NCBI GenBank assembly: GCA_902766095.1
Contig: CACXCN010000085.1
Location: forward strand, 1 to 64,000
Length of the DNA: 64,000 nt
Direction of reading: 5' to 3'
Source: an uncultured Selenomonas sp.
Lineage (GTDB): Bacteria; Bacillota; Negativicutes; Selenomonadales; Selenomonadaceae
This document shows positions 1-64,000 of this stretch, piece by piece; position 1 is the stretch's first letter; each line of letters opens with the position of its first letter. The notes beneath the pieces are model-generated. The model worked only from the letters and a program-made list of their open reading frames with translations, did no database searches and had not been told where the DNA came from. Position numbers and translations under genes: made by a program.

Positions 1-84
1 AGGTCAAAAAGTCAATTTTTTACCGGCTGAGGTCTATTAAGTTCGGCCATTTTTAGACGCTATCCAAAATCACAAATTTTCACG
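1..84. other. AT-rich window edge, no gene seen
   Basis: The edge is AT-rich compared with the following genes and holds no convincing open frame. It lies just past the early stop of the JetA-like fragment, where that protein family would normally continue. It may be the junction that truncated the gene (an insertion or deletion boundary), but no inverted repeat of a recognisable element can be seen. Confidence 0.3.
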
Positions 85-408
85 CTACTCTACCCGCGTG
101 CGCCGTCCGCTCGTTGGTCGGAATGCTGCCACAAGCTCTCGGGCGAGCTGTTCGTATTCGCTCGCCTGCGCAAAGAGCTCCCCGTGCGTCTGTCGCCGAA
201 GAAACTCGGCAAGACCGCGGATGCCCGCTTGTCGCTGCCCACTTAGCATCTGCTCAAAAAAATACAGTAGCATGATCAGTCCCAGTTCCATGCCGGAATA
301 CTTCACACCACTGTCACGGCGCGACAAAAACTGCCGTCGTCCGAGATGGTACAGCGGCGCTACGAGCAATATGCGCTGCATGCGCTCCGCAAAATTCTCT
401 ATTTCCAA
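85..408 (-). pseudogene. truncated JetA-like (Wadjet) N-terminal fragment
   Basis: A 107-codon frame starting with TTG at 408, three bases after the jetD-like stop, with an AGGATGG ribosome site inside the end of that gene. The residues (an N-terminal helical block, then SEYEQLARELVAAF and RPTSGRR) resemble, from memory, the start of the roughly 400-500-residue JetA-type proteins of Wadjet plasmid-defence operons, which normally continue after the FRPxSG segment. Here a TAG stop follows five codons later and the next 84 bases are AT-rich and non-coding. I therefore read it as a broken or truncated gene. A small intact protein of unknown function is the alternative. Coupling to the JetD-like gene is seen directly; the family call is by memory of the motif. 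Confidence 0.4.
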
Positions 409-411
409 TTA

Positions 412-1461
412 TCACACCATCCTGCCCGTCTCATGCCAGGCCGTCACGAGCTCATTCAAGTCGAGTGCCTCTTGCGGATAGTAACCGCCTGCCTCAAGTA
501 TCTCGCGCCAGCGCACCTGCACGTCTGCAGGAAAATGTGCCGCAAACGCTGTAAGCGCCGATTCATCCGGCACCTGGTTCGTCTTCCCATGTGGCGCATC
601 ATGAGCGAGGAATCGTTCATAGAAGGGCACAGCCAGCTGTACCTTCATGCGATCCGTCATCCCAGCCTCTGTGAGATGATCATACAGTGACTGCCAGATT
701 TTCAGCCCTTCCCAGTCAAAATCACCGAAGTACCAGAGTACATATCTATGATTCGTGCAGCCCGTTTGACCAAGCTGCTGCGGCAAACACGAAATATTGT
801 TTTCTATTTTCCAGCCATAGCCGAAAATCAATCCCGCAAAATCCGTTGCGGGAAGTTTGCTCTGCAGTTGGACATAGGTCGCCTTGTTCTCAACGATGAG
901 AAAATGCTGCACCGGTGCAGTGAGTCTGGCTGCATTCACCGCCATCATGAGTGGATCAGGAGCCTCGACGATGCTGAGGCTGTCTTTCGTGAGCTGCAAT
1001 CGTTTTAGAAACTGCTGTCCTTTGCTACCAAGCAGGAATTTCTCATCATGGAAGATGTCCCAGGAACACTGCTGCCGCGACGTAGCTCGCCGCGGCCCGC
1101 GCAGCCAGCTATCCAGCTGCTCGATATACGGCAAGTCATGCTCCCATACCGCAAGCGGCTCACAATAGTAGTTACTGAAATCCAGCTCTGGTAAAAAGCC
1201 ATGTTCTATAGCCTGCTGCTGGATAATCTCCACCACCGGCCGTGCAAGTCTTTCCTTATTTATGCGCATACGCCATGGCAGTCCAGAAAAATCCACTCCA
1301 CCCGCCTGTATCGGCTCGACTACTCCCGATGCGAGCATTTTCTGCAGCCCTGCGCGAAGCGCTCCATATCCACTTGCTGCGAACTGATCCTGCAGTTCAG
1401 TAAGCCTGATGGTCCGGCGAGGATAGCGGAGGAGGTACTGTGCCAATGTCTTTTCCTGCAT
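412..1461 (-). CDS. JetD-like Toprim (DUF2220-type) nuclease subunit, Wadjet defence
   Basis: A 349-residue protein with a C-terminal Toprim-type fold. The signature is visible: a glutamate in VENKATY (E191), a glycine turn GYG (214-216) and the acidic pair in YFGDFDWEG (D247, D249), which together bind metal in Toprim nucleases. This arrangement is typical of JetD, the DNA-cleaving subunit of Wadjet systems, which use an SMC-like complex to detect and cut small circular plasmids. The N-terminal part is a helical, probably winged-helix, region. The partner genes JetB and JetC (SMC ATPase) are not in the window; only a truncated JetA-like frame follows. The locus is either degraded or continues past the left edge. 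A related Toprim protein outside Wadjet remains possible. Confidence 0.65.
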   Translation of the reverse strand: MQEKTLAQYLLRYPRRTIRLTELQDQFAASGYGALRAGLQKMLASGVVEPIQAGGVDFSGLPWRMRINKERLARPVVEIIQQQAIEHGFLPELDFSNYYCEPLAVWEHDLPYIEQLDSWLRGPRRATSRQQCSWDIFHDEKFLLGSKGQQFLKRLQLTKDSLSIVEAPDPLMMAVNAARLTAPVQHFLIVENKATYVQLQSKLPATDFAGLIFGYGWKIENNISCLPQQLGQTGCTNHRYVLWYFGDFDWEGLKIWQSLYDHLTEAGMTDRMKVQLAVPFYERFLAHDAPHGKTNQVPDESALTAFAAHFPADVQVRWREILEAGGYYPQEALDLNELVTAWHETGRMV

Positions 1462-1567
1462 CGTCCAACCTGCCTCCTATATTCTCGGCATCATACTTAC
1501 ATTATCATTATAGAGAACACTTGCAATAGCACTGCAAAATAGCTGGCAGGCAGATAGAAAGACCTGG

Positions 1568-2428
1568 TCATGCCTCGAGCTGTTCGCGCAGTACGCGGCG
1601 CATGAGGCCGGTATCCGGAGTTATGCCGGTCCACAGCTTCAGAGCAGCGGCTCCCTGCCCGACCAACATGTGCTCGCCGTTTATGGTGATATGCCCGTTT
1701 TCGCGGGCGTTGCGCAGGAACTGCGTCTCAGCGGGGGTATATATGACATCGTATGCCACAGCCCCCTCGGCCATGTTCTGAACATCCACCGGCGGCGCAT
1801 CGTCTACATGGGGATACATGCCGAGCGGCGTCGTATTCACGACGATGAAGGCACTGGACAGTGCAGCCTTGAACTCAGGACTTTGCCAGTCGTATACGGT
1901 CACGCGCTCATAGCCAACGGCTTTGTTCATATCTGCAGCCAGCTGCTCTGCTTTGGCCGGATTGCGCACGCCGATGGACAGGCGGCTCACACCGGCACGC
2001 AGCAGCCCCCAGACAACGGCCCGGGCAGCACCGCCTGCTCCGAGCACTACGGCCTCGTGCCAGTGTACGTCGATACCGGCATAATCGAGACCGCTCAGGA
2101 AGCCCGTGATATCGGTATTATAGCCTTTGAGCTGGCCATCCTGATTGACGACCGTGTTCACGGCCCCGATTACTTTCGCATCATCATCGATGGCATCAAG
2201 GTATGGCATGATTGCCTGCTTGTGCGGAATCGTCACATTGAAGCCGGCAAATCCAGCGGCGGTCAACCCCTGCACGGCGGCCGGCAGGTCATCCGGCTTT
2301 ATGGGCAACGCCGTATAAACATAATCGATTCCTGCTGCAGCGATGGCAGCATTCTGTATGACGGGCGAGAGCGAGTGGACGATGGGCCAGCCGATGACGC
2401 CCAGATTCTTCGTCGTGCCTGTAATCAT
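1568..2428 (-). CDS. aroE: shikimate dehydrogenase (NADP+)
   Basis: A 286-residue protein that reduces 3-dehydroshikimate to shikimate with NADPH, the fourth step of the pathway to chorismate and aromatic amino acids. The N-terminal substrate domain shows the serine motif HSLSPVIQN and NVTIPHK with the catalytic lysine. NTDITGF carries the paired catalytic aspartate. The dinucleotide-binding turn GAGGAARAV and the late GQGAAALKLWTG segment complete the family pattern. The length is normal. The start is fixed by a strong AGGAGG site 7 nt upstream. It stands as a single gene between the defence fragment and pncB; aroA lies 50 kb away in this window, so the pathway genes are dispersed. Confidence 0.96.
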   Translation of the reverse strand: MITGTTKNLGVIGWPIVHSLSPVIQNAAIAAAGIDYVYTALPIKPDDLPAAVQGLTAAGFAGFNVTIPHKQAIMPYLDAIDDDAKVIGAVNTVVNQDGQLKGYNTDITGFLSGLDYAGIDVHWHEAVVLGAGGAARAVVWGLLRAGVSRLSIGVRNPAKAEQLAADMNKAVGYERVTVYDWQSPEFKAALSSAFIVVNTTPLGMYPHVDDAPPVDVQNMAEGAVAYDVIYTPAETQFLRNARENGHITINGEHMLVGQGAAALKLWTGITPDTGLMRRVLREQLEA

Positions 2429-2509
2429 GAAAAATCCTCCTGCGAAACAACTTTCTTCCTATCTGATGGGATTAGAGAAAACAGCGTAGTGAGAACATAC
2501 CGCCGTGGC

Positions 2510-3967
2510 TCAGCTGTGGACTTCGCGCGTCTTCGACAGGAGGTCCATCTTCATCTCATAGTAATCAGGCGTCATATCGAGGTAATGACGATGCGGATTT
2601 TCAAAGCGCTGCTCCTCCTCCCAAATCTCGCTATCGAGCTGGTGCTTCACGTAGTCACGGATATCGGACAGCTTGGGCAGCTCCTCGCAGCGCTTGCCCT
2701 GACGCACATAGAGGCGACGGAGGTTCTTGATCGTGCAACCCTCGAAATGACGGTTCTTCCAAGGTTTCTGCGGATCGATATAGCGGTACGGCTGCGACAG
2801 ATCCGGATTTTCATCCAGCTTGGCCAGGAGATCAGCCACGGCATGCCCGTTGGCATCATAGACGCGATAGACGGATTTCAGCCCCGGATTCGTTATTTTC
2901 TCGACATTCTCCGATACCTTGATGCGCGGGACGAATACTCCGTCCTTGCCTACCGCAGTCATCTTGTATACTGCGCCGAATACCGGCTCTGATTTCGCCG
3001 TGATCAGTCTCTCACCTACACCGAAACTGTCTATGCAGGCGCCCTGGCTCAGCAAGGAAGATATCGTGAACTCATCAAGGCTGTTCGATACGACGATCTT
3101 GCAGTCCGGCAGACCTGCCGCGTCAAGCATCTTGCGCACACGCTTCGAGAGATAGGCCAGATCGCCCGAGTCGATGCGGATGCCGGCCAGCCGTTTCCCC
3201 ATGGGCTCAAGCACTTCGTGAGCCACCTTGATGGCATTCGGAATGCCCGAGTGTATGACATCGTAGGTATCGACGAGCAGGACGGTCGCATCCGGGTATA
3301 CCTCGGCATAGCGACGGAAAGCCTCATACTCGTCCCCATAGTACATGATCCAGCTATGAGCCATCGTGCCCGACACCGGTATGTCGAACATCTGCCCGGC
3401 AGACACCGTAGCTGTCCCCACGACACCGCCGATATAGGCCGCGCGGGCGCCGTAAGTGGCAGCATCCATATTATGCGCGCGACGTGCCCCGAAGTCCGAC
3501 ACGGCCCGCCCGTTGGCCGCATGCACGATACGACGCGATTTCGTGGCGATGAGCGACTGATGGTTCACCTGAGCCAGTATGGCCGTCTCGACGAGCTGGG
3601 CATCGACGAGCGGAGCGATGACCGTCAGAATCGGCTCATTCGGGTACATAACCGTCCCTTCAGGCATCGCATATATATCACCTTTGAAATGGAAGTCCCG
3701 CAGATAGCTCAGGAAGTCCTCCGAGAAAATCCCCTGCTGACGGAAATACTCGATATCCTCATCCGTAAAGCGCATGTTCTCCACATACTCGATGACCTGC
3801 TCGAGTCCGGCGAATATGGCGAAACCGCCCTCATCAGGATTCTGCCGGTAAAAGACATCGAAAGCGACGAGATTGTCCTGATCATGGCTTTGGAAATAGC
3901 CATTCGCCATCGTCATCTCATAAAAATCCATCATCATGGATATGTTGCGTTTATCATACTGTGTCAT
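2510..3967 (-). CDS. pncB: nicotinate phosphoribosyltransferase
   Basis: A 485-residue enzyme that joins nicotinate to phosphoribosyl pyrophosphate with ATP use, giving nicotinate mononucleotide for NAD salvage (Preiss-Handler route). Visible family blocks are the N-terminal MDFYEMTMANGYF, the active-site segment DFGARRAHNMDAA with the histidine that is phosphorylated in this family, and the phosphate-binding RIDSGDLAYLS. The length and the extended C-terminal region match the longer Firmicute form. It reads toward aroE with an 81-bp gap. The gene is ordinary in every visible respect; fusion or truncation is not seen. Confidence 0.95.
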   Translation of the reverse strand: MTQYDKRNISMMMDFYEMTMANGYFQSHDQDNLVAFDVFYRQNPDEGGFAIFAGLEQVIEYVENMRFTDEDIEYFRQQGIFSEDFLSYLRDFHFKGDIYAMPEGTVMYPNEPILTVIAPLVDAQLVETAILAQVNHQSLIATKSRRIVHAANGRAVSDFGARRAHNMDAATYGARAAYIGGVVGTATVSAGQMFDIPVSGTMAHSWIMYYGDEYEAFRRYAEVYPDATVLLVDTYDVIHSGIPNAIKVAHEVLEPMGKRLAGIRIDSGDLAYLSKRVRKMLDAAGLPDCKIVVSNSLDEFTISSLLSQGACIDSFGVGERLITAKSEPVFGAVYKMTAVGKDGVFVPRIKVSENVEKITNPGLKSVYRVYDANGHAVADLLAKLDENPDLSQPYRYIDPQKPWKNRHFEGCTIKNLRRLYVRQGKRCEELPKLSDIRDYVKHQLDSEIWEEEQRFENPHRHYLDMTPDYYEMKMDLLSKTREVHS

Positions 3968-4061
3968 TTGTTCTACCTCTGCTGCTCACAGCTACAGTTT
4001 TCAGCCTGTAAATCTTGTTTCCATCGGTCCCGAACTGGGGCCGATCAGCAGGCTATATGGC

Positions 4062-4090
4062 AAAATCCCCCAGGCATGAGCCCAGGGGAC
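4062..4090 (-). terminator. intrinsic terminator after glyS
   Basis: Reading on the minus strand, a GC-rich stem (TCCCC paired with GGGGA, extended by imperfect TGGG/CCTG pairs) is followed by a short TTTT run. It lies about 20 bp past the glyS stop. The T-run is short, so termination may be partial. Confidence 0.6.
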
Positions 4091-4107
4091 TACATTCATA
4101 CGAAATA

Positions 4108-6174
4108 TCAAATAACGAGTTTCGTGAAGTCAGCTGCCGTCAGCTCGAGCTCCTGAATGGACTTCATGAGGCCGAGGCGATTCGCACGAATCTGCTCATT
4201 CTTATCCATGACCATGACTGCGTTGAAGAACTCATCAATCGGCTGAGCCAGCGTCTCGAGTGCCGCTATGACGCCAGCATAATCATTGTTGGCAGCCAGA
4301 TTGCTGACCGAGGCCGCAGCAGCCGTATACGCCTCATAGAGTGCTTCCTCCGCCGGCTCCGTGAACAGCTGGGCATCGATATGGTCGCTCTCCGCCTTGG
4401 CGGCGATATTGGCAGCGCGGACGAAGGCCTGGATGTAGCTTGTCGCATCCGTCTCACCCACGAATGCAGCGAGAGCCTTGGCTTTCAGGCTGACCGCGTA
4501 CACATCATCCACATCACCCAGTACGGCATCTATGATGTCGTAGCGTACGCCTGCTGTCTCCAGCACTTTCTTCAGGCGCAGACGGATGAAGTCTGCCACC
4601 TCGCCTTGCAGCTTATCGCGCTGGGCGGCATCCATGATGCCATACTGATCCATGGCCTTGTCCACGATATCGGACAGCGATATCTTCCACTGAGCTTCGA
4701 TAACCGTATTCACGAGGCCCAATGCCTGACGACGCAGGGCAAACGGATCCTGTGAGCCCGTAGGTATCTTGCCGCGCGAGAACGTGCCGACGATCGTATC
4801 AATCTTGTCCGCGAGGCTCACGATGCGGCCAGCCGTCGTCTGCGGCAGGCCATCGCCAGCGAAGCGCGGCATGTAGTGTTCATCGATAGCGACAGCTACA
4901 CCCTCACAGCAGCCATCGAGGCGAGCGTATTCGCGGCCCATGATGCCCTGCAGCTCGGTGAACTCCGTCACCATACCGGTCACGAGGTCGGCCTTGGAGA
5001 GGATGGCCGCCTTATGGGCATGCTTGTGCGCTTTCTCATCAGCACCGACCGCATCGGCGATGAAGTCAGCCAGAACGGCCAGACGCTCCGTCTTCTCATA
5101 CATATTGCCGAGGCCCTGCTGGAATACGACGGTCTTCAGCTTCTCACGATGCTCGGCCAGCGACTTCTTGCGGTCCTCATCGAAGAAGAACTGCGCATCA
5201 GCCAGACGGGCGCGCAGGACGCGCTCATTGCCGTGCTGCACGATATCGAGGTACTCACTGCCGCCATTGCGGACCGTGATGAAGAGCGGCAGGAGCTTGC
5301 CATCAGCCGTCTTGACCGGGAAATAGCGCTGATGATCGCGCATCGGCGTTATGACGCACTCCGGCGGCAGCTGGAGGTATTTCTCCTCGAAATGACCGCA
5401 AAGGGCCGTCGGATACTCGACGAGGTAGGTGACCTCCTCGAGCAGATCATCCGTAATCTCAGCCTGACCACCATTCGCAGCAGCGACCTCCTCGATCTGC
5501 TGCTTGATCATCGCCCGGCGCTTGTCCTGATCGACGATGACGTACTGCTGCTCGCAGGCTTTTTCATATTCATCAGCCGATTTGATGACGAAGCTGCCGG
5601 TATTGCCATCAGCGAGGAAGCGATGACCGCGCGAACGATTGCCAGCCTTTACATTGGCAAGCTCGAACGGGATGACATCACTGCCATACAGCGATACGAA
5701 CCAGCGGATCGGACGGATGAATTTGAAATCCAGACTGCCCCAGCGCATATTGTTCGGAAAGGACAGGCTGCATATTATCTTCGGCAGCAGTTCCGGGAGG
5801 ATGGTCGCTGTCGGCTGGCCAGCCTCATGCACATCGGCATAGACATAGCCATCGCGCTGCACGAGTTCCTCAGGCTTTACGCCATGACCGCGCGCGAAGC
5901 CCATCGCTGCTTTCGTCGGATTGCCATCGGCGTCAAAGGCCACCTTCAGCGACGGACCGCGATCGGAATGCGAGGCATCGGCCTGCTGCTCCTCCAGTCC
6001 CTCGACGAGCAGAGCCGTGCGACGCGGCGTCCCCAGCGTGCGTATGGAATCATAGCACAGGCGGGCTTCCTTGAACTCTGCCGCTGTGATATCTTTCAGC
6101 TCAGCCAATATGCCCGGCATGACATGTGCCGGTACTTCCTCAGTGCCTATCTCTAGCAATAATGTCTTGCTCAT
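4108..6174 (-). CDS. glyS: glycyl-tRNA synthetase, beta subunit
   Basis: A 688-residue beta subunit of the alpha2beta2 bacterial glycyl-tRNA synthetase. It contacts tRNA(Gly) and completes the enzyme made with GlyQ. The start [19 protein letters not shown] is the family signature, and the C-terminal half carries the HD-type and anticodon-binding regions. The length is normal. Its ATG overlaps the glyQ stop by 4 bp (ATGA), so translation of the two subunits is coupled. Bacteria with glyQS, rather than the single-chain enzyme, include Negativicutes and Proteobacteria, which fits the proposed host. Confidence 0.97.
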
Positions 6175-7064
6175 GCCTTCTCCTCCTCTTTCTCGCCACG
6201 ATGCAGCATCGGATAGCCCAGTTTCTCACGCTGCTCAAGATAGCACTCCGCACATAGGCGGGCCAGCTTGCGCACGCGGCCGATGAAAGCCGTGCGCTGG
6301 GAAACGCTTATCGCGCCCCGTGCATCAAGAAGGTTGAATGTATGCGAGCATTTGAGAACATAGTCATAGGCCGGATGGACATAGCCGGCTTCGATGACGC
6401 GCACCGCCTCGGCCTCATATTTGTCGAACAGGTCGAAGAGCAGTTTCTCATCCGACAGCTCGAAGGCATAGACGCTCTGCTCGTATTCATTCTGATGGAA
6501 TACATCGCCGTAGGTGTAGTCGTCCGTCCACTGGATATCGTAGACATTCTCGACGCCCTGGATGTACATGGCCAGACGCTCGAGACCGTACGTGATCTCC
6601 GAGGCTACCGGTGCCACATCCTGACTGCCGACCTGCTGGAAATAAGTGAACTGCGTGATCTCCATGCCATCGAGCCAGACCTCCCAGCCCAGGCCCCAGG
6701 CACCGAGCGTCGGCGACTCCCAGTTATCCTCGACAAAGCGGATATCATGCTTCTTCGTGTCGATGCCGAGACGCTCCAAACTTGCCAGATAAAGCTCCTG
6801 GATATTGTCCGGCGACGGCTTCATGATGACCTGGAACTGATGATGCTGATACAGACGGTTCGGGTTATCGCCATAGCGACCATCAGCCGGGCGGCGGGAC
6901 GGCTCGACATAGGCCACATGCCACGGCTCTGGGCCGAGCACGCGCAGGAAGGTCGAGGGGTTCATCGTACCGGCGCCCTTTTCTACATCATAAGGCTCCG
7001 CGAGGATGCAGCCCTGTTCCGACCAGAATTTCTGCAGGTTCAGGATGATTTCCTGGAATTTCAT
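6171..7064 (-). CDS. glyQ: glycyl-tRNA synthetase, alpha subunit
   Basis: A 297-residue class II catalytic subunit that activates glycine with ATP. Motif-2 and family blocks are evident: [19 protein letters not shown] near the start, [19 protein letters not shown] (about 75-93), [20 protein letters not shown] and YGLERLAMY toward the middle. The start is supported by an AAAGGAG site 8 nt upstream. It heads the glyQ-glyS operon. Many Firmicutes control glyQS by a T-box riboswitch; the characteristic T-box sequence is not present upstream here, so another form of control is likely. Confidence 0.97.
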
Positions 7065-7178
7065 GATTTATGCTCCTTTTAGCTCGCACAAACGTGCAAA
7101 AATTACAGTTATACGTTTCGTCCGATACATCGAATGTATGGAACGTTATCCTGTGTTGCTTGAGACTTTAACGTTCAC

Positions 7179-7207
7179 ATTATACACTGATTTTCGATAT
7201 GCGTAAA
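7179..7207 (-). promoter_or_regulatory. putative glyQS promoter
   Basis: On the minus strand a perfect -10 hexamer TATAAT (7184-7179) is preceded, 17 bp away, by TTTACG as a partial -35. The predicted start near 7172 leaves a leader of about 110 nt. Confidence 0.5.
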
Positions 7208-7402
7208 GTTTTCAGCTCGTTTTTAGTATGCTTTTTCCTATAAGAGGGCCGCAAGCAAGCGGTTTTGTCTTTCATCCCGCTCGTAAAATCACTCGAGCAA
7301 TATTGACTAGGAGAAAAAACGCACCATCACCAAGAAAGACGTTATGCTTTTCTCTTCATTGTCCATTGCATAAAAATTTTTGTACTTTATTCCGATTCTG
7401 TA

Positions 7403-7430
7403 TTTACATTAATTACACAAATGGTATAAT
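7403..7430 (+). promoter_or_regulatory. putative promoter of the MFS gene at 7490
   Basis: TTTACA and TATAAT are separated by 16 bp in AT-rich DNA, about 60 bp ahead of the MFS start codon. This is close to the sigma-70 consensus. Confidence 0.65.
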
Positions 7431-7489
7431 ACAAAACAGTTTCCCCTTAATTAATTAACTATGTTACACTCAGAAAGGACGTATGTATT

Positions 7490-8716
7490 ATGGAACAGAA
7501 AAGCCCGTTCAAGATACCGAAGATTCTTTGGTTTCAACTGTTCCTGCTGGCACTCGGCTATGCTTTCTATTCGGCCAACCGCCTTTCCTTCGGCGTCGGC
7601 CTCAAGGCAGTTGCTGCCTCCCTGTCGCTGACTGCCGTACAGCTCGGAACGATTGGTACGATTTTTACTCTTGGCCAGGCACTCATCGATATTCCAGCCG
7701 GTTATCTAGCTGACCGCTTCGGGCGCAAGCGCATGTTGATCTTCGGCATGGTAGGTCTCGGCTGCATGACTGCCTGCGTCACGACCTCGGCCAGTTTTAT
7801 CGGAGCAGCCTTCTGGCGCGTCTGCTTTGGTGTCTTCGAAGGCTGTTGGAACATTGTCATGTATTCCGTTGCTGGATCGATCTTTCCGGCAGCACGTGCG
7901 ATGCTCAATGGACTCATGATGACATTCTACTCCATCGGCGCGTATGTCGGCCCGACCTACTATGGCTGGAGCCTGGAGCGGACAGGAGATTGGAGCATCG
8001 GCCTGACGCATATGGGCATTGCCACTGTCATCTTCGGCCTGCTTCTGATCTTCGGCTTCAAGAAAAAATACACCGATACATCGGCGGATATCAAGCGCAT
8101 CCATTTGGTTGAAGCCATCCGCACGGTCGGCTTCAATAAAGTCGTCTGGCTCGGCGTCCTCATCCAGATCCTCAACATCATCCCGTACTGGGGCTTCGCT
8201 TCAATGGGTCCATACCTCTTCATGACATATAAGGGATTCAGCCCGACGGAAGCTGGCAGTTTCTTCGGCGCCATTTATGGCATTGGCGGACTCAGCGGCG
8301 TCGTTCTCGGCTTCTTCGCCGATCGCTTTGGTCGCAAACCGACCATCATCTTCCTCTCGGGGCTCAATGCCATCTGCGCATTCCTGATTTTCCACGTCAT
8401 CCCGCAGACATCTGTCGCCCTCTATATCGTCGGCGGCCTCATGGGCATCGGCCTTCATGCCATCTACGTGCTTGGCTACACGATTGCGCAGGATGGTGTC
8501 AGCACGAGCCAGATCGGTCTGGCTACCGGTATTGTCGGTGCTTCGAGCTACTTCCTCTCGTTCTTCTCGGGTCCTCTCATGGGCTTCCTGACAACGACGC
8601 TCGGCCATGTAGCCGCTCTCGATATCATCGTCGTGGCCTTCGAATCCTGCCTCTTCATCGTCGCTCTGCTCATGAAAGAGACGCAGAATCGCCACCTTCA
8701 GGAGAAAGAATTGTAA
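7490..8716 (+). CDS. MFS transporter, substrate unknown
   Basis: A 408-residue inner-membrane protein of the major facilitator superfamily with about twelve hydrophobic segments. The signature between helices 2 and 3 is visible (GYLADRFGRKRML, about 67-79), repeated in the second half as GFFADRFGRKPTI, the usual internal duplication. A WNIVMYSVAGSIFP stretch follows helix 4. The substrate cannot be told from the sequence. It is a single gene with its own promoter and terminator. An AGAAAGGA site lies upstream of the ATG. The protein has no extra domains. Confidence 0.9.
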   Translation: MEQKSPFKIPKILWFQLFLLALGYAFYSANRLSFGVGLKAVAASLSLTAVQLGTIGTIFTLGQALIDIPAGYLADRFGRKRMLIFGMVGLGCMTACVTTSASFIGAAFWRVCFGVFEGCWNIVMYSVAGSIFPAARAMLNGLMMTFYSIGAYVGPTYYGWSLERTGDWSIGLTHMGIATVIFGLLLIFGFKKKYTDTSADIKRIHLVEAIRTVGFNKVVWLGVLIQILNIIPYWGFASMGPYLFMTYKGFSPTEAGSFFGAIYGIGGLSGVVLGFFADRFGRKPTIIFLSGLNAICAFLIFHVIPQTSVALYIVGGLMGIGLHAIYVLGYTIAQDGVSTSQIGLATGIVGASSYFLSFFSGPLMGFLTTTLGHVAALDIIVVAFESCLFIVALLMKETQNRHLQEKEL

Positions 8717-8759
8717 TCTGTGGCATAGGTTCCGATCGGCCTTACCATTTATAAAACAA

Positions 8760-8813
8760 GGATTGATATGCGGTCCCGCTGGATAGAGACCGCATCATCA
8801 ATCCTTATTTTTG
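8760..8813. terminator. strong hairpin terminator between MFS and recO
   Basis: GGATTGAT plus ATGCGGTC pairs with GACCGCAT plus ATCAATCC around a 12-nt loop, with a single unpaired base on one side. A T-rich tail follows on the plus strand and a shorter one on the minus strand. It can therefore serve both convergent genes. Confidence 0.85.
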
Positions 8814-8890
8814 TTCTTAATCGGTTACGTGTGTAAGTTTTCAGTGATCATAGCAGCCCGATGAACTTAGCTGGCATTTGCCCACTAGGG

Positions 8891-9685
8891 TTATTGCTTC
8901 GTCGCCTCATTCAGAGCGGTAATCTGCTGTATGAATTCTAATGATTTCAGCGGGTGCTCGATGAGTCCGCTCAGATAGGTCAGGATCAGCTTCTCAGCTG
9001 CCATGAGCGTGCTGCCCTTCATATGCAGGCCGCCCGGCGGGGCAGACCAATCATAGTCGCGCAGGGCGATGAGCAGTTCACGGGTCGCTGCCGGATACGG
9101 CAGGAAATCTGCAGCCTGTCCGGCTGCAGGCGACTGGGCCGCTGCGTCATGGCTGCAATCGGTACATACAGCCCCGCCCGCCAGCAACGAAACCGACGCA
9201 TCACCAGTGATTTCCCGGCCGCAGTGGACGCAGCGTTCATAGGAAAGCTGGAGCCCGGCAAATTCTATAATCTCTATAGCCGCGGCCAGCGCCGTAATCC
9301 GCGGATTGCGCTGCTCGAGCGCCCGCAGGATCTCCCGCAACGTGTCATACAATCCCTGATCCGGTTGGCCGACAGCCATAAGCTCGCGCACGACCTCGGC
9401 CACGAAGCTCGCATAGGCCATGCGCGTGATGTCCGTGCTGAATATCCGATGCGGCTCTATGAGCGAAGCCTGACGTATCGTATCGAGTCGCTGTCCCTCG
9501 GCAATCTGGAGCTCGACCTCGGCAAAGAGCTGCAGAGGACCTGCTAAAGCACTGCGCGGACGGCGGGCACCATAAGCCCCGGCCTCGACGAGCCCGCGCT
9601 CGCGCGTGAACACGCTGACGATGCGATCCGTTTCGCCCCAGTTCCGGGCGCCGACCACTACCCCGTCCGTCGTATAGAGCGGCAT
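8891..9685 (-). CDS. recO: DNA repair protein RecO
   Basis: A 264-residue recombination mediator that loads RecA on SSB-coated single-stranded DNA with RecR and anneals complementary strands. The N-terminal OB-fold is marked by TDGVVVGARNWGETDRIVSVFTRE-type residues (about 5-28). A four-cysteine zinc site, CVHCGRE and CTDC (about 157-182), matches the Firmicute form. The ATG overlaps the upstream DUF502 stop by one base (TAATG), so it is the last gene of the phoH-ybeY-era-DUF502-recO run. This position beside era is the usual one in Firmicutes. Confidence 0.93.
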   Translation of the reverse strand: MPLYTTDGVVVGARNWGETDRIVSVFTRERGLVEAGAYGARRPRSALAGPLQLFAEVELQIAEGQRLDTIRQASLIEPHRIFSTDITRMAYASFVAEVVRELMAVGQPDQGLYDTLREILRALEQRNPRITALAAAIEIIEFAGLQLSYERCVHCGREITGDASVSLLAGGAVCTDCSHDAAAQSPAAGQAADFLPYPAATRELLIALRDYDWSAPPGGLHMKGSTLMAAEKLILTYLSGLIEHPLKSLEFIQQITALNEATKQ

Positions 9686-10506
9686 TAGCGACCGCCCCCC
9701 AGCTTGTAGGCATCATCGTCCGCTTCATCATCCGGCACAGTTTTCCCAGTGAGATCATCCTTCTGCCGTTCAGAGTCGTGCTTCTTGCCCGGCTCCGATT
9801 CCCAGAGTACATATGGCACCGAGGTATCATCATAATCATCCGGCATTTCGACTTTCTGATGCTTGAGGCGCTTCGGCATGACAGCTCCGGCGGTCAGCAT
9901 GTACTGCAGGGCTGACTCGCTACTGATATCGAGGTATATGACATCTTTCTTGAGCACGAACAGATTCGTACCTGAGGTCATATTGAGGCTCCAGGGGACG
10001 AATACGCAGATATAATCATCGCCGAGCTTTTCTTTGAGCATCTGCGGGACGTCGGCCATGACGAAGCCAAGCGCTTTCGACTGATGGAACGGCACGAGTA
10101 CGACCTGCTCGAACATGCTGTTCGACTCGAACACAGCCGTAGACAGGTGCTTGACACTGTTATATATGAACTTTATGATCGGCACATGTCCGAGCAAGCG
10201 CTCTCCCAGACGTATCGCCCGACGCATCACCCACCAGGACGATCCCCAGCCGACGAGATATATCACGAGCAACAGCGTGATGATCCCCATGCCGGGGAAA
10301 TAGAACGGCAGATGCCGCCCGAGCACGCCCTCGGTGAATGTCAGCGTCTCCGCCACGACGAACATCGTTATGGCGATCGGTACGAGCAGGATCAGACCGT
10401 TTATGAAACGCCGCGAAACCTTTTTAGAGAAGTTCGTATTCTTGTCTTCTTCCGCTTTCTTTCCCTTTCGCACATCGTCCAGGAAATCTGCGTTATCATC
10501 TTTCAT
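9685..10506 (-). CDS. DUF502 family membrane protein
   Basis: A 273-residue protein of the DUF502 family. Two membrane segments are seen at about 33-55 and 73-95, followed by the conserved block HVPIIKFIYNSVKHLS and a PWSLNMTSGTNLF stretch typical of the family. The charged N-terminus (about 25 residues) and a long acidic/basic tail (about 220-273) are cytoplasmic. No biochemical function is established for the family. It lies between era and recO and probably shares their transcript. In other Firmicutes this slot often holds diacylglycerol kinase or cytidine deaminase, so the insertion here is a lineage feature. Confidence 0.85.
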   Translation of the reverse strand: MKDDNADFLDDVRKGKKAEEDKNTNFSKKVSRRFINGLILLVPIAITMFVVAETLTFTEGVLGRHLPFYFPGMGIITLLLVIYLVGWGSSWWVMRRAIRLGERLLGHVPIIKFIYNSVKHLSTAVFESNSMFEQVVLVPFHQSKALGFVMADVPQMLKEKLGDDYICVFVPWSLNMTSGTNLFVLKKDVIYLDISSESALQYMLTAGAVMPKRLKHQKVEMPDDYDDTSVPYVLWESEPGKKHDSERQKDDLTGKTVPDDEADDDAYKLGGGR

Positions 10507-10555
10507 GTCATCACTTCCTGTGCCATCATGGCAACATGATATCCCTTAGCTGCAT

Positions 10556-11455
10556 TTATTTATCATCAAGTCCGAAAGCATGAAGCATGCCGGCACTGTT
10601 GCGCCAATCCTTCTTTACCTTGACCCAGAGGTCGAGGTAGACCTTGGCCGCCAGCAGCTGTTCGATATCCTGGCGAGCCAGCTGGCCGATCTCGCGCAGC
10701 ATGGAGCCCTTGTTGCCGATGACGATCCTCTTCTGCGAGTCGCGCTCCACATATATCGTGGCACGGATGTAGACATCGCCCTTCGGGCGCGTCGTCATTT
10801 CATCCACATCTACGGCCACCGCGTGCGGTACTTCGTCGCGCGTCAGCTGGAGGACCTTCTCGCGCACGAGCTCGGCAACGATGAGGCGCTCCGGCTGATC
10901 GGTCACCATATCATCCGGATAGTACTGCGGACCGGCTGGCATGTATTTCGTTATCTCAGCCACGAGATTGTCCGTATTTGTTTCATTCAGAGCGGATATA
11001 GGTACCACCGCTGCAAAATCATATAGCTTGGTATAGCTGGATATGATGGGCAGCACCTGCTCACGCTCGATGAGGTCCAGCTTATTGATCACGAGGATGA
11101 CCGGCTGCTTCGTGTGCTTCAGATGCTCGATGATGAACTTATCGCCGGGGCCCAGGCGCTGACTGGCGTCGACGAGGAATAATATCGCATCGACATCCTT
11201 CAGCGTGTTTTCAGCCGCCCGCTCCATATTCTCCTCGAGCTTCGTATGCGGCTTGTGGATACCCGGAGTATCGAGGAAAACCATCTGCACATCCGGCTTA
11301 GTCAATATGCACATGATGCGGTTGCGCGTCGTCTGTGGTTTATCGCTCATGATGGCTATCTTCTGTCCGATGAGCGTATTTATCAGCGTCGATTTGCCGA
11401 CATTCGGGCGGCCGACGACGGCTACGAATCCCGATTTATGTTTTGCTTCTGTCAA
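10556..11455 (-). CDS. era: GTPase Era, 16S rRNA maturation
   Basis: A 299-residue GTPase that binds the 3' end of 16S rRNA and assists 30S assembly. G-domain motifs are clear: GRPNVGKST (G1, about 15-23), DTPG (G3, about 62-65) and NKLD (G4, about 124-127), followed by a C-terminal KH domain with the VIGNKGSMLREIG loop. The start codon is TTG, chosen because an AGGAGG site lies 5 nt upstream and the protein aligns from there. It follows ybeY, another ribosome maturation factor, with a 12-bp gap. Confidence 0.97.
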   Translation of the reverse strand: MTEAKHKSGFVAVVGRPNVGKSTLINTLIGQKIAIMSDKPQTTRNRIMCILTKPDVQMVFLDTPGIHKPHTKLEENMERAAENTLKDVDAILFLVDASQRLGPGDKFIIEHLKHTKQPVILVINKLDLIEREQVLPIISSYTKLYDFAAVVPISALNETNTDNLVAEITKYMPAGPQYYPDDMVTDQPERLIVAELVREKVLQLTRDEVPHAVAVDVDEMTTRPKGDVYIRATIYVERDSQKRIVIGNKGSMLREIGQLARQDIEQLLAAKVYLDLWVKVKKDWRNSAGMLHAFGLDDK

Positions 11456-11467
11456 TATGTCCTCCTG

Positions 11468-11932
11468 TTACTCGCGCTTGATTCCCAGCTGATCCATCAC
11501 ATAGCGCTGCTCCTGCTCCATCTCCAGACGGTCAGTTTCCTCCATGTGATCGTAGCCGAGCAGATGCAGCATGCCATGTACTGTCAGGAACGCGATCTCC
11601 CGCCGCACGCTGTGGCCATAATCAGCCGCCTGCTCCTCTGCCCGCTCTACAGATATCACGAGATCACCCAGTACATTGATATCCGGGCCATTCTCTATCG
11701 CCGGCTCCTCGCTTTCATTCAATGCGAACGAGAGCACATCGGTCGGGCGGTCGATATGACGGTATTCGCGATTCAACTCATGGATGTATTCATTATTCGT
11801 AAGCGTGATGCTTACTTCACCATTCTCCACCCCGTAGAGCTCACCGACTTTTTCGGCCGCCGCCCTTATATTGGCTTCCACTTCCTCCGGCACAGCCAGA
11901 TCCTCCGGGTGCCTGCTTATGATGACTTCCAT
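11468..11932 (-). CDS. ybeY: rRNA maturation endoribonuclease YbeY
   Basis: A 154-residue metalloenzyme acting in 16S rRNA 3'-end processing and 70S quality control. The zinc-binding histidine signature [11 protein letters not shown] is complete (H-x3-H-x5-H, about 119-129), preceded by LGDLVIS. The length is normal. It sits between phoH and era, in the order seen across Firmicutes. It starts 6 bp after phoH and is likely cotranscribed. Confidence 0.95.
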
Positions 11933-11938
11933 ATTCTT

Positions 11939-13048
11939 CTATATATTCTCCCTTGATGACTGCGTAGCAGCCCGTACTCGACCATTGCTGCCGGCTGACG
12001 GAGCCTTTTTCTTCTGTTCCTGCTTCTTCTTGCGCTGTGCATCATACTGCCCATACGCATTGATGATGCGGGTGACGACGTCGTGACGTACGACATCGAC
12101 TGGCGACAGGCGCAGCACAGCTATCCCCTTCACATCTGCCAGCACCTCGGCCGCTACACGCAGGCCGGACGACACACCACGCGGCAGGTCGATCTGGCTC
12201 AGGTCCCCGGTCACGACCATGCGCGAGCCGAAGCCCAGACGCGTCAGGAACATCTTCATCTGGCTTTCCGTCGTGTTCTGCGCCTCATCCAGTATGATGA
12301 AGGAATCCGCCAACGTCCGGCCGCGCATATAGGCCAGCGGCGCTATCTCGATGAGCCCGCGCGACATGAGCTTCATATAGGCATCGCCGCCCAATATATC
12401 CTGCAGGGCATCATAGAGCGGACGCAGATAGGGATCGACCTTGTCCTGGAGGTCGCCGGGCAGAAAGCCCAGCCGCTCACCAGCCTCGACAGCCGGACGC
12501 GTCAGGATGATGCGCTTGACCTCCTTGTTGCGCAGCGCCGCCACCGCCATGACGACGGCCAGATACGTCTTACCCGTACCCGCCGGACCGATGGCTATCG
12601 TCACTGCATTCTTCTTTATCGTCGAGATATAGTTGAGCTGGCCGATCGTCTTCGCACGCACCGCGTGCCCTCGGGCTGTCACGAGTATCGTATCCTGCAG
12701 CCGGACGACATCACTTGCCCGCCCCTCATGTACGAGGCGGCTGACATAGCGAACCTCATGCGTCGTCAGGCGAGTACCGACGCGATGCATCTGCTGCAGG
12801 GCCCGGGCGGCCTCAGCCGCCAGCTCGGTCTCATGGGCCGAACCGCTCAGCTCGAGCGCCATGCCCCGGCCGATCATGCGGCAGGCAAAGCATTCCCGCA
12901 GCACTTGCAGGAGTTCATCGCCACGTCCGAACAAAGCAAACGCCTCATCCTGATCCGCCAGCTCTATCTGTATCTTTGTTTCAACATCCTCGTTTGCAGC
13001 CTGCCTGTTCCGGGCTGCCGCACTGTTTTCCTGCAGATTTATCCCCAC
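11939..13048 (-). CDS. phoH: PhoH-like ATPase
   Basis: A 369-residue ATPase of the PhoH/YbeZ family, thought to act in RNA metabolism beside YbeY. The Walker A motif GPAGTGKTYLA lies at about 154-164 and Walker B is FIILDEAQN. The arginine-rich MVVTGDLSQIDLP motif is also typical. About 100 residues upstream form a family N-terminal domain. A 35-residue lysine/glutamine-rich tail is likely disordered. The best start is GTG at 13048; no strong ribosome site is seen, so the start is uncertain by a few codons. It is the first gene of the ybeY-era-recO run. Confidence 0.93.
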   Translation of the reverse strand: MGINLQENSAAARNRQAANEDVETKIQIELADQDEAFALFGRGDELLQVLRECFACRMIGRGMALELSGSAHETELAAEAARALQQMHRVGTRLTTHEVRYVSRLVHEGRASDVVRLQDTILVTARGHAVRAKTIGQLNYISTIKKNAVTIAIGPAGTGKTYLAVVMAVAALRNKEVKRIILTRPAVEAGERLGFLPGDLQDKVDPYLRPLYDALQDILGGDAYMKLMSRGLIEIAPLAYMRGRTLADSFIILDEAQNTTESQMKMFLTRLGFGSRMVVTGDLSQIDLPRGVSSGLRVAAEVLADVKGIAVLRLSPVDVVRHDVVTRIINAYGQYDAQRKKKQEQKKKAPSAGSNGRVRAATQSSRENI

Positions 13049-13212
13049 TTTCCATCATAATATATAAACTTACTTTTTATTCTACCGCATAGATTAGTTT
13101 TGTCAATCCATTGACTGTCTGGGGCCTATGGAAAGACGGCTGGTAGTTGTTATACTGCCAGCGACCTCTGACCGACAGCTGTACCATAGAGCAGTGCCCT
13201 GTCTCATAAATC

Positions 13213-13246
13213 AAAAAAGAGCCAGCATAACTGGCTCATTTTTTAT
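13213..13246. terminator. bidirectional terminator between MFS and phoH
   Basis: GAGCCAG and CTGGCTC pair around a 5-nt loop and are flanked by A6 on the left and T6 on the right. It can end minus-strand transcription of the MFS gene at 13279 and is symmetrical enough to act both ways. Confidence 0.85.
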
Positions 13247-13278
13247 ACCATTGTCACCACCAAGCGACGGAATGACAT

Positions 13279-14568
13279 TCAGTGACTGGCTGTCAGCGCC
13301 TTGTTGAAGAAGCGCTGGCGACGCTCCGCTACGATTTCCTTGGCCTGAGAGGTACGGTCCATGTGGTTGCGGGTGAAGAGCCCGCGACGGGCCAGGATCA
13401 TATAGTAGAGTACGATGCCAGCCAGACTGATGGCAGCCGCAGCGATATATACGAAGGAAAAGCCGAAGCTCGGTACGAAGCTGCCAAGCGTATACGGCCC
13501 GACGCCGATACCGAAATCGAGGAAGACGAAATAGGTGCTGGTCGCAACGCCGACCTGATGCATAGGCGCGCAATGTACCGCCAGAGCGTGGCAGGAGGCC
13601 GTAATCGTGCCGTAGCCGAGGCCCAGGAAAAGCGCTCCGGCGAGCATCGCTATATCGCCGCGGGCAGTCGCGATGATGACCATAGCGATTGCCATGCACA
13701 GCAGGGCCGGATAGATGACGATATTGCCGCCGCGCTTGTCAAGCAGGAAGCCGGTCAGCGGACGACTGATGAACGAAGTCAGTGCGAAGCAGAGGAAGAA
13801 GCAGGAGGCACCGATGCCGGTGACACCGATACTATTCGTATAGGCTCCCAGGAATGACAGCACCGTCGAGTAGCATACGCCGCCCATCAGCGCTATGAAC
13901 GATATACCGAGAGCACGCAGCGAGAAAAAGCGGTCGAAGGAAATCTTTTTGAGGTCAGCCTTCTCCTGAGGCAGTATATCGCGCTCCGGAGCTTTTATCG
14001 TGAAGGCCGAAATCAGTATGATAGCAGCAAGCACACCGACGATCTCTATGCCGATTGTAAAGGCATGCGCAGCCGTGATGCTCATAGCCAGGAAAGGACC
14101 TATGGCTGAAGCTATCGTAACCCCGAGCGTGAAATAGCCGATGCCCTGCCCCATCTTCTTCAGCGGAATAAGCGAAGCCACGATCGTGCTGGCAGCGGTC
14201 GACGTCATGCCGAAGGAAACGCCGTGGATAAAGCGTACGACATTGAACGCAGCCAACGTCGGTGCCACGAGATAGAAGAATATCATGAGCAGGAACAGCG
14301 CCGATCCCAGCAGGAACATGTGCCGGCGACCGACGAAGTCGATATAGCGGCCCGATACGATACGCGAAAACAGGGCTCCGACGATGAAAAGTCCGGACGC
14401 GAGGCCAGCCATACTGATCGATGCCGAAAAATGCTCCATGGCATAGGCCGTAGACCAGAGCATGAGCAGAAAGTGCACCGTATAAACGAGCAGATTGACA
14501 CCGATGGTCAGAAGATAATCGCGTTTCCAAAGCGTTTCGGAACCAACAGCAGCATTGGCAGCAGACAT
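13279..14568 (-). CDS. MFS transporter, substrate unknown
   Basis: A 429-residue major facilitator protein with twelve predicted hydrophobic helices. The helix 2-3 motif appears as GRYIDFVGRRHM, and the second half carries RPLTGFLLDKRGG. The start at 14568 is preferred because an AGAAAGGAG site lies 9 nt upstream and the protein begins in the usual way before the first helix. The frame remains open for 54 codons further upstream with an acidic stretch and a second possible start. It is divergent from a LysR regulator 412 bp away, a layout in which the regulator often controls the transporter. The substrate is unknown. Confidence 0.85.
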   Translation of the reverse strand: MSAANAAVGSETLWKRDYLLTIGVNLLVYTVHFLLMLWSTAYAMEHFSASISMAGLASGLFIVGALFSRIVSGRYIDFVGRRHMFLLGSALFLLMIFFYLVAPTLAAFNVVRFIHGVSFGMTSTAASTIVASLIPLKKMGQGIGYFTLGVTIASAIGPFLAMSITAAHAFTIGIEIVGVLAAIILISAFTIKAPERDILPQEKADLKKISFDRFFSLRALGISFIALMGGVCYSTVLSFLGAYTNSIGVTGIGASCFFLCFALTSFISRPLTGFLLDKRGGNIVIYPALLCMAIAMVIIATARGDIAMLAGALFLGLGYGTITASCHALAVHCAPMHQVGVATSTYFVFLDFGIGVGPYTLGSFVPSFGFSFVYIAAAAISLAGIVLYYMILARRGLFTRNHMDRTSQAKEIVAERRQRFFNKALTASH

Positions 14569-14980
14569 TGCGGCAGACTCCTTTCTGAAAGTCGAAGTGG
14601 ATAGGGAGATTCTTGCAGATCTCTGATACATTTTGAGGTGAGGCAGGGCCGTTATCACGAAGTCATCAGCATCGGCTTCGCTCAAGTGCAGCTCCAGTTC
14701 GAGTTCCTCTTCCCCGGTCATAGTAATCACCTGATAATAACGGATTTTGATTCCCGGAAATCATTTACAGGGGTCATTATATCCACTAAAATTGCGCTTG
14801 TCTAATGTATAATTTTAATATATTACATGCATTTCATACATTATAATAGCCGCAAATGCCCTGAAAATACGCTGTTAAAGCTAGAAAATCAATAAAATCT
14901 ATCTCTTTTTTGCATCAAATGTGTTATGATTGTAATACATAGATAAAATGAAAAATATGTATAAAAAGGAGACAATTTCG
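14569..14980. other. 412-bp divergent intergenic region, MFS / LysR
   Basis: The half next to the MFS gene is an in-frame extension without stops (see the separate finding). The half next to the LysR gene is AT-rich, with imperfect dyads around 14808-14840 (for example ATGTA...TACAT) of the kind LysR proteins bind (T-N11-A). The LysR promoter is annotated separately. No other gene is seen. Confidence 0.45.
14910..14938 (+). promoter_or_regulatory. putative promoter of the LysR gene
   Basis: TTGCAT and TAATAC are separated by exactly 17 bp. The predicted start lies about 36 bp ahead of the ATG. Confidence 0.55.
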
Positions 14981-15895
14981 ATGGAGATTTCTCAGCTGAA
15001 ATATTTTCAAGCCATGGCACGCATCAAGCATTTCACCAAAGCTGCTGAGACATGTGCCGTATCGCAGTCCGCCCTGTCGCGCTCCATAGCGAAGCTCGAG
15101 GCCGAACTCGGCGTGCCGCTTTTCACGCGTCAGGCCCGTCGCGTGGAACTGACCTCGGCCGGAGAGCATTTTCTCTACCATGTCGACCGCGTGATGAGGG
15201 AACTGCAGGAAGCTAAAAAAGAACTAGTTCGCAGCCCCAGCGGTGAGGGCGGGACCGTGAACCTGTCCTTCTTCCATTCCTTCGGCGGCTATCTGCTGCC
15301 AATGCTGCTGGCCGAATTCCACGCCCGCTATCCGGATATCAGCATAAAGCTCAACCAGCACAACAGCAAGTTCCTCATGCGACAGGTGGCACGGGGTAAG
15401 ACCGATCTCTGCCTCTGCTCGACGATGACGACAGCAGAAAATATCGCCTGGATGTACCTCTGGTCAGAGGAACTTTTTGTAGCCGTGCCCAAAAACCATC
15501 CCCTGGCCGAGCGTGACAGCGTGACTCTGAGTGAAATCGAATCCGAACCACTGATAACGCTGAAGCCTAACTACAGCCTCCGCACCCTGGTCGATCAGTC
15601 GTTCGAGCTGGCCGGAAGCCATCCGCATATCATATTCGAAGGCGATGATGTCAACACTCTGGCCAGCCTCGTGGCCGCCAAGCTTGGCGTCAGTATCATA
15701 CCGAACATCCCCGGAGTAGAGCATCTGGGCATCGTCTATCTGCCCATATCATTCCCTGTATGCAAGCGGGCAGTCGGCCTGGCCTGGAATACGACAAAGC
15801 CGCTTTCTCCGGCGGCACTCACATTCCAGCAATTCGTCATACGCCGTTTTGCTCAGCAACCACCTACTGCGCCTGCCACTCAGCAAAAAAAATAA
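14981..15895 (+). CDS. LysR family transcriptional regulator
   Basis: A 304-residue regulator. The winged helix-turn-helix is in residues 1-60 (KHFTKAAETCAVSQSALSRS followed by a glutamate-rich recognition region and VPLFTR). The periplasmic-binding-like effector domain covers about 90-295. The start at 14981 is chosen from an AAAGGAG site 9 nt upstream; an ATG 33 bp earlier has no ribosome site. It faces away from the MFS transporter at 13279-14568, so regulation of that transporter is a reasonable inference. The effector is unknown. A terminator follows the stop. Confidence 0.93.
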   Translation: MEISQLKYFQAMARIKHFTKAAETCAVSQSALSRSIAKLEAELGVPLFTRQARRVELTSAGEHFLYHVDRVMRELQEAKKELVRSPSGEGGTVNLSFFHSFGGYLLPMLLAEFHARYPDISIKLNQHNSKFLMRQVARGKTDLCLCSTMTTAENIAWMYLWSEELFVAVPKNHPLAERDSVTLSEIESEPLITLKPNYSLRTLVDQSFELAGSHPHIIFEGDDVNTLASLVAAKLGVSIIPNIPGVEHLGIVYLPISFPVCKRAVGLAWNTTKPLSPAALTFQQFVIRRFAQQPPTAPATQQKK

Positions 15896-15917
15896 ATCTT
15901 CATAGTTTCATCGAAAA

Positions 15918-15950
15918 AACCAGGCAACGACGAGCGCTGCCTGGTTTATT
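15918..15950 (+). terminator. terminator after the LysR gene
   Basis: AACCAGGCA pairs with TGCCTGGTT around an 11-nt loop, followed by a T-rich TATTAG tail. It lies 22 bp past the stop. Confidence 0.7.
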
Positions 15951-16026
15951 AGAGCTTCGAGTCTGTCTATCCCCTCGAGAGCAGCCGTCTGGTCCGGTCA
16001 CGGCTAGAACGTCCTCAAAACCAGAT

Positions 16027-16071
16027 TCTGTTGCTATAACAACAGAAAAATATGCCGCCGGCCCCTATACT
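16027..16071 (+). promoter_or_regulatory. CRP-type dyad and -10 of the ric promoter
   Basis: TCTGTTG (16027-16033) and CAACAGA (16040-16046) are perfect inverted arms with 6 bp between them, which is the TGTTG-N6-CAACA spacing of Crp/Fnr-family sites. A -10 hexamer TATACT follows at 16066-16071 and no good -35 is present. The predicted start near 16078 places the dyad centre at about -41.5, the class II activator position. The convergent Crp/Fnr gene next door is the obvious candidate regulator. Confidence 0.6.
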
Positions 16072-16135
16072 GATAACTGTAAAGAGCAAACGAATCCGGT
16101 GAAAGGCATCGGATCGATACAAAGGAGAGATCACC

Positions 16136-16831
16136 ATGATTACCAAAGAAATGACACTGGCCGACGTCGTAAAAGAGCATCCGAATACCATCGGTTTTCT
16201 GAACGGACTCCATCTCGACTACTGCTGCGGTGGTCATGAGGCCATCAAGATTGCCCTCAAAGAAAAAGGCATGGATGTCGATGAGTTCCTGGAGGAAATC
16301 AATAAGGTTGCTGCACGTCCGACGGCGCAGAAAGATGTTCATGAAGACATCGAATCGTTCAAGAACCTCAAAGTCAATGAGATGCTCGATGATCTTGAAG
16401 CGACCCATCACGTGACGGATCGCCGGCTGATGTCTGAGACAGAGGAACTCCTGAACAAGATCCTGATCGTGCATTATCCGCATCATGGTGAGATGCTGAC
16501 GAAGCTGCATCACCTCTACAGCGATCTCAAGGCAGAGCTCGAGGAGCATTTTGCAAAGGAAGAGCGTCTGGTATTCCCACTGATGCGTCAGCACCCACAT
16601 CCGGAGCAGGATGTGCTCGACTACGTAAAATCTTTGGAAGATGAGCATACTGGCGCCGGTGATATCATCAAAAAAATATATCAGCTGACCAATAACTTCA
16701 CCCCGCCGGCAGATGCCTGCCCGACATTCCAGCGCACCTATCAGGTGATGGAAGCACTGTTCGACGATGTATTCATCCACATCTTTAAGGAAAATTCCAT
16801 CGCCTTCCCGGAATACGCCGAGCAGGAATGA
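16136..16831 (+). CDS. ric: iron-sulfur cluster repair di-iron protein Ric
   Basis: A 231-residue hemerythrin-like protein of the Ric/ScdA/YtfE family, which repairs Fe-S clusters damaged by nitric oxide or oxidants. The N-terminal DUF542 domain has the paired cysteines in LDYCCGGH (C30, C31). The four-helix di-iron domain follows with spaced histidines in HHVTD, HYPHHGEM, LEEHFAKEE and DEHTGAG, and a final HIFKENSIAFP. The length is normal. An AAAGGAGA site precedes the ATG. It is a single gene under a CRP-type site, facing a Crp/Fnr regulator across 15 bp, which suggests nitrosative-stress induction. Confidence 0.95.
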   Translation: MITKEMTLADVVKEHPNTIGFLNGLHLDYCCGGHEAIKIALKEKGMDVDEFLEEINKVAARPTAQKDVHEDIESFKNLKVNEMLDDLEATHHVTDRRLMSETEELLNKILIVHYPHHGEMLTKLHHLYSDLKAELEEHFAKEERLVFPLMRQHPHPEQDVLDYVKSLEDEHTGAGDIIKKIYQLTNNFTPPADACPTFQRTYQVMEALFDDVFIHIFKENSIAFPEYAEQE

Positions 16832-16846
16832 GAAAGGATTCCAGCA

Positions 16847-17524
16847 TCAGGGCCGCGTCAGATAATAGCGGCGCCCCTCGATGCGCAGTTCCCCTGCATC
16901 CTGCATCAGCCCTAGTTCACGGGACAAGGCACTGCGGTTGACGCCGAGGAATTCCGCCATAGCCGTAGTCGTAAATTTCACCAAGACAGCTCCGTCGGCC
17001 TGCCGAGGCATCTCCCCCAAGAAGATGCTGATGCGGTCACGGAGCTTTTTCTGGCTCAGGATGCGGATTTTGCGATTCTGATAGATGTTCTTCTGCGCAA
17101 GGTCATGGATGAGGTTCATAGCCAAATGGTAGCCGGTGCCGCTGAGAGACTCTCGCGCCATATGAAGAGCCGCGATATCCAGTAGAACGACGATGCTGTC
17201 CTGGATGGCTTCGAGCTGGATGGGGCTGTGCATCGGGTGGACGCAGGCCAGTGCCTCACCGAAAAGCTGCCCCGCACCGAAGCGGCTGACACTGATCTTG
17301 GCGTCGTTCTCATTGAGGAAAGAGCCCTCTATGCTGCCGGCAAGGACGATTCCGGCATAGCGAAACGGCTCGTCCAGAAACTGCAGGATTTCATGCCGGG
17401 CAAGATTCACCTGCCTGGCATGAAAGAACTCCAGCGCCTCGGGAATCTGCTCCATCTTCAAACCGCGGAACAGCGGGCATACCTGAAAAATCTTATAATA
17501 TTGCTGGATAAACGATGTGTCCAT
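16847..17524 (-). CDS. Crp/Fnr family transcriptional regulator
   Basis: A 225-residue regulator with an N-terminal cyclic-nucleotide-like beta barrel (about 20-130), a long dimer helix and a C-terminal helix-turn-helix (TTTAMAEFLGVNRSALSREL, about 178-197). The N-terminus lacks the clustered cysteines of oxygen-sensing FNR, so a heme-based or small-molecule sensor is more likely. The start at 17524 is chosen from an AGAAAGG site. It is convergent with ric, and the ric promoter holds a CRP-type dyad, so control of ric is inferred. A separate perfect dyad lies in its own upstream region. Confidence 0.9.
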   Translation of the reverse strand: MDTSFIQQYYKIFQVCPLFRGLKMEQIPEALEFFHARQVNLARHEILQFLDEPFRYAGIVLAGSIEGSFLNENDAKISVSRFGAGQLFGEALACVHPMHSPIQLEAIQDSIVVLLDIAALHMARESLSGTGYHLAMNLIHDLAQKNIYQNRKIRILSQKKLRDRISIFLGEMPRQADGAVLVKFTTTAMAEFLGVNRSALSRELGLMQDAGELRIEGRRYYLTRP

Positions 17525-17566
17525 GATGAGCCTTTCTGATGTAAAAATATTTGGTTCATTTCCATT

Positions 17567-17593
17567 TTGCAATAGTAGTATAGCATATTGCAA
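17567..17593. promoter_or_regulatory. inverted repeat upstream of the Crp/Fnr gene
   Basis: TTGCAATA and TATTGCAA are perfect 8-bp arms separated by 11 bp, 43 bp upstream of the regulator's start codon. It differs from the TGTTG-type dyad at ric, so it may bind another protein or the same one in a different mode. The function is unproven. Confidence 0.45.
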
Positions 17594-17770
17594 GCCGGTC
17601 TTCTATACTGATACAGCAAAGACGGCCATCCCCTGCGCTTTGTACACGTCTGGGAAGTCCCTGTGCCCCCTCGCCGACTCGGTCCATGGAGTTCCAAAGA
17701 AGAATACTTGCTTTTTCCGACCAGTATGACTATGATGGATATATCAAATTCTACTTAGGACGAGGTTCTT

Positions 17771-18547
17771 ATGGAAAAACATTTTGATATCAATGAACAA
17801 GGCTACAGCATACGCTGCAAACTCATATGCAGCGATCATGACAAGACGGCCAGAAGCTTTGACCATGTCGCTATCGTGACCCATGGCTTCGGCAGCAACA
17901 AGGAAACGGCCGGCACCGCCAGCTTTGGGGAGCATCTGACCGCCAAATACAAAGGTTGGGGCGTTATCGCTTTCGACTGGCCCTGCCATGGTATGGACGC
18001 ACGCAAAAAACTCACCGTCGCCGAATGCCTGACCTATCTGACCATAGTCACCGACTATGCCAAACGCGAACTACAGGCCAGTGATGTCTGCATATACTCC
18101 ACGAGCCTCGGCGGCTATCTCACCCTGCGCTATCTCATCGAGATTGGCAATCCTTTCCGGCGCATCGCCCTGCGCTGCCCCGCCATCCATATGTACGAAA
18201 CGATGTTCAGCCGCGTCCCTGAAGCCGATCAGGCCAAGCTTCGCAAAGGCAAGGAAATCCAGATGGGGTTCGAACGCAAGATGAAAGTCGACCAGGCTTT
18301 CTTCGATGAATTAAAATCTTTCAATCCTCTGGAACACGAGTATTTTGATTTCGCGGATAATATGCTGATATTACACGGTACAGCTGATGAAATGGTATCT
18401 ATCGATGATGCCCGTGAATTCGCAGAAAACAATGTCATAGAATTCATCCCGGTAGAGGGCGCCGACCACCCATTCCGCAACCCGAACCATATGGCGCTGG
18501 CAATTCACAAAATCATCGAATTCTTCCATGCGGGCGAACTCGACTAA
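17771..18547 (+). CDS. alpha/beta hydrolase
   Basis: A 258-residue protein with the alpha/beta hydrolase fold. The oxyanion region is THGFGSNKET (about 36-45), the nucleophile serine lies in YSTSLGGYL (about 112-120), the acid in LHGTADEMVS and the histidine in GADHPFRN near the end. No signal peptide is present, so it is cytoplasmic. Substrate class (ester, acyl-CoA, peptide) cannot be told. It is a single gene, divergent from the Crp/Fnr regulator, with its own terminator. The residue before the nucleophile motif departs from the classical G-x-S-x-G (S-T-S-L-G), as in several cytoplasmic esterase subfamilies. Confidence 0.88.
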   Translation: MEKHFDINEQGYSIRCKLICSDHDKTARSFDHVAIVTHGFGSNKETAGTASFGEHLTAKYKGWGVIAFDWPCHGMDARKKLTVAECLTYLTIVTDYAKRELQASDVCIYSTSLGGYLTLRYLIEIGNPFRRIALRCPAIHMYETMFSRVPEADQAKLRKGKEIQMGFERKMKVDQAFFDELKSFNPLEHEYFDFADNMLILHGTADEMVSIDDAREFAENNVIEFIPVEGADHPFRNPNHMALAIHKIIEFFHAGELD

Positions 18548-18554
18548 ACTACGC

Positions 18555-18585
18555 AAAAAGGGACTGCTGCTCACAGTCCCTTTTT
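18555..18585 (+). terminator. terminator after the hydrolase
   Basis: AGGGACT and AGTCCCT pair around a 9-nt loop, flanked by A5 and T5. It starts 8 bp past the stop. Confidence 0.85.
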
Positions 18586-18610
18586 ATTTATGCGATTGTT
18601 TCCACGGCCA

Positions 18611-18835
18611 TCAGCAGGAGCTGCTGCCTAGCAGCGGGTGCTTCGTCGGCTTCAGGCTGCGTTTGGTGATGAGCGCCAGCGCCTCAGGCAGCGTGACGTC
18701 CTCGCGTGTCGTGCCGAATTCATAGATGCAGAGCGGATGCTCGACGCCGAGCTCGCTGCCCGGCATATACACGTATTCATCATTGAGCTGGTCGCCATAT
18801 ATGACGCCTGCCTTCAGCTTTTTTTCTGCCAGCAT
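18611..18835 (-). CDS. small protein of unknown function (74 aa)
   Basis: A 74-residue frame with no domain that I recognise. It is mixed in charge, with an aromatic centre (YGDQLNDEYVYMPG) and a serine/cysteine end (GSSSC). It begins 17 bp downstream of corA on the same strand and could be translated from the corA transcript; the ribosome site is weak. The residue composition looks like a real protein rather than an out-of-frame translation. No membrane segment or signal peptide is present. Confidence 0.5.
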   Translation of the reverse strand: MLAEKKLKAGVIYGDQLNDEYVYMPGSELGVEHPLCIYEFGTTREDVTLPEALALITKRSLKPTKHPLLGSSSC

Positions 18836-18852
18836 GGTATACCTCGTTTCTC

Positions 18853-19806
18853 TCAGAACATATCACGCCGCCAGAGCACATAGGCACTGGATACGCTGAT
18901 TGCCCCGGCTATAATCAGTATGTATACGAATCCGTGCGGGTCATCTGCAAATGGCACCGGAACATTCATACCGAAAAAGCTCGAGACGACCGTCGGTATG
19001 GCGACGATGATCGTCATCGCAGCCAGGAACTTCATAACCAGGTTCTGGTTATTCGATATGATGGTCGAGAATGTATCAGCCAGGCGGGCAATGATTTTCG
19101 AATACATGTCCACCATCTCACGCGCCTGCTTGTTCTCGATGATGACATCCTCGAGCAGGTCCTCATCCTCCTCATAGGCTTTCAGTATGGGAGTCAGAGC
19201 CGTATTGGAGCGCATGCGCAGCAGCTTATCGAGGACGACACCATTCGAACGGATGGCGGCATTGAAATACGTCAGGCCCTTCTGCAGCTCGAGCAGGCGC
19301 AATATCTCGCTGTTCTTCATATCATGACGCAGCTGATCCTCGATCTCATCCGAAAGCTTCGATATCTGACGCAGATATTTGAGGTAGAACGTCGATGACT
19401 TATACAGGATCTGGAACAGGAACCGGGTCTTCTTATACGTACGGAAAAGCTTCGCTGTGCGCTCATTGAACTCGGCCATGACCGGAGTTTCCTCCAGACA
19501 GACCGTAATGATATATTCCTCGGTGACGATGATGGCCAGCGGCAAGGCATCATAGCTGTCCTGTCCGCGACAGACGGCCACATTCGTCAGGACCATGACC
19601 GAGTCGTCCTCGATATCGGTATGCGAACGCTCTTCATCATCCAGTGCGGATTTCAGAAAATCAGGATCGACTTCGGTCAGCGAGCTGATCACCTTCAGCT
19701 CATACGGAGTCGGGTCCACGATATTAATCCAGCAGCCTTTTTCGAGTGTTTTCAAGGTGAGCTTCTGCAGAGGACCGCTTTCCATGGATTTATATATCTG
19801 CAGCAA
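18853..19806 (-). CDS. corA: CorA-type magnesium/divalent cation channel
   Basis: A 317-residue CorA family protein, forming a pentameric Mg2+ (or Co2+/Ni2+) channel in the inner membrane. A long cytoplasmic domain (1-250) is followed by two C-terminal membrane helices with the family motif GMN in FFGMNVPV between them, and an acidic loop before helix 2. The start is TTG at 19806, because the conserved MLQIYKS beginning aligns there and an AAGGAG site lies 9 nt upstream. That ribosome site is in the 3' arm of a perfect hairpin, and a 25-residue upstream reading frame lies in the leader, so translation or transcription is probably attenuated by Mg2+ or a related signal. Confidence 0.93.
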   Translation of the reverse strand: MLQIYKSMESGPLQKLTLKTLEKGCWINIVDPTPYELKVISSLTEVDPDFLKSALDDEERSHTDIEDDSVMVLTNVAVCRGQDSYDALPLAIIVTEEYIITVCLEETPVMAEFNERTAKLFRTYKKTRFLFQILYKSSTFYLKYLRQISKLSDEIEDQLRHDMKNSEILRLLELQKGLTYFNAAIRSNGVVLDKLLRMRSNTALTPILKAYEEDEDLLEDVIIENKQAREMVDMYSKIIARLADTFSTIISNNQNLVMKFLAAMTIIVAIPTVVSSFFGMNVPVPFADDPHGFVYILIIAGAISVSSAYVLWRRDMF

Positions 19807-19836
19807 AAAAGGTCACTCCTTTCCCTGGGAGTGACC
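19805..19836 (-). promoter_or_regulatory. hairpin covering the corA ribosome site, terminator-like
   Basis: On the minus strand GGTCACTCC and GGAGTGACC form a perfect 9-bp stem with an 8-nt loop, followed by six Ts that run into the TTG start codon. The 3' arm carries the corA Shine-Dalgarno. The structure can act as an intrinsic terminator or as a translation block, with the leader upstream deciding. Confidence 0.75.
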
Positions 19837-19860
19837 TTGGCATATTACAGCTGAAAAAGG

Positions 19861-19938
19861 CTACAGCGTGACAGCTGCTGAGGCAAGTACGCTCCCTGTG
19901 ATACATGTTCGCGTCGGACTAGGGTGGTCGTCCATCAT
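19861..19938 (-). CDS. 25-residue leader peptide upstream of corA
   Basis: A short frame of 25 codons starting with two adjacent ATGs, with an AGAAAGG ribosome site 9 nt upstream. It starts about 30 nt after the predicted transcription start and ends about 25 nt before the hairpin that hides the corA ribosome site. The peptide begins MMDDHPSPTR, an acidic and proline-rich stretch like that in the MgtL leader of enteric bacteria, where such residues destabilise ribosomes when Mg2+ is low. The rest is hydrophobic and small (GSVLASAAVTL). Function as a Mg2+-sensing attenuator is inferred; it is not a known member of a family. Confidence 0.5.
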   Translation of the reverse strand: MMDDHPSPTRTCITGSVLASAAVTL

Positions 19939-19975
19939 CCTCACCAGCCTTTCTTTCTTTTGATTTCCAAACTGT

Positions 19976-20004
19976 ATTATATGACTATTGAACAACCTTG
20001 TCTA
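19976..20004 (-). promoter_or_regulatory. putative corA promoter
   Basis: On the minus strand TAGACA and TATAAT are separated by 17 bp. The predicted start near 19969 gives a corA leader of about 163 nt, long for a simple gene. Confidence 0.65.
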
Positions 20005-20024
20005 GCAAAAATTTGGTAAAGTTT

Positions 20025-22085
20025 TCAAGGCTTGCCCTTACCTTTCGCACCGGATGCGGGAAGCTCGCCCTCGAGCTCGATGATCATGTCGCGCAGCTCT
20101 GCTGCCCGCTCGAATTCGAGCGCCCGGCTGGCCTGCTGCATCTCGCCGAGCAGGGCTTTCACGAGTTTGTCTTTCTCCTTCTTGTTCAGCTTTCTCCGCT
20201 TGCCATCTTTCTTCTTTTTCTCATATTTACCGGAGTCCTCTGCCACGAGCGTCGTCTCGATGAGCGGCACAATCGGCTTCTTTATGGTCTGCGGCGTTAT
20301 ATGATGCTCGACGTTATACGCCTGCTGTATCTCCCGACGTCGGGCGGTCTCATCTATGCAGCGCTTCATCGAGTCGGTGATCGTATCGGCATACATGATG
20401 ACCTTGCCATTCGCATTGCGGGCAGCACGGCCGGATATCTGGATCAGCGAGGTATCAGAGCGCAGGAAACCTTCCTTATCTGCATCGAGTATGGCGATGA
20501 GCGATACTTCCGGCATATCGAGGCCCTCGCGCAGCAGGTTGATGCCGACGAGCACGTCGAACTCTCCCGCCCGCAGGTCGTGGACGATCTCTGCGCGCTC
20601 GATTGTCGCGATATCCGAATGAAGATAGCGCACCTTTATCCCGGTTTCCTTCAGATAGTCGGTCAGATTTTCGGCCATGCGCTTCGTCAGCGTCGTCACG
20701 AGTACGCGCTCATCGCGCTCGATGCGCAGCTTGATCTCGCCGATGAGATCATCAATCTGCCCTTCGAGCGGCCGCACCTCGATCTCCGGATCAAGCAGTC
20801 CGGTCGGACGGATGACCTGCTGGGCCACCTGCTGGGCCTGCTCCAGCTCATACTTGCCCGGCGTTGCCGAGACGTATACGATCTGATTGATGCGCTGGGC
20901 GAACTCCTCGAACTTCAGCGGACGGTTGTCAAAAGCGCTGGGCAGGCGGAAGCCATTCTCGACCAGTGATACTTTGCGGCTGCGGTCGCCGGCATACATA
21001 GCCCGCAGCTGCGGCAGCGTAACATGACTCTCATCCATGAATATGAGGAAATCATCCGGGAAATAATCCATGAGCGTATACGGCGCCTCACCCGGAGCGC
21101 GATGCGTCAGGTGCCGCGAATAGTTCTCTATGCCGGAGCAGTAGCCGACCTCCTGCATCATCTCGAGGTCGTAGTTCGTGCGCTGTTCGAGACGCTGGGC
21201 CTCGAGCAGCTTGCCCTCGCTGCGCAGCTTTGCGAGCTGCTCCTCGAGCTCCTGCCGGATGCTCTGCATGGCTATCTTCATATCTTCATCAGCCGTCACA
21301 TAGTGAGAGGCCGGGAATATCATGGCATGGACGCGCTCGCCGAATACCTCTCCCGTCGTCACATCATATTCGACGATGCGGTCGACTTCGTCGCCGAACA
21401 GTTCGATGCGCAGCGCCCGGTTGTTGTACCCCGCCGGGAAAACATCGATGGTATCGCCATGCACGCGGAAGCGTCCGCGCTCGAAAGCGATATCATTCCG
21501 CTCATAGCGGATGGAGACAAGCTTGTGCAGGATGTCCTCGCGCGCGATCTCCTGCCCTTTGTGCAGCGACAGAACCATCTCATGGTAGCTCTCCGGCGAA
21601 CCCAGACCATAGATACAGGACACACTGGCCACGATGATGACATCACGCCGCTCGAACAGCGTGCAGGTCGCCGAGTGGCGCAGCTCATCGATCTCATCAT
21701 TTATAGAGGCATCCTTGGCAATATAGGTATCCGTCGAAGCGATATATGCCTCCGGCTGGTAGAAATCATAGTAGCTCACGAAATAACCGACGTAGTTATC
21801 CGGAAAGAAGGCTTTGAACTCGCTGGCCAGCTGCGCAGCCAGCGTCTTGTTATGTGCAATGACCAGCGTCGGCTTCTGCACTTTCTCTATGACCTTGGCC
21901 ATCGTGTACGTCTTGCCGGTGCCAGTAGCGCCCAGCAGCACCTGCGCACTCTGGCCGGCTTCGATACCGGCTGCGAGATCCGCGATTGCCTGAGGCTGGT
22001 CGCCCATCGGCTCGAACGGAGCCACTACGTGGAACGCATGCTCATTCTCCAGCGGCAGATTGTTCAGCTTCGGAACAGTAGCCAT
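20025..22085 (-). CDS. uvrB: excinuclease ABC subunit B
   Basis: A 686-residue helicase-like subunit that verifies damage with UvrA and loads UvrC in nucleotide excision repair. Walker A is [12 protein letters not shown] (about 43-54), the beta-hairpin region follows ([14 protein letters not shown]), DESH is the Walker B box, and the C-terminal UVR motif that contacts UvrC is [12 protein letters not shown]. The start at 22085 is chosen because the family's short N-terminus aligns there and AGGAGG lies 12 nt upstream. uvrA is not adjacent; uvrC is 18 kb away. No LexA-type box is seen; a structured leader precedes the gene. Confidence 0.97.
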
Positions 22086-22107
22086 AATCTGTCTCATCCT
22101 CCTGATA

Positions 22108-22279
22108 CATAGCAAAAGAACCGGCACCACTCCACTGGCCGACCGGTTCTTCGCTCAAAGATGTAAGGAAATGGGATACTGAGGGGGTAAGGCCCTCAGA
22201 GAAGAGATTGACAGATTCAGGGTAGTCCCAATACGAGATTGGCTGAGCCGACGGGATGAATCGGCTCTCATCTGTCAAC
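22108..22279 (-). ncRNA. structured 5' leader of uvrB
   Basis: Reading on the minus strand the leader starts with a perfect 9-bp closing stem TTGACAGAT/ATCTGTCAA (22278-22270 and 22216-22208). It encloses two hairpins: GAGCCGA/TCGGCTC (22267-22245) and CCAAT/ATTGG (22242-22228), forming a three-way junction. A further CTGAGGG/CCCTCAG hairpin (22199-22179) and an AAGAACCGG/CCGGTTCTT stem with a following TTTTG (22151-22113) end just before the uvrB ribosome site. The arrangement looks like an aptamer plus expression platform, but it matches no riboswitch class that I recognise. Confidence 0.45.
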
Positions 22280-22285
22280 ACATAT

Positions 22286-22291
22286 ATTATA
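22286..22291 (-). promoter_or_regulatory. uvrB -10 element
   Basis: TATAAT on the minus strand. The predicted start, about 7 nt downstream (near 22279), coincides with the first base of the leader's closing stem. The -35 is weak. Confidence 0.5.
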
Positions 22292-22366
22292 ACATATGCA
22301 AAAGCAAAAAGAAAGCGTATTCCACGCTAAAAGTTAATTTTTTTTATTGTCGTACATTTCTACATT

Positions 22367-22402
22367 TATACCCCAGGCAGGCGTGCATACACCTAGGGTA
22401 TA
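22367..22402. repeat. inverted repeat upstream of the nif-like operon
   Basis: TATACCC and GGGTATA are perfect 7-bp arms, extended by three more pairs past one mismatch, with a 14-nt loop. No T-run follows. It lies directly before the first copy of a 26-bp direct repeat and may be an operator. Confidence 0.4.
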
Positions 22403-22428
22403 GCAAAATATGAACAACGGCGTTATAA
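22403..22428 (+). repeat. 26-bp direct repeat, copy 1
   Basis: The 26 bp GCAAAATATGAACAACGG plus CGTTATAA are identical to those at 22536-22561, 133 bp away. This copy ends in TATAAC instead of the TATAAT of copy 2. It may be a duplicated promoter/operator segment. Confidence 0.8.
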
Positions 22429-22521
22429 CGAGGAAATCCTGTCCACCGCTCTCAACGGGGCAGAATCGTTTACTAAGGGGCAACTATTGCGCATCTCCGC
22501 CTCGTTGAAACACCAATCAGT

Positions 22522-22544
22522 ATATTTTGCCTGTGGCAAAATAT
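22522..22544 (+). promoter_or_regulatory. perfect palindrome in the nif-like operon promoter
   Basis: ATATTTTGCC and GGCAAAATAT are perfect 10-bp arms around a TGT centre. The palindrome covers about -23 to -45 of the predicted promoter, so a bound protein would affect polymerase access. Half of it is repeated in direct repeat copy 1. Confidence 0.65.
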
Positions 22545-22561
22545 GAACAACGGCGTTATAA
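22536..22561 (+). repeat. 26-bp direct repeat, copy 2
   Basis: Identical to 22403-22428. This copy starts inside the right arm of the palindrome and ends in the -10 hexamer, so repeat and promoter coincide. Confidence 0.8.
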
Positions 22562-22562
22562 T
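22557..22562 (+). promoter_or_regulatory. -10 element of the nif-like/hyp operon
   Basis: A perfect TATAAT 33 bp ahead of the first ATG. No good -35 is present; the palindrome occupies that place, which points to an activator-dependent or tightly repressed promoter. Confidence 0.55.
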
Positions 22563-22595
22563 AAGAATCGATATACTTTTAGAAGGAGTTTTCGC

Positions 22596-23366
22596 ATGCA
22601 GAAAATAGCTATATATGGAAAAGGCGGCATAGGAAAGTCGACGGTCACGAGCAATCTGGCCGCCGCTCTGGCTGTATCTGGAAAACGCGTCATCCAGATC
22701 GGCTGCGACCCCAAAGCCGACTCCACGATCAACCTGCTGAACGGCCAGCCGCTGACCTCGGTCATGGGCTATATCCGCGAGCATGACCGGGAACCGGAAT
22801 CACTGGATGAGATATCGCGAACCGGCTTCGGTGGCGTGCTCTGTATCGAGACCGGCGGCCCGACCCCGGGACTGGGCTGCGCAGGCCGCGGCATCATCGC
22901 CACGTTCGGCCTGCTGGAGGAGCTGGAGCTGTTCGAGACATTCAAGCCTGACGTCGTCCTGTATGATGTTCTCGGCGACGTCGTCTGCGGCGGCTTTGCC
23001 GCCCCGATACGCGAGGGCTATGCCGAGGACGTGCTCATCGTGACCTCCGGAGAAAAGATGGCTCTCTATGCCGCCAACAACATAGCGACAGCGGTAGAGA
23101 ATTTCGCAGATCGTGGCTATGCCCGCCTACGCGGAGTGGTGCTGAACCGCCGCAACGTCCCTGACGAGGAGCAGAAAGTCACTGCTTTCGCTACTGAAAA
23201 GCACATCCCTGTAGTGGCAGATATCCCGCGCAGCGATGACATCAATATCGCCGAGGAAAAAGGTCAGACCGTCATCGAAGCCGACCGCTCGCTGCCTGTC
23301 AGCCAGCAATTCCTCGCTCTGGCAAAGACATTGCTGGAAACAAAGGCGGCCAGTAATGAAAAATAA
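22596..23366 (+). CDS. NifH-like ATPase (nitrogenase-like reductase component)
   Basis: A 256-residue homodimeric Fe-protein homologue. All key residues are seen: the P-loop GKGGIGKST (8-16), switch I DPKADST (38-44), the two cluster cysteines in GLGCAGRG (C95) and GDVVCGGF (C131), and the arginine R98 equivalent to the ADP-ribosylated one of NifH. It should hold a [4Fe-4S] cluster between two subunits and pass electrons to a NifD/K-like partner at the cost of ATP. It is slightly shorter than true NifH. It is the first gene of a nine-gene operon. The start is set by an AGAAGGAG site. It is not the nitrogen-fixing protein: nifDK, nifB and nifEN proper are absent. Which reaction it drives is unknown. 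Confidence 0.9.
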
Positions 23367-24657
23367 TGTCTACAGCATAACCGCAGCTGAACTGGCTGCC
23401 GGCCAGACAGAGGGACTGCCAGACGAGATGCGCACCGATACGCATCTCATATACAATTCCCCCGGTTCGCTGGATTTCAATTCACCGGGAGCCAGCGGAT
23501 TCGGCGTGAAGCGCGCGGGGCTCGCGATACCGGGCAGCATCATGCTGCTCATATCCCCTGCCTGCTGCGGGCGCAATACAGCTGCGCTCTCCGGTCCCCG
23601 CTATGCGGATCGATGCGCCTATCTGGAGCTCGATGAAAACGATATCGTAACCGGGAAACATCTGGCCAAGATACCAGCTGCCGTGGCCGCCTTCGTTGCC
23701 AGCCGCCCGACGCCGCCCAGTGCCGTATCCCTGTGCATCACCTGTGTCGATGCCCTGCTCGGCACCGACATGGAGCGCGTCGCCCGCCGCTGCGTCGAGC
23801 GGGTGCATCTGCCGGTAATCCCTTGCTATATGTATGCCCTGACGCGCGAGAGCAATCTGCCGCCTATGGTTTACGTACGTGAATCGATTTACAAGCAGCT
23901 GCAGCCACGCCGCAAAGACAGCCGGGCGGCAAACATCCTGGGCTTTTTTACCGCGCTGGCCCCGGACTGCGAGCTTTTCGAGCTGCTGCGCAGCATTGGG
24001 ATCAGGCATGTCCGCAGTCTCGCCGGTTGCCGCACCTATGCCGAGTTCGAGCAGCTCGCTGAGGCGAACTTCAACCTGGTCCTGACCGGCGAGGTCCGTT
24101 CCTCCGCCGCCTGGATGGAGCGCGAACTGCATATCCCGGCAATCGAGTTGAAACGCGTCTACAGCCTGGCTCAGGTAGACAACCAATATAAAGGTTTGGG
24201 GCACGTCCTCGGTACAGGATTCGCTACGGAGCGCTATCGCGCCGAGGCGGAACAAGCTATGATGGCTTTGTCCCATCTGCTGGCCAGTCGGGACCGGAAG
24301 CCACACCTGGCCGTCGGCAGCCAGCTCAATGCGGATCCGTTCGAGTTGTCCGCCAGCCTCATTGCCACTGGTCTGGATGTAGACGAGATATTCGGCATTC
24401 CGCAGCCAGAGGATTCTTTCTATATAAAAAAGATTGCTGCCGCCAGCCCGGCAACTCGCATATACACGGCTCTATCCCCCAGCATGCTGAATTTCGATCG
24501 CGAACACAGCGATATTACGCTGGCCATGGGCACGGATGCCATGTACTACCATCCCCGGGCCATCCCGCTGAGCTGGAATGATGGAGCCCAGCCCTTCGGC
24601 TACCAGGGAATCACGTTGCTGTATAAAAAGCTGCTGGAGGCATTGACCAATGACTGA
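23356..24657 (+). CDS. NifD-like nitrogenase component 1 protein, pair A
   Basis: A 433-residue protein of the nitrogenase component 1 family (NifD/NifE-like). Cluster-type cysteines lie where the P-cluster ligands of NifD occur: SPACCGRN (C70, C71) and [13 protein letters not shown] (C127, C130), the latter followed by the G-T-D turn typical of the family. The residues of the C-terminal third resemble the third Rossmann domain. The gene overlaps the NifH-like gene by 11 bp and the next by 8 bp, so the three are translationally coupled. The cysteine count is higher than in the partner protein, which suggests that it carries most of the cluster ligands. Substrate unknown. Confidence 0.8.
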
Positions 24658-25729
24658 TACGCACATAAAAGGACTGCGGCTCTACCTGCCTCCCTTCGCC
24701 CCGGATACTTCGGGTGCGGCGAGCGTTGCGTTCCCGACCGGCGGGCTCTCGGTCATCATAGATGCCGGCGGCTGTGCGGGCAATATCTGCGGCTTCGATG
24801 AGCCCCGCTGGCAGACCGATACCTCGGCTGTCATGAGTGCCGGACTGCGCGATATGGATGCCATCATGGGACGCGACGACCGTCTGCTGGATAAGATTGA
24901 GCGCGCGCTGAGCCAGATAGCAGCCACCCATATCACCCTCATCAGCACGCCGGTCCCTGCCGTCATCGGCACCGATCTGCATGCATTGCGGCGACTGCTG
25001 ACCAGGCGCTGCGGTCTGCCGGTGGCTATAGCAGCCAGCGATGGCACACATGCCTACGATCAGGGAGCTTCTCAAGCTTATCTGGGACTGCTGGAAGCTC
25101 TGCTGGAGCCGGACACCGCCAAGCTGCCTGCCAGTGTCGGTATCTGGGGGACCACGCCGCTCGATATCACACGCCCGGACGCAGATCAGTTGCGACACCA
25201 GCTGCGCATCAGCGGTTGCCAGCATGTCTTCCTCCATGGCCTGGACCATGGGGCGGAGCCATATAAAGCTGCTGCCGCCGTAGAGCGCAACATCGTCATC
25301 GCTCCCTCCGGTCTGGCGCCGGCCCGCTATCTGCAGCAGCACTATCATATCCCCTTTACCGTCTGCCATCCGCTGGCGGCACAGCAGCTGGAGACCATGC
25401 TGGCAACCACCACGGACGCCCTGCCTGCTACCGGACAGCGCGTACTGATCCTGCACCAGCAGATGGCTGCCAACGCTATGCGTCAGGCGATCCGGCAACG
25501 TCTGGGCCACGAGGCGCCGCAAATCAATTGTGCGACATTCTTCGCCCAGGATGAAACCTACTGCGAGCCTGGCGACGCAAAGTTCACGGAGGAATACGAA
25601 TTCCCGGAATGGGTGGCTGAAAACGCTCCTGATCTCATAATAGCAGACAAGATTTACCAGCGCGCCCTCCCCTCCTGGCACGGCATTTTCCTTGATTACC
25701 CGCATTTCGCCGTATCCGGCGAGCGCTGA
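24650..25729 (+). CDS. NifK-like nitrogenase component 1 protein, pair A
   Basis: A 359-residue partner of the preceding protein. It begins with an N-terminal domain holding GGCAGNICGFDEPRW (C42, C47); the second ligand site of the family is reduced to STPVPAVIGTD, without cysteine. The GxC...DEPRW signature is shared with the last gene of the operon (C51, DEPRW at 59-63), so the two are paralogues and form the K-like halves of two D/K pairs. A GGAGG site precedes the ATG. The protein is short for the family, lacking long insertions. It probably forms a heterotetramer with the product of 23356-24657. Confidence 0.78.
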   Translation: MTDTHIKGLRLYLPPFAPDTSGAASVAFPTGGLSVIIDAGGCAGNICGFDEPRWQTDTSAVMSAGLRDMDAIMGRDDRLLDKIERALSQIAATHITLISTPVPAVIGTDLHALRRLLTRRCGLPVAIAASDGTHAYDQGASQAYLGLLEALLEPDTAKLPASVGIWGTTPLDITRPDADQLRHQLRISGCQHVFLHGLDHGAEPYKAAAAVERNIVIAPSGLAPARYLQQHYHIPFTVCHPLAAQQLETMLATTTDALPATGQRVLILHQQMAANAMRQAIRQRLGHEAPQINCATFFAQDETYCEPGDAKFTEEYEFPEWVAENAPDLIIADKIYQRALPSWHGIFLDYPHFAVSGER

Positions 25730-25753
25730 AGATACGAGAAAAGAGTTGATGGC

Positions 25754-28150
25754 ATGATATTGCTCCACAGCAAAGTATACGGTATCGTACAGGGAGTGGG
25801 ATTCCGCCCCTTCATCGCACGACTGGCCCAGAAATACGCCGTGAACGGCAGCGTCTGCAACAAAGGGCCCTATGTCGAGCTCTACATCGCAGGTGCCGAG
25901 TCAGACTGCAGAGCCCTGCTGGACGAGATGGAATCACAGCCGCCTGAGCGCGCCACCATATTGAAAGTCGATACCGATGTGCTGACGCCGGCTGACGAAG
26001 GCTATCAGACGTTCACCGATTTCCAGATCATCGACAGCGCCCGGGAGCGCGGAGCGATATTCGTCTCACCTGATATAGCGACCTGCGATAAATGCCGGGC
26101 CGAGCTCTACGATCCGCACAACCGCCGCTACCTGCATCCCTTCATAAACTGCACAGCCTGCGGACCGCGCCTGACCATCCTCGAAGCCATGCCCTACGAC
26201 CGCGAGCGGACCAGCATGCGCGAATTCCCGATGTGCGAAGCCTGCCATACCGAGTATACGACGCCTGACGACCGCCGCTATGATGCCCAGCCGGTCTGCT
26301 GCAACGACTGCGGTCCCGAAGTATACCTGCTCGACGGATCCCTGCGCGGAAGTGCTGCCATCACGGCCATCCGCCAGGCCATCATCGACGGTCAGATCGT
26401 AGCGATAAAGGGCATCGGCGGCTTTCATCTGGCCTGCGATGCCAGCAATGACGCGGCCGTACGGCTGCTGCGCCAGCGCAAGAACCGGCCGACAAAGCCT
26501 TTCGCCATCATGATGCGCGATATGGCGGCAGTGCAGCGCGAATGCATCGTCGAGCCGGGACAGGCGGCCATGCTCACGGGACACCAAAAGCCCATACTGC
26601 TCCTGCATCGGCGCGATTCCCTTTCCCCGGATACAGACGCATCATCCCGGCGTCTGGCCGACAGCGTCGCGCCCGGCAATCCGCGCATCGGCGTCATGCT
26701 GCCCTATGCGCCGGTGCAAATGCTCCTGTTTGACTACCCTGACGGACTGAATGACCGCATGCCCGATATGCTGGTCATGACGAGCGGCAATCCGCACGGA
26801 GCGCCGATCTGCCGCGATGACGAGCAGGTCCGGTCCGCACTGGCCGGCCGCATCGCGGACATGGTATTGTCACATAACCGCCGCATACGCCTGCGGGCCG
26901 ATGACACGGTGACCGACTGGTATCGCGGCGCCCCCTATATGATACGCCGCAGCCGCGGCTTCGCACCGCTGCCGGTCATGCTCTCCGGGGATTGGCACGG
27001 CCAGGTGCTCGGCATCGGCGGCGAGCTGAAGAACACCTTCTGCCTCGGCCATGACGATCTGCTCTATCCCTCGCCCTATGTCGGCGATATGAGCGATCTG
27101 CGCACCGTGCAGGCGCTGAAGGAGTCCATCCACCTCATGGCGGAGCTTCTCGAGATAAAGCCGGAACTCATAGCCTGCGACCTGCATCCCGGCTATATCA
27201 CGACGCAGGTCGCCGAGTCACTCGAGCTGCCCCTGATGAAGGTACAGCATCACTACGCTCATATCCTGAGCTGCATGGCGGAAAATGACTACCCCGTCGA
27301 GGCTGAGCCCGTCATCGGCCTGAGCCTCGATGGGACCGGCTACGGACTCGATGGCACGATATGGGGTGGCGAGATACTGCTCTGCAGCTACACCGGGTTC
27401 CAACGTCTCGGCCATATCACGCCGTTCCCCCAGGCCGGCGGCGACAAAGCCTCCCGCGAAGGCTGGCGCATAGCCGCCGCGCAGATATACGCGCTGACTG
27501 CAGACAGAGAGCAGGCCACGGATATCATAAAGAAGCTCGCGCTCACGGATGAGCAGGGCTGCCGCGCCATCGCCTTCATGCTGGACAAGAACCTCAACAC
27601 CATCACGAGCACGAGCATGGGACGCCTGTTCGACAGCATCAGCGCGGTTCTCGGCATACGCCGGGCCTCATCGTTCGAGGGGGAGGCCGCCAATTATCTC
27701 GAATTCGCTGCCGAAAAATACCTGCAGCAGCAGGGACATGCACCTGACGACTACGGCGAGCCATGGGAGCCGCCGACCCTGCCGGACTGGCTCCCCGCTG
27801 CTGCGGACTCTGCCCCCGGGACCGACCTCCCCACGGACAAACTTTTCCGCTATATACTTGAGCGTCAGCTGACGGGCTGCCCGGCCGGCGAATCCGCCTA
27901 TATATTCCACTACGCCCTGGCCCGGATGCTGACGGCTGCCGCCGCATCTGCCAGCCAGAGCACCGGCAGTCATACCGTGGCCCTGTCCGGCGGCGTCTGG
28001 CAGAACCATCTGCTGCTGCAGCTGACGGAACCCATGCTGACCGCAGCCGGACTGAAGGTACTGCGTCACAGCCAGATCCCGCCTAACGATGGCGGTATCT
28101 GCCTCGGTCAGGCCGTAGCCGCCCTCTGCCGCCGGAACGGCATTTGCTGA
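25754..28150 (+). CDS. hypF: carbamoyltransferase HypF
   Basis: A 798-residue enzyme that uses carbamoyl phosphate and ATP to carbamoylate the C-terminal cysteine of HypE, the source of cyanide for the Fe(CN)2CO unit of [NiFe] hydrogenases. Domains in order: acylphosphatase (VQGVGFRPF, about 12-20), two C4 zinc fingers (CDKC, CTACG, CEAC, CNDCG), a YrdC-like domain (about 205-390) and a Kae1-like domain (HHYAHILSC, SLDGTGYGLDG). All parts are intact and the length is normal. It starts 24 bp after the NifK-like gene. Finding hypF between nitrogenase-like genes, away from any hydrogenase, is unusual. Confidence 0.97.
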   Translation: MILLHSKVYGIVQGVGFRPFIARLAQKYAVNGSVCNKGPYVELYIAGAESDCRALLDEMESQPPERATILKVDTDVLTPADEGYQTFTDFQIIDSARERGAIFVSPDIATCDKCRAELYDPHNRRYLHPFINCTACGPRLTILEAMPYDRERTSMREFPMCEACHTEYTTPDDRRYDAQPVCCNDCGPEVYLLDGSLRGSAAITAIRQAIIDGQIVAIKGIGGFHLACDASNDAAVRLLRQRKNRPTKPFAIMMRDMAAVQRECIVEPGQAAMLTGHQKPILLLHRRDSLSPDTDASSRRLADSVAPGNPRIGVMLPYAPVQMLLFDYPDGLNDRMPDMLVMTSGNPHGAPICRDDEQVRSALAGRIADMVLSHNRRIRLRADDTVTDWYRGAPYMIRRSRGFAPLPVMLSGDWHGQVLGIGGELKNTFCLGHDDLLYPSPYVGDMSDLRTVQALKESIHLMAELLEIKPELIACDLHPGYITTQVAESLELPLMKVQHHYAHILSCMAENDYPVEAEPVIGLSLDGTGYGLDGTIWGGEILLCSYTGFQRLGHITPFPQAGGDKASREGWRIAAAQIYALTADREQATDIIKKLALTDEQGCRAIAFMLDKNLNTITSTSMGRLFDSISAVLGIRRASSFEGEAANYLEFAAEKYLQQQGHAPDDYGEPWEPPTLPDWLPAAADSAPGTDLPTDKLFRYILERQLTGCPAGESAYIFHYALARMLTAAAASASQSTGSHTVALSGGVWQNHLLLQLTEPMLTAAGLKVLRHSQIPPNDGGICLGQAVAALCRRNGIC

Positions 28151-28188
28151 CATGTACACGATATAATATAAAAGGAGAGCAATTCATC

Positions 28189-28395
28189 ATGTGTGTAGGA
28201 CTTCCTGCCAAAGTTGTAAAAATACAGAATGGCACCGCGCTCGTCGATGCCTCGGGGGCTCGCCGCGAGGTATCCGCCGAACTGCTGGACGATGTGGATC
28301 CGGGCGACTACGTCATGGTCCATGCCGGCATCGCCATCGCCAAGATAGACGAAAATGACGACGACGAAACCGCCCGTCTCCTGGAAAATATATAA
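28189..28395 (+). CDS. hypC: hydrogenase assembly chaperone HypC
   Basis: A 68-residue HypC/HupF chaperone that carries the Fe(CN)2CO group with HypD. The obligatory N-terminal cysteine motif is present (MCVGLPAKV, with C2 ready after methionine removal), followed by the GDYVMVHAGIAIAKID block. The tail is acidic. The start is fixed by the motif and by an AAAGGAGA site 7 nt upstream. It lies between hypF and hypD in the canonical order F-C-D-E. In hydrogenase maturation HypC also docks on the large subunit; here the acceptor could instead be a nitrogenase-like protein, which is only an inference. Confidence 0.96.
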   Translation: MCVGLPAKVVKIQNGTALVDASGARREVSAELLDDVDPGDYVMVHAGIAIAKIDENDDDETARLLENI

Positions 28396-28411
28396 CAAGG
28401 GTTTGATATCA

Positions 28412-29479
28412 ATGACACCTGAACAGAAAGAAAAGCTGCAAAAAGCCAAAGACCTCATAACCTCGTATCGCGGTCCCCGCATACGCATCATGGAAGTCTG
28501 CGGCACGCACACCCATGAGATATTCCGCCTCGGCCTGCGCCAGCTGCTGCCGCCCGACATAACGCTCATATCCGGTCCCGGTTGCCCGGTCTGCGTCACC
28601 CCGACCACCTTCATCGATGAGGCGCTCTGGCTGGCCCTGGCTGCTGACGGTCCCCGGGCCACGATCTGCACCTTCGGCGATCTCATCCGCGTCCCCGGCA
28701 CCACGGCCTCCCTGGCCACTGCCCGCGCAGAGGGCGCAAAAATTCAGATCGTATATACGCCGCTCGATGCCGCGGAGTATGCCCACGCCCATCCGGAAGA
28801 AACCGTCGTATTCCTCTCCGTCGGCTTCGAGACCACGGTTCCCTCGAGCTGCCTGGCTCTGCAGCGGGCTCAGGAATACGGCTGCACGAATTTCACGCTG
28901 CTCACAGCCAACAAGGTCATGCCGCCCGCCTATCGGGCCATGGCCTCGTCCTGTGACGCCTATCTCTACCCCGGCCACGTCTGCGCCATCACCGGCACGA
29001 GCATCCCGGAGCAGCTCGTCCACGATGGCATATCCGGCGTCGTGGCAGGCTTCACGGCCGCCGAGCTCCTGACGGCCATAGCCGTCATCGTGAAGCGGGT
29101 CCCACTCGGTCAGCCCTTCTTCGTCAACTGCTATCCGCGCGTCGTAAAGCCGGCTGGCAGCCCCAAAGCCATGGCGCTGATTGACAAATATATGCAGCCG
29201 GTCGATGCCGAGTGGCGCGGGCTCGGAATCATGCCGGCCAGCGGCCTCGCGCTGCGCCCCGATTATGCCGCCTTCGATGCCCGCAAGCGCTTCCGGATAC
29301 CGCCGCTCGACGGCCATCCGAATCCCGCCTGCCGCTGCGGCGAGATACTACAGGGACGCTGCACGCCGCCCGAGTGCCCATTATTCGGCAAGACCTGCAC
29401 GATCGAGCATCCGATCGGCGCCTGCATGGTCTCCCGCGAGGGAACATGCTCGGCTTTTTACCAATATGGCAATTACTGA
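28412..29479 (+). CDS. hypD: hydrogenase maturation protein HypD
   Basis: A 355-residue [4Fe-4S] scaffold on which Fe is fitted with two CN and one CO. Signature segments are all present: MEVCGTHTHEIFR (C30), SGPGCPVCVTP (C58, C61), and the C-terminal cluster cysteines in CRCGEILQG, CTPPECPLFGKTC and the final CMVSREGTC region. The start at 28412 fits HypD proteins; the frame is open 57 bp further but overlaps hypC. It is 17 bp downstream of hypC and probably cotranscribed. Confidence 0.97.
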   Translation: MTPEQKEKLQKAKDLITSYRGPRIRIMEVCGTHTHEIFRLGLRQLLPPDITLISGPGCPVCVTPTTFIDEALWLALAADGPRATICTFGDLIRVPGTTASLATARAEGAKIQIVYTPLDAAEYAHAHPEETVVFLSVGFETTVPSSCLALQRAQEYGCTNFTLLTANKVMPPAYRAMASSCDAYLYPGHVCAITGTSIPEQLVHDGISGVVAGFTAAELLTAIAVIVKRVPLGQPFFVNCYPRVVKPAGSPKAMALIDKYMQPVDAEWRGLGIMPASGLALRPDYAAFDARKRFRIPPLDGHPNPACRCGEILQGRCTPPECPLFGKTCTIEHPIGACMVSREGTCSAFYQYGNY

Positions 29480-29488
29480 TGATAAATC

Positions 29489-29515
29489 GAGCCACGCTGC
29501 ATTGCAGCACGGCTC
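29489..29515 (+). other. stem-loop between hypD and hypE
   Basis: GAGCC and GGCTC close a hairpin with an inner GCTGC/GCAGC stem and an ATT loop. No T-run follows, and the hypE ribosome site (GGGAG) lies directly after. A stabilising or processing hairpin is possible. Confidence 0.5.
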
Positions 29516-29527
29516 AGGGAGAATCTT

Positions 29528-30547
29528 ATGCTGAATGATAACGAAAAGGTGACGCTGGCCCATGGAGCCGGCGGAAAAAAGACATCGGAACTCATACACG
29601 ATATATTCCAGAAACATCTCGGCAACCGCTATTTCACTGCTGATGACGCAGCCGTGCTCGAGCTGGACAGCCGGCACATCGCGGTCACGACGGATGGTTT
29701 CATCGTCAGCCCCTGGCAGTTCCCGGGCGGCAACATCGGCGAGCTCTGCATCTGCGGTACGGTCAACGACCTGTCCTGCATGGGGGCCAGGCCGAAATAT
29801 CTGACCTGTGCCTTTCAGATCGAAGAAGGCACGCCGCTCCGCGACCTCGAGCTCATCGCCAGCTCGATGGCCGAGACGGCAGCCGCAGCCGGTGTCCACA
29901 TCGTGGCCGGCGATACGAAAGTCGCGGGCAAAGGCCAGGTCGACCACTGCTTCATCACCACGACCGGCATCGGCGAACTGCAGCCCGGACTCTGCCCCAG
30001 CGGCAGCCGGGCCGCTGCCGGTGATGCCGTCATCGTCACCGGCGATGTCGGCCGCCACGGCTGTGCCATACTGCTGGCCCGTGGCGACTACGGCATAGAT
30101 GCCGCGGTCACCAGCGATGCGGCCCCGCTCTGGAGCATCGTCGAGCCTCTGACGAAGATTGCCGCCCCTGAAGACCTGCACACGATGCGCGACGCCACGC
30201 GCGGCGGTGTCGGCACCGTCCTCTATGAGATCGCCGGCGAGAGCGGTGTCGGCATCGAGTTGAACAGTGCCGCCATCCCCGTAGATCCGGCTGTACGCGG
30301 CACCTGCGATATGCTCGGTCTCGAGCCGCTGTATCTGGCCTGCGAGGGCCGGCTCGTCATATTCACTCCTGCGGAACGCGCCGACGAAGTACTGGCTGTC
30401 ATCCGTCAGACGGAGCAGGGCCGGGGTGCGGCGCGCATCGGCACGGTCGTCAGCGATCACCCCGGCAAGGTGACAATCAACACCGTGCTGGGCACACAGA
30501 CGATATTGCCGGCTCCGGGCGGCGAACTGCTGCCCCGTATCTGCTGA
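29528..30547 (+). CDS. hypE: hydrogenase maturation protein HypE
   Basis: A 339-residue PurM-like ATPase that dehydrates the thiocarboxamide made on its C-terminal cysteine into thiocyanate and donates CN to HypC-HypD. The C-terminal tetrapeptide PRIC is intact (C339), which is required for function. The N-terminus has the HGAGG ATP motif and the VxxTxDxFxVxPxxFPGGxIGxL-type block. RDATRGGVGT is also typical. It is the last hyp gene; hypA and hypB (nickel insertion) do not follow. The next gene is a nitrogenase-like protein, 13 bp on. Confidence 0.97.
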   Translation: MLNDNEKVTLAHGAGGKKTSELIHDIFQKHLGNRYFTADDAAVLELDSRHIAVTTDGFIVSPWQFPGGNIGELCICGTVNDLSCMGARPKYLTCAFQIEEGTPLRDLELIASSMAETAAAAGVHIVAGDTKVAGKGQVDHCFITTTGIGELQPGLCPSGSRAAAGDAVIVTGDVGRHGCAILLARGDYGIDAAVTSDAAPLWSIVEPLTKIAAPEDLHTMRDATRGGVGTVLYEIAGESGVGIELNSAAIPVDPAVRGTCDMLGLEPLYLACEGRLVIFTPAERADEVLAVIRQTEQGRGAARIGTVVSDHPGKVTINTVLGTQTILPAPGGELLPRIC

Positions 30548-30560
30548 GAAGGATTTCATC

Positions 30561-32162
30561 ATGTTACTGCAAATACACGGGGAACCCAGCCCGGCTTCCC
30601 GCCATATAAAAGATATAACGGGGCCGGCGTTCTTCCCCCATTCGCTCGAATACTCCGTACCGGCCCGCGGGACCTGGAACATCGTCCATACCGGCATGCT
30701 CGTACCGGAATCACACCATATATACATATGTGCTTCGGGCTGTCTCCGTGGCGTCGTCCTGACGGCAGCCGAGATGGGCGCTGACTACCGGCGGCGATTC
30801 TCTACCATCGAATTGAAAAGCAAGGACCTCGTCAATACCGATAACGAGCAGCTCATCATCGACGGCATCACGGATATCTTGAATAATCTCGACTACACGC
30901 CGCGGTCAGTATTCGTATTTCCGGCCTGCGTCCACCACTTTCTGGGATGCAATCTGCGCTATGTCTACCGCGAGCTGCAGCGCCGCTTTCCCGGCCTGGA
31001 CTTCGCCGAGTGCTTCATGGACCCCGTCTGTCAGACGAATCCGCGCAACCTGACGCCGGAGGACCGGCTTCGCCGTGCCATCACGCGGCTCTGGGACATC
31101 GGGACCATTGAGCCGCGTACGCTTACGCTGTTCAATAGCAACTTCCCCATGGCTGCGTCATCACCTGTCTACGAGATCGCCCGCGCTGCCGGCTGGCAGA
31201 TCCATGACGCAGCAGCCTGCCAGAGCTATGACGATTTCCGCGCCCTCGGACATGCTGCCGTATTCGCCTATACCAGCCCGATGGGACACCGGGCCGCCCG
31301 GGATCTCGGACGCCGCACCGGCCGTCCGGTCATCTACCTGCCCCAGCAGTGGCGCGCTCCTGAGACGACGGCCAGCATCCGACAGCTGCTCACCGCCATG
31401 GACCTGACCGCTGCCTCGATGCCGGACACCATGCTGGCCCGCCATCGTGAGGACGCTGCCTCCGGACTGGCCGCGCTGAAAGCCGAAATCGGCTCGCTCC
31501 CCATAGCCATAGATTATACTTTCACTCACTGCCTGTTCAGTATGGCCCGGGCTCTCGTCGAGGCCGGACTGAACGTCGTACGCCTCTATGCCGACGCCTG
31601 CCTGCCCGAAGAGGCTGAGGATTTCCAATGGCTGCAGCAGCACTGCCCGGATCTGGAGATATATTCTGCCAAGCAGGCCGATATGCGCTTTGCTGTCGAT
31701 GCGGATGCACTCGCAGCCGCCCGTTCACCTCATCCGCCCCGGCGCATATTGGCGCTCGGGCAAAAAGCCGCCTACTACACGGCCAGTCCTTATTTCGTCA
31801 ATGTCATAGAGTCCGGCGGTGAATTCGGCCTGACGGGTCTGGCTGTACTGGCCCGGGATATGCGGCAGGCGAGCCGCACGCCCAAGAATCTCGAAAAAAC
31901 GATCAGCCCGAAAGGCTGGAGAGGACCGTGTGAGCTATGTCTAAAAAAAATGACCGGACAGCAGCGCCGCATATGCATACGGCGCAGACTGCCCATATCA
32001 TCAGTACTTACTCCGCCGACAATTTCGGCGTCTGCTCAGCGCTCTACGAGCTCGGCGGCATGGTCGTCATCCACGACCCCTCCGGCTGCAACTCCACCTA
32101 TACGACACATGATGAGCCGCGCTGGTTCACGAAACCCAGCCTGTTCTACATCTCCGCCCTGA
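30561..32162 (+). CDS. NifD-like nitrogenase component 1 protein, pair B, with aberrant C-terminus
   Basis: A component 1 family protein. The likely functional part is about 460 residues. Cluster-type cysteines occur in CASGCLRG (C57, C61), FPACVHHFLGCN (C123, C130) and CFMDPVCQ, a richer set than in its K-like partner. The frame does not stop near the normal end: after SPKG it passes through WRGPCEL into the next gene and adds about 70 residues rich in S, P, R and T which are out-of-frame translation of that gene. A reading one frame away gives LERTV and a stop at 31930-31932, similar to the LERLQV end of the paralogue at 31937-33124. A small deletion near 31917 is the likely cause. The start has a GAAGGA site. 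Confidence 0.7.
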   Translation: MLLQIHGEPSPASRHIKDITGPAFFPHSLEYSVPARGTWNIVHTGMLVPESHHIYICASGCLRGVVLTAAEMGADYRRRFSTIELKSKDLVNTDNEQLIIDGITDILNNLDYTPRSVFVFPACVHHFLGCNLRYVYRELQRRFPGLDFAECFMDPVCQTNPRNLTPEDRLRRAITRLWDIGTIEPRTLTLFNSNFPMAASSPVYEIARAAGWQIHDAAACQSYDDFRALGHAAVFAYTSPMGHRAARDLGRRTGRPVIYLPQQWRAPETTASIRQLLTAMDLTAASMPDTMLARHREDAASGLAALKAEIGSLPIAIDYTFTHCLFSMARALVEAGLNVVRLYADACLPEEAEDFQWLQQHCPDLEIYSAKQADMRFAVDADALAAARSPHPPRRILALGQKAAYYTASPYFVNVIESGGEFGLTGLAVLARDMRQASRTPKNLEKTISPKGWRGPCELCLKKMTGQQRRICIRRRLPISSVLTPPTISASAQRSTSSAAWSSSTTPPAATPPIRHMMSRAGSRNPACSTSPP

Positions 32163-33124
32163 CGGAACAGGATGCCATCATCGGCAACGACCAGCGCATC
32201 ATCGACGATATCACCGACGCCGCACGTCGGCAGCATCCGCGCTTCATCTGCATCATCCCCTCACAGATCGCCTTCCTGATCGGTACCGATATGAGTGCGA
32301 TCGCCAAAGTCATCCAGAAAAAGACCGGTATACGCACGTTCACCCTGCCGACCAGCAACATGACCTACTATGAGCGCGGCATAAACCTGGCCCTGAGCTG
32401 CCTTGCCGGCTGGTTCACGGATATGCATCCAACCGGCCTGCCGACGAACGACCATCTCGTGAACCTGCTCGGCATCACCCCGCTCGACTACTCAGTGAAT
32501 GGCAGTCTCGAGTCTATGCGCCGCTATTTTGCCGGACGTGGTATGACCACCGCCAGCTGGACGCTCGACACGAGCTGGGAAACTATCATGGAGCCGGATA
32601 CGGCCGCGCGCGAAAACATCGTCCTGTCCTACGGCGGGCTCGGAGCTGCTCACATACTGGCAGATGCGCTCCATATCCCCTACCGTGTCGGCGTCCCCAT
32701 AGGCGGACAGTTCATCGATGTCGGGAAGGCCTGTGCCGCATCATGTCCCTCAGCTGCCTCGACCGGACCAGCTGAGACGCCCGAAAACTTCATAATCGGC
32801 GAGACCATCTATGCCCAGGCTCTGGCCCTTGCCCTGGAGGGCTCTGGCCGCGGCCACTTCCGCGTCATCATCCCGATGGAATCAGACGCCGAGATCCAGC
32901 TGCCGGACTCCATCAATGCTACGGACGAGAAAGACCTGCAGCCTCTGCTGGAAACCGCCGGCACCGTCATCGCCGACCCGCTTTACGAACCGATCACCCA
33001 GGGCTGCGAGCACTTCATCCCCCTGCCGCACGAGGCTTTCAGCGGCCGCCTCTACCGCGCCCAGATTCCCGACCTCATCTCCCCCAAGGGCTATCAGGAA
33101 TTCCTGGAGAGACTGCAAGTATGA
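31937..33124 (+). CDS. NifK-like nitrogenase component 1 protein, pair B
   Basis: A 395-residue component 1 family protein and the last gene of the operon. An N-terminal cysteine lies in FGVCSAL (C33) and a second in DPSGCNS (C51), followed by DEPRW (59-63), the signature it shares with the 24650-25729 product. IIPSQIAFLIGTD marks the position where D-like proteins carry a cysteine. The C-terminal SPKGYQEFLERLQV is the family's usual end. A GGAGAGG site precedes the ATG, inside the end of the upstream gene. Together with that gene it forms a second D/K-like pair, as NifEN does to NifDK, so one pair may be catalytic and one an assembly scaffold; which is which is unknown. Confidence 0.78.
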   Translation: MSKKNDRTAAPHMHTAQTAHIISTYSADNFGVCSALYELGGMVVIHDPSGCNSTYTTHDEPRWFTKPSLFYISALTEQDAIIGNDQRIIDDITDAARRQHPRFICIIPSQIAFLIGTDMSAIAKVIQKKTGIRTFTLPTSNMTYYERGINLALSCLAGWFTDMHPTGLPTNDHLVNLLGITPLDYSVNGSLESMRRYFAGRGMTTASWTLDTSWETIMEPDTAARENIVLSYGGLGAAHILADALHIPYRVGVPIGGQFIDVGKACAASCPSAASTGPAETPENFIIGETIYAQALALALEGSGRGHFRVIIPMESDAEIQLPDSINATDEKDLQPLLETAGTVIADPLYEPITQGCEHFIPLPHEAFSGRLYRAQIPDLISPKGYQEFLERLQV

Positions 33125-33147
33125 AGCCGTCCCCTCAGGGGAAGGCT

Positions 33148-33184
33148 AAAAAAAACGGAACTGTTTTCACAGTTCCGTTTTTTT
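33148..33184. terminator. terminator of the nif-like/hyp operon
   Basis: AACGGAACTG and CAGTTCCGTT form a 10-bp stem with a 6-nt loop, flanked by As on the left and seven Ts on the right. It lies 24 bp past the last stop and can also stop minus-strand transcription of the gene at 33193. Confidence 0.9.
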
Positions 33185-33192
33185 GCGTCCCT

Positions 33193-33705
33193 TTACAGCG
33201 GCCGGCGATATTGGTAGATCCTGGTTGTGTTCCCCTCGGGAAGGGCATTCTCCTCTTCCCTTTCGCGCTCATTGCGCTCGCGGAGATGCACATCGAGCCT
33301 GATCGGCTCATTCCTCACCGCGCTGGCCTCTTTGGCCGCCTCGCTGTTGGCCCGGCGTATACGTTTCTCCAGGCCCCTGTCGATATCCTGCTGTACCTTT
33401 TTCTGGATGTCCTTCTCTTTCATCAACAGCTCGAGCATATTAATCTGCTTTAAGAAATCCTTCAAATATCCGGCCCGGCGGGCCCGCCGCATCTTCACTG
33501 CCAGCAGTACCACCGCCTGATCCTGCAGCTCGATCAGGCTGCCACTATCTATCGTCTTAGGATCTATATCATTAGCAAAATCTATACGCTCAAGATACTC
33601 CCGCAAGCGGCCGCGATTATAAGCCAGCTGCATGCGTTCCTGCAGCCTTATGACCGCGCGGGCCATTATGCCATCCAGCCTTTCGTCAAAATTTATGTGT
33701 CTCAT
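33193..33705 (-). CDS. charged helical protein of unknown function (170 aa)
   Basis: A 170-residue cytoplasmic protein with very high lysine, arginine and glutamate content, predicted to be almost all helix and probably coiled coil at about 80-130. No recognised domain. A RERNEREREEE stretch near residues 140-150 is likely disordered. The start is supported by GGAG 10 nt upstream. It is convergent with the nif-like operon and is a single gene. Nothing in the context assigns it to that operon. Confidence 0.7.
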   Translation of the reverse strand: MRHINFDERLDGIMARAVIRLQERMQLAYNRGRLREYLERIDFANDIDPKTIDSGSLIELQDQAVVLLAVKMRRARRAGYLKDFLKQINMLELLMKEKDIQKKVQQDIDRGLEKRIRRANSEAAKEASAVRNEPIRLDVHLRERNEREREEENALPEGNTTRIYQYRRPL

Positions 33706-33859
33706 GGACCTATCACTCCGTAAAAAGTATTATGCCCACACCACTACACGCATCATACTAATTGCTGACATTGCATATCTTGCATATTCATTTACGATTT
33801 TACATTACTAATATTTATTCTTCAGCTGCTAACGATATTCCTGCTTTTATGAAATAAAT

Positions 33860-35215
33860 TTATTGCTTTGTATCACTTTTTTTGCTTACGAAACGATGGC
33901 TTTTTTCTCCCCGCGCCTTCAGCGTGACGATGAACGTCGTTCCCTGGCCGAGCTCGCTCTCGATATCGATCTTGCCATGATGGAGCTCCACGATCTCCTG
34001 CGCGATGGCCAGCCCCAGGCCATTACCGCCCATTTCGCGCGAGCGCGCTTTATCGACGCGGTAAAAACGATCGAATATTTTGTCCTGATCCTCTTTGGCG
34101 ATGCCGATACCGGTATCCTGTACGGCGAACCGCACATAGCCGCTATCGCATGGACGGTAGCCTACGCTCACCTTGCCGCCCTCCTGCGTGTACTTCACGG
34201 CATTATCGACCAGTATCAGCACGAGCTGCCGTATCTTTTGCTCATCGCCCTGCATATAGAGCTTCGGCAGATTGCTGATGGCGATATCGATGGATTTTTT
34301 CTCCGCCAGCGGTTGCATGATCCGCGCCGTCTGCTCGATGACCTCGGTCATATCGAACCGCGTCATTTTCAATTTCAACGCCTTATTGTCGCTGCGGGCC
34401 ACGACGAGCAGATCGCTGACGAGCTTCGTCATCTTCTTGACCTCGTCGCGCAGATCAGCGATGACCTGTTTCAGGAACGGCGACTGGATGGACGGATCGT
34501 TATCGAGCAGATCCACGCTGGCCATGACGACCGCCAGCGGTGTCCGCAGCTCATGAGAGGCATCGGCCGCGAACTGGCGCTGTTTCTCATACGCCTCGCG
34601 CAACGGTATCATCGCGCGCCTCGAGAGCAGATGTCCCACGAAAGCCGCTATCATAAGTGCCAGAAGACCGACGAACGCCAGGGCATACGTAGCCTTTTCC
34701 ATACCGTTGTACATGGCGGTAACATCTTTACCGACATAGACCGTCTGCAGCGGACTGGACCCGACGACCGTTTTCGAGGTCATCATGATTTCCGTCTTAT
34801 GTCCCTTTTCATCGAGCTTCGTAAATACGGTGACATCACCCTCCGTCGTACTCCACGAGTCAATGACATCGAGGATGAACGGCTCGATGCGGAACGAGGC
34901 CCGGGCGAAGTTCAGCAACCGGCCATCACTGTCGAACACATAGAAAAAAAGTCGGTCGCTCGTCCCTTTATAGGCCATGCTGTCATCGATGGTCAGCTCT
35001 GGATGCTGATAATAATAGCTCTCCGCATCAGCGACATTGCGCGCGGTATCGACGAGCTCCCGAGCCTGCTCCGAGGTCAGCGCCCACGCCATCGTCTGAT
35101 GCACGAGGAATATGAGCACTCCGAGGAAGGCCATCATGACTATTGAATACAGCAGCGTCAGCCTTCTGCGGCTGCGCATGAATATACTGTTGTTCCCCGC
35201 CATCTTCATTCCCAA
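33860..35215 (-). CDS. sensor histidine kinase (HisKA/HATPase)
   Basis: A 451-residue membrane kinase. Two membrane segments (about 22-44 and 177-198) flank an extracytoplasmic sensor region of about 130 residues. The dimerisation/phosphoacceptor box is ASHELRTPLAVV (H about 223), followed by the N box (LVLILVDNAVKYT), G1 (DTGIGI), F (DRFYRVD) and G2 (GGNGLGLAIA). The response regulator gene lies 42 bp upstream on the same strand, so the pair is an operon. The signal is unknown. The divergent neighbour is a VanW-domain envelope protein, so a cell-surface signal is plausible. Confidence 0.94.
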   Translation of the reverse strand: MGMKMAGNNSIFMRSRRRLTLLYSIVMMAFLGVLIFLVHQTMAWALTSEQARELVDTARNVADAESYYYQHPELTIDDSMAYKGTSDRLFFYVFDSDGRLLNFARASFRIEPFILDVIDSWSTTEGDVTVFTKLDEKGHKTEIMMTSKTVVGSSPLQTVYVGKDVTAMYNGMEKATYALAFVGLLALMIAAFVGHLLSRRAMIPLREAYEKQRQFAADASHELRTPLAVVMASVDLLDNDPSIQSPFLKQVIADLRDEVKKMTKLVSDLLVVARSDNKALKLKMTRFDMTEVIEQTARIMQPLAEKKSIDIAISNLPKLYMQGDEQKIRQLVLILVDNAVKYTQEGGKVSVGYRPCDSGYVRFAVQDTGIGIAKEDQDKIFDRFYRVDKARSREMGGNGLGLAIAQEIVELHHGKIDIESELGQGTTFIVTLKARGEKSHRFVSKKSDTKQ

Positions 35216-35257
35216 CTTCCATAATCCGGCTGCAGACGCATCGTCCCGCCGCTTTAC

Positions 35258-35944
35258 TTATTTCTCCTGATTATCGGCCACGAGCTTGTAGCCGACACCA
35301 CGCACCGTCTTTATGATCGTATGGCCTTTGCCCAGATCAAGCTTTTTGCGCAGCAGCTTCATATACGAATCGATATTGTTCGAGCTGACATCCGCCTCGA
35401 GACCCCAGATGCGGTCGAGTATGATCTCGCGCGGCACGACGATGCCGATATTCTGTGCCAGCAGATCGAAAAGCTGGAACTCGCGCGGCGACAACTGGAT
35501 GACCTCCGAGCCCTTCTTCAGTACCTTCGCTGTGCGGTTCAACGTGAACTCGCCGACCTCGACGATGTCCTGCTGGATCTTCTGCGTCGTGCGGCGTCCC
35601 AGCGCCCGCAGCCGCGCCAGCAGCTCGGCGAACTCGAACGGTTTCACGAGATAGTCATCCGCTCCGGCATCAAGTCCGGTAACGCGATCCTCGATCGAGT
35701 CGCGGGCTGTCAGCATGAGTATGGCCCGCTCATAGCCATCCTGGCGCAGACGCTGACAAGCACTGATGCCTGTCTCTCCGGGCATCATCCAATCGAGTAC
35801 CAGTATGTCGTACTCGGTGTACGTCGCATATTCATAGATATCACTGCCGTTCGTCACCCACTCGACCTGTATCTGATTCTGTTCCAGCATGTACTTGATA
35901 AGCTTGCCGAGCCTTTTATCATCCTCTGCCAGCAAAACACGCAT
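35258..35944 (-). CDS. OmpR/PhoB-type response regulator
   Basis: A 228-residue regulator. The receiver domain (1-120) has the acidic pocket in LAEDD, the phosphoacceptor aspartate in LVLDWMMPG (D about 51) and the conserved lysine in LVKPFEF. The C-terminal winged helix (about 130-225) ends in the TVRGVGYKL motif. It is the first gene of the two-component operon with the kinase at 33860-35215. A TATAAT hexamer at 36050-36045 on the minus strand may be its -10. Its targets are unknown; the divergent vanW-like gene is one candidate. Confidence 0.95.
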   Translation of the reverse strand: MRVLLAEDDKRLGKLIKYMLEQNQIQVEWVTNGSDIYEYATYTEYDILVLDWMMPGETGISACQRLRQDGYERAILMLTARDSIEDRVTGLDAGADDYLVKPFEFAELLARLRALGRRTTQKIQQDIVEVGEFTLNRTAKVLKKGSEVIQLSPREFQLFDLLAQNIGIVVPREIILDRIWGLEADVSSNNIDSYMKLLRKKLDLGKGHTIIKTVRGVGYKLVADNQEK

Positions 35945-36107
35945 GGTATACCTCCTCTGATTTTGACACGCTCCGCGGCCAGTTCCAGAGTCTTCCCCTC
36001 TGAATTCAGCCCGAGGACGTCGCTTTTCATTTTACCATACTTACATTATACACCCACTCGGCTAGTAAGAAATGTCTCTCGCTATGGAAAAATCTTGCCA
36101 TGAACGC

Positions 36108-36113
36108 TATAAT
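36108..36113 (+). promoter_or_regulatory. -10 element of the vanW-like gene
   Basis: TATAAT with a poor -35. The predicted start near 36120 lies downstream of the first in-frame ATG (36100), which supports use of the later ATG at 36157. Confidence 0.4.
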
Positions 36114-36156
36114 GATAGTATCTCTACTCAAAGAACAGAAAGGAATTTCATCGTTT

Positions 36157-37386
36157 ATGAACGTTTCTTGGTGGAAGATATCTTTGCTTTCTGTAATTAT
36201 CATGGCGGCTGCCGTCGTTGTCGCCGGGCTGACCTCTATAACGACTGCAAACCAAGACCGCGTCATTATGGGCGTACAGTCTGATGGCACTACCATAGCC
36301 GGTATGACGTATGACGAAGTGCGCAGCTACTACGCAAAAACTGCACACGGCAAGCTGTCTCGCCCAGCCGTCGTGGCCAGCTGCGACAATAAGACCTGGA
36401 AAATAAATCCGCAGGATATCAATCTGCAGGCTGATGTAGAACAGGCAGCCCGGGCAGCCTACAGCATCGGCCGCGATGGCAGTCCTATCGCGAATATCAT
36501 CACCCAGCTCCGCATCGCCATCACCGGTACCAACGTCCCTCTGACCGGCACTTACGACGAGGATAAGCTCCAGGTTGCGCTGGCACAGATCAAAGGCCAG
36601 ATTGAGCGTAACCCCGTCAATGCTGCCATCCAGCTGCAGCCAGGCGGTACATTCAAGCGCAGTCCGGCGGTCATCGGCCGGACCATCGATATGCAACCAG
36701 TAGCGGAGTCCCTGGCCCCGAAGCTACAGGCTCTGCAGCTGACCGTACAGGCCGAACTGACCCCGACTGATACCGCGCCTGCTATCGTAGACAGCGACCT
36801 GAGCGCCATCGACACCGTGCTGGGCTCCTACACCACCCAGTATGCTCCCGGCGACCGCGGTGACAACATAACCCTGGCTGCCAATCATCTGCAGGGCGTG
36901 CTCGTCCGCAGCCAGGCTACGTTCTCTTTCAATGACACGGTAGGACCGCGCAGCCGGGCCAACGGCTTCAAGGATGCCGGCGTCATCATCGACGGCAAGC
37001 ATGCCATCGATTCGGGCGGCGGCGTCTGCCAGGTCAGCTCCACGCTTTACAATGCTATCCTGCTGGCGGGGCTCACCTCTGTCGAGCGTCAGGCACATTT
37101 CTTCCCGTCTGCTTATTGCCCGCCCGGCCGCGACGCCACGGTCGCCGACAACCTGATCGATTTCAAATTCCGCAACCAGCTCCCCCATCCGGTCTGCCTG
37201 CAGGTATCAAACACGGGAAGCAGTCTGACGATATACGTGCTGGGTACGAGAGCCGACCTCGGCGGCGACACACTGAGCCTCGAAAACACGGGCAGCCGTC
37301 AGTCCCCCTCCATCTATCGCCTCTGGCTGCAGAACGGCACTGTCATCGAACGCGAGTTCCTGCATACCGACCACTACGAGGCCTGA
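36157..37386 (+). CDS. VanW family protein, envelope-associated
   Basis: A 409-residue protein with an N-terminal membrane anchor (SLLSVIIMAAAVVVAGL, about 8-25), then a peptidoglycan-binding-type region (about 45-230) and the VanW domain (about 260-390) with SFNDTVGPR, DSGGGVCQVSSTLYNA and LPHPVCLQV. VanW proteins are named from vancomycin clusters, but most are chromosomal with no known role in resistance; cell-wall association is the safe statement. The start at 36157 is preferred over 36100 because of the promoter position. It ends 10 bp before tmcAL and may be cotranscribed. Confidence 0.88.
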   Translation: MNVSWWKISLLSVIIMAAAVVVAGLTSITTANQDRVIMGVQSDGTTIAGMTYDEVRSYYAKTAHGKLSRPAVVASCDNKTWKINPQDINLQADVEQAARAAYSIGRDGSPIANIITQLRIAITGTNVPLTGTYDEDKLQVALAQIKGQIERNPVNAAIQLQPGGTFKRSPAVIGRTIDMQPVAESLAPKLQALQLTVQAELTPTDTAPAIVDSDLSAIDTVLGSYTTQYAPGDRGDNITLAANHLQGVLVRSQATFSFNDTVGPRSRANGFKDAGVIIDGKHAIDSGGGVCQVSSTLYNAILLAGLTSVERQAHFFPSAYCPPGRDATVADNLIDFKFRNQLPHPVCLQVSNTGSSLTIYVLGTRADLGGDTLSLENTGSRQSPSIYRLWLQNGTVIEREFLHTDHYEA

Positions 37387-37396
37387 GGAGGTTATC

Positions 37397-38629
37397 ATGC
37401 GTCTGATCGGCATAATAGCTGAATACAATCCCTTCCACAACGGCCATGCCTATCAAATCCGCCAGTTGCGCGAGGCCTGTCCCGATGCCGGGATCATCGT
37501 CGTCATGAGCGGCGCCATTACTCAGCGCGGTACCATAGCCATCATGGATCAATGGCAGCGGGCCCGACTCGCTGTCACTCCGCCTGCCGGCTGCGACCTT
37601 GTCTTCGAGCTGCCGCTGCTGTTCGCCTGCCGCAGTGCCCAGTACTTTGCCGATGGCGGCGTGGCGCTGCTGACGCGGCTCGGCTGCACCGACATTGCCT
37701 TCGGTGCCGAATGCGGCGACTTGGAGCAGCTGCAGCGGGCAGCGACAACCGCTGACACGGCAGCTGTTCAGACGATCCTGCACGATTACCTGCAAGCCGG
37801 TGCCAGCTACGCCTCCGCTCTCACCGCCGCAACCGCCCGTCAGGCTGGCCTGCCGTCGGAGCTGCTGCAAGAGCCGAACAACATCCTTGCCATCGAATAC
37901 CTGCGGGCCATCAGGCGCCAAGGCTCCTCGCTGAAGCCCCACCTCATCCAGCGCCAAGGCCGTGCCTATCACGATTTAGAGCTGACACCCTTGGCCAGCG
38001 CCGCAGCCATACGTTCCGAGCTAATGACCGGTACTTCGGATTGGAATCAGCTGGCGTCTGCGGTCCCGCCGCACGTCCTGAACGCCCTGCAGCAGGCGCA
38101 GGCTTCTCTGCCTGATATGACGCAGCTGCTGCCAGCCATAAAGCTGCTGCTCGCGCGCACCGATTCCGCCGCACTGCAAGCCATATACGGCCTGCACACC
38201 CGTGAAGGCCTCGAGAACCGCCTGCGCACCGCAGCCAGGACGGCTGCTACCTTCGAAGGACTGGTACATGCCGCCTGCAGCCCCCGCCATACCGCCAGCC
38301 ACATCCGCCGCCTGCTCATCTACCTGCTGCTCGATTTGACCGCTGAAACCGTCGCTGAGCTGACGGCCCATGGACCGCAATACGCCCGCCTGCTGGCCGC
38401 CAGCTCCCATGGGAAACAGCTGCTGCACGAGCTGAAGCGCGTCTCATCCATCCCGCTCATCACCAAGCTCACGCACTATCTGCAACAGCCCCTTTTCTAC
38501 GCTCCGGCTGCCCGGCGCACGCCCCTGCAGGAAAGCCTGCGCTACGACGTCCTGGCCGCCGAACTGGCCGCCCTGACCAGTACCACGCCCCCCGTCTCCG
38601 AATTCCAACGAAGTCCGATTTTCCTATGA
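37397..38629 (+). CDS. tmcAL: tRNA(Met) cytidine acetate ligase TmcAL
   Basis: A 410-residue enzyme that activates acetate with ATP and acetylates the wobble cytidine (ac4C34) of elongator tRNA(Met), formerly YlbM/DUF795. The nucleotidyltransferase motif GIIAEYNPFHNGH (4-16) is perfect, and FADGGVALLTRLGC and EPNNILAIEYL are also family blocks. The length fits. A GAGGAGG site precedes the ATG. The terminator 20 bp after the stop ends the vanW-tmcAL unit. Confidence 0.94.
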   Translation: MRLIGIIAEYNPFHNGHAYQIRQLREACPDAGIIVVMSGAITQRGTIAIMDQWQRARLAVTPPAGCDLVFELPLLFACRSAQYFADGGVALLTRLGCTDIAFGAECGDLEQLQRAATTADTAAVQTILHDYLQAGASYASALTAATARQAGLPSELLQEPNNILAIEYLRAIRRQGSSLKPHLIQRQGRAYHDLELTPLASAAAIRSELMTGTSDWNQLASAVPPHVLNALQQAQASLPDMTQLLPAIKLLLARTDSAALQAIYGLHTREGLENRLRTAARTAATFEGLVHAACSPRHTASHIRRLLIYLLLDLTAETVAELTAHGPQYARLLAASSHGKQLLHELKRVSSIPLITKLTHYLQQPLFYAPAARRTPLQESLRYDVLAAELAALTSTTPPVSEFQRSPIFL

Positions 38630-38649
38630 TACCGGTAACAGACTACAAT

Positions 38650-38691
38650 AATCCCCTTGGCCCAGACATCAGCTGTCCAGCCAAGGGGATT
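38650..38691 (+). terminator. terminator after tmcAL
   Basis: AATCCCCTTGGC pairs perfectly with GCCAAGGGGATT around an 18-nt loop. The tail is T-rich (ATCATTTC) but not a pure T-run. Confidence 0.75.
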
Positions 38692-38821
38692 ATCATTTCA
38701 CCTAATGTCTATCAGTCAGGATAAAGCAGCGCCAGGCATGGTTCCGGAATGGAGAATAGCGGAATGGAGGAACCATGTCTGGCGCGGTACTGCATGCTCA
38801 GCACATTTCGTTACAGCCCCA

Positions 38822-38983
38822 TCACGACTGCTCTTCGAACTGATCCTTGCCTACGCCGCACAGCGGGCAGACGAAATCATCCGGCAGATCCTCGAACGGA
38901 ACGCCTGGTTCCAGCCCGTAATCCGGATCACCTTTCGCCTCGTCATATACCCAACCGCATACAGAGCAAACCCATACCTTCAT
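38822..38983 (-). CDS. rubredoxin
   Basis: A 53-residue electron carrier with one iron bound by four cysteines. The two CxxCG knuckles are CSVCGW (C6, C9) and CPLCGV (C39, C42), with the aromatic YDEAKGDP region between. The length is exactly that of a classical anaerobe rubredoxin. The start is beyond doubt: AGGAGG lies 8 nt upstream of the ATG. It is a single gene. Rubredoxin works with oxygen and peroxide reductases in strict anaerobes, which fits the presence of ric in this window. Confidence 0.97.
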
Positions 38984-39145
38984 GTGTCTTACCTCCTAAA
39001 ATTCATATTCGCACCAGCCTGTTGCTGACACAATCGATTGCTGAAAAGCAGCAATCCTACACTATGATTTCTATATTCTCGCTCGGACCGCATATTCCTG
39101 CCGACCGAAGTCCGGCAGAAATAATTTTTTTTGTTGGTTTCAGCC

Positions 39146-40018
39146 TTAGTGGCTGCGTCTGGTCGCGAGTACCTTCTTGATATCACTGACTACCTCATAG
39201 GGGATGCTCAGATTGCCGGCGCCGCAGCCCAGCTCGACGCCCCGCCGGTTCAGTCCGTGATAATCAGTGCCGCCCGTAGCCAGCAGCTTATACTTATCTA
39301 TCATGTAGCTCGCAAAGGCCGCATCATCCGCTGTATAGTTCGTATAGTATCGTTCCATGCCATCGAGGCCCAGGGCATGCAGGCGCAATATAGCCTGCTC
39401 CTGCTCTTTTCTCGTATCGAGCCATTTCAGTCCGATTTCTTTGTGGAAGTGCGCCAGCGAAGTGACGCCGCCTGCCTCATTGATCAGCGGCAGCGCTTCC
39501 TCTGCCGTTATGCTGTAGTTCAATCCCAGCTCTACGGCCGCCGGATCGAGGTACTCATCCCAGAGGGCCTGTACCCGGTCGCGGATGTGCAGCGATACGA
39601 GATAGCGCATGATCGCATAGCGGTCCAAAATGCCGTTATGAGCATACGGCAGGACTTTCTCCACTGATATGTCGACGCCCTTGTCCTTTATGAAATCGAT
39701 GAGCTCAGGTATAGAGCCTTCCTTTATCGCCCTGACCTTGCGATAGATGGCTTTGAACGACGGATGCTCGGGATCGAAGCCCAGACATATGATATGCAGT
39801 TTGTGTCCCTGATACTCGACGGTCAGCTCGATGCCATTCAGAAATTCGATGCCGACTTTAGCCGCTGCCTTCCGTGCTTCCTCGATGCCGGATATGGAGT
39901 CATGGTCGGTCAGCGCGAACGCCTTGAGTCCGAGGCTTTTGGCTTTCACAGCCAGCTCGGCTGGCGTGTCGCTCCCATCCGATACGATAGAATGTGTATG
40001 CAGATCTACTTCTCCCAT
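39146..40018 (-). CDS. PHP domain metal-dependent phosphoesterase
   Basis: A 290-residue PHP domain protein of the YciV/RNase AM type. The metal ligands occur in order: DLHTHSIVSDG (about 4-14), ALTDHDSISG, NGIELTVEY, the central histidines (AHNG) and the terminal GGTDYHG. Relatives hydrolyse 3',5'-bisnucleotides or trim RNA 5' ends; which of these applies is unknown. The start at 40018 is set by the conserved MGEVDLHTH beginning and an AGAGGA site; upstream codons would overlap uvrC. It follows uvrC on the same strand. Confidence 0.9.
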   Translation of the reverse strand: MGEVDLHTHSIVSDGSDTPAELAVKAKSLGLKAFALTDHDSISGIEEARKAAAKVGIEFLNGIELTVEYQGHKLHIICLGFDPEHPSFKAIYRKVRAIKEGSIPELIDFIKDKGVDISVEKVLPYAHNGILDRYAIMRYLVSLHIRDRVQALWDEYLDPAAVELGLNYSITAEEALPLINEAGGVTSLAHFHKEIGLKWLDTRKEQEQAILRLHALGLDGMERYYTNYTADDAAFASYMIDKYKLLATGGTDYHGLNRRGVELGCGAGNLSIPYEVVSDIKKVLATRRSH

Positions 40019-40068
40019 TTGATGATCCTCTTTCCTAATACCCTGTATCGCAGTTGCCTGATCAGCGC

Positions 40069-41904
40069 TCATGCGCCGCCACCATTTTTCAGGGCCGCCT
40101 CCGTCGCGAAATAATCGTACACGGCCTGCGCGGCCGGTGCCGTCATACCTGGCACCTGGCATAGCTCTTCGAGCGTAGCGGCCTTTATCTTGTTCAGGCT
40201 GCCAAAATGGTTCCAGAGCTTCTGACGCCTTTTCGGCCCGATACCGACGATGTTGTCCAGCACCGAAGTCAGATTGCGCTTGCCACGCAGCTTGCGATGA
40301 TATGTAATCGCGAACCGGTGTGCCTCATCGCGGATGCGCTGTATGAGATAGAGCGCCTGGCTGTGGCGCGGCAGCACGACCGGCTCGGGATTCCCCTCGG
40401 TGAATACGAGCTCGAACTGCTTGGCGAGGCCGACGACCGGTACATCCTTATGTCCGCCCGCATTGCGGATGATATCGAGCGCTGACGAGAGCTGGCCTTT
40501 GCCGCCATCGATGACGATAAGGTCCGGCAGTTCTTCCTCCGGCAGGCCGACATAGCGCCGCGTCGTGACCTCGCGCATCGACAGAAAGTCATCCGGCTTG
40601 CCTTCGGTGCTGTTGATCTTGAACCGGCGATAGTCATCTTTCTTCGGCAGGCCGTCCTCGAATACGACCATCGACGCAACTGTCTCCGCGCCCTGGATAT
40701 GCGATATATCGAAGCATTCCATGCGCCGCGGCGGCTTCGCGAGACCGAGATAGCGCCCAAGCTCGCGGACAGCGCCCAAAGTCTGCTCATCAGCGGCTTT
40801 CAGGCGGGCAGCCTCATCGGACAGATATTTGGCGGCGTTGCCCATCGCCATGACGACGATGTCATGCTTCGTGCCCCGCTGCGGCGTCAGCAGGTGTACC
40901 TTGGCTCCGTTCTTGCGCTCCGTCAGCCAGTTCTCAATGAGCTCCTGCTCGTCGGCAGGCAGCTCGAACGGCAGCAGTACCTCATGCGGTATGAACGTGG
41001 CCCGGTTGTAGTACTGCTGCAGGAAAGCTGCCAGCACTGCGGCATCTGACTCCTCATCGCTGCCACGCAGCATGAAATGCTCGCGCCCTATCATCTTGCC
41101 ATTGCGGATGAAGAAGACCTGCGTGCATACGCCGAGCTCGGACCGGGCGATGCCGATCGCATCCTGGTCGCCCTTCGCCGTGACGATGTTCTGCTTCTCG
41201 GCCACTTTCTGCACAGCCCGCAGCTGATCGCGCAGCCGGGCGGCCAGCTCGAAATGATAGCCGGCCGCCGCAGCCTCCATGCGATAGTTCAGCTCGCGCT
41301 CGACATCATCCGTCCGGCCCTCGAGATAGAGCAGGATGGCCTTTATCATATACGCATATTCGTCCTTATCCACCTTGCCGGCACAGGGCGCGAGACAGCG
41401 CTTGATATGGTACTCGATGCAGGGCCGGTCCTGCAGGCGCTTGCAGGTGCGCACCGGGAACAGCCGATGCAGCAGCTTCAGGCTCTGATGCAGCGCAGTG
41501 ACATCCGTATAGGGTCCGAAATAGCGGGCGCCGTCTTTCAATACGCGGCGCGTGATATAGACACGCGGGTATTCTTCCTGCAGCGTCACTTTGACGTAGG
41601 GATATGTCTTGTCATCCTTGAGGCTTATATTATAGTGCGGACGATGCTTCTTTATGAGATTGCATTCCAGGATCAGGGCCTCGATCTCGGACCCCGTCAT
41701 GATGATCTCGAAGTCCGCCACATGCGATACCATGGCCCTGACCTTCGGCGAATGGTTGCGGTTCGACTGGAAATACTGGCGTACGCGATTCTTCAGCACG
41801 ACGGCCTTGCCCACGTATATGATATTCCCCGCCGCATTCTTCATGATATATACGCCCGGACTATCCGGCAGCAGCTTGAGCTTTTCCTCTACAATCTCAG
41901 TCAT
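40069..41904 (-). CDS. uvrC: excinuclease ABC subunit C
   Basis: A 611-residue nuclease that makes both incisions in nucleotide excision repair. The N-terminal GIY-YIG domain (PDSPGVYIMKN and GKAVVLKNRVRQYF), the UVR motif that meets UvrB (about 200-235), the RNase H-like nuclease domain (ECFDISHIQGAE, VIDGGKGQL) and the C-terminal helix-hairpin-helix pair are all present. The start at 41904 is chosen over 41910, since AAGGG has the better spacing there. It lies between cca and the PHP gene. Confidence 0.97.
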   Translation of the reverse strand: MTEIVEEKLKLLPDSPGVYIMKNAAGNIIYVGKAVVLKNRVRQYFQSNRNHSPKVRAMVSHVADFEIIMTGSEIEALILECNLIKKHRPHYNISLKDDKTYPYVKVTLQEEYPRVYITRRVLKDGARYFGPYTDVTALHQSLKLLHRLFPVRTCKRLQDRPCIEYHIKRCLAPCAGKVDKDEYAYMIKAILLYLEGRTDDVERELNYRMEAAAAGYHFELAARLRDQLRAVQKVAEKQNIVTAKGDQDAIGIARSELGVCTQVFFIRNGKMIGREHFMLRGSDEESDAAVLAAFLQQYYNRATFIPHEVLLPFELPADEQELIENWLTERKNGAKVHLLTPQRGTKHDIVVMAMGNAAKYLSDEAARLKAADEQTLGAVRELGRYLGLAKPPRRMECFDISHIQGAETVASMVVFEDGLPKKDDYRRFKINSTEGKPDDFLSMREVTTRRYVGLPEEELPDLIVIDGGKGQLSSALDIIRNAGGHKDVPVVGLAKQFELVFTEGNPEPVVLPRHSQALYLIQRIRDEAHRFAITYHRKLRGKRNLTSVLDNIVGIGPKRRQKLWNHFGSLNKIKAATLEELCQVPGMTAPAAQAVYDYFATEAALKNGGGA

Positions 41905-41933
41905 AAACATCCCTTATCCCCGGGCCGCACCGG

Positions 41934-43190
41934 CTATTTCGCGGCACGGCACAGTTCTACATACTTTCTTACCTGCTGGTCCCGTATCCATTTGCCGATA
42001 GCGGCTCCTTCTAGGCCGGCCGGAGCATCCTTGCCGCTGACACTCTTCAGCACCGGCAGTATCTCCGCTGCCTGCGCCAGATAAGACGGCAGTCCATGGC
42101 TGTCCGCCCGGATAACGGCCTGATATTCAGCAATCGTCATCACTGACTTATCCAGTGCCAGCAGCAGGTCAACGATTTTCTGCGATTTATGCAATCGCGG
42201 AGTGCGCATGTGCTCACGGATGGTGAAACGTGCGGCTGCCAGCCAGTCATGAGGCAGCGTCATGCGGCGGTTCCAGGCCTCGAGCACGTCGAGCCCCTTC
42301 ACCTCATGACCATAGTGATGCGGCAGCATCTCGGGCGGCGTCACCCCCTTGCCCAGATCATGAGCCAGCCCCGCGAAGCGGGCCCGCAGCGAGTCCGTCT
42401 CGGCCGCTACCTCATCGAGAACGAGCATGGTATGGTTGAACACGTCGCCCTCCGGATGGAAGGCCACCGGCTGCGTCTTGCCGATCAGCGCATAGAGCTC
42501 CGGAAATATCGTCTCGAGCAGCCCCGCCCGCTGCAGGGCCAGGAAGAACAGCGACGGCCGCGGCGAGGCCAGGGCCAGACGCAGCTCGTTCATGATCCGT
42601 TCGGACGGTTCGCCGGCCAGATCAGGTTTCACGGCCCGCATGAGCTTATAGGTACCTTCCTCGATCGTGAATCCGAACTGCGCCGCCTGACGTGCGGCCC
42701 GCAACGCGCGGACCGGGTCATCGAGGAAATGCTGCGATACGGCCCGGATGCGCTGCGCCTTTATATCAGCTACCCCACCATACAAGTCTATTATAGCAGG
42801 CCGGGCAACATCCGCCGGCAACTCTATGGCCAGCGCATTCATCGTTGTATCACGCCGGAACAAATCTTCCTCAAGTGTGACCGAAGGATCGAATTCGACG
42901 GCGAAGCCACGATAGCCGGGGCCGGTCTTGCGCTCGCGGCGGGCGAAAGCGACTTCGCTCGGCTCCCTGTCATAGCCGTTGGCTATGGCCAATCGAAAGA
43001 CAGGGAAACTGCCACCCACTTTGAACGCATCGGGAAATAGCGCACGAAACTGTGCCTCGTCGACCCCCGTTATCATGTAGTCCTTATCTTTCGGACGGAC
43101 GCCTCGCACGAGGTCGCGAACCCAGCCGCCCACAACATAAACATGCGCGCCTGCATTACGCAGACGCGCCACAAATACATTTTCTTCCAT
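41934..43190 (-). CDS. cca: CCA-adding tRNA nucleotidyltransferase with HD domain
   Basis: A 418-residue class II nucleotidyltransferase that adds or repairs the 3' CCA of tRNA. The head domain shows VVGGWVRDL (20-28) and KDKDYMITG (the acidic pair), followed by RRDTTMNALAI and the DDPVRALRAARQAAQFGF block. An HD-type motif, AGLAHDLGKG, lies near residue 270, as in the multifunctional bacterial form with phosphohydrolase activity. The length fits. It is 7 bp from thrB. No strong ribosome site is seen. Confidence 0.92.
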   Translation of the reverse strand: MEENVFVARLRNAGAHVYVVGGWVRDLVRGVRPKDKDYMITGVDEAQFRALFPDAFKVGGSFPVFRLAIANGYDREPSEVAFARRERKTGPGYRGFAVEFDPSVTLEEDLFRRDTTMNALAIELPADVARPAIIDLYGGVADIKAQRIRAVSQHFLDDPVRALRAARQAAQFGFTIEEGTYKLMRAVKPDLAGEPSERIMNELRLALASPRPSLFFLALQRAGLLETIFPELYALIGKTQPVAFHPEGDVFNHTMLVLDEVAAETDSLRARFAGLAHDLGKGVTPPEMLPHHYGHEVKGLDVLEAWNRRMTLPHDWLAAARFTIREHMRTPRLHKSQKIVDLLLALDKSVMTIAEYQAVIRADSHGLPSYLAQAAEILPVLKSVSGKDAPAGLEGAAIGKWIRDQQVRKYVELCRAAK

Positions 43191-43196
43191 TCATCG

Positions 43197-44126
43197 TTAC
43201 CCGAGAGGATCGTTCACTATATAAGCACCACGTGTATCAAGATGCGGTTTGAGAATAGCTGCCTTCACATCATGACGGACGAAAGCGGTGCGCATGGCCT
43301 CTCCTACACGCTCGGCATTGTCGCGCTCCTCATCAATGAACGCTATGATGCTGGGGCCGGCACCGGAAAGGCATGCGCCGACCGCGCCAGCTTTCCTGGC
43401 CGCCTCGAATACATCATACATACCCGGTATGAGTTCGGCACGGAACGGCTGATGAAGCTTGTCATCAAAGACATTCTTCAGGAAGCGTACATTGCCGCGG
43501 CACAGAGCCGCTACCATCATCGAGGCCCGGCCGATATTGTAAATGGCATCAGACATCTTCACCATCTTGGGCAGGACCGAGCGTGCCTCACGCGTAGGCA
43601 GCGGGAAATCAGGCACAGCAACGACGAACTGCAGATTGCATTTCGGGCGGAAGGCAAAGCACTCCACGCCCAAATCGTTTACGGTGCTTATCGTGAACCC
43701 ACCATAGATAGCCGGAGCTACGTTATCCGGATGTCCCTCAATCTCGGTGGCTATCTGCAGCAGTTCTTTGCGATCGTACGGATTGCCGATGATGGTATTG
43801 GCCGCTTTCAGGCCGGCCACGATTGCCGTAGCCGAGCTGCCCAGGCCGCGCGACATTGGGCCCTGATTATCCATCGTTATCACAGCACCCTGATACAAGT
43901 TATCCATGCCGGCCTTTTCCAGCAGGACCTTGATTGAGCGCCAGACGATGTTGCGCTCATCCGTAGGTATGTACTTCGCGCCCTCGCCGGTCAATGTGAT
44001 GTCGAGACCCGGCTCCGGCTTCAGTTCCAGCTCCAACGTGCTGTAAATATCGAGCGCCAGTCCTATACAGTCAAAGCCTGGGCCACAGTTGGCACTCGTA
44101 GCAGGCACTCTGACTTTTATCTTCAT
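43197..44126 (-). CDS. thrB: homoserine kinase
   Basis: A 309-residue GHMP kinase making O-phosphohomoserine from homoserine and ATP in threonine synthesis. Motifs in order: VPATSANCGPGFDCIG (7-22), the ATP-binding GPMSRGLGSSATAIV (about 93-107) and GACLSGAGPSIIAF near the end. The start at 44126 is chosen from the family's KIKVRVPATS beginning and a GGGGGAAAAG site; the open frame upstream overlaps hom. It follows hom 53 bp away, making pheB-hom-thrB a threonine branch operon. thrC is not in the window. Confidence 0.96.
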   Translation of the reverse strand: MKIKVRVPATSANCGPGFDCIGLALDIYSTLELELKPEPGLDITLTGEGAKYIPTDERNIVWRSIKVLLEKAGMDNLYQGAVITMDNQGPMSRGLGSSATAIVAGLKAANTIIGNPYDRKELLQIATEIEGHPDNVAPAIYGGFTISTVNDLGVECFAFRPKCNLQFVVAVPDFPLPTREARSVLPKMVKMSDAIYNIGRASMMVAALCRGNVRFLKNVFDDKLHQPFRAELIPGMYDVFEAARKAGAVGACLSGAGPSIIAFIDEERDNAERVGEAMRTAFVRHDVKAAILKPHLDTRGAYIVNDPLG

Positions 44127-44178
44127 TGCTCTTTTCCCCCTGATCATCGTGACTCCTAAGAGCAGCTCGGAGTCAATC

Positions 44179-45471
44179 TCATTCATTCTCGACACGGATG
44201 ACATTCCGTATCTTATCAACAACATCCAAATTGCCAAACGCTTCCAAAGCCGTCTGAATCTTGGCATGCGTCACTCGGTGCGTGATGGCTACGATTTCAG
44301 CGCGGGCCTCTGCATCGCGGTGCGTCTGTATGACGGATTTCAGACTGACATCAGCCTTGCCGAATGTCGTGGCTATGGCTCCCAGCACGCCAGGCTTATC
44401 CTCGACAAGCAGCCGGATATAGTAGCAGGAACTTGTCTTTTCCAGCGGGCATATCGGTTTATGCTCATAGCAGGTGCAGCGCACCCGGCCGTAGGTGGAT
44501 TTCATGATATCCCGCGCCACATCTATGACGTCGGCTACGACAGCCGAAGCTGTCGGCAGACTGCCTGCCCCCTGGCCGTAGAACATGGCATCGCCGATGG
44601 CATTGCCATGTACGAATATCGCGTTATAGACGCCATTGACCGAGGCCAGCGGATGGCTTTCCGGCAGGAATACGGGATGGACGCGCACATCGATGCCATC
44701 GCGTTCCGAGTCCTTGCCGATAGCCAGCAGTTTCACGACATAGCCCAGATCACGGGCATATTTGATATCCTCCGGCGTGATATTCGTGATACCTTCGACG
44801 GATACATTCTTGAGCTGCACGCGCGTGTTGAACGCGATAGACGCCAGTATGGCCAGCTTTCGGGCTGCGTCGAGGCCATCCACATCTGCTGACGGATCCG
44901 CCTCAGCATAGCCTTTCTCCTGAGCCTCATGCAGTACCGTACTATAGTCCGCTCCATGCAGACTCATCTGCGTCAGCATGTAGTTCGTGGTACCATTCAC
45001 TATACCCATTATCTCGGTTATGCGGTTCGCTGTCAAGCACTGCTTCAGCGGTGTGATGATCGGGATGCCGCCACCGACACTGGCCTCGAACTGGAAATCG
45101 ACATCGTTTTTCTCGGCTGCATCGAAGAGCTCATGGCCGAATTCAGCCACGACATCCTTGTTCGCCGTCACGACACTCTTGCCGGCGGCCATGGCCTGCA
45201 GCATATACGTCCGGGCCGGCTCTTTGCCCCCCATCAGTTCTATGACTACTTTTATTTCGTCGTCGGCCAGGATCTCTTCGTAGTTGTCCGTTATGTTCAG
45301 CCCCTGCAGAAAGGGCCGTTTCTTACTGAGATTGTGCACGAGGACGGTCTTCAGTTCTATGGGGGCACCAACGCGTTCGGTAATCTCCTTGGCATTCATC
45401 TTGAGTACCTCGACGACGCCCGAGCCAACGGTCCCTGCACCTAATAGAGCTGCCTTTATCTTTCTGGTCAT
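44179..45471 (-). CDS. hom: homoserine dehydrogenase
   Basis: A 430-residue enzyme reducing aspartate semialdehyde to homoserine. The nucleotide-binding GAGTVGSGVVEV (11-22), the catalytic-domain blocks NGTTNYMLT and EAQEKGYAEADPSADVDG, and a C-terminal ACT domain (LLVEDKPGVLGAIATTFG, about 350-430) for feedback control by threonine are all visible. A strong AGGAGG site is upstream. It follows an ACT-domain gene by 19 bp. The length is that of the common ACT-bearing form. Confidence 0.97.
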   Translation of the reverse strand: MTRKIKAALLGAGTVGSGVVEVLKMNAKEITERVGAPIELKTVLVHNLSKKRPFLQGLNITDNYEEILADDEIKVVIELMGGKEPARTYMLQAMAAGKSVVTANKDVVAEFGHELFDAAEKNDVDFQFEASVGGGIPIITPLKQCLTANRITEIMGIVNGTTNYMLTQMSLHGADYSTVLHEAQEKGYAEADPSADVDGLDAARKLAILASIAFNTRVQLKNVSVEGITNITPEDIKYARDLGYVVKLLAIGKDSERDGIDVRVHPVFLPESHPLASVNGVYNAIFVHGNAIGDAMFYGQGAGSLPTASAVVADVIDVARDIMKSTYGRVRCTCYEHKPICPLEKTSSCYYIRLLVEDKPGVLGAIATTFGKADVSLKSVIQTHRDAEARAEIVAITHRVTHAKIQTALEAFGNLDVVDKIRNVIRVENE

Positions 45472-45490
45472 TCAGCGCCTCCTGCCTTTC

Positions 45491-45940
45491 TCAAGCCTGT
45501 CCCAGAACTTCGAGACGTTTCACGCCATCTACCATGCGCAGCTTGTCCAGCAGTGCCTCGAGATCGATCGTCAGATTAGCCGTCTCTATGGAGACTGTCG
45601 CATTAGCTACTCCCTGCAGCGGTATGCCCTGATTGATCGTCAGCACCGAGCCGGAATCCTGCGATATCGTATTCAGCACGCTCGACAGCACACCCTTCTT
45701 ATGCTCGAGCAGGAAAGTCAGCGTGACGATCTTATCCCGACTGGCTTCGTAGAAAGGAAACACATAATCTTTGTACTTGTAATAAGCCGACCGCGATAAA
45801 TCCATGCGCTCCACGGCCTCGTTTATGGTACGAGCTTCGCCGCGCTTCAGCATTTCTTTTACCTTTATGGTTTTCTTTATGGCCTCTGGCAGTATTTCCT
45901 CTCGTACGAGAAAGAAGCCACTCTTAGCTTTATCACTCAT
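45491..45940 (-). CDS. ACT domain protein, PheB/UPF0735 type
   Basis: A 149-residue protein with an N-terminal helical, HTH-like part (ERMDLSRSAYYKYKDYVFPF, about 46-65) and a C-terminal ACT domain (VTLTFLLEHKKGVLSSVLNT, about 72-91). It belongs to the UPF0735 group, often found directly upstream of hom in Firmicutes; an amino-acid-sensing regulatory role is inferred. It heads the hom-thrB operon and has a clear promoter. Confidence 0.88.
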   Translation of the reverse strand: MSDKAKSGFFLVREEILPEAIKKTIKVKEMLKRGEARTINEAVERMDLSRSAYYKYKDYVFPFYEASRDKIVTLTFLLEHKKGVLSSVLNTISQDSGSVLTINQGIPLQGVANATVSIETANLTIDLEALLDKLRMVDGVKRLEVLGQA

Positions 45941-45981
45941 TTGTTGCGCCTCCGATGGATATAATTCTACTCACAAAAGAT

Positions 45982-46011
45982 AGTATACCATAAATGTTTA
46001 CCTGTATACAA
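45982..46011 (-). promoter_or_regulatory. putative promoter of the ACT-hom-thrB operon
   Basis: On the minus strand TTGTAT and TATACT are separated by 18 bp. The predicted start lies about 35 bp ahead of the ACT gene. Confidence 0.6.
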
Positions 46012-46088
46012 CATCTTTTCACAATTTTATTCATCAATGGTGCATTTTTATGTTTTTTGTTAAGTTTTACCGGAACATATCCGCTCTA

Positions 46089-46679
46089 TTACTCATGATG
46101 TCCAGCCTTGATCTTATTCTCGGTTCCATTCAGCAGCCGTACGATATTCGCATGATGGCGGATGATGATCAGCAGGGCCGCTATGAGGCCGAATACGAGG
46201 TACTCGGTCGGCGCCGCAAAGAAATAGGCCAGTATGGGCACCAGGGCGGCAGCGACGCAGGAGCCGAGCGAGACATAGCGCGTGATGCCGACGATGATGA
46301 GCCAGACGACGAACACGATGACTGTGACCTGCGGCATCAGCATGGCTATGACGCCGAGGCCGGTAGCCACCCCCTTGCCGCCATGGAACTTCATGAACAG
46401 TGAGCAGGAATGGCCGACGATGGCCAGGAATCCGGCCAGAACCATGCTGAGCGGCGTACCGGCCAGCAGGCCGGCCAGCGCTACGCTGACAGCCCCTTTG
46501 GCGAAGTCGAGCAGGAATATGAATGTGCCTGGTCCCTTGCCCAGCGTCCGCCAAGCATTCGTCGCCCCGATATTATGGCTGCCGTATTCACGCAGGTCGA
46601 TATGCCAGATCAGCTTGCCGAACAGCAGGCCGTTCGGTATGGAGCCCAGCAGATAGGCGATGATGCAGGCTGCTATCAT
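46089..46679 (-). CDS. plsY: glycerol-3-phosphate acyltransferase PlsY
   Basis: A 196-residue membrane enzyme that acylates glycerol-3-phosphate from acyl phosphate. The motifs are AYLLGSIPNGLLFGK (with the serine and glycine of motif 1), GSHNIGATNAWRTLG (motif 2) and FHGGKGVATGLG (motif 3), spread over about five to seven helices. Its ATG overlaps the der stop (ATGA). plsC lies 5 kb upstream in the same run. Confidence 0.95.
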   Translation of the reverse strand: MIAACIIAYLLGSIPNGLLFGKLIWHIDLREYGSHNIGATNAWRTLGKGPGTFIFLLDFAKGAVSVALAGLLAGTPLSMVLAGFLAIVGHSCSLFMKFHGGKGVATGLGVIAMLMPQVTVIVFVVWLIIVGITRYVSLGSCVAAALVPILAYFFAAPTEYLVFGLIAALLIIIRHHANIVRLLNGTENKIKAGHHE

Positions 46680-48007
46680 ATGTCATCCTCCTCCTTGCGC
46701 GCCCGGACGATGAGGCGCAGCGGCGCGCCCTCGAAACCGAAGCTCTCCCGCAGGCGGTTCTCGATGAAGCGCAGGTAGGAGAAATGCATGAGTTCGACAT
46801 CGTTGACGAATATGATGAAGCGCGGCGGAGCCACATCTGCCTGCGTCATGTAGAGGATCTTCAGCTGGCGGCCGCGGTGCATCGGCGGCGGATTGATGCG
46901 CATGGCATCGCGGATCAGTTCGTTCAGCACGCTCGTCTTGATGCGCATATTCTGCTGCTCCGCGACGTATTTCACGAGCTCGGTCACGCGCTGTACGCGC
47001 TGGCCAGTCAAGGCCGAGGTGTAGAGCACCGGCGCATACTGCAGGAAGCCAAGCTTGTCGCGCAGCTCGTCCGTGAATTCGAGCGTCGACTTGCTGTTCT
47101 TCTCCGGGTATATATCCCATTTGTTCACGACGATGATGACGCCCTTGCCCGATTCATGAGCATAGCCGGCGATCTTCTTATCCTGTTCCGTGATTCCCTC
47201 CGGCGCTGACAGGAGCATCAGCACGACATCTGCCCGGTCGACAGCGCGCAGGGTACGCATGACCGAGTAGCGCTCGACCGCGTCCTCGATCTTGCCACGC
47301 CGCCGCATACCGGCCGTATCGATGAGCATGAACTTTGTATCCCCATCGCGGAAATGGGTATCTATGGCATCGCGCGTCGTCCCGGCCACATCGCTGACGA
47401 TGACACGCTCCTCACCGAGCAGCTTGTTCACGAGCGATGACTTGCCCACATTCGGGCGGCCGATGACCGCTATGCTGATCTCATCTTCGTCCTTATCCTC
47501 CGTAGTGTTCTCCGGGAACGCCGCTACGATGGCATCGAGCAGGTCACCGAGATTGCGGGCGTTCGATGCGCCTATGGGGATGGGATCGCCAAGGCCGAGC
47601 TGATAGAAATCGTAGATGTCCATTTCCCGCTCCGGGCTGTCCACCTTGTTGACGGCCAGTATGACCGGCTTCTTCGTCGTGCGCAGCAGTTTGGCGACTT
47701 CCTCATCGGCGCTCGTGAGTCCGGCCCGGCCATCGACGAGGAACAGTATGACATCGGCCTCCTCCATGGCAATCTGGGCCTGCGAACGCATGGATTTCAG
47801 AATATGGTTGCTCTCATCAAACTCTATGCCGCCGGTGTCTATCATCGTGAACTCGCGGTTCAGCCACTCCGCATCGAGATAGATCCGGTCGCGGGTCACG
47901 CCCGGCATATCATCGACGATAGAGACACGCTGCTTGCCAATCTGATTGAACAGCGTCGACTTGCCCACATTCGGGCGGCCGACGATAGCTACGATCGGTT
48001 TGCTCAT
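46676..48007 (-). CDS. der: ribosome biogenesis GTPase Der
   Basis: A 443-residue tandem GTPase acting in 50S assembly. Two full G-domains are seen: GRPNVGKST at about 9-17 and GRPNVGKSSL at about 184-193, each with DTxG and NKxD boxes (DTGG, NKVD; DTAG, NKWD). A KH-like C-terminal domain follows. The length is normal. It is translationally coupled with plsY. Confidence 0.97.
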   Translation of the reverse strand: MSKPIVAIVGRPNVGKSTLFNQIGKQRVSIVDDMPGVTRDRIYLDAEWLNREFTMIDTGGIEFDESNHILKSMRSQAQIAMEEADVILFLVDGRAGLTSADEEVAKLLRTTKKPVILAVNKVDSPEREMDIYDFYQLGLGDPIPIGASNARNLGDLLDAIVAAFPENTTEDKDEDEISIAVIGRPNVGKSSLVNKLLGEERVIVSDVAGTTRDAIDTHFRDGDTKFMLIDTAGMRRRGKIEDAVERYSVMRTLRAVDRADVVLMLLSAPEGITEQDKKIAGYAHESGKGVIIVVNKWDIYPEKNSKSTLEFTDELRDKLGFLQYAPVLYTSALTGQRVQRVTELVKYVAEQQNMRIKTSVLNELIRDAMRINPPPMHRGRQLKILYMTQADVAPPRFIIFVNDVELMHFSYLRFIENRLRESFGFEGAPLRLIVRARKEEDDI

Positions 48008-48042
48008 ATGATACCTTCTTTCTTTTTTATCTCTTTATCTCT

Positions 48043-49449
48043 TTATTTCGTATAACCGGCATTTGACTGCCAGGTATAGTTCGTCTCTGCACTGCGCTGC
48101 TTATGATAGTGCTCCCAGTCAGCCAGCGCCGCATAGTAATCATGCCCCGTCTGGGCCAGCTCGACTTTCCTATCGGGGAACTGTTGCTGGAATTCTGTCC
48201 AGCTCATATCATCCAGGAATATGTCATCACCACTGCGCAGGGCTGGCTCGGGGATGAGCAAGCCATCATACGGCTCGTCCTGCTGCTTGATGGCCTTGAT
48301 CATATCCTGAGCCGTCAGCAGTCCTGATACATTGACCGTAGCCCCGAAATATTCATTGACGACAGGCAGCACGGTCACCTCTATATCATCGCGCTGTTTC
48401 GTCAGAGATGCAGCCAGCTGGCGGAATACGCCCGCTACCGATGTCCCCGTTACGACGCAGATATGATGATGTCTGCCAGCAGGGCTGGTCCTGCTGCTGG
48501 ACGGAGACGCATGGCTGGCCTGCTCCCATTCGCCGATGAAGTTGCGCGTCAGACCGATGCCGTTATCGAGCTGGGGAAAACCATCATACATCTCCGCCGG
48601 CGGCACCTCGCGTCCGGCGAGGAAGTAGAATTCGTCGCCGAGATATATGAACGTGCGCCCCTCCTCGGCCCGCATGCGGGCCTGCCATTTCTCCACGGTC
48701 TCTATGACCTGTGCCGCTCCGGCCGCATCGAACTGCTGCAGCGGATACGAATCCGTGCGGTATTTCGTGATGCCTACGGGCACTATGGCGATGGAGAGCA
48801 CATGCGGCCGCCGGGCAATGAGCTCACGCAGCGTGCGCTCAAGCTCCGGGCCGTCATTCAGACCGGCACACAGTACGATCTGGGTATGATACTGGACACC
48901 AGCCTGCTCCAGATGATCGAGCTGCTCGCTGATACGCGCAGCACCGGGACAGCGCAGCATGGCCGCCCGCAGTTCCGGATTCATGCACTGTACCGATACG
49001 TAGAGCGGCGACAGGTGCAGCCGGCGGATGCGGTCGAAATCACGGGGCCCCATATTCGTCAGCGTGATGAAATTGCCATAGAGGAACGAGAGACGATAGT
49101 CATCATCCTTTATGGACAGGCTTGTGCGCATGCCCGGAGCCACCATGTTCACGAAGCAGAAATAGCAGTTATTCGCGCAGCGGCGGATGCCATCGAATAC
49201 CGCCGAAGCGAATTCGCAACCGAGCTCCTCATCGATGTCTTTCTCGAACGATATGATTTCACGCTCTCCATCGGCATGCTCGATCAGCAAATCTATCTCC
49301 TCATCGGCCAGCGCGAAGCTCAGATCGATGATATCACGCAACGGCTGTTCGTTTACGGCAATAATCTTGTCGCCGCTGACGAGTCCCAGCTCCGCAGCCA
49401 GGCTCTCCTCCGGGACCCGTGTTATTATACCTGGATATTCTTTGCTCAT
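48043..49449 (-). CDS. DUF512 protein with PDZ and radical-SAM-like regions
   Basis: A 468-residue protein of the DUF512 family common in Firmicutes. A PDZ-like domain (residues 3-70: AAELGLVSGDKIIAVN) is followed by a radical-SAM-like segment with cysteines CANNCYFCFV (CxxxCxxC), then the DUF512 domain. Its function is unknown; conservation beside der and rpsA suggests a role in translation or RNA. The start at 49449 (MSKEYPG) is preferred over a TTG two codons earlier. Confidence 0.88.
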   Translation of the reverse strand: MSKEYPGIITRVPEESLAAELGLVSGDKIIAVNEQPLRDIIDLSFALADEEIDLLIEHADGEREIISFEKDIDEELGCEFASAVFDGIRRCANNCYFCFVNMVAPGMRTSLSIKDDDYRLSFLYGNFITLTNMGPRDFDRIRRLHLSPLYVSVQCMNPELRAAMLRCPGAARISEQLDHLEQAGVQYHTQIVLCAGLNDGPELERTLRELIARRPHVLSIAIVPVGITKYRTDSYPLQQFDAAGAAQVIETVEKWQARMRAEEGRTFIYLGDEFYFLAGREVPPAEMYDGFPQLDNGIGLTRNFIGEWEQASHASPSSSRTSPAGRHHHICVVTGTSVAGVFRQLAASLTKQRDDIEVTVLPVVNEYFGATVNVSGLLTAQDMIKAIKQQDEPYDGLLIPEPALRSGDDIFLDDMSWTEFQQQFPDRKVELAQTGHDYYAALADWEHYHKQRSAETNYTWQSNAGYTK

Positions 49450-49484
49450 ATACAAAATCTCATAAACATAAAATCCGACTTAAG

Positions 49485-49515
49485 CAAAACGAAGGAGTGA
49501 TGATATCATCACTCC
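49485..49515 (-). terminator. terminator after rpsA
   Basis: A perfect 22-bp palindrome (GGAGTGATGAT and its complement) at 49494-49515, followed on the minus strand by TTCGTTTTG. Without a loop it would fold with a small 4-nt turn in the middle. Confidence 0.7.
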
Positions 49516-49545
49516 CCCGCAATACTCTTATTACAGCCTTGCTGA

Positions 49546-50631
49546 TTACTCCTCAGCCGGCGCCTCATCCTGGCTGTCAGCCTTCGTGATCGACAGCGAG
49601 ATGCGTTTGCGCTTCGTATCGATGCGCAGGATCTTGACACGAACCTGGTCGCCCTGATGGACAGCCTCATCAGCACGCTCGATGCGATGGTTAGCCAGCT
49701 CGCCCATCGGGATAAGGCCATCGAAGCCCGGCTCGATTTCCATGAAAGCACCGAAGTCGGTCAGCTTGATGATCTTGCCCTCTATCGTCTGGCCCTCGCT
49801 GTACTTAGCAGCCTTCTCGAACCACGGATCCGGCAGCGTGTCCTTTACAGACAGCGAGATGCGCTTCTGCTCCGGATCAACGTTTTTCACATAGACATCG
49901 AGCTCCTGGCCAACCTCGAGCACCTCGGAAGGATGCTTGACGCGATGCCATGCAAGGTCAGAGATATGAGCCAGTCCGTCTACGCCACCGATATCGATGA
50001 ACGCACCATAGTCGACGATGCGCTTGACAACGCCCTTGACCGTCGTGCCCGGCTCGAGAGTCGAGAAAATCTCCTCCTCGAGCTTAGCGCGCTGAGCCTC
50101 GAGAATCTTACGGCGCGAGAGAACCAGGCGCTGCTTATGTACATCGATCTCGATGATCTCAGCCTCGACCGTCTGGCCGACGTAAACCGAAAGATCCTTT
50201 ACGAAATGGAGCTCCATCTGCGAAGCCGGAATGAAACCGCGCAGACCATCAACGTAAGCAACCAGACCGCCCTTGACAACCTGATTCACCTGAGCCTGTA
50301 CATGTTCGCCAGCCTCAGCCTTCTTCTCCATCTCTTTCCAGGCTACCATGCGATCCGCTTTGACCTTGGAAAGGATGCCGCCGTTATCGCCGCCGAGCGA
50401 GACAACATAAACATCAATCTTGTCGCCGACTTTGACGACATCCTCGGCCGAATCCGGCGTAGGCTGAGCGAGTTCGCGCTTCGGGATTGCAATCTCCTGC
50501 TTGTAGCCTATGTCCACATAAGCCTCATCGCGACTCACCTGGATGACCTCTCCGGTAACAACGGAATGCTCCTCAATCTCCGGAGTATTCTCCTGCTCCA
50601 TGAGATCTGCCATGCTCATTTCTTCTGACAC
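49546..50631 (-). CDS. rpsA: 30S ribosomal protein S1 homologue, four S1 domains
   Basis: A 361-residue protein with four S1 RNA-binding repeats (about 20-90, 105-170, 190-260, 275-345), for example VVKRIVDYGAFIDIGGVDGL and IIKLTDFGAFMEIEPGFDGL. This four-repeat form is usual in Firmicutes. The start is GTG at 50631, which overlaps the ispH end by 16 bp, with an AAGGAGG site 10 nt upstream. ispH and rpsA are fused in some clostridia, so the overlap fits the lineage. It recruits mRNA to the ribosome. Confidence 0.93.
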   Translation of the reverse strand: MSEEMSMADLMEQENTPEIEEHSVVTGEVIQVSRDEAYVDIGYKQEIAIPKRELAQPTPDSAEDVVKVGDKIDVYVVSLGGDNGGILSKVKADRMVAWKEMEKKAEAGEHVQAQVNQVVKGGLVAYVDGLRGFIPASQMELHFVKDLSVYVGQTVEAEIIEIDVHKQRLVLSRRKILEAQRAKLEEEIFSTLEPGTTVKGVVKRIVDYGAFIDIGGVDGLAHISDLAWHRVKHPSEVLEVGQELDVYVKNVDPEQKRISLSVKDTLPDPWFEKAAKYSEGQTIEGKIIKLTDFGAFMEIEPGFDGLIPMGELANHRIERADEAVHQGDQVRVKILRIDTKRKRISLSITKADSQDEAPAEE

Positions 50632-51446
50632 TTGTTATATACCTCCTTGATAATCCAGTCAGGTGTAGAAGCACCCGCTGTAATACCAATTTTTTCTATA
50701 TTTTCCAACCACTCCGGCTGCAGCTCTTCTGCAGTCTCGATGTGATAGGTTTTACATTTTTCGGCGCATACCTGCGCGAGACGCGTCGTGTTGGCACTGT
50801 TGCGTCCACCGATGACAATCATGACATCGACATTGCCGGCCAGCTCCCGGGCAGCCGACTGACGTTGCTCCGTAGCCGTGCATATCGTGCGCACGATCCT
50901 GATGTCGCCACCCTTATCCAGCAGATGATTGATGATGCTGCTGAACTTCTTCGTAGAGAATGTTGTCTGACAGACGACGCCCAATCGCTTGCATGCATCA
51001 AGCGCATCGGCCTCAGCCTCATTCTCGATGATGGTGGCTTGACAGCCTGACCATTCGAATACGCTCTGCACCTCAGGATGATTCTTCTCGCCGATTATGA
51101 TGACCCGACGGCCCTCATCCCGCAGCTCTTTGGCTGCCAGCTGAGCCCGTTTGACATGGGGACAGGTCGCATCGACGAGCTCGAGGCCCAGCTGCTCGGC
51201 CTTATCATAAGTTTCAGGTCCGACGCCATGCGAGCGGATGATCACTCTACCACCGCGTGGCATTTCCTCGAGCGTGTTTATGGTGCCGACGCCTTCGGTC
51301 CTAAGCTTATCCACCATTTGCGGATTGTGGATGATAGGACCTAGCGTAGACGACTTCCCGTCCGGCGCCGCATTGCTCTGCGCGATGGCAATCGCCCGTT
51401 TGACGCCGTAACAGAAGCCCAGATAGTCTGCCAGGATTACTTCCAT
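50616..51446 (-). CDS. ispH: 4-hydroxy-3-methylbut-2-enyl diphosphate reductase
   Basis: A 276-residue Fe-S enzyme, the last step of the MEP isoprenoid pathway. The cluster cysteines are in GFCYGVKRA (C12), DATCPHVKRA (C95) and RTICTATEQRQ (C190 region), and the substrate-binding SHGVG and GGRNSANT blocks are also seen. The length is normal. It has its own promoter and overlaps rpsA. Confidence 0.97.
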   Translation of the reverse strand: MEVILADYLGFCYGVKRAIAIAQSNAAPDGKSSTLGPIIHNPQMVDKLRTEGVGTINTLEEMPRGGRVIIRSHGVGPETYDKAEQLGLELVDATCPHVKRAQLAAKELRDEGRRVIIIGEKNHPEVQSVFEWSGCQATIIENEAEADALDACKRLGVVCQTTFSTKKFSSIINHLLDKGGDIRIVRTICTATEQRQSAARELAGNVDVMIVIGGRNSANTTRLAQVCAEKCKTYHIETAEELQPEWLENIEKIGITAGASTPDWIIKEVYNKCQKK

Positions 51447-51519
51447 ATCTCAACCTTACCTGTATTTGATTGACTGCCACAGGTTACATTTCTCCCCTGT
51501 TTTCTGCAATCTAAGGTAT

Positions 51520-51548
51520 AGTATATCATGTAAATGGCTGGCAGGCAA
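51520..51548 (-). promoter_or_regulatory. putative ispH-rpsA promoter
   Basis: On the minus strand TTGCCT and TATACT are separated by 17 bp. It lies just past the plsC stop, so ispH-rpsA is not wholly dependent on read-through. Confidence 0.6.
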
Positions 51549-51572
51549 ATATTTTCTACACTTTTTTTGTTT

Positions 51573-52208
51573 TTATTGCTGCTGTTCGTATTCTGACTTG
51601 GTCTTAGCTATGATATCCATGATGGATTGGGAGAACGCCATGAGGTCTTCCTTGCTCTTCGGATCGCCGCTGAAATGCATCGGTTCTCCATATATGACGC
51701 GGAGCTGCGGCAGGAAGCTGCCCCCGGAAAATATCTTATCCGTACCGATGATGGTCGCCGGCACGACGACGGCTCCGGTCATGGCCGCTATAAGACCTAC
51801 CCCGGCCTCAGCTTTATGGACTTTGCCGTTATGGCTGCGTGTCCCCTCCGGGAACATGCCCATGCAGTGGCCAGCCTTCAATATCTTCACAGCTGCCTTT
51901 ATGGCACCGCGGTCGCCCGTACCACGGCGAACCGGGAACGAATAGCACTTCGTTATGATTGTCCCGAGCAGCGGCACCTCGAAAAGCTCCTCTTTCGCCA
52001 TATAGCAGACCGGACGATGCAGGAATGTCGCCAGCAATGGCGGATCCCAGTTGCTCATGTGGTTGGCTGCCAGTATGACCGGCCCCTTGGCCGGCACCTT
52101 CTCCGCGCCCTGGATCTCTGCCCGGAAAAAAAGGCTGAACAGGGCCCGGAAAATCAGATGCAGGAAGCGGTACATCCGGCTTACACTGCTTTTATCTGCC
52201 AGTTTCAT
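51573..52208 (-). CDS. plsC: 1-acyl-sn-glycerol-3-phosphate acyltransferase
   Basis: A 211-residue membrane-associated acyltransferase that forms phosphatidic acid. The catalytic NHMSNWDPP motif (HX4D, about 49-57) and FPEGTRS (about 118-124) are clear. A hydrophobic N-terminal segment is short. The start at 52208 is chosen from AGGTGA upstream and the family start. It follows cmk by 4 bp. Confidence 0.94.
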   Translation of the reverse strand: MKLADKSSVSRMYRFLHLIFRALFSLFFRAEIQGAEKVPAKGPVILAANHMSNWDPPLLATFLHRPVCYMAKEELFEVPLLGTIITKCYSFPVRRGTGDRGAIKAAVKILKAGHCMGMFPEGTRSHNGKVHKAEAGVGLIAAMTGAVVVPATIIGTDKIFSGGSFLPQLRVIYGEPMHFSGDPKSKEDLMAFSQSIMDIIAKTKSEYEQQQ

Positions 52209-52212
52209 AATC

Positions 52213-52866
52213 TCACCTGCACATTCCGACAATCCTGTTTACGACTTCATCGATGGTCATGCCTGTGGTATCCAGCAGAACGGCATCATCGGCCTTTATG
52301 AGCGGTGAGATCTCGCGCTCCATATCCGCTTTATCGCGCGCAGCGATATCATGCTCGATCTCCTCGAGCGAGACATCATTGCCTTTGGCCCGCAGCTCTT
52401 TCCAGCGGCGCCGGGCCCGCTCCTCGATCGAGGCCGTCAGATATATCTTGACGTCAGCGTCCGGCAGCACATGCGTAGCGATGTCACGGCCATCCATCAA
52501 CACGCCGCCATGCGTCGCCATGCACCGCTGCAGTGCCACGAGCCGCTCCCGCACGGGACCGAGAGCAGCCACGCGCGAGACGATATGGCTGACCTCCGGC
52601 GTCCGGATCGCAGCGGTCACATCCGTGCCATCGACAGCCACCGTCGTATGACCATCGACGTAGTGCAGCTCGATATCTATGTCCTGTGCGATGCTCACGA
52701 TCAGTTCGTCCGTCACCGGCTTGCCCGTCGCCAGCGTCTTCCAGGCCACCGCCCGGTACATCGCACCCGTATCTATATACGTATAGCCGAGTTCTTTGGC
52801 GGCCATCTGGGCCACCGTGCTCTTGCCGGCGCCAGCCGGTCCGTCTATCGCTACTACTTTTTCCAT
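52213..52866 (-). CDS. cmk: cytidylate kinase
   Basis: A 217-residue kinase phosphorylating CMP and dCMP. The P-loop is DGPAGAGKST (7-16), DTGAMYRAV marks the nucleotide-binding helix, and DGRDIATHVLPDAD and TASIEERARRR follow. The length is normal. It sits between aroA and plsC-ispH-rpsA, an order common in Firmicutes. Confidence 0.97.
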   Translation of the reverse strand: MEKVVAIDGPAGAGKSTVAQMAAKELGYTYIDTGAMYRAVAWKTLATGKPVTDELIVSIAQDIDIELHYVDGHTTVAVDGTDVTAAIRTPEVSHIVSRVAALGPVRERLVALQRCMATHGGVLMDGRDIATHVLPDADVKIYLTASIEERARRRWKELRAKGNDVSLEEIEHDIAARDKADMEREISPLIKADDAVLLDTTGMTIDEVVNRIVGMCR

Positions 52867-52881
52867 GCGTATTCCTCCCTA

Positions 52882-54189
52882 TCAGTCGGCCAGCCGTGCC
52901 AAAGTATCATAGAATTCCGGATAAGATATATTCACACAATCGCCATTCTGTATCTCTGCACCGGCTGTCGCCGCTCCTAGTATGGCCAGAGACATCGCCA
53001 TGCGATGGTCGTCATACGACGAAACCTCAGCCGCGTGGCACGGACGGCCACCATGAATGACCATCGTATCGCCATCGATCTCTACCGACCCAGGCGCGAT
53101 CTTATTGAACTCATCATGTATGGCCTGCAGACGGTCGGTTTCCTTCACCCGCAGCTCACCGGCGTCATTGATGACGGTATCGCCATCTGCCAGCATTGCG
53201 GCCACGGCTATGATTGGCACCTCGTCGATGAGGCGCGGCATGATGCTGCCGCCGAACGTCACGCCGTGCAGCCGGCTCGCAGTCACTACGATATCAGCTG
53301 CGGCCTCGCCACAGCTCTCGCGCTGATTGCGCAGTTCGAGCGACGCCCCCATATTGCTCAGGACCTCCAGAATGCCGGTCCTCGTCTCATTGACGCCGAC
53401 ATTATGCAGGCAGAGCCGGCTGCCCGGGATGATCGAGCCCGCCACGAGCCAATAGGCCGCTGACGATATATCCCCCGGCACCTCGATTTCAGCCGGAGCT
53501 ATCAGGCTCTGCACCGGCCGCACCGTCACAGCCGTTCCCTCGCACTCCGGCGTGACGCCGAAGGCCGCCAGCATGCGCTCGGTATGATTGCGCGATACAT
53601 AGGGCTCGACCACGGTCGTCGCTCCCTCAGCGTAAAGGCCGGCCAGCAACAGCGCCGATTTCACCTGGGCACTGGCCACCGGACTATGATAGCACGTGCC
53701 CTGCAGCTTCCCCGCGGCCGGCACTACGGTGATCGGCAGCTTCGTGTTCTGCTCCCGGCCGTATATCCTGGCTCCCATGGCGGTCAACGGCTTTATGACC
53801 CGTCCCATCGGGCGCTGGCTCAACGAGGCATCACCAGTAAATGTCGTCAGGAACGGCTGGGCCGCCATGAGCCCCAGCATCAGTCGCAGCGTCGTCCCCG
53901 AATTGCCGGCGTCGAGTATGCCGGCTGCCTCATGCAGTCCGTGCAGGCCGTGCCCCTTCACCGTCAGCTCGGTGTCGGTGAGGAAATTTATATCCGCGCC
54001 GAGGGCTGCGAAGCATTTCGCCGTGGAGAGACAGTCCTGCGCATGCAGGAAGTTCGTTATATGCACCTCGGTATCCGCCAGACTTGACAGCATGATGCTG
54101 CGATGCGATATCGACTTATCTCCCGGTATAGCGACATCGCCATGCAGTCCTCTGCTCAGCGGCCTTATCATCTTGTTCTGATTCGACAT
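52882..54189 (-). CDS. aroA: 3-phosphoshikimate 1-carboxyvinyltransferase (EPSP synthase)
   Basis: A 435-residue enzyme joining phosphoenolpyruvate to shikimate-3-phosphate. The signature GDKSISHRSIML (22-33), LDAGNSGTTLRLM (about 90-102) and a late RVKETDRLQAI match class I/II forms. The start at 54189 is chosen because AGGAGG lies 9 nt upstream. It is 15 bp from cmk. Confidence 0.96.
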   Translation of the reverse strand: MSNQNKMIRPLSRGLHGDVAIPGDKSISHRSIMLSSLADTEVHITNFLHAQDCLSTAKCFAALGADINFLTDTELTVKGHGLHGLHEAAGILDAGNSGTTLRLMLGLMAAQPFLTTFTGDASLSQRPMGRVIKPLTAMGARIYGREQNTKLPITVVPAAGKLQGTCYHSPVASAQVKSALLLAGLYAEGATTVVEPYVSRNHTERMLAAFGVTPECEGTAVTVRPVQSLIAPAEIEVPGDISSAAYWLVAGSIIPGSRLCLHNVGVNETRTGILEVLSNMGASLELRNQRESCGEAAADIVVTASRLHGVTFGGSIMPRLIDEVPIIAVAAMLADGDTVINDAGELRVKETDRLQAIHDEFNKIAPGSVEIDGDTMVIHGGRPCHAAEVSSYDDHRMAMSLAILGAATAGAEIQNGDCVNISYPEFYDTLARLAD

Positions 54190-54291
54190 AGCGCCAGCCT
54201 CCTCATGATGCTCTCGTATCATTTAACGCCATCAGGCCATTCCTCTGGCGTTCCTCCCATTATACAATTATACCAGCCCCGGCCGGAAATA

Positions 54292-55557
54292 TCAGCCCAT
54301 ATTCCAGGCTGCCCATTGACCGGCAGCAGCCCCCATGGAGAAGGCTGCCTGCAGGTTGTAGCCGCCCGTATAGCCATCCACATCGACGACCTCGCCGGCA
54401 AAGTACAGCCTGTGCACCAGTTTCGACTCCATGGTCTTCGGGTTTATCTCCTTTACGGACACACCTCCGGCCGTGACGATGGCCTCGGCAATCGGGCGGA
54501 TGCGTGTCACTGTCAGCATGAGCCCCTTCAGCGTCTGCACCAGCCGTGCACGAGCCTCAGCGGTCAGCTGGTGAGCCGGCTCATCCGGGTCTATGTAAGC
54601 CGCGTCCAGTACGACCGCTATCAGCTTGTGCGGCAGCAGATCCACGAGCGCATTATGCATCGTCTTGCGCTGGTATTTCTGCAGATCGCGCTGGATGCGG
54701 GCATCGAGCTTGTCCGGTGTCAGGGCCGGCTTCAGATCGAGGCTCAGCTCGACGAAATGATTGTCGGCCAGCAGCATGGCCGCCTCCCGGCTCAGGGACA
54801 GGATGATCGGCCCGCTGACGCCGTAATGCGTGAACAGCATCTCACCAAACTCCGACGCATGCTCCTCGCCGTCCGCCAGCAAAGTTGCTTTCACATTGCG
54901 CAGCGACAGGCCCTGTACCTCGCGCACCCATTCCTCCTCGGTCTCGAGCGGCACGAGAGCCGGCGTGATGCGCGTCACCGTATGCCCGACGGCTGCTGCC
55001 ATATCATAGCCATCCCCTGTGGACCCGGTCCCCGGATACGAGGCGCCACCGACGGCCAGGATGACGGCCCGTCCTTTATAAATCTCTCCCCGGCGGGTGC
55101 GCACGCCTATGACGCGCCGCTCCTCGCCATCACCGGCGGTCAGTATATCCTGCACAGGTGTCTCCGTCATGATGCTGACATCCAGTTCGTGCAGGCGGCG
55201 CACCATGGCGTCGACGACGTCCTGGGCCTTATCGCTTACCGGGAACACGCGCTGACCGCGCTCGACCTTGAGCGGCACACCCTGTTCCGTGAAGAACTCC
55301 ATGACGTCGTGATTATCGAAATTGCGCATCGAGCTGTTCAGGAAGACGCCATTGCCCTTGATATTCTTTATGATCTCGGTCACATCAGCGGCATTCGTCA
55401 CATTGCAACGTCCCTTGCCGGTAATGCGCATCTTGCGGCCGGGCAGCTTCATCTTCTCGAGCAGCAATACCCGGCTGCCATTTTCGGCGGCCTTGACGGC
55501 TGCCATCATGCCGGCCGGCCCGGCCCCGATAACTATGACACGTTCCCCAGACACCAT
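54292..55557 (-). CDS. HI0933-type flavoprotein (NAD(P)/FAD-dependent oxidoreductase)
   Basis: A 421-residue flavoprotein of the HI0933/YhiN family. The FAD-binding GAGPAGMMAAVKAAENG (about 10-26), GRKMRITGKGRCNVTN and the C-terminal GEVVDVDGYTGGYNLQAAF are diagnostic. Its substrate is unknown; some relatives (BaiN) reduce bile acid intermediates, but the family is broad and that activity is not implied. The start at 55557 has AGAGG 5 nt upstream. Confidence 0.9.
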   Translation of the reverse strand: MVSGERVIVIGAGPAGMMAAVKAAENGSRVLLLEKMKLPGRKMRITGKGRCNVTNAADVTEIIKNIKGNGVFLNSSMRNFDNHDVMEFFTEQGVPLKVERGQRVFPVSDKAQDVVDAMVRRLHELDVSIMTETPVQDILTAGDGEERRVIGVRTRRGEIYKGRAVILAVGGASYPGTGSTGDGYDMAAAVGHTVTRITPALVPLETEEEWVREVQGLSLRNVKATLLADGEEHASEFGEMLFTHYGVSGPIILSLSREAAMLLADNHFVELSLDLKPALTPDKLDARIQRDLQKYQRKTMHNALVDLLPHKLIAVVLDAAYIDPDEPAHQLTAEARARLVQTLKGLMLTVTRIRPIAEAIVTAGGVSVKEINPKTMESKLVHRLYFAGEVVDVDGYTGGYNLQAAFSMGAAAGQWAAWNMG

Positions 55558-55559
55558 GC

Positions 55560-56303
55560 TCACCTCTTTTTCTGGCCATGCTCCAGCCCGGCCAGCTGAT
55601 ACAGCCTCTCTACCTCGGTCTGGCTCAGCTGCCGATGCTGTCCCCGGGCTACTCCCTGCAGCGTCAGGCCAGCGAACTTCACGCGTCGCAATGACTTCAC
55701 CTCATGCCCTAGCGCTGCGAACATGCGCCGCACCTGCCGGTTGCGTCCCTCATGGATCGTCAGCTCGACGCGCGAGCCATGACCACGGTCCGGTAGCAGT
55801 CTGGCCCGGGCCGGCGCTGTGCGTCCGTCCTCGAGCTCTATGCCCGTCGCGAGCTGCTGCAGCTCCGACTCCGATAAATCATCCCGCAGTTGCGCGACAT
55901 AGACCTTGTCGATCTGGTAGCGCGGATGAAGCAGGCCATTCATGAGCTCGCCGTCATTCGTCAGCAGCAACAGTCCCTCCGTGGCGCCATCGAGCCGCCC
56001 GACCGGATATATGCGCTCCCGCACCTCGGGCAGCAAGTCCAGCACGGTTCGCCGCCCCCGCTCATCGTGGACAGTCGATATGTAGCCGCGCGGCTTGTTC
56101 AGCAGATAGTACCGGTGCGTCTCCGCGCCCGTCAGCGGCTTGCCATCCACTGTGATCGTATGAGCCGCAGCATCATATTGCTGCCCCAGCTCCGTGACCG
56201 TGTGACCGTCGACAGCCACACGGCCCGCAAGTATCATTTTTTCGGCCGCCCGCCGCGAGGCCACGCCGGCCTGGCTGATGATCTTCTGCAACCGCTCACT
56301 CAT
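55560..56303 (-). CDS. rluB: 23S rRNA/16S rRNA pseudouridine synthase, RluB/RsuA family
   Basis: A 247-residue pseudouridine synthase. The S4 domain lies at the start (RLQKIISQAGVASRRAAEKMI, about 4-24). The catalytic aspartate is in GRLDGATEGLLLLTNDG. TIHEGRNRQVRRMF is the family C-terminal block. The start at 56303 overlaps the dacA stop (ATGA) and is set by GGAG 6 nt upstream. RluB (23S U2605 type) is the most likely member. Confidence 0.93.
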   Translation of the reverse strand: MSERLQKIISQAGVASRRAAEKMILAGRVAVDGHTVTELGQQYDAAAHTITVDGKPLTGAETHRYYLLNKPRGYISTVHDERGRRTVLDLLPEVRERIYPVGRLDGATEGLLLLTNDGELMNGLLHPRYQIDKVYVAQLRDDLSESELQQLATGIELEDGRTAPARARLLPDRGHGSRVELTIHEGRNRQVRRMFAALGHEVKSLRRVKFAGLTLQGVARGQHRQLSQTEVERLYQLAGLEHGQKKR

Positions 56304-57511
56304 ACGACGCTCCATATCTGCTGCCAGAGCTTTCCGAGCTCATGGAAGAACGATTTCTGATCGACATCGCGCGCCGCAAGGAGCTCCGTCGACGCGATAT
56401 CACGGCCATCCTGGCGCAGGATGAGCCGCCCGACCACGTCGCCCTGGCGCACCGGCGCCTCGATATCCCCGTCCAGCTCGACGACACGCTCGACCGGCTT
56501 CGTCTCCTGCTCGCTGATATCAGGTACCATCAGCGTCTGGGCCGCCTGCAGCGGCAGGCTGCTCGTCTTGCCGCTGCGCACATGGGCATAGCTTACGGTC
56601 TCGCCCTGCCGGACGGCCTCATGGGCGCTCACATTCGCGAAGCCATAGTCGAGCAGCTCCATGGAATCATTCCACATGAAGACGGAATCGAGCACGACGG
56701 CGACGAGCTGGATGCCATTGCGGCGCGCCGCCGATACGAGGCAGCGGCCGGCGGCATCGGTATAGCCGGTCTTGACGCCGTTCGAACCATCGTAGAGCCA
56801 GAGCAGCTGGTTCTCGTTGCGCAGCATGTGGGTATCATCATGCACCCAGTCGAATGTGGCTTCCTTCGTGCTGACGATGTCCTCGAATTCCGGCAGGCTG
56901 TAGCCATGCGCCGCTATGAGCGCCATATCATGCGCCGTCGTATAGTGGTCGGGATCGGGCAGACCGCAGCTGTTGACGAAATTCGTATCCACAGCGCCGA
57001 GTTCATGGGCCCGCTGCGTCATGAGGCGGGCGAATTCCGGCACAGAACCGGCGATATGCTCAGCCACGGCCACGGCCGCATCATTGCCGGAGTGCATCAT
57101 CATGCCGCGCAACAGCTCGCGCAGCGTGACCTTGTCACCGCGCTCCAGCCAGAGCGTCGAGCCCTCCATGCCCTCGGCATTGCTGCTGATGGTCACCTCG
57201 TCATCGAGATTGCCACGCTCGAGGGCGATGATGAGCGTCATGATCTTCGTCGTCGACGCCGGGTAGCGGCGCTCGTTCATATTGCGCTCGTATATCACTT
57301 TGCCTGTGCCGGCCTCGATCAGGGCAGCTGATTTGGCCGTCAATCGCTGGATGGCATCATCCGGTTCCACGACAAGGCCCGGTATGTCCGGACGTTCCAA
57401 ATGCTTGTACGCCTGCGCCGGCGCTGTCCACAGCAGCAGGACCGGCAGCAACAGCAGCAGGACTATATTCTTGCTGCGGTGATAATCATATATGACACTA
57501 TGCAAGCTCAT
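56300..57511 (-). CDS. dacA: D-alanyl-D-alanine carboxypeptidase, class A (DacA-like)
   Basis: A 403-residue exported penicillin-binding protein that trims pentapeptide stems. The signal/anchor sequence is at 15-34 (NIVLLLLLPVLLLWTAPAQA). The three active-site motifs are ASTTK (SxxK, about 84-88), HSGND (SxN) and GVKTGYT (KTG). A C-terminal beta domain follows (about 290-390). It is coupled to rluB. Confidence 0.95.
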   Translation of the reverse strand: MSLHSVIYDYHRSKNIVLLLLLPVLLLWTAPAQAYKHLERPDIPGLVVEPDDAIQRLTAKSAALIEAGTGKVIYERNMNERRYPASTTKIMTLIIALERGNLDDEVTISSNAEGMEGSTLWLERGDKVTLRELLRGMMMHSGNDAAVAVAEHIAGSVPEFARLMTQRAHELGAVDTNFVNSCGLPDPDHYTTAHDMALIAAHGYSLPEFEDIVSTKEATFDWVHDDTHMLRNENQLLWLYDGSNGVKTGYTDAAGRCLVSAARRNGIQLVAVVLDSVFMWNDSMELLDYGFANVSAHEAVRQGETVSYAHVRSGKTSSLPLQAAQTLMVPDISEQETKPVERVVELDGDIEAPVRQGDVVGRLILRQDGRDIASTELLAARDVDQKSFFHELGKLWQQIWSVV

Positions 57512-57533
57512 ACCTCTTTATATACTTGATCCT

Positions 57534-60500
57534 TCATCTTATCTTTACGGCTCCGGCTCCAAGTTTTTCCTCCAGTTCCTGCTGCAGTTCCTCGCAGTCC
57601 TGCACGCGCGGGAAGAACACATTGAGCCTCGATTTGCCCTGGTAGACATTGACATCGCTGCTACCGGGATAACTCCCCAGTATCGCCTGGATTTCAGCCT
57701 GCAGGGCGGGCAGGTCTGCCGCATCGGTGGCGGCAGGAATGAATACGTAATAGGTCGGTATATAGTCATCAAGCGACCATATGCTGTCTGCCAGTATCTG
57801 CATCCCATCCTCGCTCCGGTTCGAGCTGTCGGCATGCCCCTGGACGACGACCGGCTGATCCTGCACGAGCAGATCCATTGCCTGGTAAAACACCTTGGGG
57901 AATACGGTCACTTCGACGGTCTCCGAATAGTCCTCGAGCACGGCGAAGCACATCGAATCGCCCTTCTTCGTCGTATGGCGCTTGACGCTGGACCACATGC
58001 CCCCGAGCCGCACCAGCTGACGTTCCTTCACCCCGGCTTCCTTCAGGTCGTGGATCGTCGGCAAGTTTTGCAGTGTGCGCTTATAGGCATCGAGCGGATG
58101 ACCGGATATGTAGAAGCCGGTATTCTCCTTTTCCCAGTTCAGTAATTGCTGAGGCGACGCCTCCGGCATATCAGGGATATCATCATCGTACTGATCATCG
58201 ACGATATCGCCGAACAGGTCGATCTGCCCGGTCGCTTCGTCATTCTGCTTCTGCTGGGCATGAGCCACGTCCCTGTCCAGCAGGAACAGGAGCTGGCTGC
58301 GCTTCATGCCCATGCCATCGAAAGCCCCACACTGGATCAGGCACTCGATGGTGCGCTTGTTTATGAGCTTCATGTCCACGCGGTTGCAGAAATCGCGCAG
58401 CGAGACGAACGGCCCATCCTGACGGGCGGCCAGGATGGCATCGATGGCTCCGCTGCCGACATTGCGCACGGCGGCCAGGCCGAAGCGTATCGCCTCGCCA
58501 TCGACGCTGAAATTGTGACCGCTGACATTGACATCGGGCGACAATATCTTGATGCCCATGCGATGAGCCAGCTCTATATAATGCGGTACCCGCTGGATCT
58601 TGTCGATGATGCTCGTCAGGATGGCCGCCATGAACTCCGCCGGATAATGAGCCTTCAGATATGCCGTCTGCCATGCCACGAGGGCATAGGCTGCACTGTG
58701 CGACTTGTTGAAGCCGTAATCCGCGAAATGGGTCAGCAGGTCGAATATCTTGTTCGCGAGATCAGGGTCTATCTTGTTCTTCGCGCAGCCTTCGAGGAAA
58801 TTCTGTTTCTGCGCCAGCAGGATATCATGCTTCTTCTTGCCCATGGCCCGGCGCAAGATATCTGCCTGACCGAGCGTGAACCCAGCCAGGACCTGAACGA
58901 CCTGCATGACCTGCTCCTGATAGAGCACGACGCCGAATGTCTCCTTCAGTATCGGCTCGAGGAGCGGATGCATGTAGTGAACCTCTTTCGTCCCTTTGCG
59001 TCCGCCGATGAAATCATCGACCATGCCGCTGCCGAGTGGTCCCGGGCGATAGAGGGCCACGGTAGGTATGAGATCCTCGAATCCCTCGGGCGCCAGATCC
59101 TTGACGAGCCTGGTCATGCCAGCCGATTCCATCTGGAATACGGCGCCAGTTCGTCCCTCGCAGAGCATTTTGGCTGTCAGTTCATCCTTCAGCGGTATGT
59201 GATTGATATCGACATCGATGCCGCGGGACTGCTTGATATTGACTATGGTATCACTGATAGCCGTCAATGTGCGCAGGCCGAGGAAATCCATCTTGAGCAA
59301 GCCAAGCTCCTCGACGGTATCCTTCTCGAACTGCGTGACGAGCGTGCCATCCGACACCGAGACCGGCAATGTATCTGTCAGCGGATCGCGGGCGATGACG
59401 ACGCCAGCGGCATGGATGGACGAGTTGCGTGGCAGCCCCTCGATATGGCGGGCTGCATCGACGATCTGGTGCACCTCCGGCTTCGTCTCATAGGCGTTGC
59501 GGAATTCGACCGATTCGCGCAGCGCCTTGTCGAGCGTGACCTTCGGCCCGTCCGGCACTAGCTTGCCGATCGCATTGCGCTCAGCGAACGGGATATTCAT
59601 CGCCCGTCCGACATCCTGAATCGATCCCTTGGCCGCCATCGTACCGAAAGTGACAATCTGGCCGACATGGTCATAGCCATAGCGCTGCTTGACATACTCG
59701 ATGACCTCGCCGCGCCGCCGGAAGCAGATATCGACATCGATATCCGGCATCGTCACGCGCTCCGGATTCAGGAAGCGCTCGAACAGCAGGTCGTATTTGA
59801 GCGGATCGAGCCGCGTGATGTCGAGCAGATAAGAGACAATGCTGCCTGCTGCCGAGCCACGCCCCGGTCCTACCGGTATGCCCTGCTGCCGCGAATGATT
59901 GATGAAGTCCCAGACAATGAGGAAATAGTTATCATAGCCCATGCGGTGGATGATATCGAGCTCATAGGCGAGACGCTCCTGCACCGTCTTATTCTGCTGC
60001 CAGTCCGGATAACAGCGCGGCAGATTCTCCTCGCAGAGATGGCGCAGGTATTCCTCCCCATCTTTGTATGGTTCCGGTATCGGATAATACGGCAGCTTGA
60101 TCTTGCCGAACTCGAACTCTACATTGCAGCGGGCCGCAATCTTTTCCGTATTGGCCAGCGCCTCCGGATGCTCTGGGAACAGCGTCGCCATTTCCTCCGG
60201 CGATTTCAGATAGTAGTCGCTGTTGTTGAACCGCATGCGGTCCGGATTATCAACGGTCTCGTTCGTCTGGATGCAGAGCAGGATGTCATGATACTCGCTG
60301 TCCTCGCGCCGCACATAGTGGCTGTCATTCGTCACGACGAGCCCGACCTCATACTGCTGAGCCAGCTCGATAAGTCCCTGAGCCGCCTTCTTTTCCTCCG
60401 GCAGCTTGTGATCCTGCAGCTCGAGGAAGAAATTATCCCGACCGAATATATCGATATATTCCTCTACGAGCCGCACAGCTCTTTCCTTATCCCCTTTGAT

Positions 60501-60938
60501 CAGGGCCTGCGGTATCTCGCCGGCGATACAGGCCGAGAGGCAGATGATGCCCTCATGATAGCGGCGCAAGAGTTCCTTGTCCACGCGCGGCTTGTAGTAC
60601 GTCCCCTCGATATTGGCCAGTGAAACCAGCTGTACGAGGTTGCGGTAGCCGGTCTGATTCTCGGCCAGCAGTATCAGGTGGTAGTACTTCACGCCATTGA
60701 CTTCCTGACGCTCGCGGCGGTCTCCGGGAGCCAGGTATACCTCGCAGCCGATGATCGGCTTGATCCCCTGTTTTTTTGCTTCCCGGTAGAAATTAATGAC
60801 GCCATACATATTGCCATGGTCCGTGATGGCTATAGAGTCCATGCCCAGTTCCTTCGTCCGGGCAATGAGTTCCCCTATGCGGCTGGCACCGTCCAGCAGA
60901 CTGTACTCCGTGTGGACATGCAGATGAGTGAATGACAT
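57534..60938 (-). CDS. dnaE: DNA polymerase III alpha subunit
   Basis: A 1134-residue replicative polymerase of the DnaE type. The PHP domain is N-terminal (HLHVHTEYSLLDGASRIGE, 6-24). The catalytic aspartates lie in MPDIDVDICF (about 390-400) and in the palm region. YGFNKSHSAAYALVAWQTAYLK is the helix-hairpin-helix family block, and an OB-fold follows at the end (about 975-1050). The length is typical. The start has AGGAG 12 nt upstream. It is followed by dacA 22 bp later. Confidence 0.98.
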   Translation of the reverse strand: MSFTHLHVHTEYSLLDGASRIGELIARTKELGMDSIAITDHGNMYGVINFYREAKKQGIKPIIGCEVYLAPGDRRERQEVNGVKYYHLILLAENQTGYRNLVQLVSLANIEGTYYKPRVDKELLRRYHEGIICLSACIAGEIPQALIKGDKERAVRLVEEYIDIFGRDNFFLELQDHKLPEEKKAAQGLIELAQQYEVGLVVTNDSHYVRREDSEYHDILLCIQTNETVDNPDRMRFNNSDYYLKSPEEMATLFPEHPEALANTEKIAARCNVEFEFGKIKLPYYPIPEPYKDGEEYLRHLCEENLPRCYPDWQQNKTVQERLAYELDIIHRMGYDNYFLIVWDFINHSRQQGIPVGPGRGSAAGSIVSYLLDITRLDPLKYDLLFERFLNPERVTMPDIDVDICFRRRGEVIEYVKQRYGYDHVGQIVTFGTMAAKGSIQDVGRAMNIPFAERNAIGKLVPDGPKVTLDKALRESVEFRNAYETKPEVHQIVDAARHIEGLPRNSSIHAAGVVIARDPLTDTLPVSVSDGTLVTQFEKDTVEELGLLKMDFLGLRTLTAISDTIVNIKQSRGIDVDINHIPLKDELTAKMLCEGRTGAVFQMESAGMTRLVKDLAPEGFEDLIPTVALYRPGPLGSGMVDDFIGGRKGTKEVHYMHPLLEPILKETFGVVLYQEQVMQVVQVLAGFTLGQADILRRAMGKKKHDILLAQKQNFLEGCAKNKIDPDLANKIFDLLTHFADYGFNKSHSAAYALVAWQTAYLKAHYPAEFMAAILTSIIDKIQRVPHYIELAHRMGIKILSPDVNVSGHNFSVDGEAIRFGLAAVRNVGSGAIDAILAARQDGPFVSLRDFCNRVDMKLINKRTIECLIQCGAFDGMGMKRSQLLFLLDRDVAHAQQKQNDEATGQIDLFGDIVDDQYDDDIPDMPEASPQQLLNWEKENTGFYISGHPLDAYKRTLQNLPTIHDLKEAGVKERQLVRLGGMWSSVKRHTTKKGDSMCFAVLEDYSETVEVTVFPKVFYQAMDLLVQDQPVVVQGHADSSNRSEDGMQILADSIWSLDDYIPTYYVFIPAATDAADLPALQAEIQAILGSYPGSSDVNVYQGKSRLNVFFPRVQDCEELQQELEEKLGAGAVKIR

Positions 60939-60973
60939 CTTAGCTTTGTATCTCCTCAGCTACCAAAATTCAT

Positions 60974-61013
60974 CGAAAAGAAAGGCTGCCCGACCAATAA
61001 GGCGGCAGCCTCT
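60974..61013 (-). terminator. terminator after rnjA
   Basis: On the minus strand AGGCTGCC and GGCAGCCT pair around a 13-nt loop, followed by TTTCTTTTC. Confidence 0.75.
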
Positions 61014-61031
61014 CTCAATAAAGTGAGACTT

Positions 61032-61132
61032 ATTCAGAGGGAGTTTTTACTCCCTCTGAATTTAGTCGAACTTACCCAGGGCCTTAGGGGCGCTTATCTC
61101 CCACCTGAAGAGGTGGGAGTCTTAGCGCCCCT
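61032..61132. repeat. two strong hairpins, possible mobile-element end
   Basis: Hairpin A: arms of 13 bp at 61032-61044 and 61049-61061 (ATTCAGAGGGAGT) with a 4-nt T loop. Hairpin B: an outer 9-bp stem AGGGGCGCT (61086-61094 with 61124-61132) and an inner 9-bp stem CTCCCACCT (61098-61106 with 61111-61119) with a GAAG loop. Between them lies a single-stranded TTAGTCGAACTTACCCAGG. Such terminal hairpins with a conserved single-stranded linker recall the right ends of IS200/IS605-type elements and the TnpB-associated RNA. No transposase is nearby. Confidence 0.4.
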
Positions 61133-61149
61133 TAGCATCGGATAAACCG

Positions 61150-62811
61150 TCAGATTTCCATGATGATCGGCAGGATCATCGGCCGGCGGCGCGTCTTATC
61201 GAACAGATAGCGGCCGAGTGCGTCTCTGACATTCGACTTGATCGCCGCCCATTCCTTCACGCCCTCATCCTCGCAGCGCTCGAGCGCCTGCTGGACTCTG
61301 GCCCGCGCCTCGTCCATGAGGGCCTCCGACTCGCGCACGTAGACGAAGCCGCGTGAAACGATATCCGGACCAGCTACGACACGATTGTTGCGGTCCATAG
61401 TGACGACGACGATGAGTATGCCGTCCTGCGACAGCTGACGACGGTCACGCAGCACGATGTTGCCTACATCGCCGACGCCGAGTCCGTCGACCATGACCAT
61501 GCCAGCCGTCACCTTGCCAGCTACCGTTCCCTTATCCCGTGTGAACTCCAGTACCTGGCCGTTCTCGCTGATGAAGATGTTCTCCTTCGGCATGCCGAGC
61601 TCACGAGCCAGCTTCGCGTGCTGCACGAGATGATGATATTCGCCATGGACCGGGATGAAGAACTTGGGCCGGATGAGGTTATGCATGAGCTTGAGTTCCT
61701 CGCGGCTCGCATGTCCCGATACATGGACGCCCTGATTGCGCCCGTATATGACATCAGCCCCGAGGCGCATGAGGTTGTCAATCGTGCGCGTCACGAATTT
61801 CTCATTGCCCGGTATCGGATTCGCCGAGATAACCACGGTATCGCCCGGGACGATGCCGACCTTGCGATGATCGCTCATGGCCATGCGCGTGAGCGCCGAC
61901 ATCGGCTCGCCCTGGCTGCCGGTCGTGATGATGCAGATCTCATCCATGCGGTAGTTATTGATCTCATCGATATCAATGAGCGTCCCCTCAGGGGCCGATA
62001 TATAGCCGAGCTCGAGCGAGATGCTCACAACGTTCACCATCGAGCGACCGAGGACGGATACCTTGCGGTGATAGCGGACAGCGGCATCGATGACCTGCTG
62101 GATGCGGTGCACGTTCGACGAGAACGTCGCCACGATGATGCGGCCGCGGGCATTGTGGAAAGCCTTTTCAAAGGCGGCCCCTACCGTGCTCTCGCTCGGC
62201 GTATGCCCCTCGCGCTCCGCATTCGTCGAGTCAGCCATCATGACCAGCACGCCGCGGTTGCCGAGCTCGGCGAACCGGCGGAAGTCTGTCATCTTGCCGT
62301 CGATCGGCGTATAATCGAGCTTGAAGTCACCGGTGTGTACGATCATGCCGACCGGCGTCTTTATCGAGAGCCCCACCGCATCAGGAATGGAATGATTGAC
62401 GCGGATGAAGCCGACGCTGAAGCAACCGATGTTTATGATATCTCCCTGCATCACGGAATGCAGGTTGCCAGAATCAACTCCGGCCTCTTTCAGGCGTCCC
62501 TCGAGTATGCCGAGCGTCAGGCGCGTGCCATAGACCGGCACATTGATATGCTTCAGCACATAGGGCAGCGCTCCTATATGGTCCTCGTGCCCGTGTGTCA
62601 GCACGATGGCCTTTATCTTGTCAGCATTCTCGAGCAGATAAGTGATATCGGGGATTACGAGATCCACCCCGAGCATATCCTCTTCCGGAAACATAAGTCC
62701 GGCATCTATAACCAATATCTCATCATCCACGCGGATGACTGTCATGTTCTTGCCGATCTCCCCGAGACCGCCCAGGGGGATGATCTGCAGTTTCTGTTGT
62801 CCTTTAGACAA
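61150..62811 (-). CDS. rnjA: ribonuclease J
   Basis: A 553-residue beta-lactamase-fold ribonuclease with 5'-3' exo and endonuclease activity in mRNA decay and rRNA maturation. The zinc motif HGHEDHIGALP (74-84), HTGDFKLD, and the beta-CASP motifs including VSGHASREEL and PVHGEYHHL are present. The start is TTG at 62811, with GGAGG 10 nt upstream. It carries a C-terminal domain of the normal length. Confidence 0.96.
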   Translation of the reverse strand: MSKGQQKLQIIPLGGLGEIGKNMTVIRVDDEILVIDAGLMFPEEDMLGVDLVIPDITYLLENADKIKAIVLTHGHEDHIGALPYVLKHINVPVYGTRLTLGILEGRLKEAGVDSGNLHSVMQGDIINIGCFSVGFIRVNHSIPDAVGLSIKTPVGMIVHTGDFKLDYTPIDGKMTDFRRFAELGNRGVLVMMADSTNAEREGHTPSESTVGAAFEKAFHNARGRIIVATFSSNVHRIQQVIDAAVRYHRKVSVLGRSMVNVVSISLELGYISAPEGTLIDIDEINNYRMDEICIITTGSQGEPMSALTRMAMSDHRKVGIVPGDTVVISANPIPGNEKFVTRTIDNLMRLGADVIYGRNQGVHVSGHASREELKLMHNLIRPKFFIPVHGEYHHLVQHAKLARELGMPKENIFISENGQVLEFTRDKGTVAGKVTAGMVMVDGLGVGDVGNIVLRDRRQLSQDGILIVVVTMDRNNRVVAGPDIVSRGFVYVRESEALMDEARARVQQALERCEDEGVKEWAAIKSNVRDALGRYLFDKTRRRPMILPIIMEI

Positions 62812-63088
62812 AGAAAATACACCTCCATCAATATATAGAATTACATCTGTAATAATATCCAGTTTTATACACGTTATTTATTTTTTATGCCACACACGCA
62901 CGTCCCTGATGGCATAACAAGTAAAAATAATTGCAGCGAATCTCCGTTCCGAAACGGGATAAGCTGCTATCCGCACAAAACATTCCTGTATATTATAGCA
63001 ATATGCGGCCGGGAATGCAAATAAATTGGTGCAGGCAAATACGTTCTGTAGTAGAATATCTTCATGAATCTATGTTAGGAGTCTGCAA

Positions 63089-63898
63089 ATGAAAATCAAT
63101 ATACCTCAGATCTATTTCAGCAAACTGATGCGCGCCATTGTCGAATTCCAGATGATCGACGACGGCGACCGCATACTTATCGGCGTATCGGGTGGCAAGG
63201 ACAGCATATTCCTCTGCTACGCCCTGGCCATCATGCGTCAGCGCCTGCACAAGGAGTTCTCGCTCGGTGCCGTGACAATCAATCCGCAGTTCGACACCCC
63301 GGAGGGATTCGACACGGAACGCATAACGGAATTCTGCACGAAGCTCGGCATCCCCCATGAAGTCGTCGCTGTCGATATTGCCGGCACCATTGCCGCCGAG
63401 CCAGAGACGAATCCCTGCTTCACCTGCGCATTCTTCCGCCGCGGCGCCGTGAACAACTACGCCGTGCAGCACGGCTACAACAAAGTTGCCTACGCCCATC
63501 ACCACGACGACGCCGTAGAGACATTCCTCATGAGCCTTTTCTACTCCGGTCAGCTCACGACATTCACCCCAGTGACCTACCTGGACCGCACGAAGCTGAC
63601 CGTCATACGCCCGCTGGTCTATTTCCGCGAGCAGGAGCTCCGCGACGCCGTGCAGTACCATGGCTTCCCGCCCGTCAAATCCCCCTGCCCCTATGACGGC
63701 CATACCATCCGTCAGCATATAAAGGAACTGATTCCGCAGCTCGAGAAAGATATCCCGCACCTCTACGACCATCTGGCCGCCGGCATGCGCCTCGGCTCTC
63801 TCGGCGAGCTCTGGCCTGCCGCAAAGAACCGCGCCCAGATGCGCGAGACCTACTACCAGTACATGGGCAGCCAGCCTACGGGAAAGCCGAAAAAATGA
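63089..63898 (+). CDS. TtcA-like tRNA 2-thiolation protein (PP-loop)
   Basis: A 269-residue PP-loop ATPase of the TtcA/TtuA family that thiolates tRNA (2-thiocytidine-32 or 2-thiouridine-54 type). The P-loop is GVSGGKDSIF (about 32-41). A cluster-type CFTC lies mid-protein (about 111-114) and PCPYDGHT gives another cysteine; TtcA proteins bind [4Fe-4S] with three cysteines. AHHHDDAVETF is the substrate-site block. The start has TAGGAG 8 nt upstream. It is divergent from rnjA. The exact member cannot be fixed from sequence alone. Confidence 0.86.
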   Translation: MKINIPQIYFSKLMRAIVEFQMIDDGDRILIGVSGGKDSIFLCYALAIMRQRLHKEFSLGAVTINPQFDTPEGFDTERITEFCTKLGIPHEVVAVDIAGTIAAEPETNPCFTCAFFRRGAVNNYAVQHGYNKVAYAHHHDDAVETFLMSLFYSGQLTTFTPVTYLDRTKLTVIRPLVYFREQELRDAVQYHGFPPVKSPCPYDGHTIRQHIKELIPQLEKDIPHLYDHLAAGMRLGSLGELWPAAKNRAQMRETYYQYMGSQPTGKPKK

Positions 63899-64000
63899 GC
63901 GGGCCCGGATCCGACCTGAACCCATCGCCCGCCTATTGATACGAAAAACGAAGAGGAGCTGCAACAAAATACCCTGCCAGTACCTGCCGCGGTAACTACG
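63899..64000. other. window edge after the TtcA-like gene
   Basis: GCGGGC and GCCCGC near 63900 and 63927 could form a hairpin. An AGGAG site near 63953 is followed by an open frame to the window end without an ATG. No gene can be called. Confidence 0.3.

Follow-up and report, generated by a model that had tools for sequence, protein, structure and literature searches.

Gene content of the operon

The window, i.e., the whole 64,000-nucleotide stretch of uncultured Selenomonas sp. DNA analyzed here, contains a nine-gene operon at 22596-33124 that runs in one direction (Table 1). The hypF, hypC, hypD, and hypE genes (25754-30547) form the middle of the set and are flanked by one NifH-like gene and four NifD/K/E/N-like genes. 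Because the genes on either side are nitrogenase-like and codirectional, hypFCDE is embedded in a single operon, here called the module.

Table 1. Genes of the module in the window and their family assignments
Gene	Product	Position	Strand	Profile match
nH	NifH-like ATPase (iron-protein homolog)	22596..23366	+	Pfam Fer4_NifH, 303 bits
nA	Nitrogenase component-1-like subunit	23356..24657	+	Pfam Oxidored_nitro, 96 bits
nB	Partner of nA	24650..25729	+	Pfam Oxidored_nitro, 58 bits; fusions
hypF	Carbamoyltransferase	25754..28150	+	NCBIfam TIGR00143, 723 bits (cutoff, 466)
hypC		28189..28395	+	NCBIfam TIGR00074, 68.5 bits (cutoff, 48)
hypD		28412..29479	+	NCBIfam TIGR00075, 376 bits (cutoff, 193)
hypE		29528..30547	+	NCBIfam TIGR02124, 396 bits (cutoff, 252)
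nC	Nitrogenase component-1-like	30561..32162	+	Pfam Oxidored_nitro, 36.5 bits
nD	Partner of nC	31937..33124	+	Pfam Oxidored_nitro, 62 bits

A sequence-only reading of the window had described an intact hypF-C-D-E set with its catalytic cysteines, and both points hold. All four products score far above their NCBIfam cutoffs, and C2 of HypC, C30/C58/C61 of HypD (equivalent to Escherichia coli C41/C69/C72), and C339 of HypE, which lies within a C-terminal PRIC tail, are present, as are the H51 equivalent of HypC and the four [4Fe-4S] cysteines of HypD. Across modules, the catalytic residues of HypC and HypD are invariant, and PRIC is found in 63 of 64 HypE sequences. The window hypD is the second copy in the genome, while the only HypF_C match genome-wide is the window hypF, and no other hypF was found.

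Among the flanking genes, nH encodes a P-loop (GKGGIGKST) and two likely [4Fe-4S] cysteines (C95 and C131). Subunit nA, conserved in 502 loci, has the invariant cysteines C71, C127, and C130, and its AlphaFold model (pLDDT 86) shows the NifDK/NifEN/DPOR fold; nB has an invariant C42 and is fused with nA into one polypeptide in Schwartzia, Mitsuokella, and several Coriobacteriia. Conserved cysteines of nC are C57, C61, and C123. Since nC homologs stop near window position 31930 (alignments A3 and A7), its final ~80 codons, which overlap nD, are probably an extension or a frameshift artifact. Orthologs of nD, which carries the motifs HDPSGCNSTYTTHDEPRW and PHEAFSGR, occur in 40 genomes within the class, and the closest solved folds to its AlphaFold model (pLDDT 84) are NifEN and DPOR.

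Distribution and neighborhood of the module

The module is present in Negativicutes, Clostridia, Coriobacteriia, Lentisphaeria, and Synergistaceae, and its composition, nH-nA-nB-hypFCDE-(nH2)-nC-nD, in which nH2 is a second NifH-like copy present in some modules, is fixed in almost all complete loci, which span several phyla. The module also exists in Clostridium ragsdalei (locus L158). A fusion scan did not bear out an apparent HypC-HypD gene fusion in Lentisphaeria suggested by open reading frame lengths, and the single promising plasmid neighborhood from a HypD plasmid search, in Butyrivibrio, proved to be an ordinary [NiFe]/complex-I-like cluster.

The leading recurrent neighbors are hydE, hydF, aspA, and TM1266, accompanied by minor families. 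Of 80 loci, 37 have hydE or hydF next to the module (HydE in 30, HydF in 20, and TM1266 in 37), whereas chance would give about 0.5 occurrence each of HydE and HydF, and two loci (L126 and L127) have the arrangement TM1266-hydF-hydE-(nH2)nC-nD-nH-nA-nB-hypFCD(E). No HydA motifs adjoin the modules in the loci scanned.

Mutual exclusion of the module and HydG

A scan of about 1.0 Mb of the Selenomonas genome identified a group A6 HydA (886 bits). The genome also has HydE (361 bits), HydF (515 bits), and a ThiH but no HydG as the source of CO and CN-. Among 380 Negativicutes genomes, HydG scored over the cutoff in 0 of the 40 with the module and in 187 of the 340 without it (Fisher P = 2e-13, a class-wide value that ignores kinship and is inflated by relatedness). 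Inside three genera (g22, g23, and g29), the module and HydG replace one another. In a wider set of 42 module genomes, mostly of other classes, HydG was detected in 2 by means of a single concatenated query protein rather than a curated model, and HydF was found in 39 but not in the remaining 3. The module and HydG occur together in two Clostridium genomes.

Among 30 sampled genomes that lack both HydG and the module, 8 carry HydF, with neither HydG nor nD. Because five of these (G036, G062, G271, G273, and G275) are 94 to 99% complete, another route or a relict HydEF may exist in such organisms. No conserved alternative cluster was recovered beside HydF in them, the neighbors being housekeeping (topA, dprA, xerC, trmFO, and codY) or unassigned genes.

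Proposed role of the module

HydG, which elsewhere converts tyrosine to an iron-carbonyl-cyanide synthon, is regarded as indispensable for supplying the H-cluster with its CO and CN- ligands. The module, carried by this gut-type anaerobe and by hundreds of other anaerobic bacteria, occurs almost solely where HydG is missing and is therefore probably a previously undescribed HydG replacement; we assign a probability of roughly 0.7 to the reading that it furnishes the H-cluster with its Fe-CO/CN synthon independently of HydG. That reading draws on the composition and conservation of the module, its linkage to hydE, hydF, and TM1266, the HydG exclusion, and the fact that the Selenomonas genome itself encodes HydA, HydE, and HydF but no HydG.

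Synthesis of cyanide by HypF and HypE and carriage of iron by HypC-HypD are established roles of these families. In the proposed pathway, HypF and HypE would convert carbamoyl phosphate to cyanide, and HypC-HypD would carry the iron that accepts it. Two ATP-driven nitrogenase-like complexes, one formed by nH with nA-nB and the other by nH or nH2 with nC-nD, would supply electrons of very low potential. These would serve to form the CO ligand(s), with CO2 as the simplest starting material, or to reduce the iron-carbonyl-cyanide unit and rearrange it to a one-cyanide, two-carbonyl form, or both. HydE and HydF would receive this form, finish the [2Fe] subcluster, and load it into HydA. Since HypCD is known for Fe(CN)2CO and not for Fe(CO)2CN, a change of ligand set must be assumed. 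We infer a direct role of the module in H-cluster synthesis and the formation of CO by its nitrogenase-like parts, as well as a division of labor in which nA-nB would act early with HypCD and nC-nD late with HydE/HydF. The more specific proposal of an evolutionarily independent second route to the H-cluster, with ATP-driven nitrogenase-like reductases generating CO, for which CO2 is the probable substrate, and building the synthon together with HypCDEF, stands at about even odds. As in [NiFe]-hydrogenase maturation, the cyanide on the HypCD iron is expected to come from carbamoyl phosphate (PMC12130793, PMC12134894).

Alternative explanations

The module may instead make a new cyanide- and carbonyl-containing iron cofactor for use within the module itself, where nC-nD or nA-nB would be the nitrogenase-like catalyst acting on an unknown reductive substrate, with the HydE/HydF linkage reflecting shared hydrogen metabolism or the use of HydE and HydF for that cofactor. 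The resemblance of the two heterodimer pairs to the NifDK/NifEN catalyst and scaffold, the position of hypFCDE among the heterodimer genes, and the genomes that have HydF without HydG or the module are consistent with this possibility. It does not, however, predict that HydG would be absent from all 40 module genomes in the class and from all but 2 of the 42 in the wider set, and the leading recurrent neighbors include no substrate-specific transporter or pathway gene; we consider it unlikely.

Less probable still is that HydE and HydF alone mature the [FeFe] hydrogenase with free CO and cyanide and that the module helps indirectly, e.g., as a supplier of free CO, cyanide, or iron. HydE and HydF alone are reported to give about 1% activation in vitro (PMC9431212), and the five near-complete genomes with HydF but neither HydG nor the module would fit such maturation, but the near-strict exclusion of HydG argues for substitution rather than help, and a supply of free CO and cyanide would itself be a HydG replacement of a kind.

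The [NiFe] hydrogenase offers a third explanation. From the lack of hypA, hypB, hydrogenase, and protease genes, the sequence-only reading had proposed a nickel-free target. None of these genes was seen in the examined parts of the window, but a genome search located all of them on another contig (C22). The hydrogenase operon there has its own hypC, hypD, and hypE, so that, of the hypCDEF genes whose lack in such an operon was to count against that proposal, only hypF is missing. The window set is thus a dedicated extra copy, although it holds the sole hypF, whose product probably also serves the [NiFe] hydrogenase. The absence of hypAB and a hydrogenase holds for the window but not for the genome; the idea of a nickel-free target survives and is strongly backed by relatives: no [NiFe] large subunit (PF00374) was found in 31 of the 42 module genomes, and in 19 of these 31, no HypA exceeded the cutoff. 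Just one HypD exists in 35 of the 42 genomes, and module HypDs form one clade (support, 95/94) apart from hydrogenase HypDs. Given that clade, the 31 genomes, and the hypCDE of the hydrogenase operon, a nickel-free target of the [NiFe] type and a second maturation set for the genome's own hydrogenase are both rejected as the main role; the likely target, missed by the sequence-only reading, is the diiron site of [FeFe] hydrogenase. That the hyp genes are a second maturation set for the [NiFe] hydrogenase, placed among nitrogenase-like genes by chance, is very improbable and already largely refuted: the missing hypF and the canonical HypCDE residues agree with it, but the hydrogenase carries hypCDE of its own, 31 of the 42 hosts lack PF00374, the gene order is kept across phyla, and the HypD clade is separate.

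Implications of the proposed HydG replacement

In the rumen and gut, [FeFe] hydrogenases are a main source of H2. If true, a HydG-free route would change how the supply of H-cluster ligands is understood in hundreds of anaerobic species (502 loci), many of them from rumen or gut, and would also concern gas-fermenting Clostridium species. A published survey lists five acetogenic Clostridium species that have HypCDEF but not HypAB and five species, four of them shared with the first list, that lack HydG, and it explains neither pattern (PMC9431212); HydG replacement by the module would provide one explanation for both HypCDEF without HypAB and HydEF without HydG. A 2025 review names the anaerobic source of the CO ligand of HypCD as the most pressing open question and notes that making it from CO2 would take ATP and a potential of about -530 mV (PMC12134894). 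Nitrogenase-like machines are built to meet just such a demand, and the question of CO origin becomes testable. If the proposal is true, the module would include the first dedicated anaerobic CO-ligand-forming enzyme tied to Hyp proteins and would offer a new tool kit for [FeFe] hydrogenase production.

Comparison with known systems

With a NifH-like P-loop reductase and Oxidored_nitro heterodimers, the module has the fold of the nitrogenase superfamily and, like NifHDKEN, combines a NifH-like reductase with two heterodimer pairs of the NifD/K/E/N fold. Unlike NifHDKEN with NifB, it has embedded hyp genes and only 10 to 20% structural identity, and its scores are far below equivalog cutoffs: nH reaches 305 bits with NCBIfam nifH (cutoff, 394) and is therefore not a true NifH, and the D/K/E-like scores are 18 to 50 (cutoffs, 427 to 654). 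NifB exceeded the cutoff in just 6 of the 42 other module genomes and was not found over the cutoff in the Selenomonas genome. With these scores and NifB mostly missing, a true nitrogenase or a NifB-dependent cofactor is rejected.

The module also resembles DPOR, CfbCD, and methylthio-alkane reductase (Mar) in having a NifH-like and NifD/K-like ATP-driven reductase, and structural matches of its subunits include DPOR and Mar. It differs from them in its four component-1-like subunits and its hyp genes; the scores with CfbC (296; cutoff, 402) and BchL (213; cutoff, 345) are below equivalog level, and none of the diagnostic pathway genes of the three systems, whether for tetrapyrroles or sulfur scavenging, is among the recurrent neighbors. 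The matches include no curated Mar model.

With the HypCDEF branch of [NiFe] maturation, the module shares the same four proteins and catalytic residues, but it is without HypA, HypB, and a linked protease, it is fixed among nitrogenase-like genes, and a [NiFe] hydrogenase is missing from most of the hosts tested. It is linked to hydE, hydF, aspA, and TM1266, as befits [FeFe]-hydrogenase maturation, and its hosts have HydF, joined in the Selenomonas genome by HydA and HydE; what distinguishes it from maturation with HydG is that HydG is absent and the module is in its place.

Distribution of the module and of HydG

The operon nH-nA-nB-hypF-hypC-hypD-hypE-nC-nD, in which nH is NifH-like and nA to nD are nitrogenase component-1-like, is a candidate replacement for HydG. 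Such a replacement predicts that a genome will have the module or HydG but not both. With nD as query, a search across the Negativicutes returned clear orthologues in 40 genomes of two families (f1 and f33), and nine further weak matches were left out. Those of the nine that were read (G035, G071, and G303) proved to be other nitrogenase-like clusters (see the table).

Among 380 Negativicutes genomes, HydG exceeded the cut-off in none of the 40 module genomes versus 187 of the 340 others. The HydG search gave ThiH-level scores or no match in the 40, and the protein it retrieved from the Selenomonas genome is ThiH (505 bits versus 178 with the HydG model). Incomplete assembly is excluded as the cause of the absence, since completeness is 95% or higher for 25 of these 40 genomes. 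HydG and the module are swapped within genera g22 (G243, G260, and G261 versus most others), g23 (G268 versus G263 and G265-267), and g29 (G284 and G285 versus G283). In a set of 42 module genomes, most of which belong to other classes and three to the Selenomonadaceae, 39 have HydF; true HydG was found in just two, C. drakei and C. thailandense.

Thirty Negativicutes genomes lacking both HydG and nD were sampled. HydF is absent from 22 of them, as predicted, but present in 8, against the prediction. Three of the eight (G020, G030, and G049) are fragmented or incomplete assemblies, while the other five (G036, G062, G271, G273, and G275; loci L164-L168) are 94-99% complete. No alternative to the module was found in the HydF neighborhoods of these exceptions, which represent either a third solution or HydE/HydF kept without a working hydrogenase. 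HydE accompanies HydF in G271 and G275.

Linkage to [FeFe]-hydrogenase maturation genes

Genes neighboring module loci were clustered into families and named with NCBIfam. The two top recurrent families, with 24 members each, are HydF (573 bits; cut-off, 326) and HydE (559 bits; cut-off, 255). Next come an aspartate-ammonia-lyase-like family and TM1266, a regulator of iron-only hydrogenase systems. HydE or HydF lies near the module in 37 of the best 80 of 502 loci, against a chance expectation of about 0.5 loci each, and TM1266 also in 37. Aspartate ammonia-lyase has been reported in hyd operons and aids maturation (PMC11736057). The Selenomonas genome itself encodes a group A6 HydA (886 bits), HydE (361), and HydF (515).

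Operon structure and conservation

Profile searches of the window bore out the positions and intactness of the four hyp genes given by the sequence-only reading, and the catalytic residues it named are present: HypC C2, HypD C30/C58/C61 (C41/C69/C72 in E. coli numbering), and HypE C339, which lies in a PRIC tail. HypC C2 and H51, both present in the window, are invariant in 65/65 module copies compared, as are the three HypD residues and four cluster cysteines in 68/68; PRIC ends HypE in 63 of 64. By Pfam, the hyp genes are flanked on both sides by nitrogenase-like genes, one NifH-like and four Oxidored_nitro. All nine genes lie on the plus strand, overlapping or separated by fewer than 50 bases, and are bounded by uvrB-like and other genes on the opposite strand.

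The gene order is that of the window in the fetched Negativicutes regions, where a second NifH-like gene (nH2) is frequent before nC or after nD. A scan with an nA alignment, using one genome per species, matched 502 loci, the best 80 of which belong to Negativicutes, Clostridia (including C. ragsdalei, C. drakei, C. luticellarii, Blautia luti, and Anaerostipes), Coriobacteriia, Lentisphaeria, and Synergistaceae. Nearly all sufficiently long loci have the identical gene set, with nH2-nC-nD upstream or downstream. Schwartzia succinivorans carries two module halves on separate contigs, thus suggesting two sub-modules, nA-nB with hypFCDE and nC-nD with nH2. Fusions support nA-nB and nH2-nC as partners, occurring in 10 and 2, respectively, of the best 80 loci. 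In a HypD tree, a branch supported at 95/94 sets the 68 module sequences (Bacillota, Actinomycetota, and Lentisphaerota) apart from the rest, and the Selenomonas hydrogenase HypD clusters with other hydrogenase HypDs.

Coordinates of the module and of other features
Feature	Location	Coordinates	Remark
Nine-gene module	Window	22596-33124
nC extension	Window	31930-32162	About 80 codons beyond the homologues' end, overlapping the nD start in another frame; lost stop, indel, or assembly error
[NiFe] hydrogenase operon	Selenomonas genome, contig C22	L003:4689-13044	TAT-signal small subunit, large subunit (599 bits), cytochrome b, hypA, hypB, protease, hypC, hypD, hypE; presumably dependent on window hypF; similar layout in L183, L184, L185
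PylB (methylornithine synthase, pyrrolysine biosynthesis)	Selenomonas genome, contig C10	L202:103-1206	480 bits; cut-off, 348
Both true HydG and the module in one genome	C. drakei, C. thailandense	L175:2464-3906; L176:8933-10354
Different nitrogenase-like cluster	G035, contig C3	L172:3009-9044	NifH-like, two NifD/K-like, and three genes resembling an ABC transporter by size and order; no hyp genes
Other NifH-like/NifD-like clusters	G303 (L075), G071 (L076)		Related families; HydG present; clearly not the module

Evidence against a [NiFe] target

The absence of hypA, hypB, hydrogenase, and protease noted in the sequence-only reading does not extend to the genome, as all are on contig C22. The contrary case it named, a hydrogenase without its own hypCDEF, is found for hypF but not for hypCDE, which C22 carries. 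Thus hypCDE is duplicated, the window copy being the extra one. No hypF was found in the C22 operon; because the window copy is the sole HypF found in the genome, it probably serves the [NiFe] enzyme too. The relatives nevertheless strongly support the nickel-free target proposed in that reading: the [NiFe] large subunit is absent from 31 of the 42 module genomes, HypA over the cut-off is absent from 19 of those 31, and 35 of the 42 have a single HypD. NifB exceeds the cut-off in 6 of the 42 and was not found at that level in the Selenomonas genome.

Proposed mechanism and comparison with known systems

HypF and HypE convert carbamoyl phosphate to cyanide, and HypCD is the iron carrier, as is established (PMC12130793, PMC12134894). 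In the presumed HydE product, [Fe2(SH)2(CN)2(CO)4]2-, each iron carries a single cyanide and two CO; this compound substitutes for HydG plus HydE in maturation (PMC11736057). We infer that cyanide from HypFE would be put onto HypCD-bound iron, that the nitrogenase-like complexes would supply ATP-driven low-potential electrons for CO formation and a reduced dicarbonyl form, and that HydE and HydF would complete the site. Reduction of CO2 to CO is within reach of nitrogenase iron proteins.

HypCDEF without HypAB has been described in five clostridia: C. ljungdahlii, C. coskatii, C. ragsdalei, AWRP, and C. autoethanogenum. The first four of these, together with C. carboxidivorans, whose HypCDE is duplicated, were also reported to have HydE and HydF but no HydG; the authors ask whether a ligand mechanism of another, unknown kind exists (PMC9431212). 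We found no paper in the open-licence literature, bioRxiv aside, tying HydG or Hyp proteins to nitrogenase-like genes.

The four component-1-like proteins give weak profile matches to NifE, NifD, and DPOR subunit B (best E-values: nD, 7e-23; nA, 7e-16; nB, 2e-12; nC, 2e-8). Their fully or almost fully conserved cysteines (nA C71 and C130, nC C61 and C123, nB C42, and nD C51) probably sit, judging from HMM alignments and motif position, at the position of the NifEN intersubunit [4Fe-4S] cluster. AlphaFold gave good models for nA (pLDDT, 86) and nD (84), and these predicted structures match the folds of NifDK, NifEN, DPOR, and Mar at 10-20% identity.
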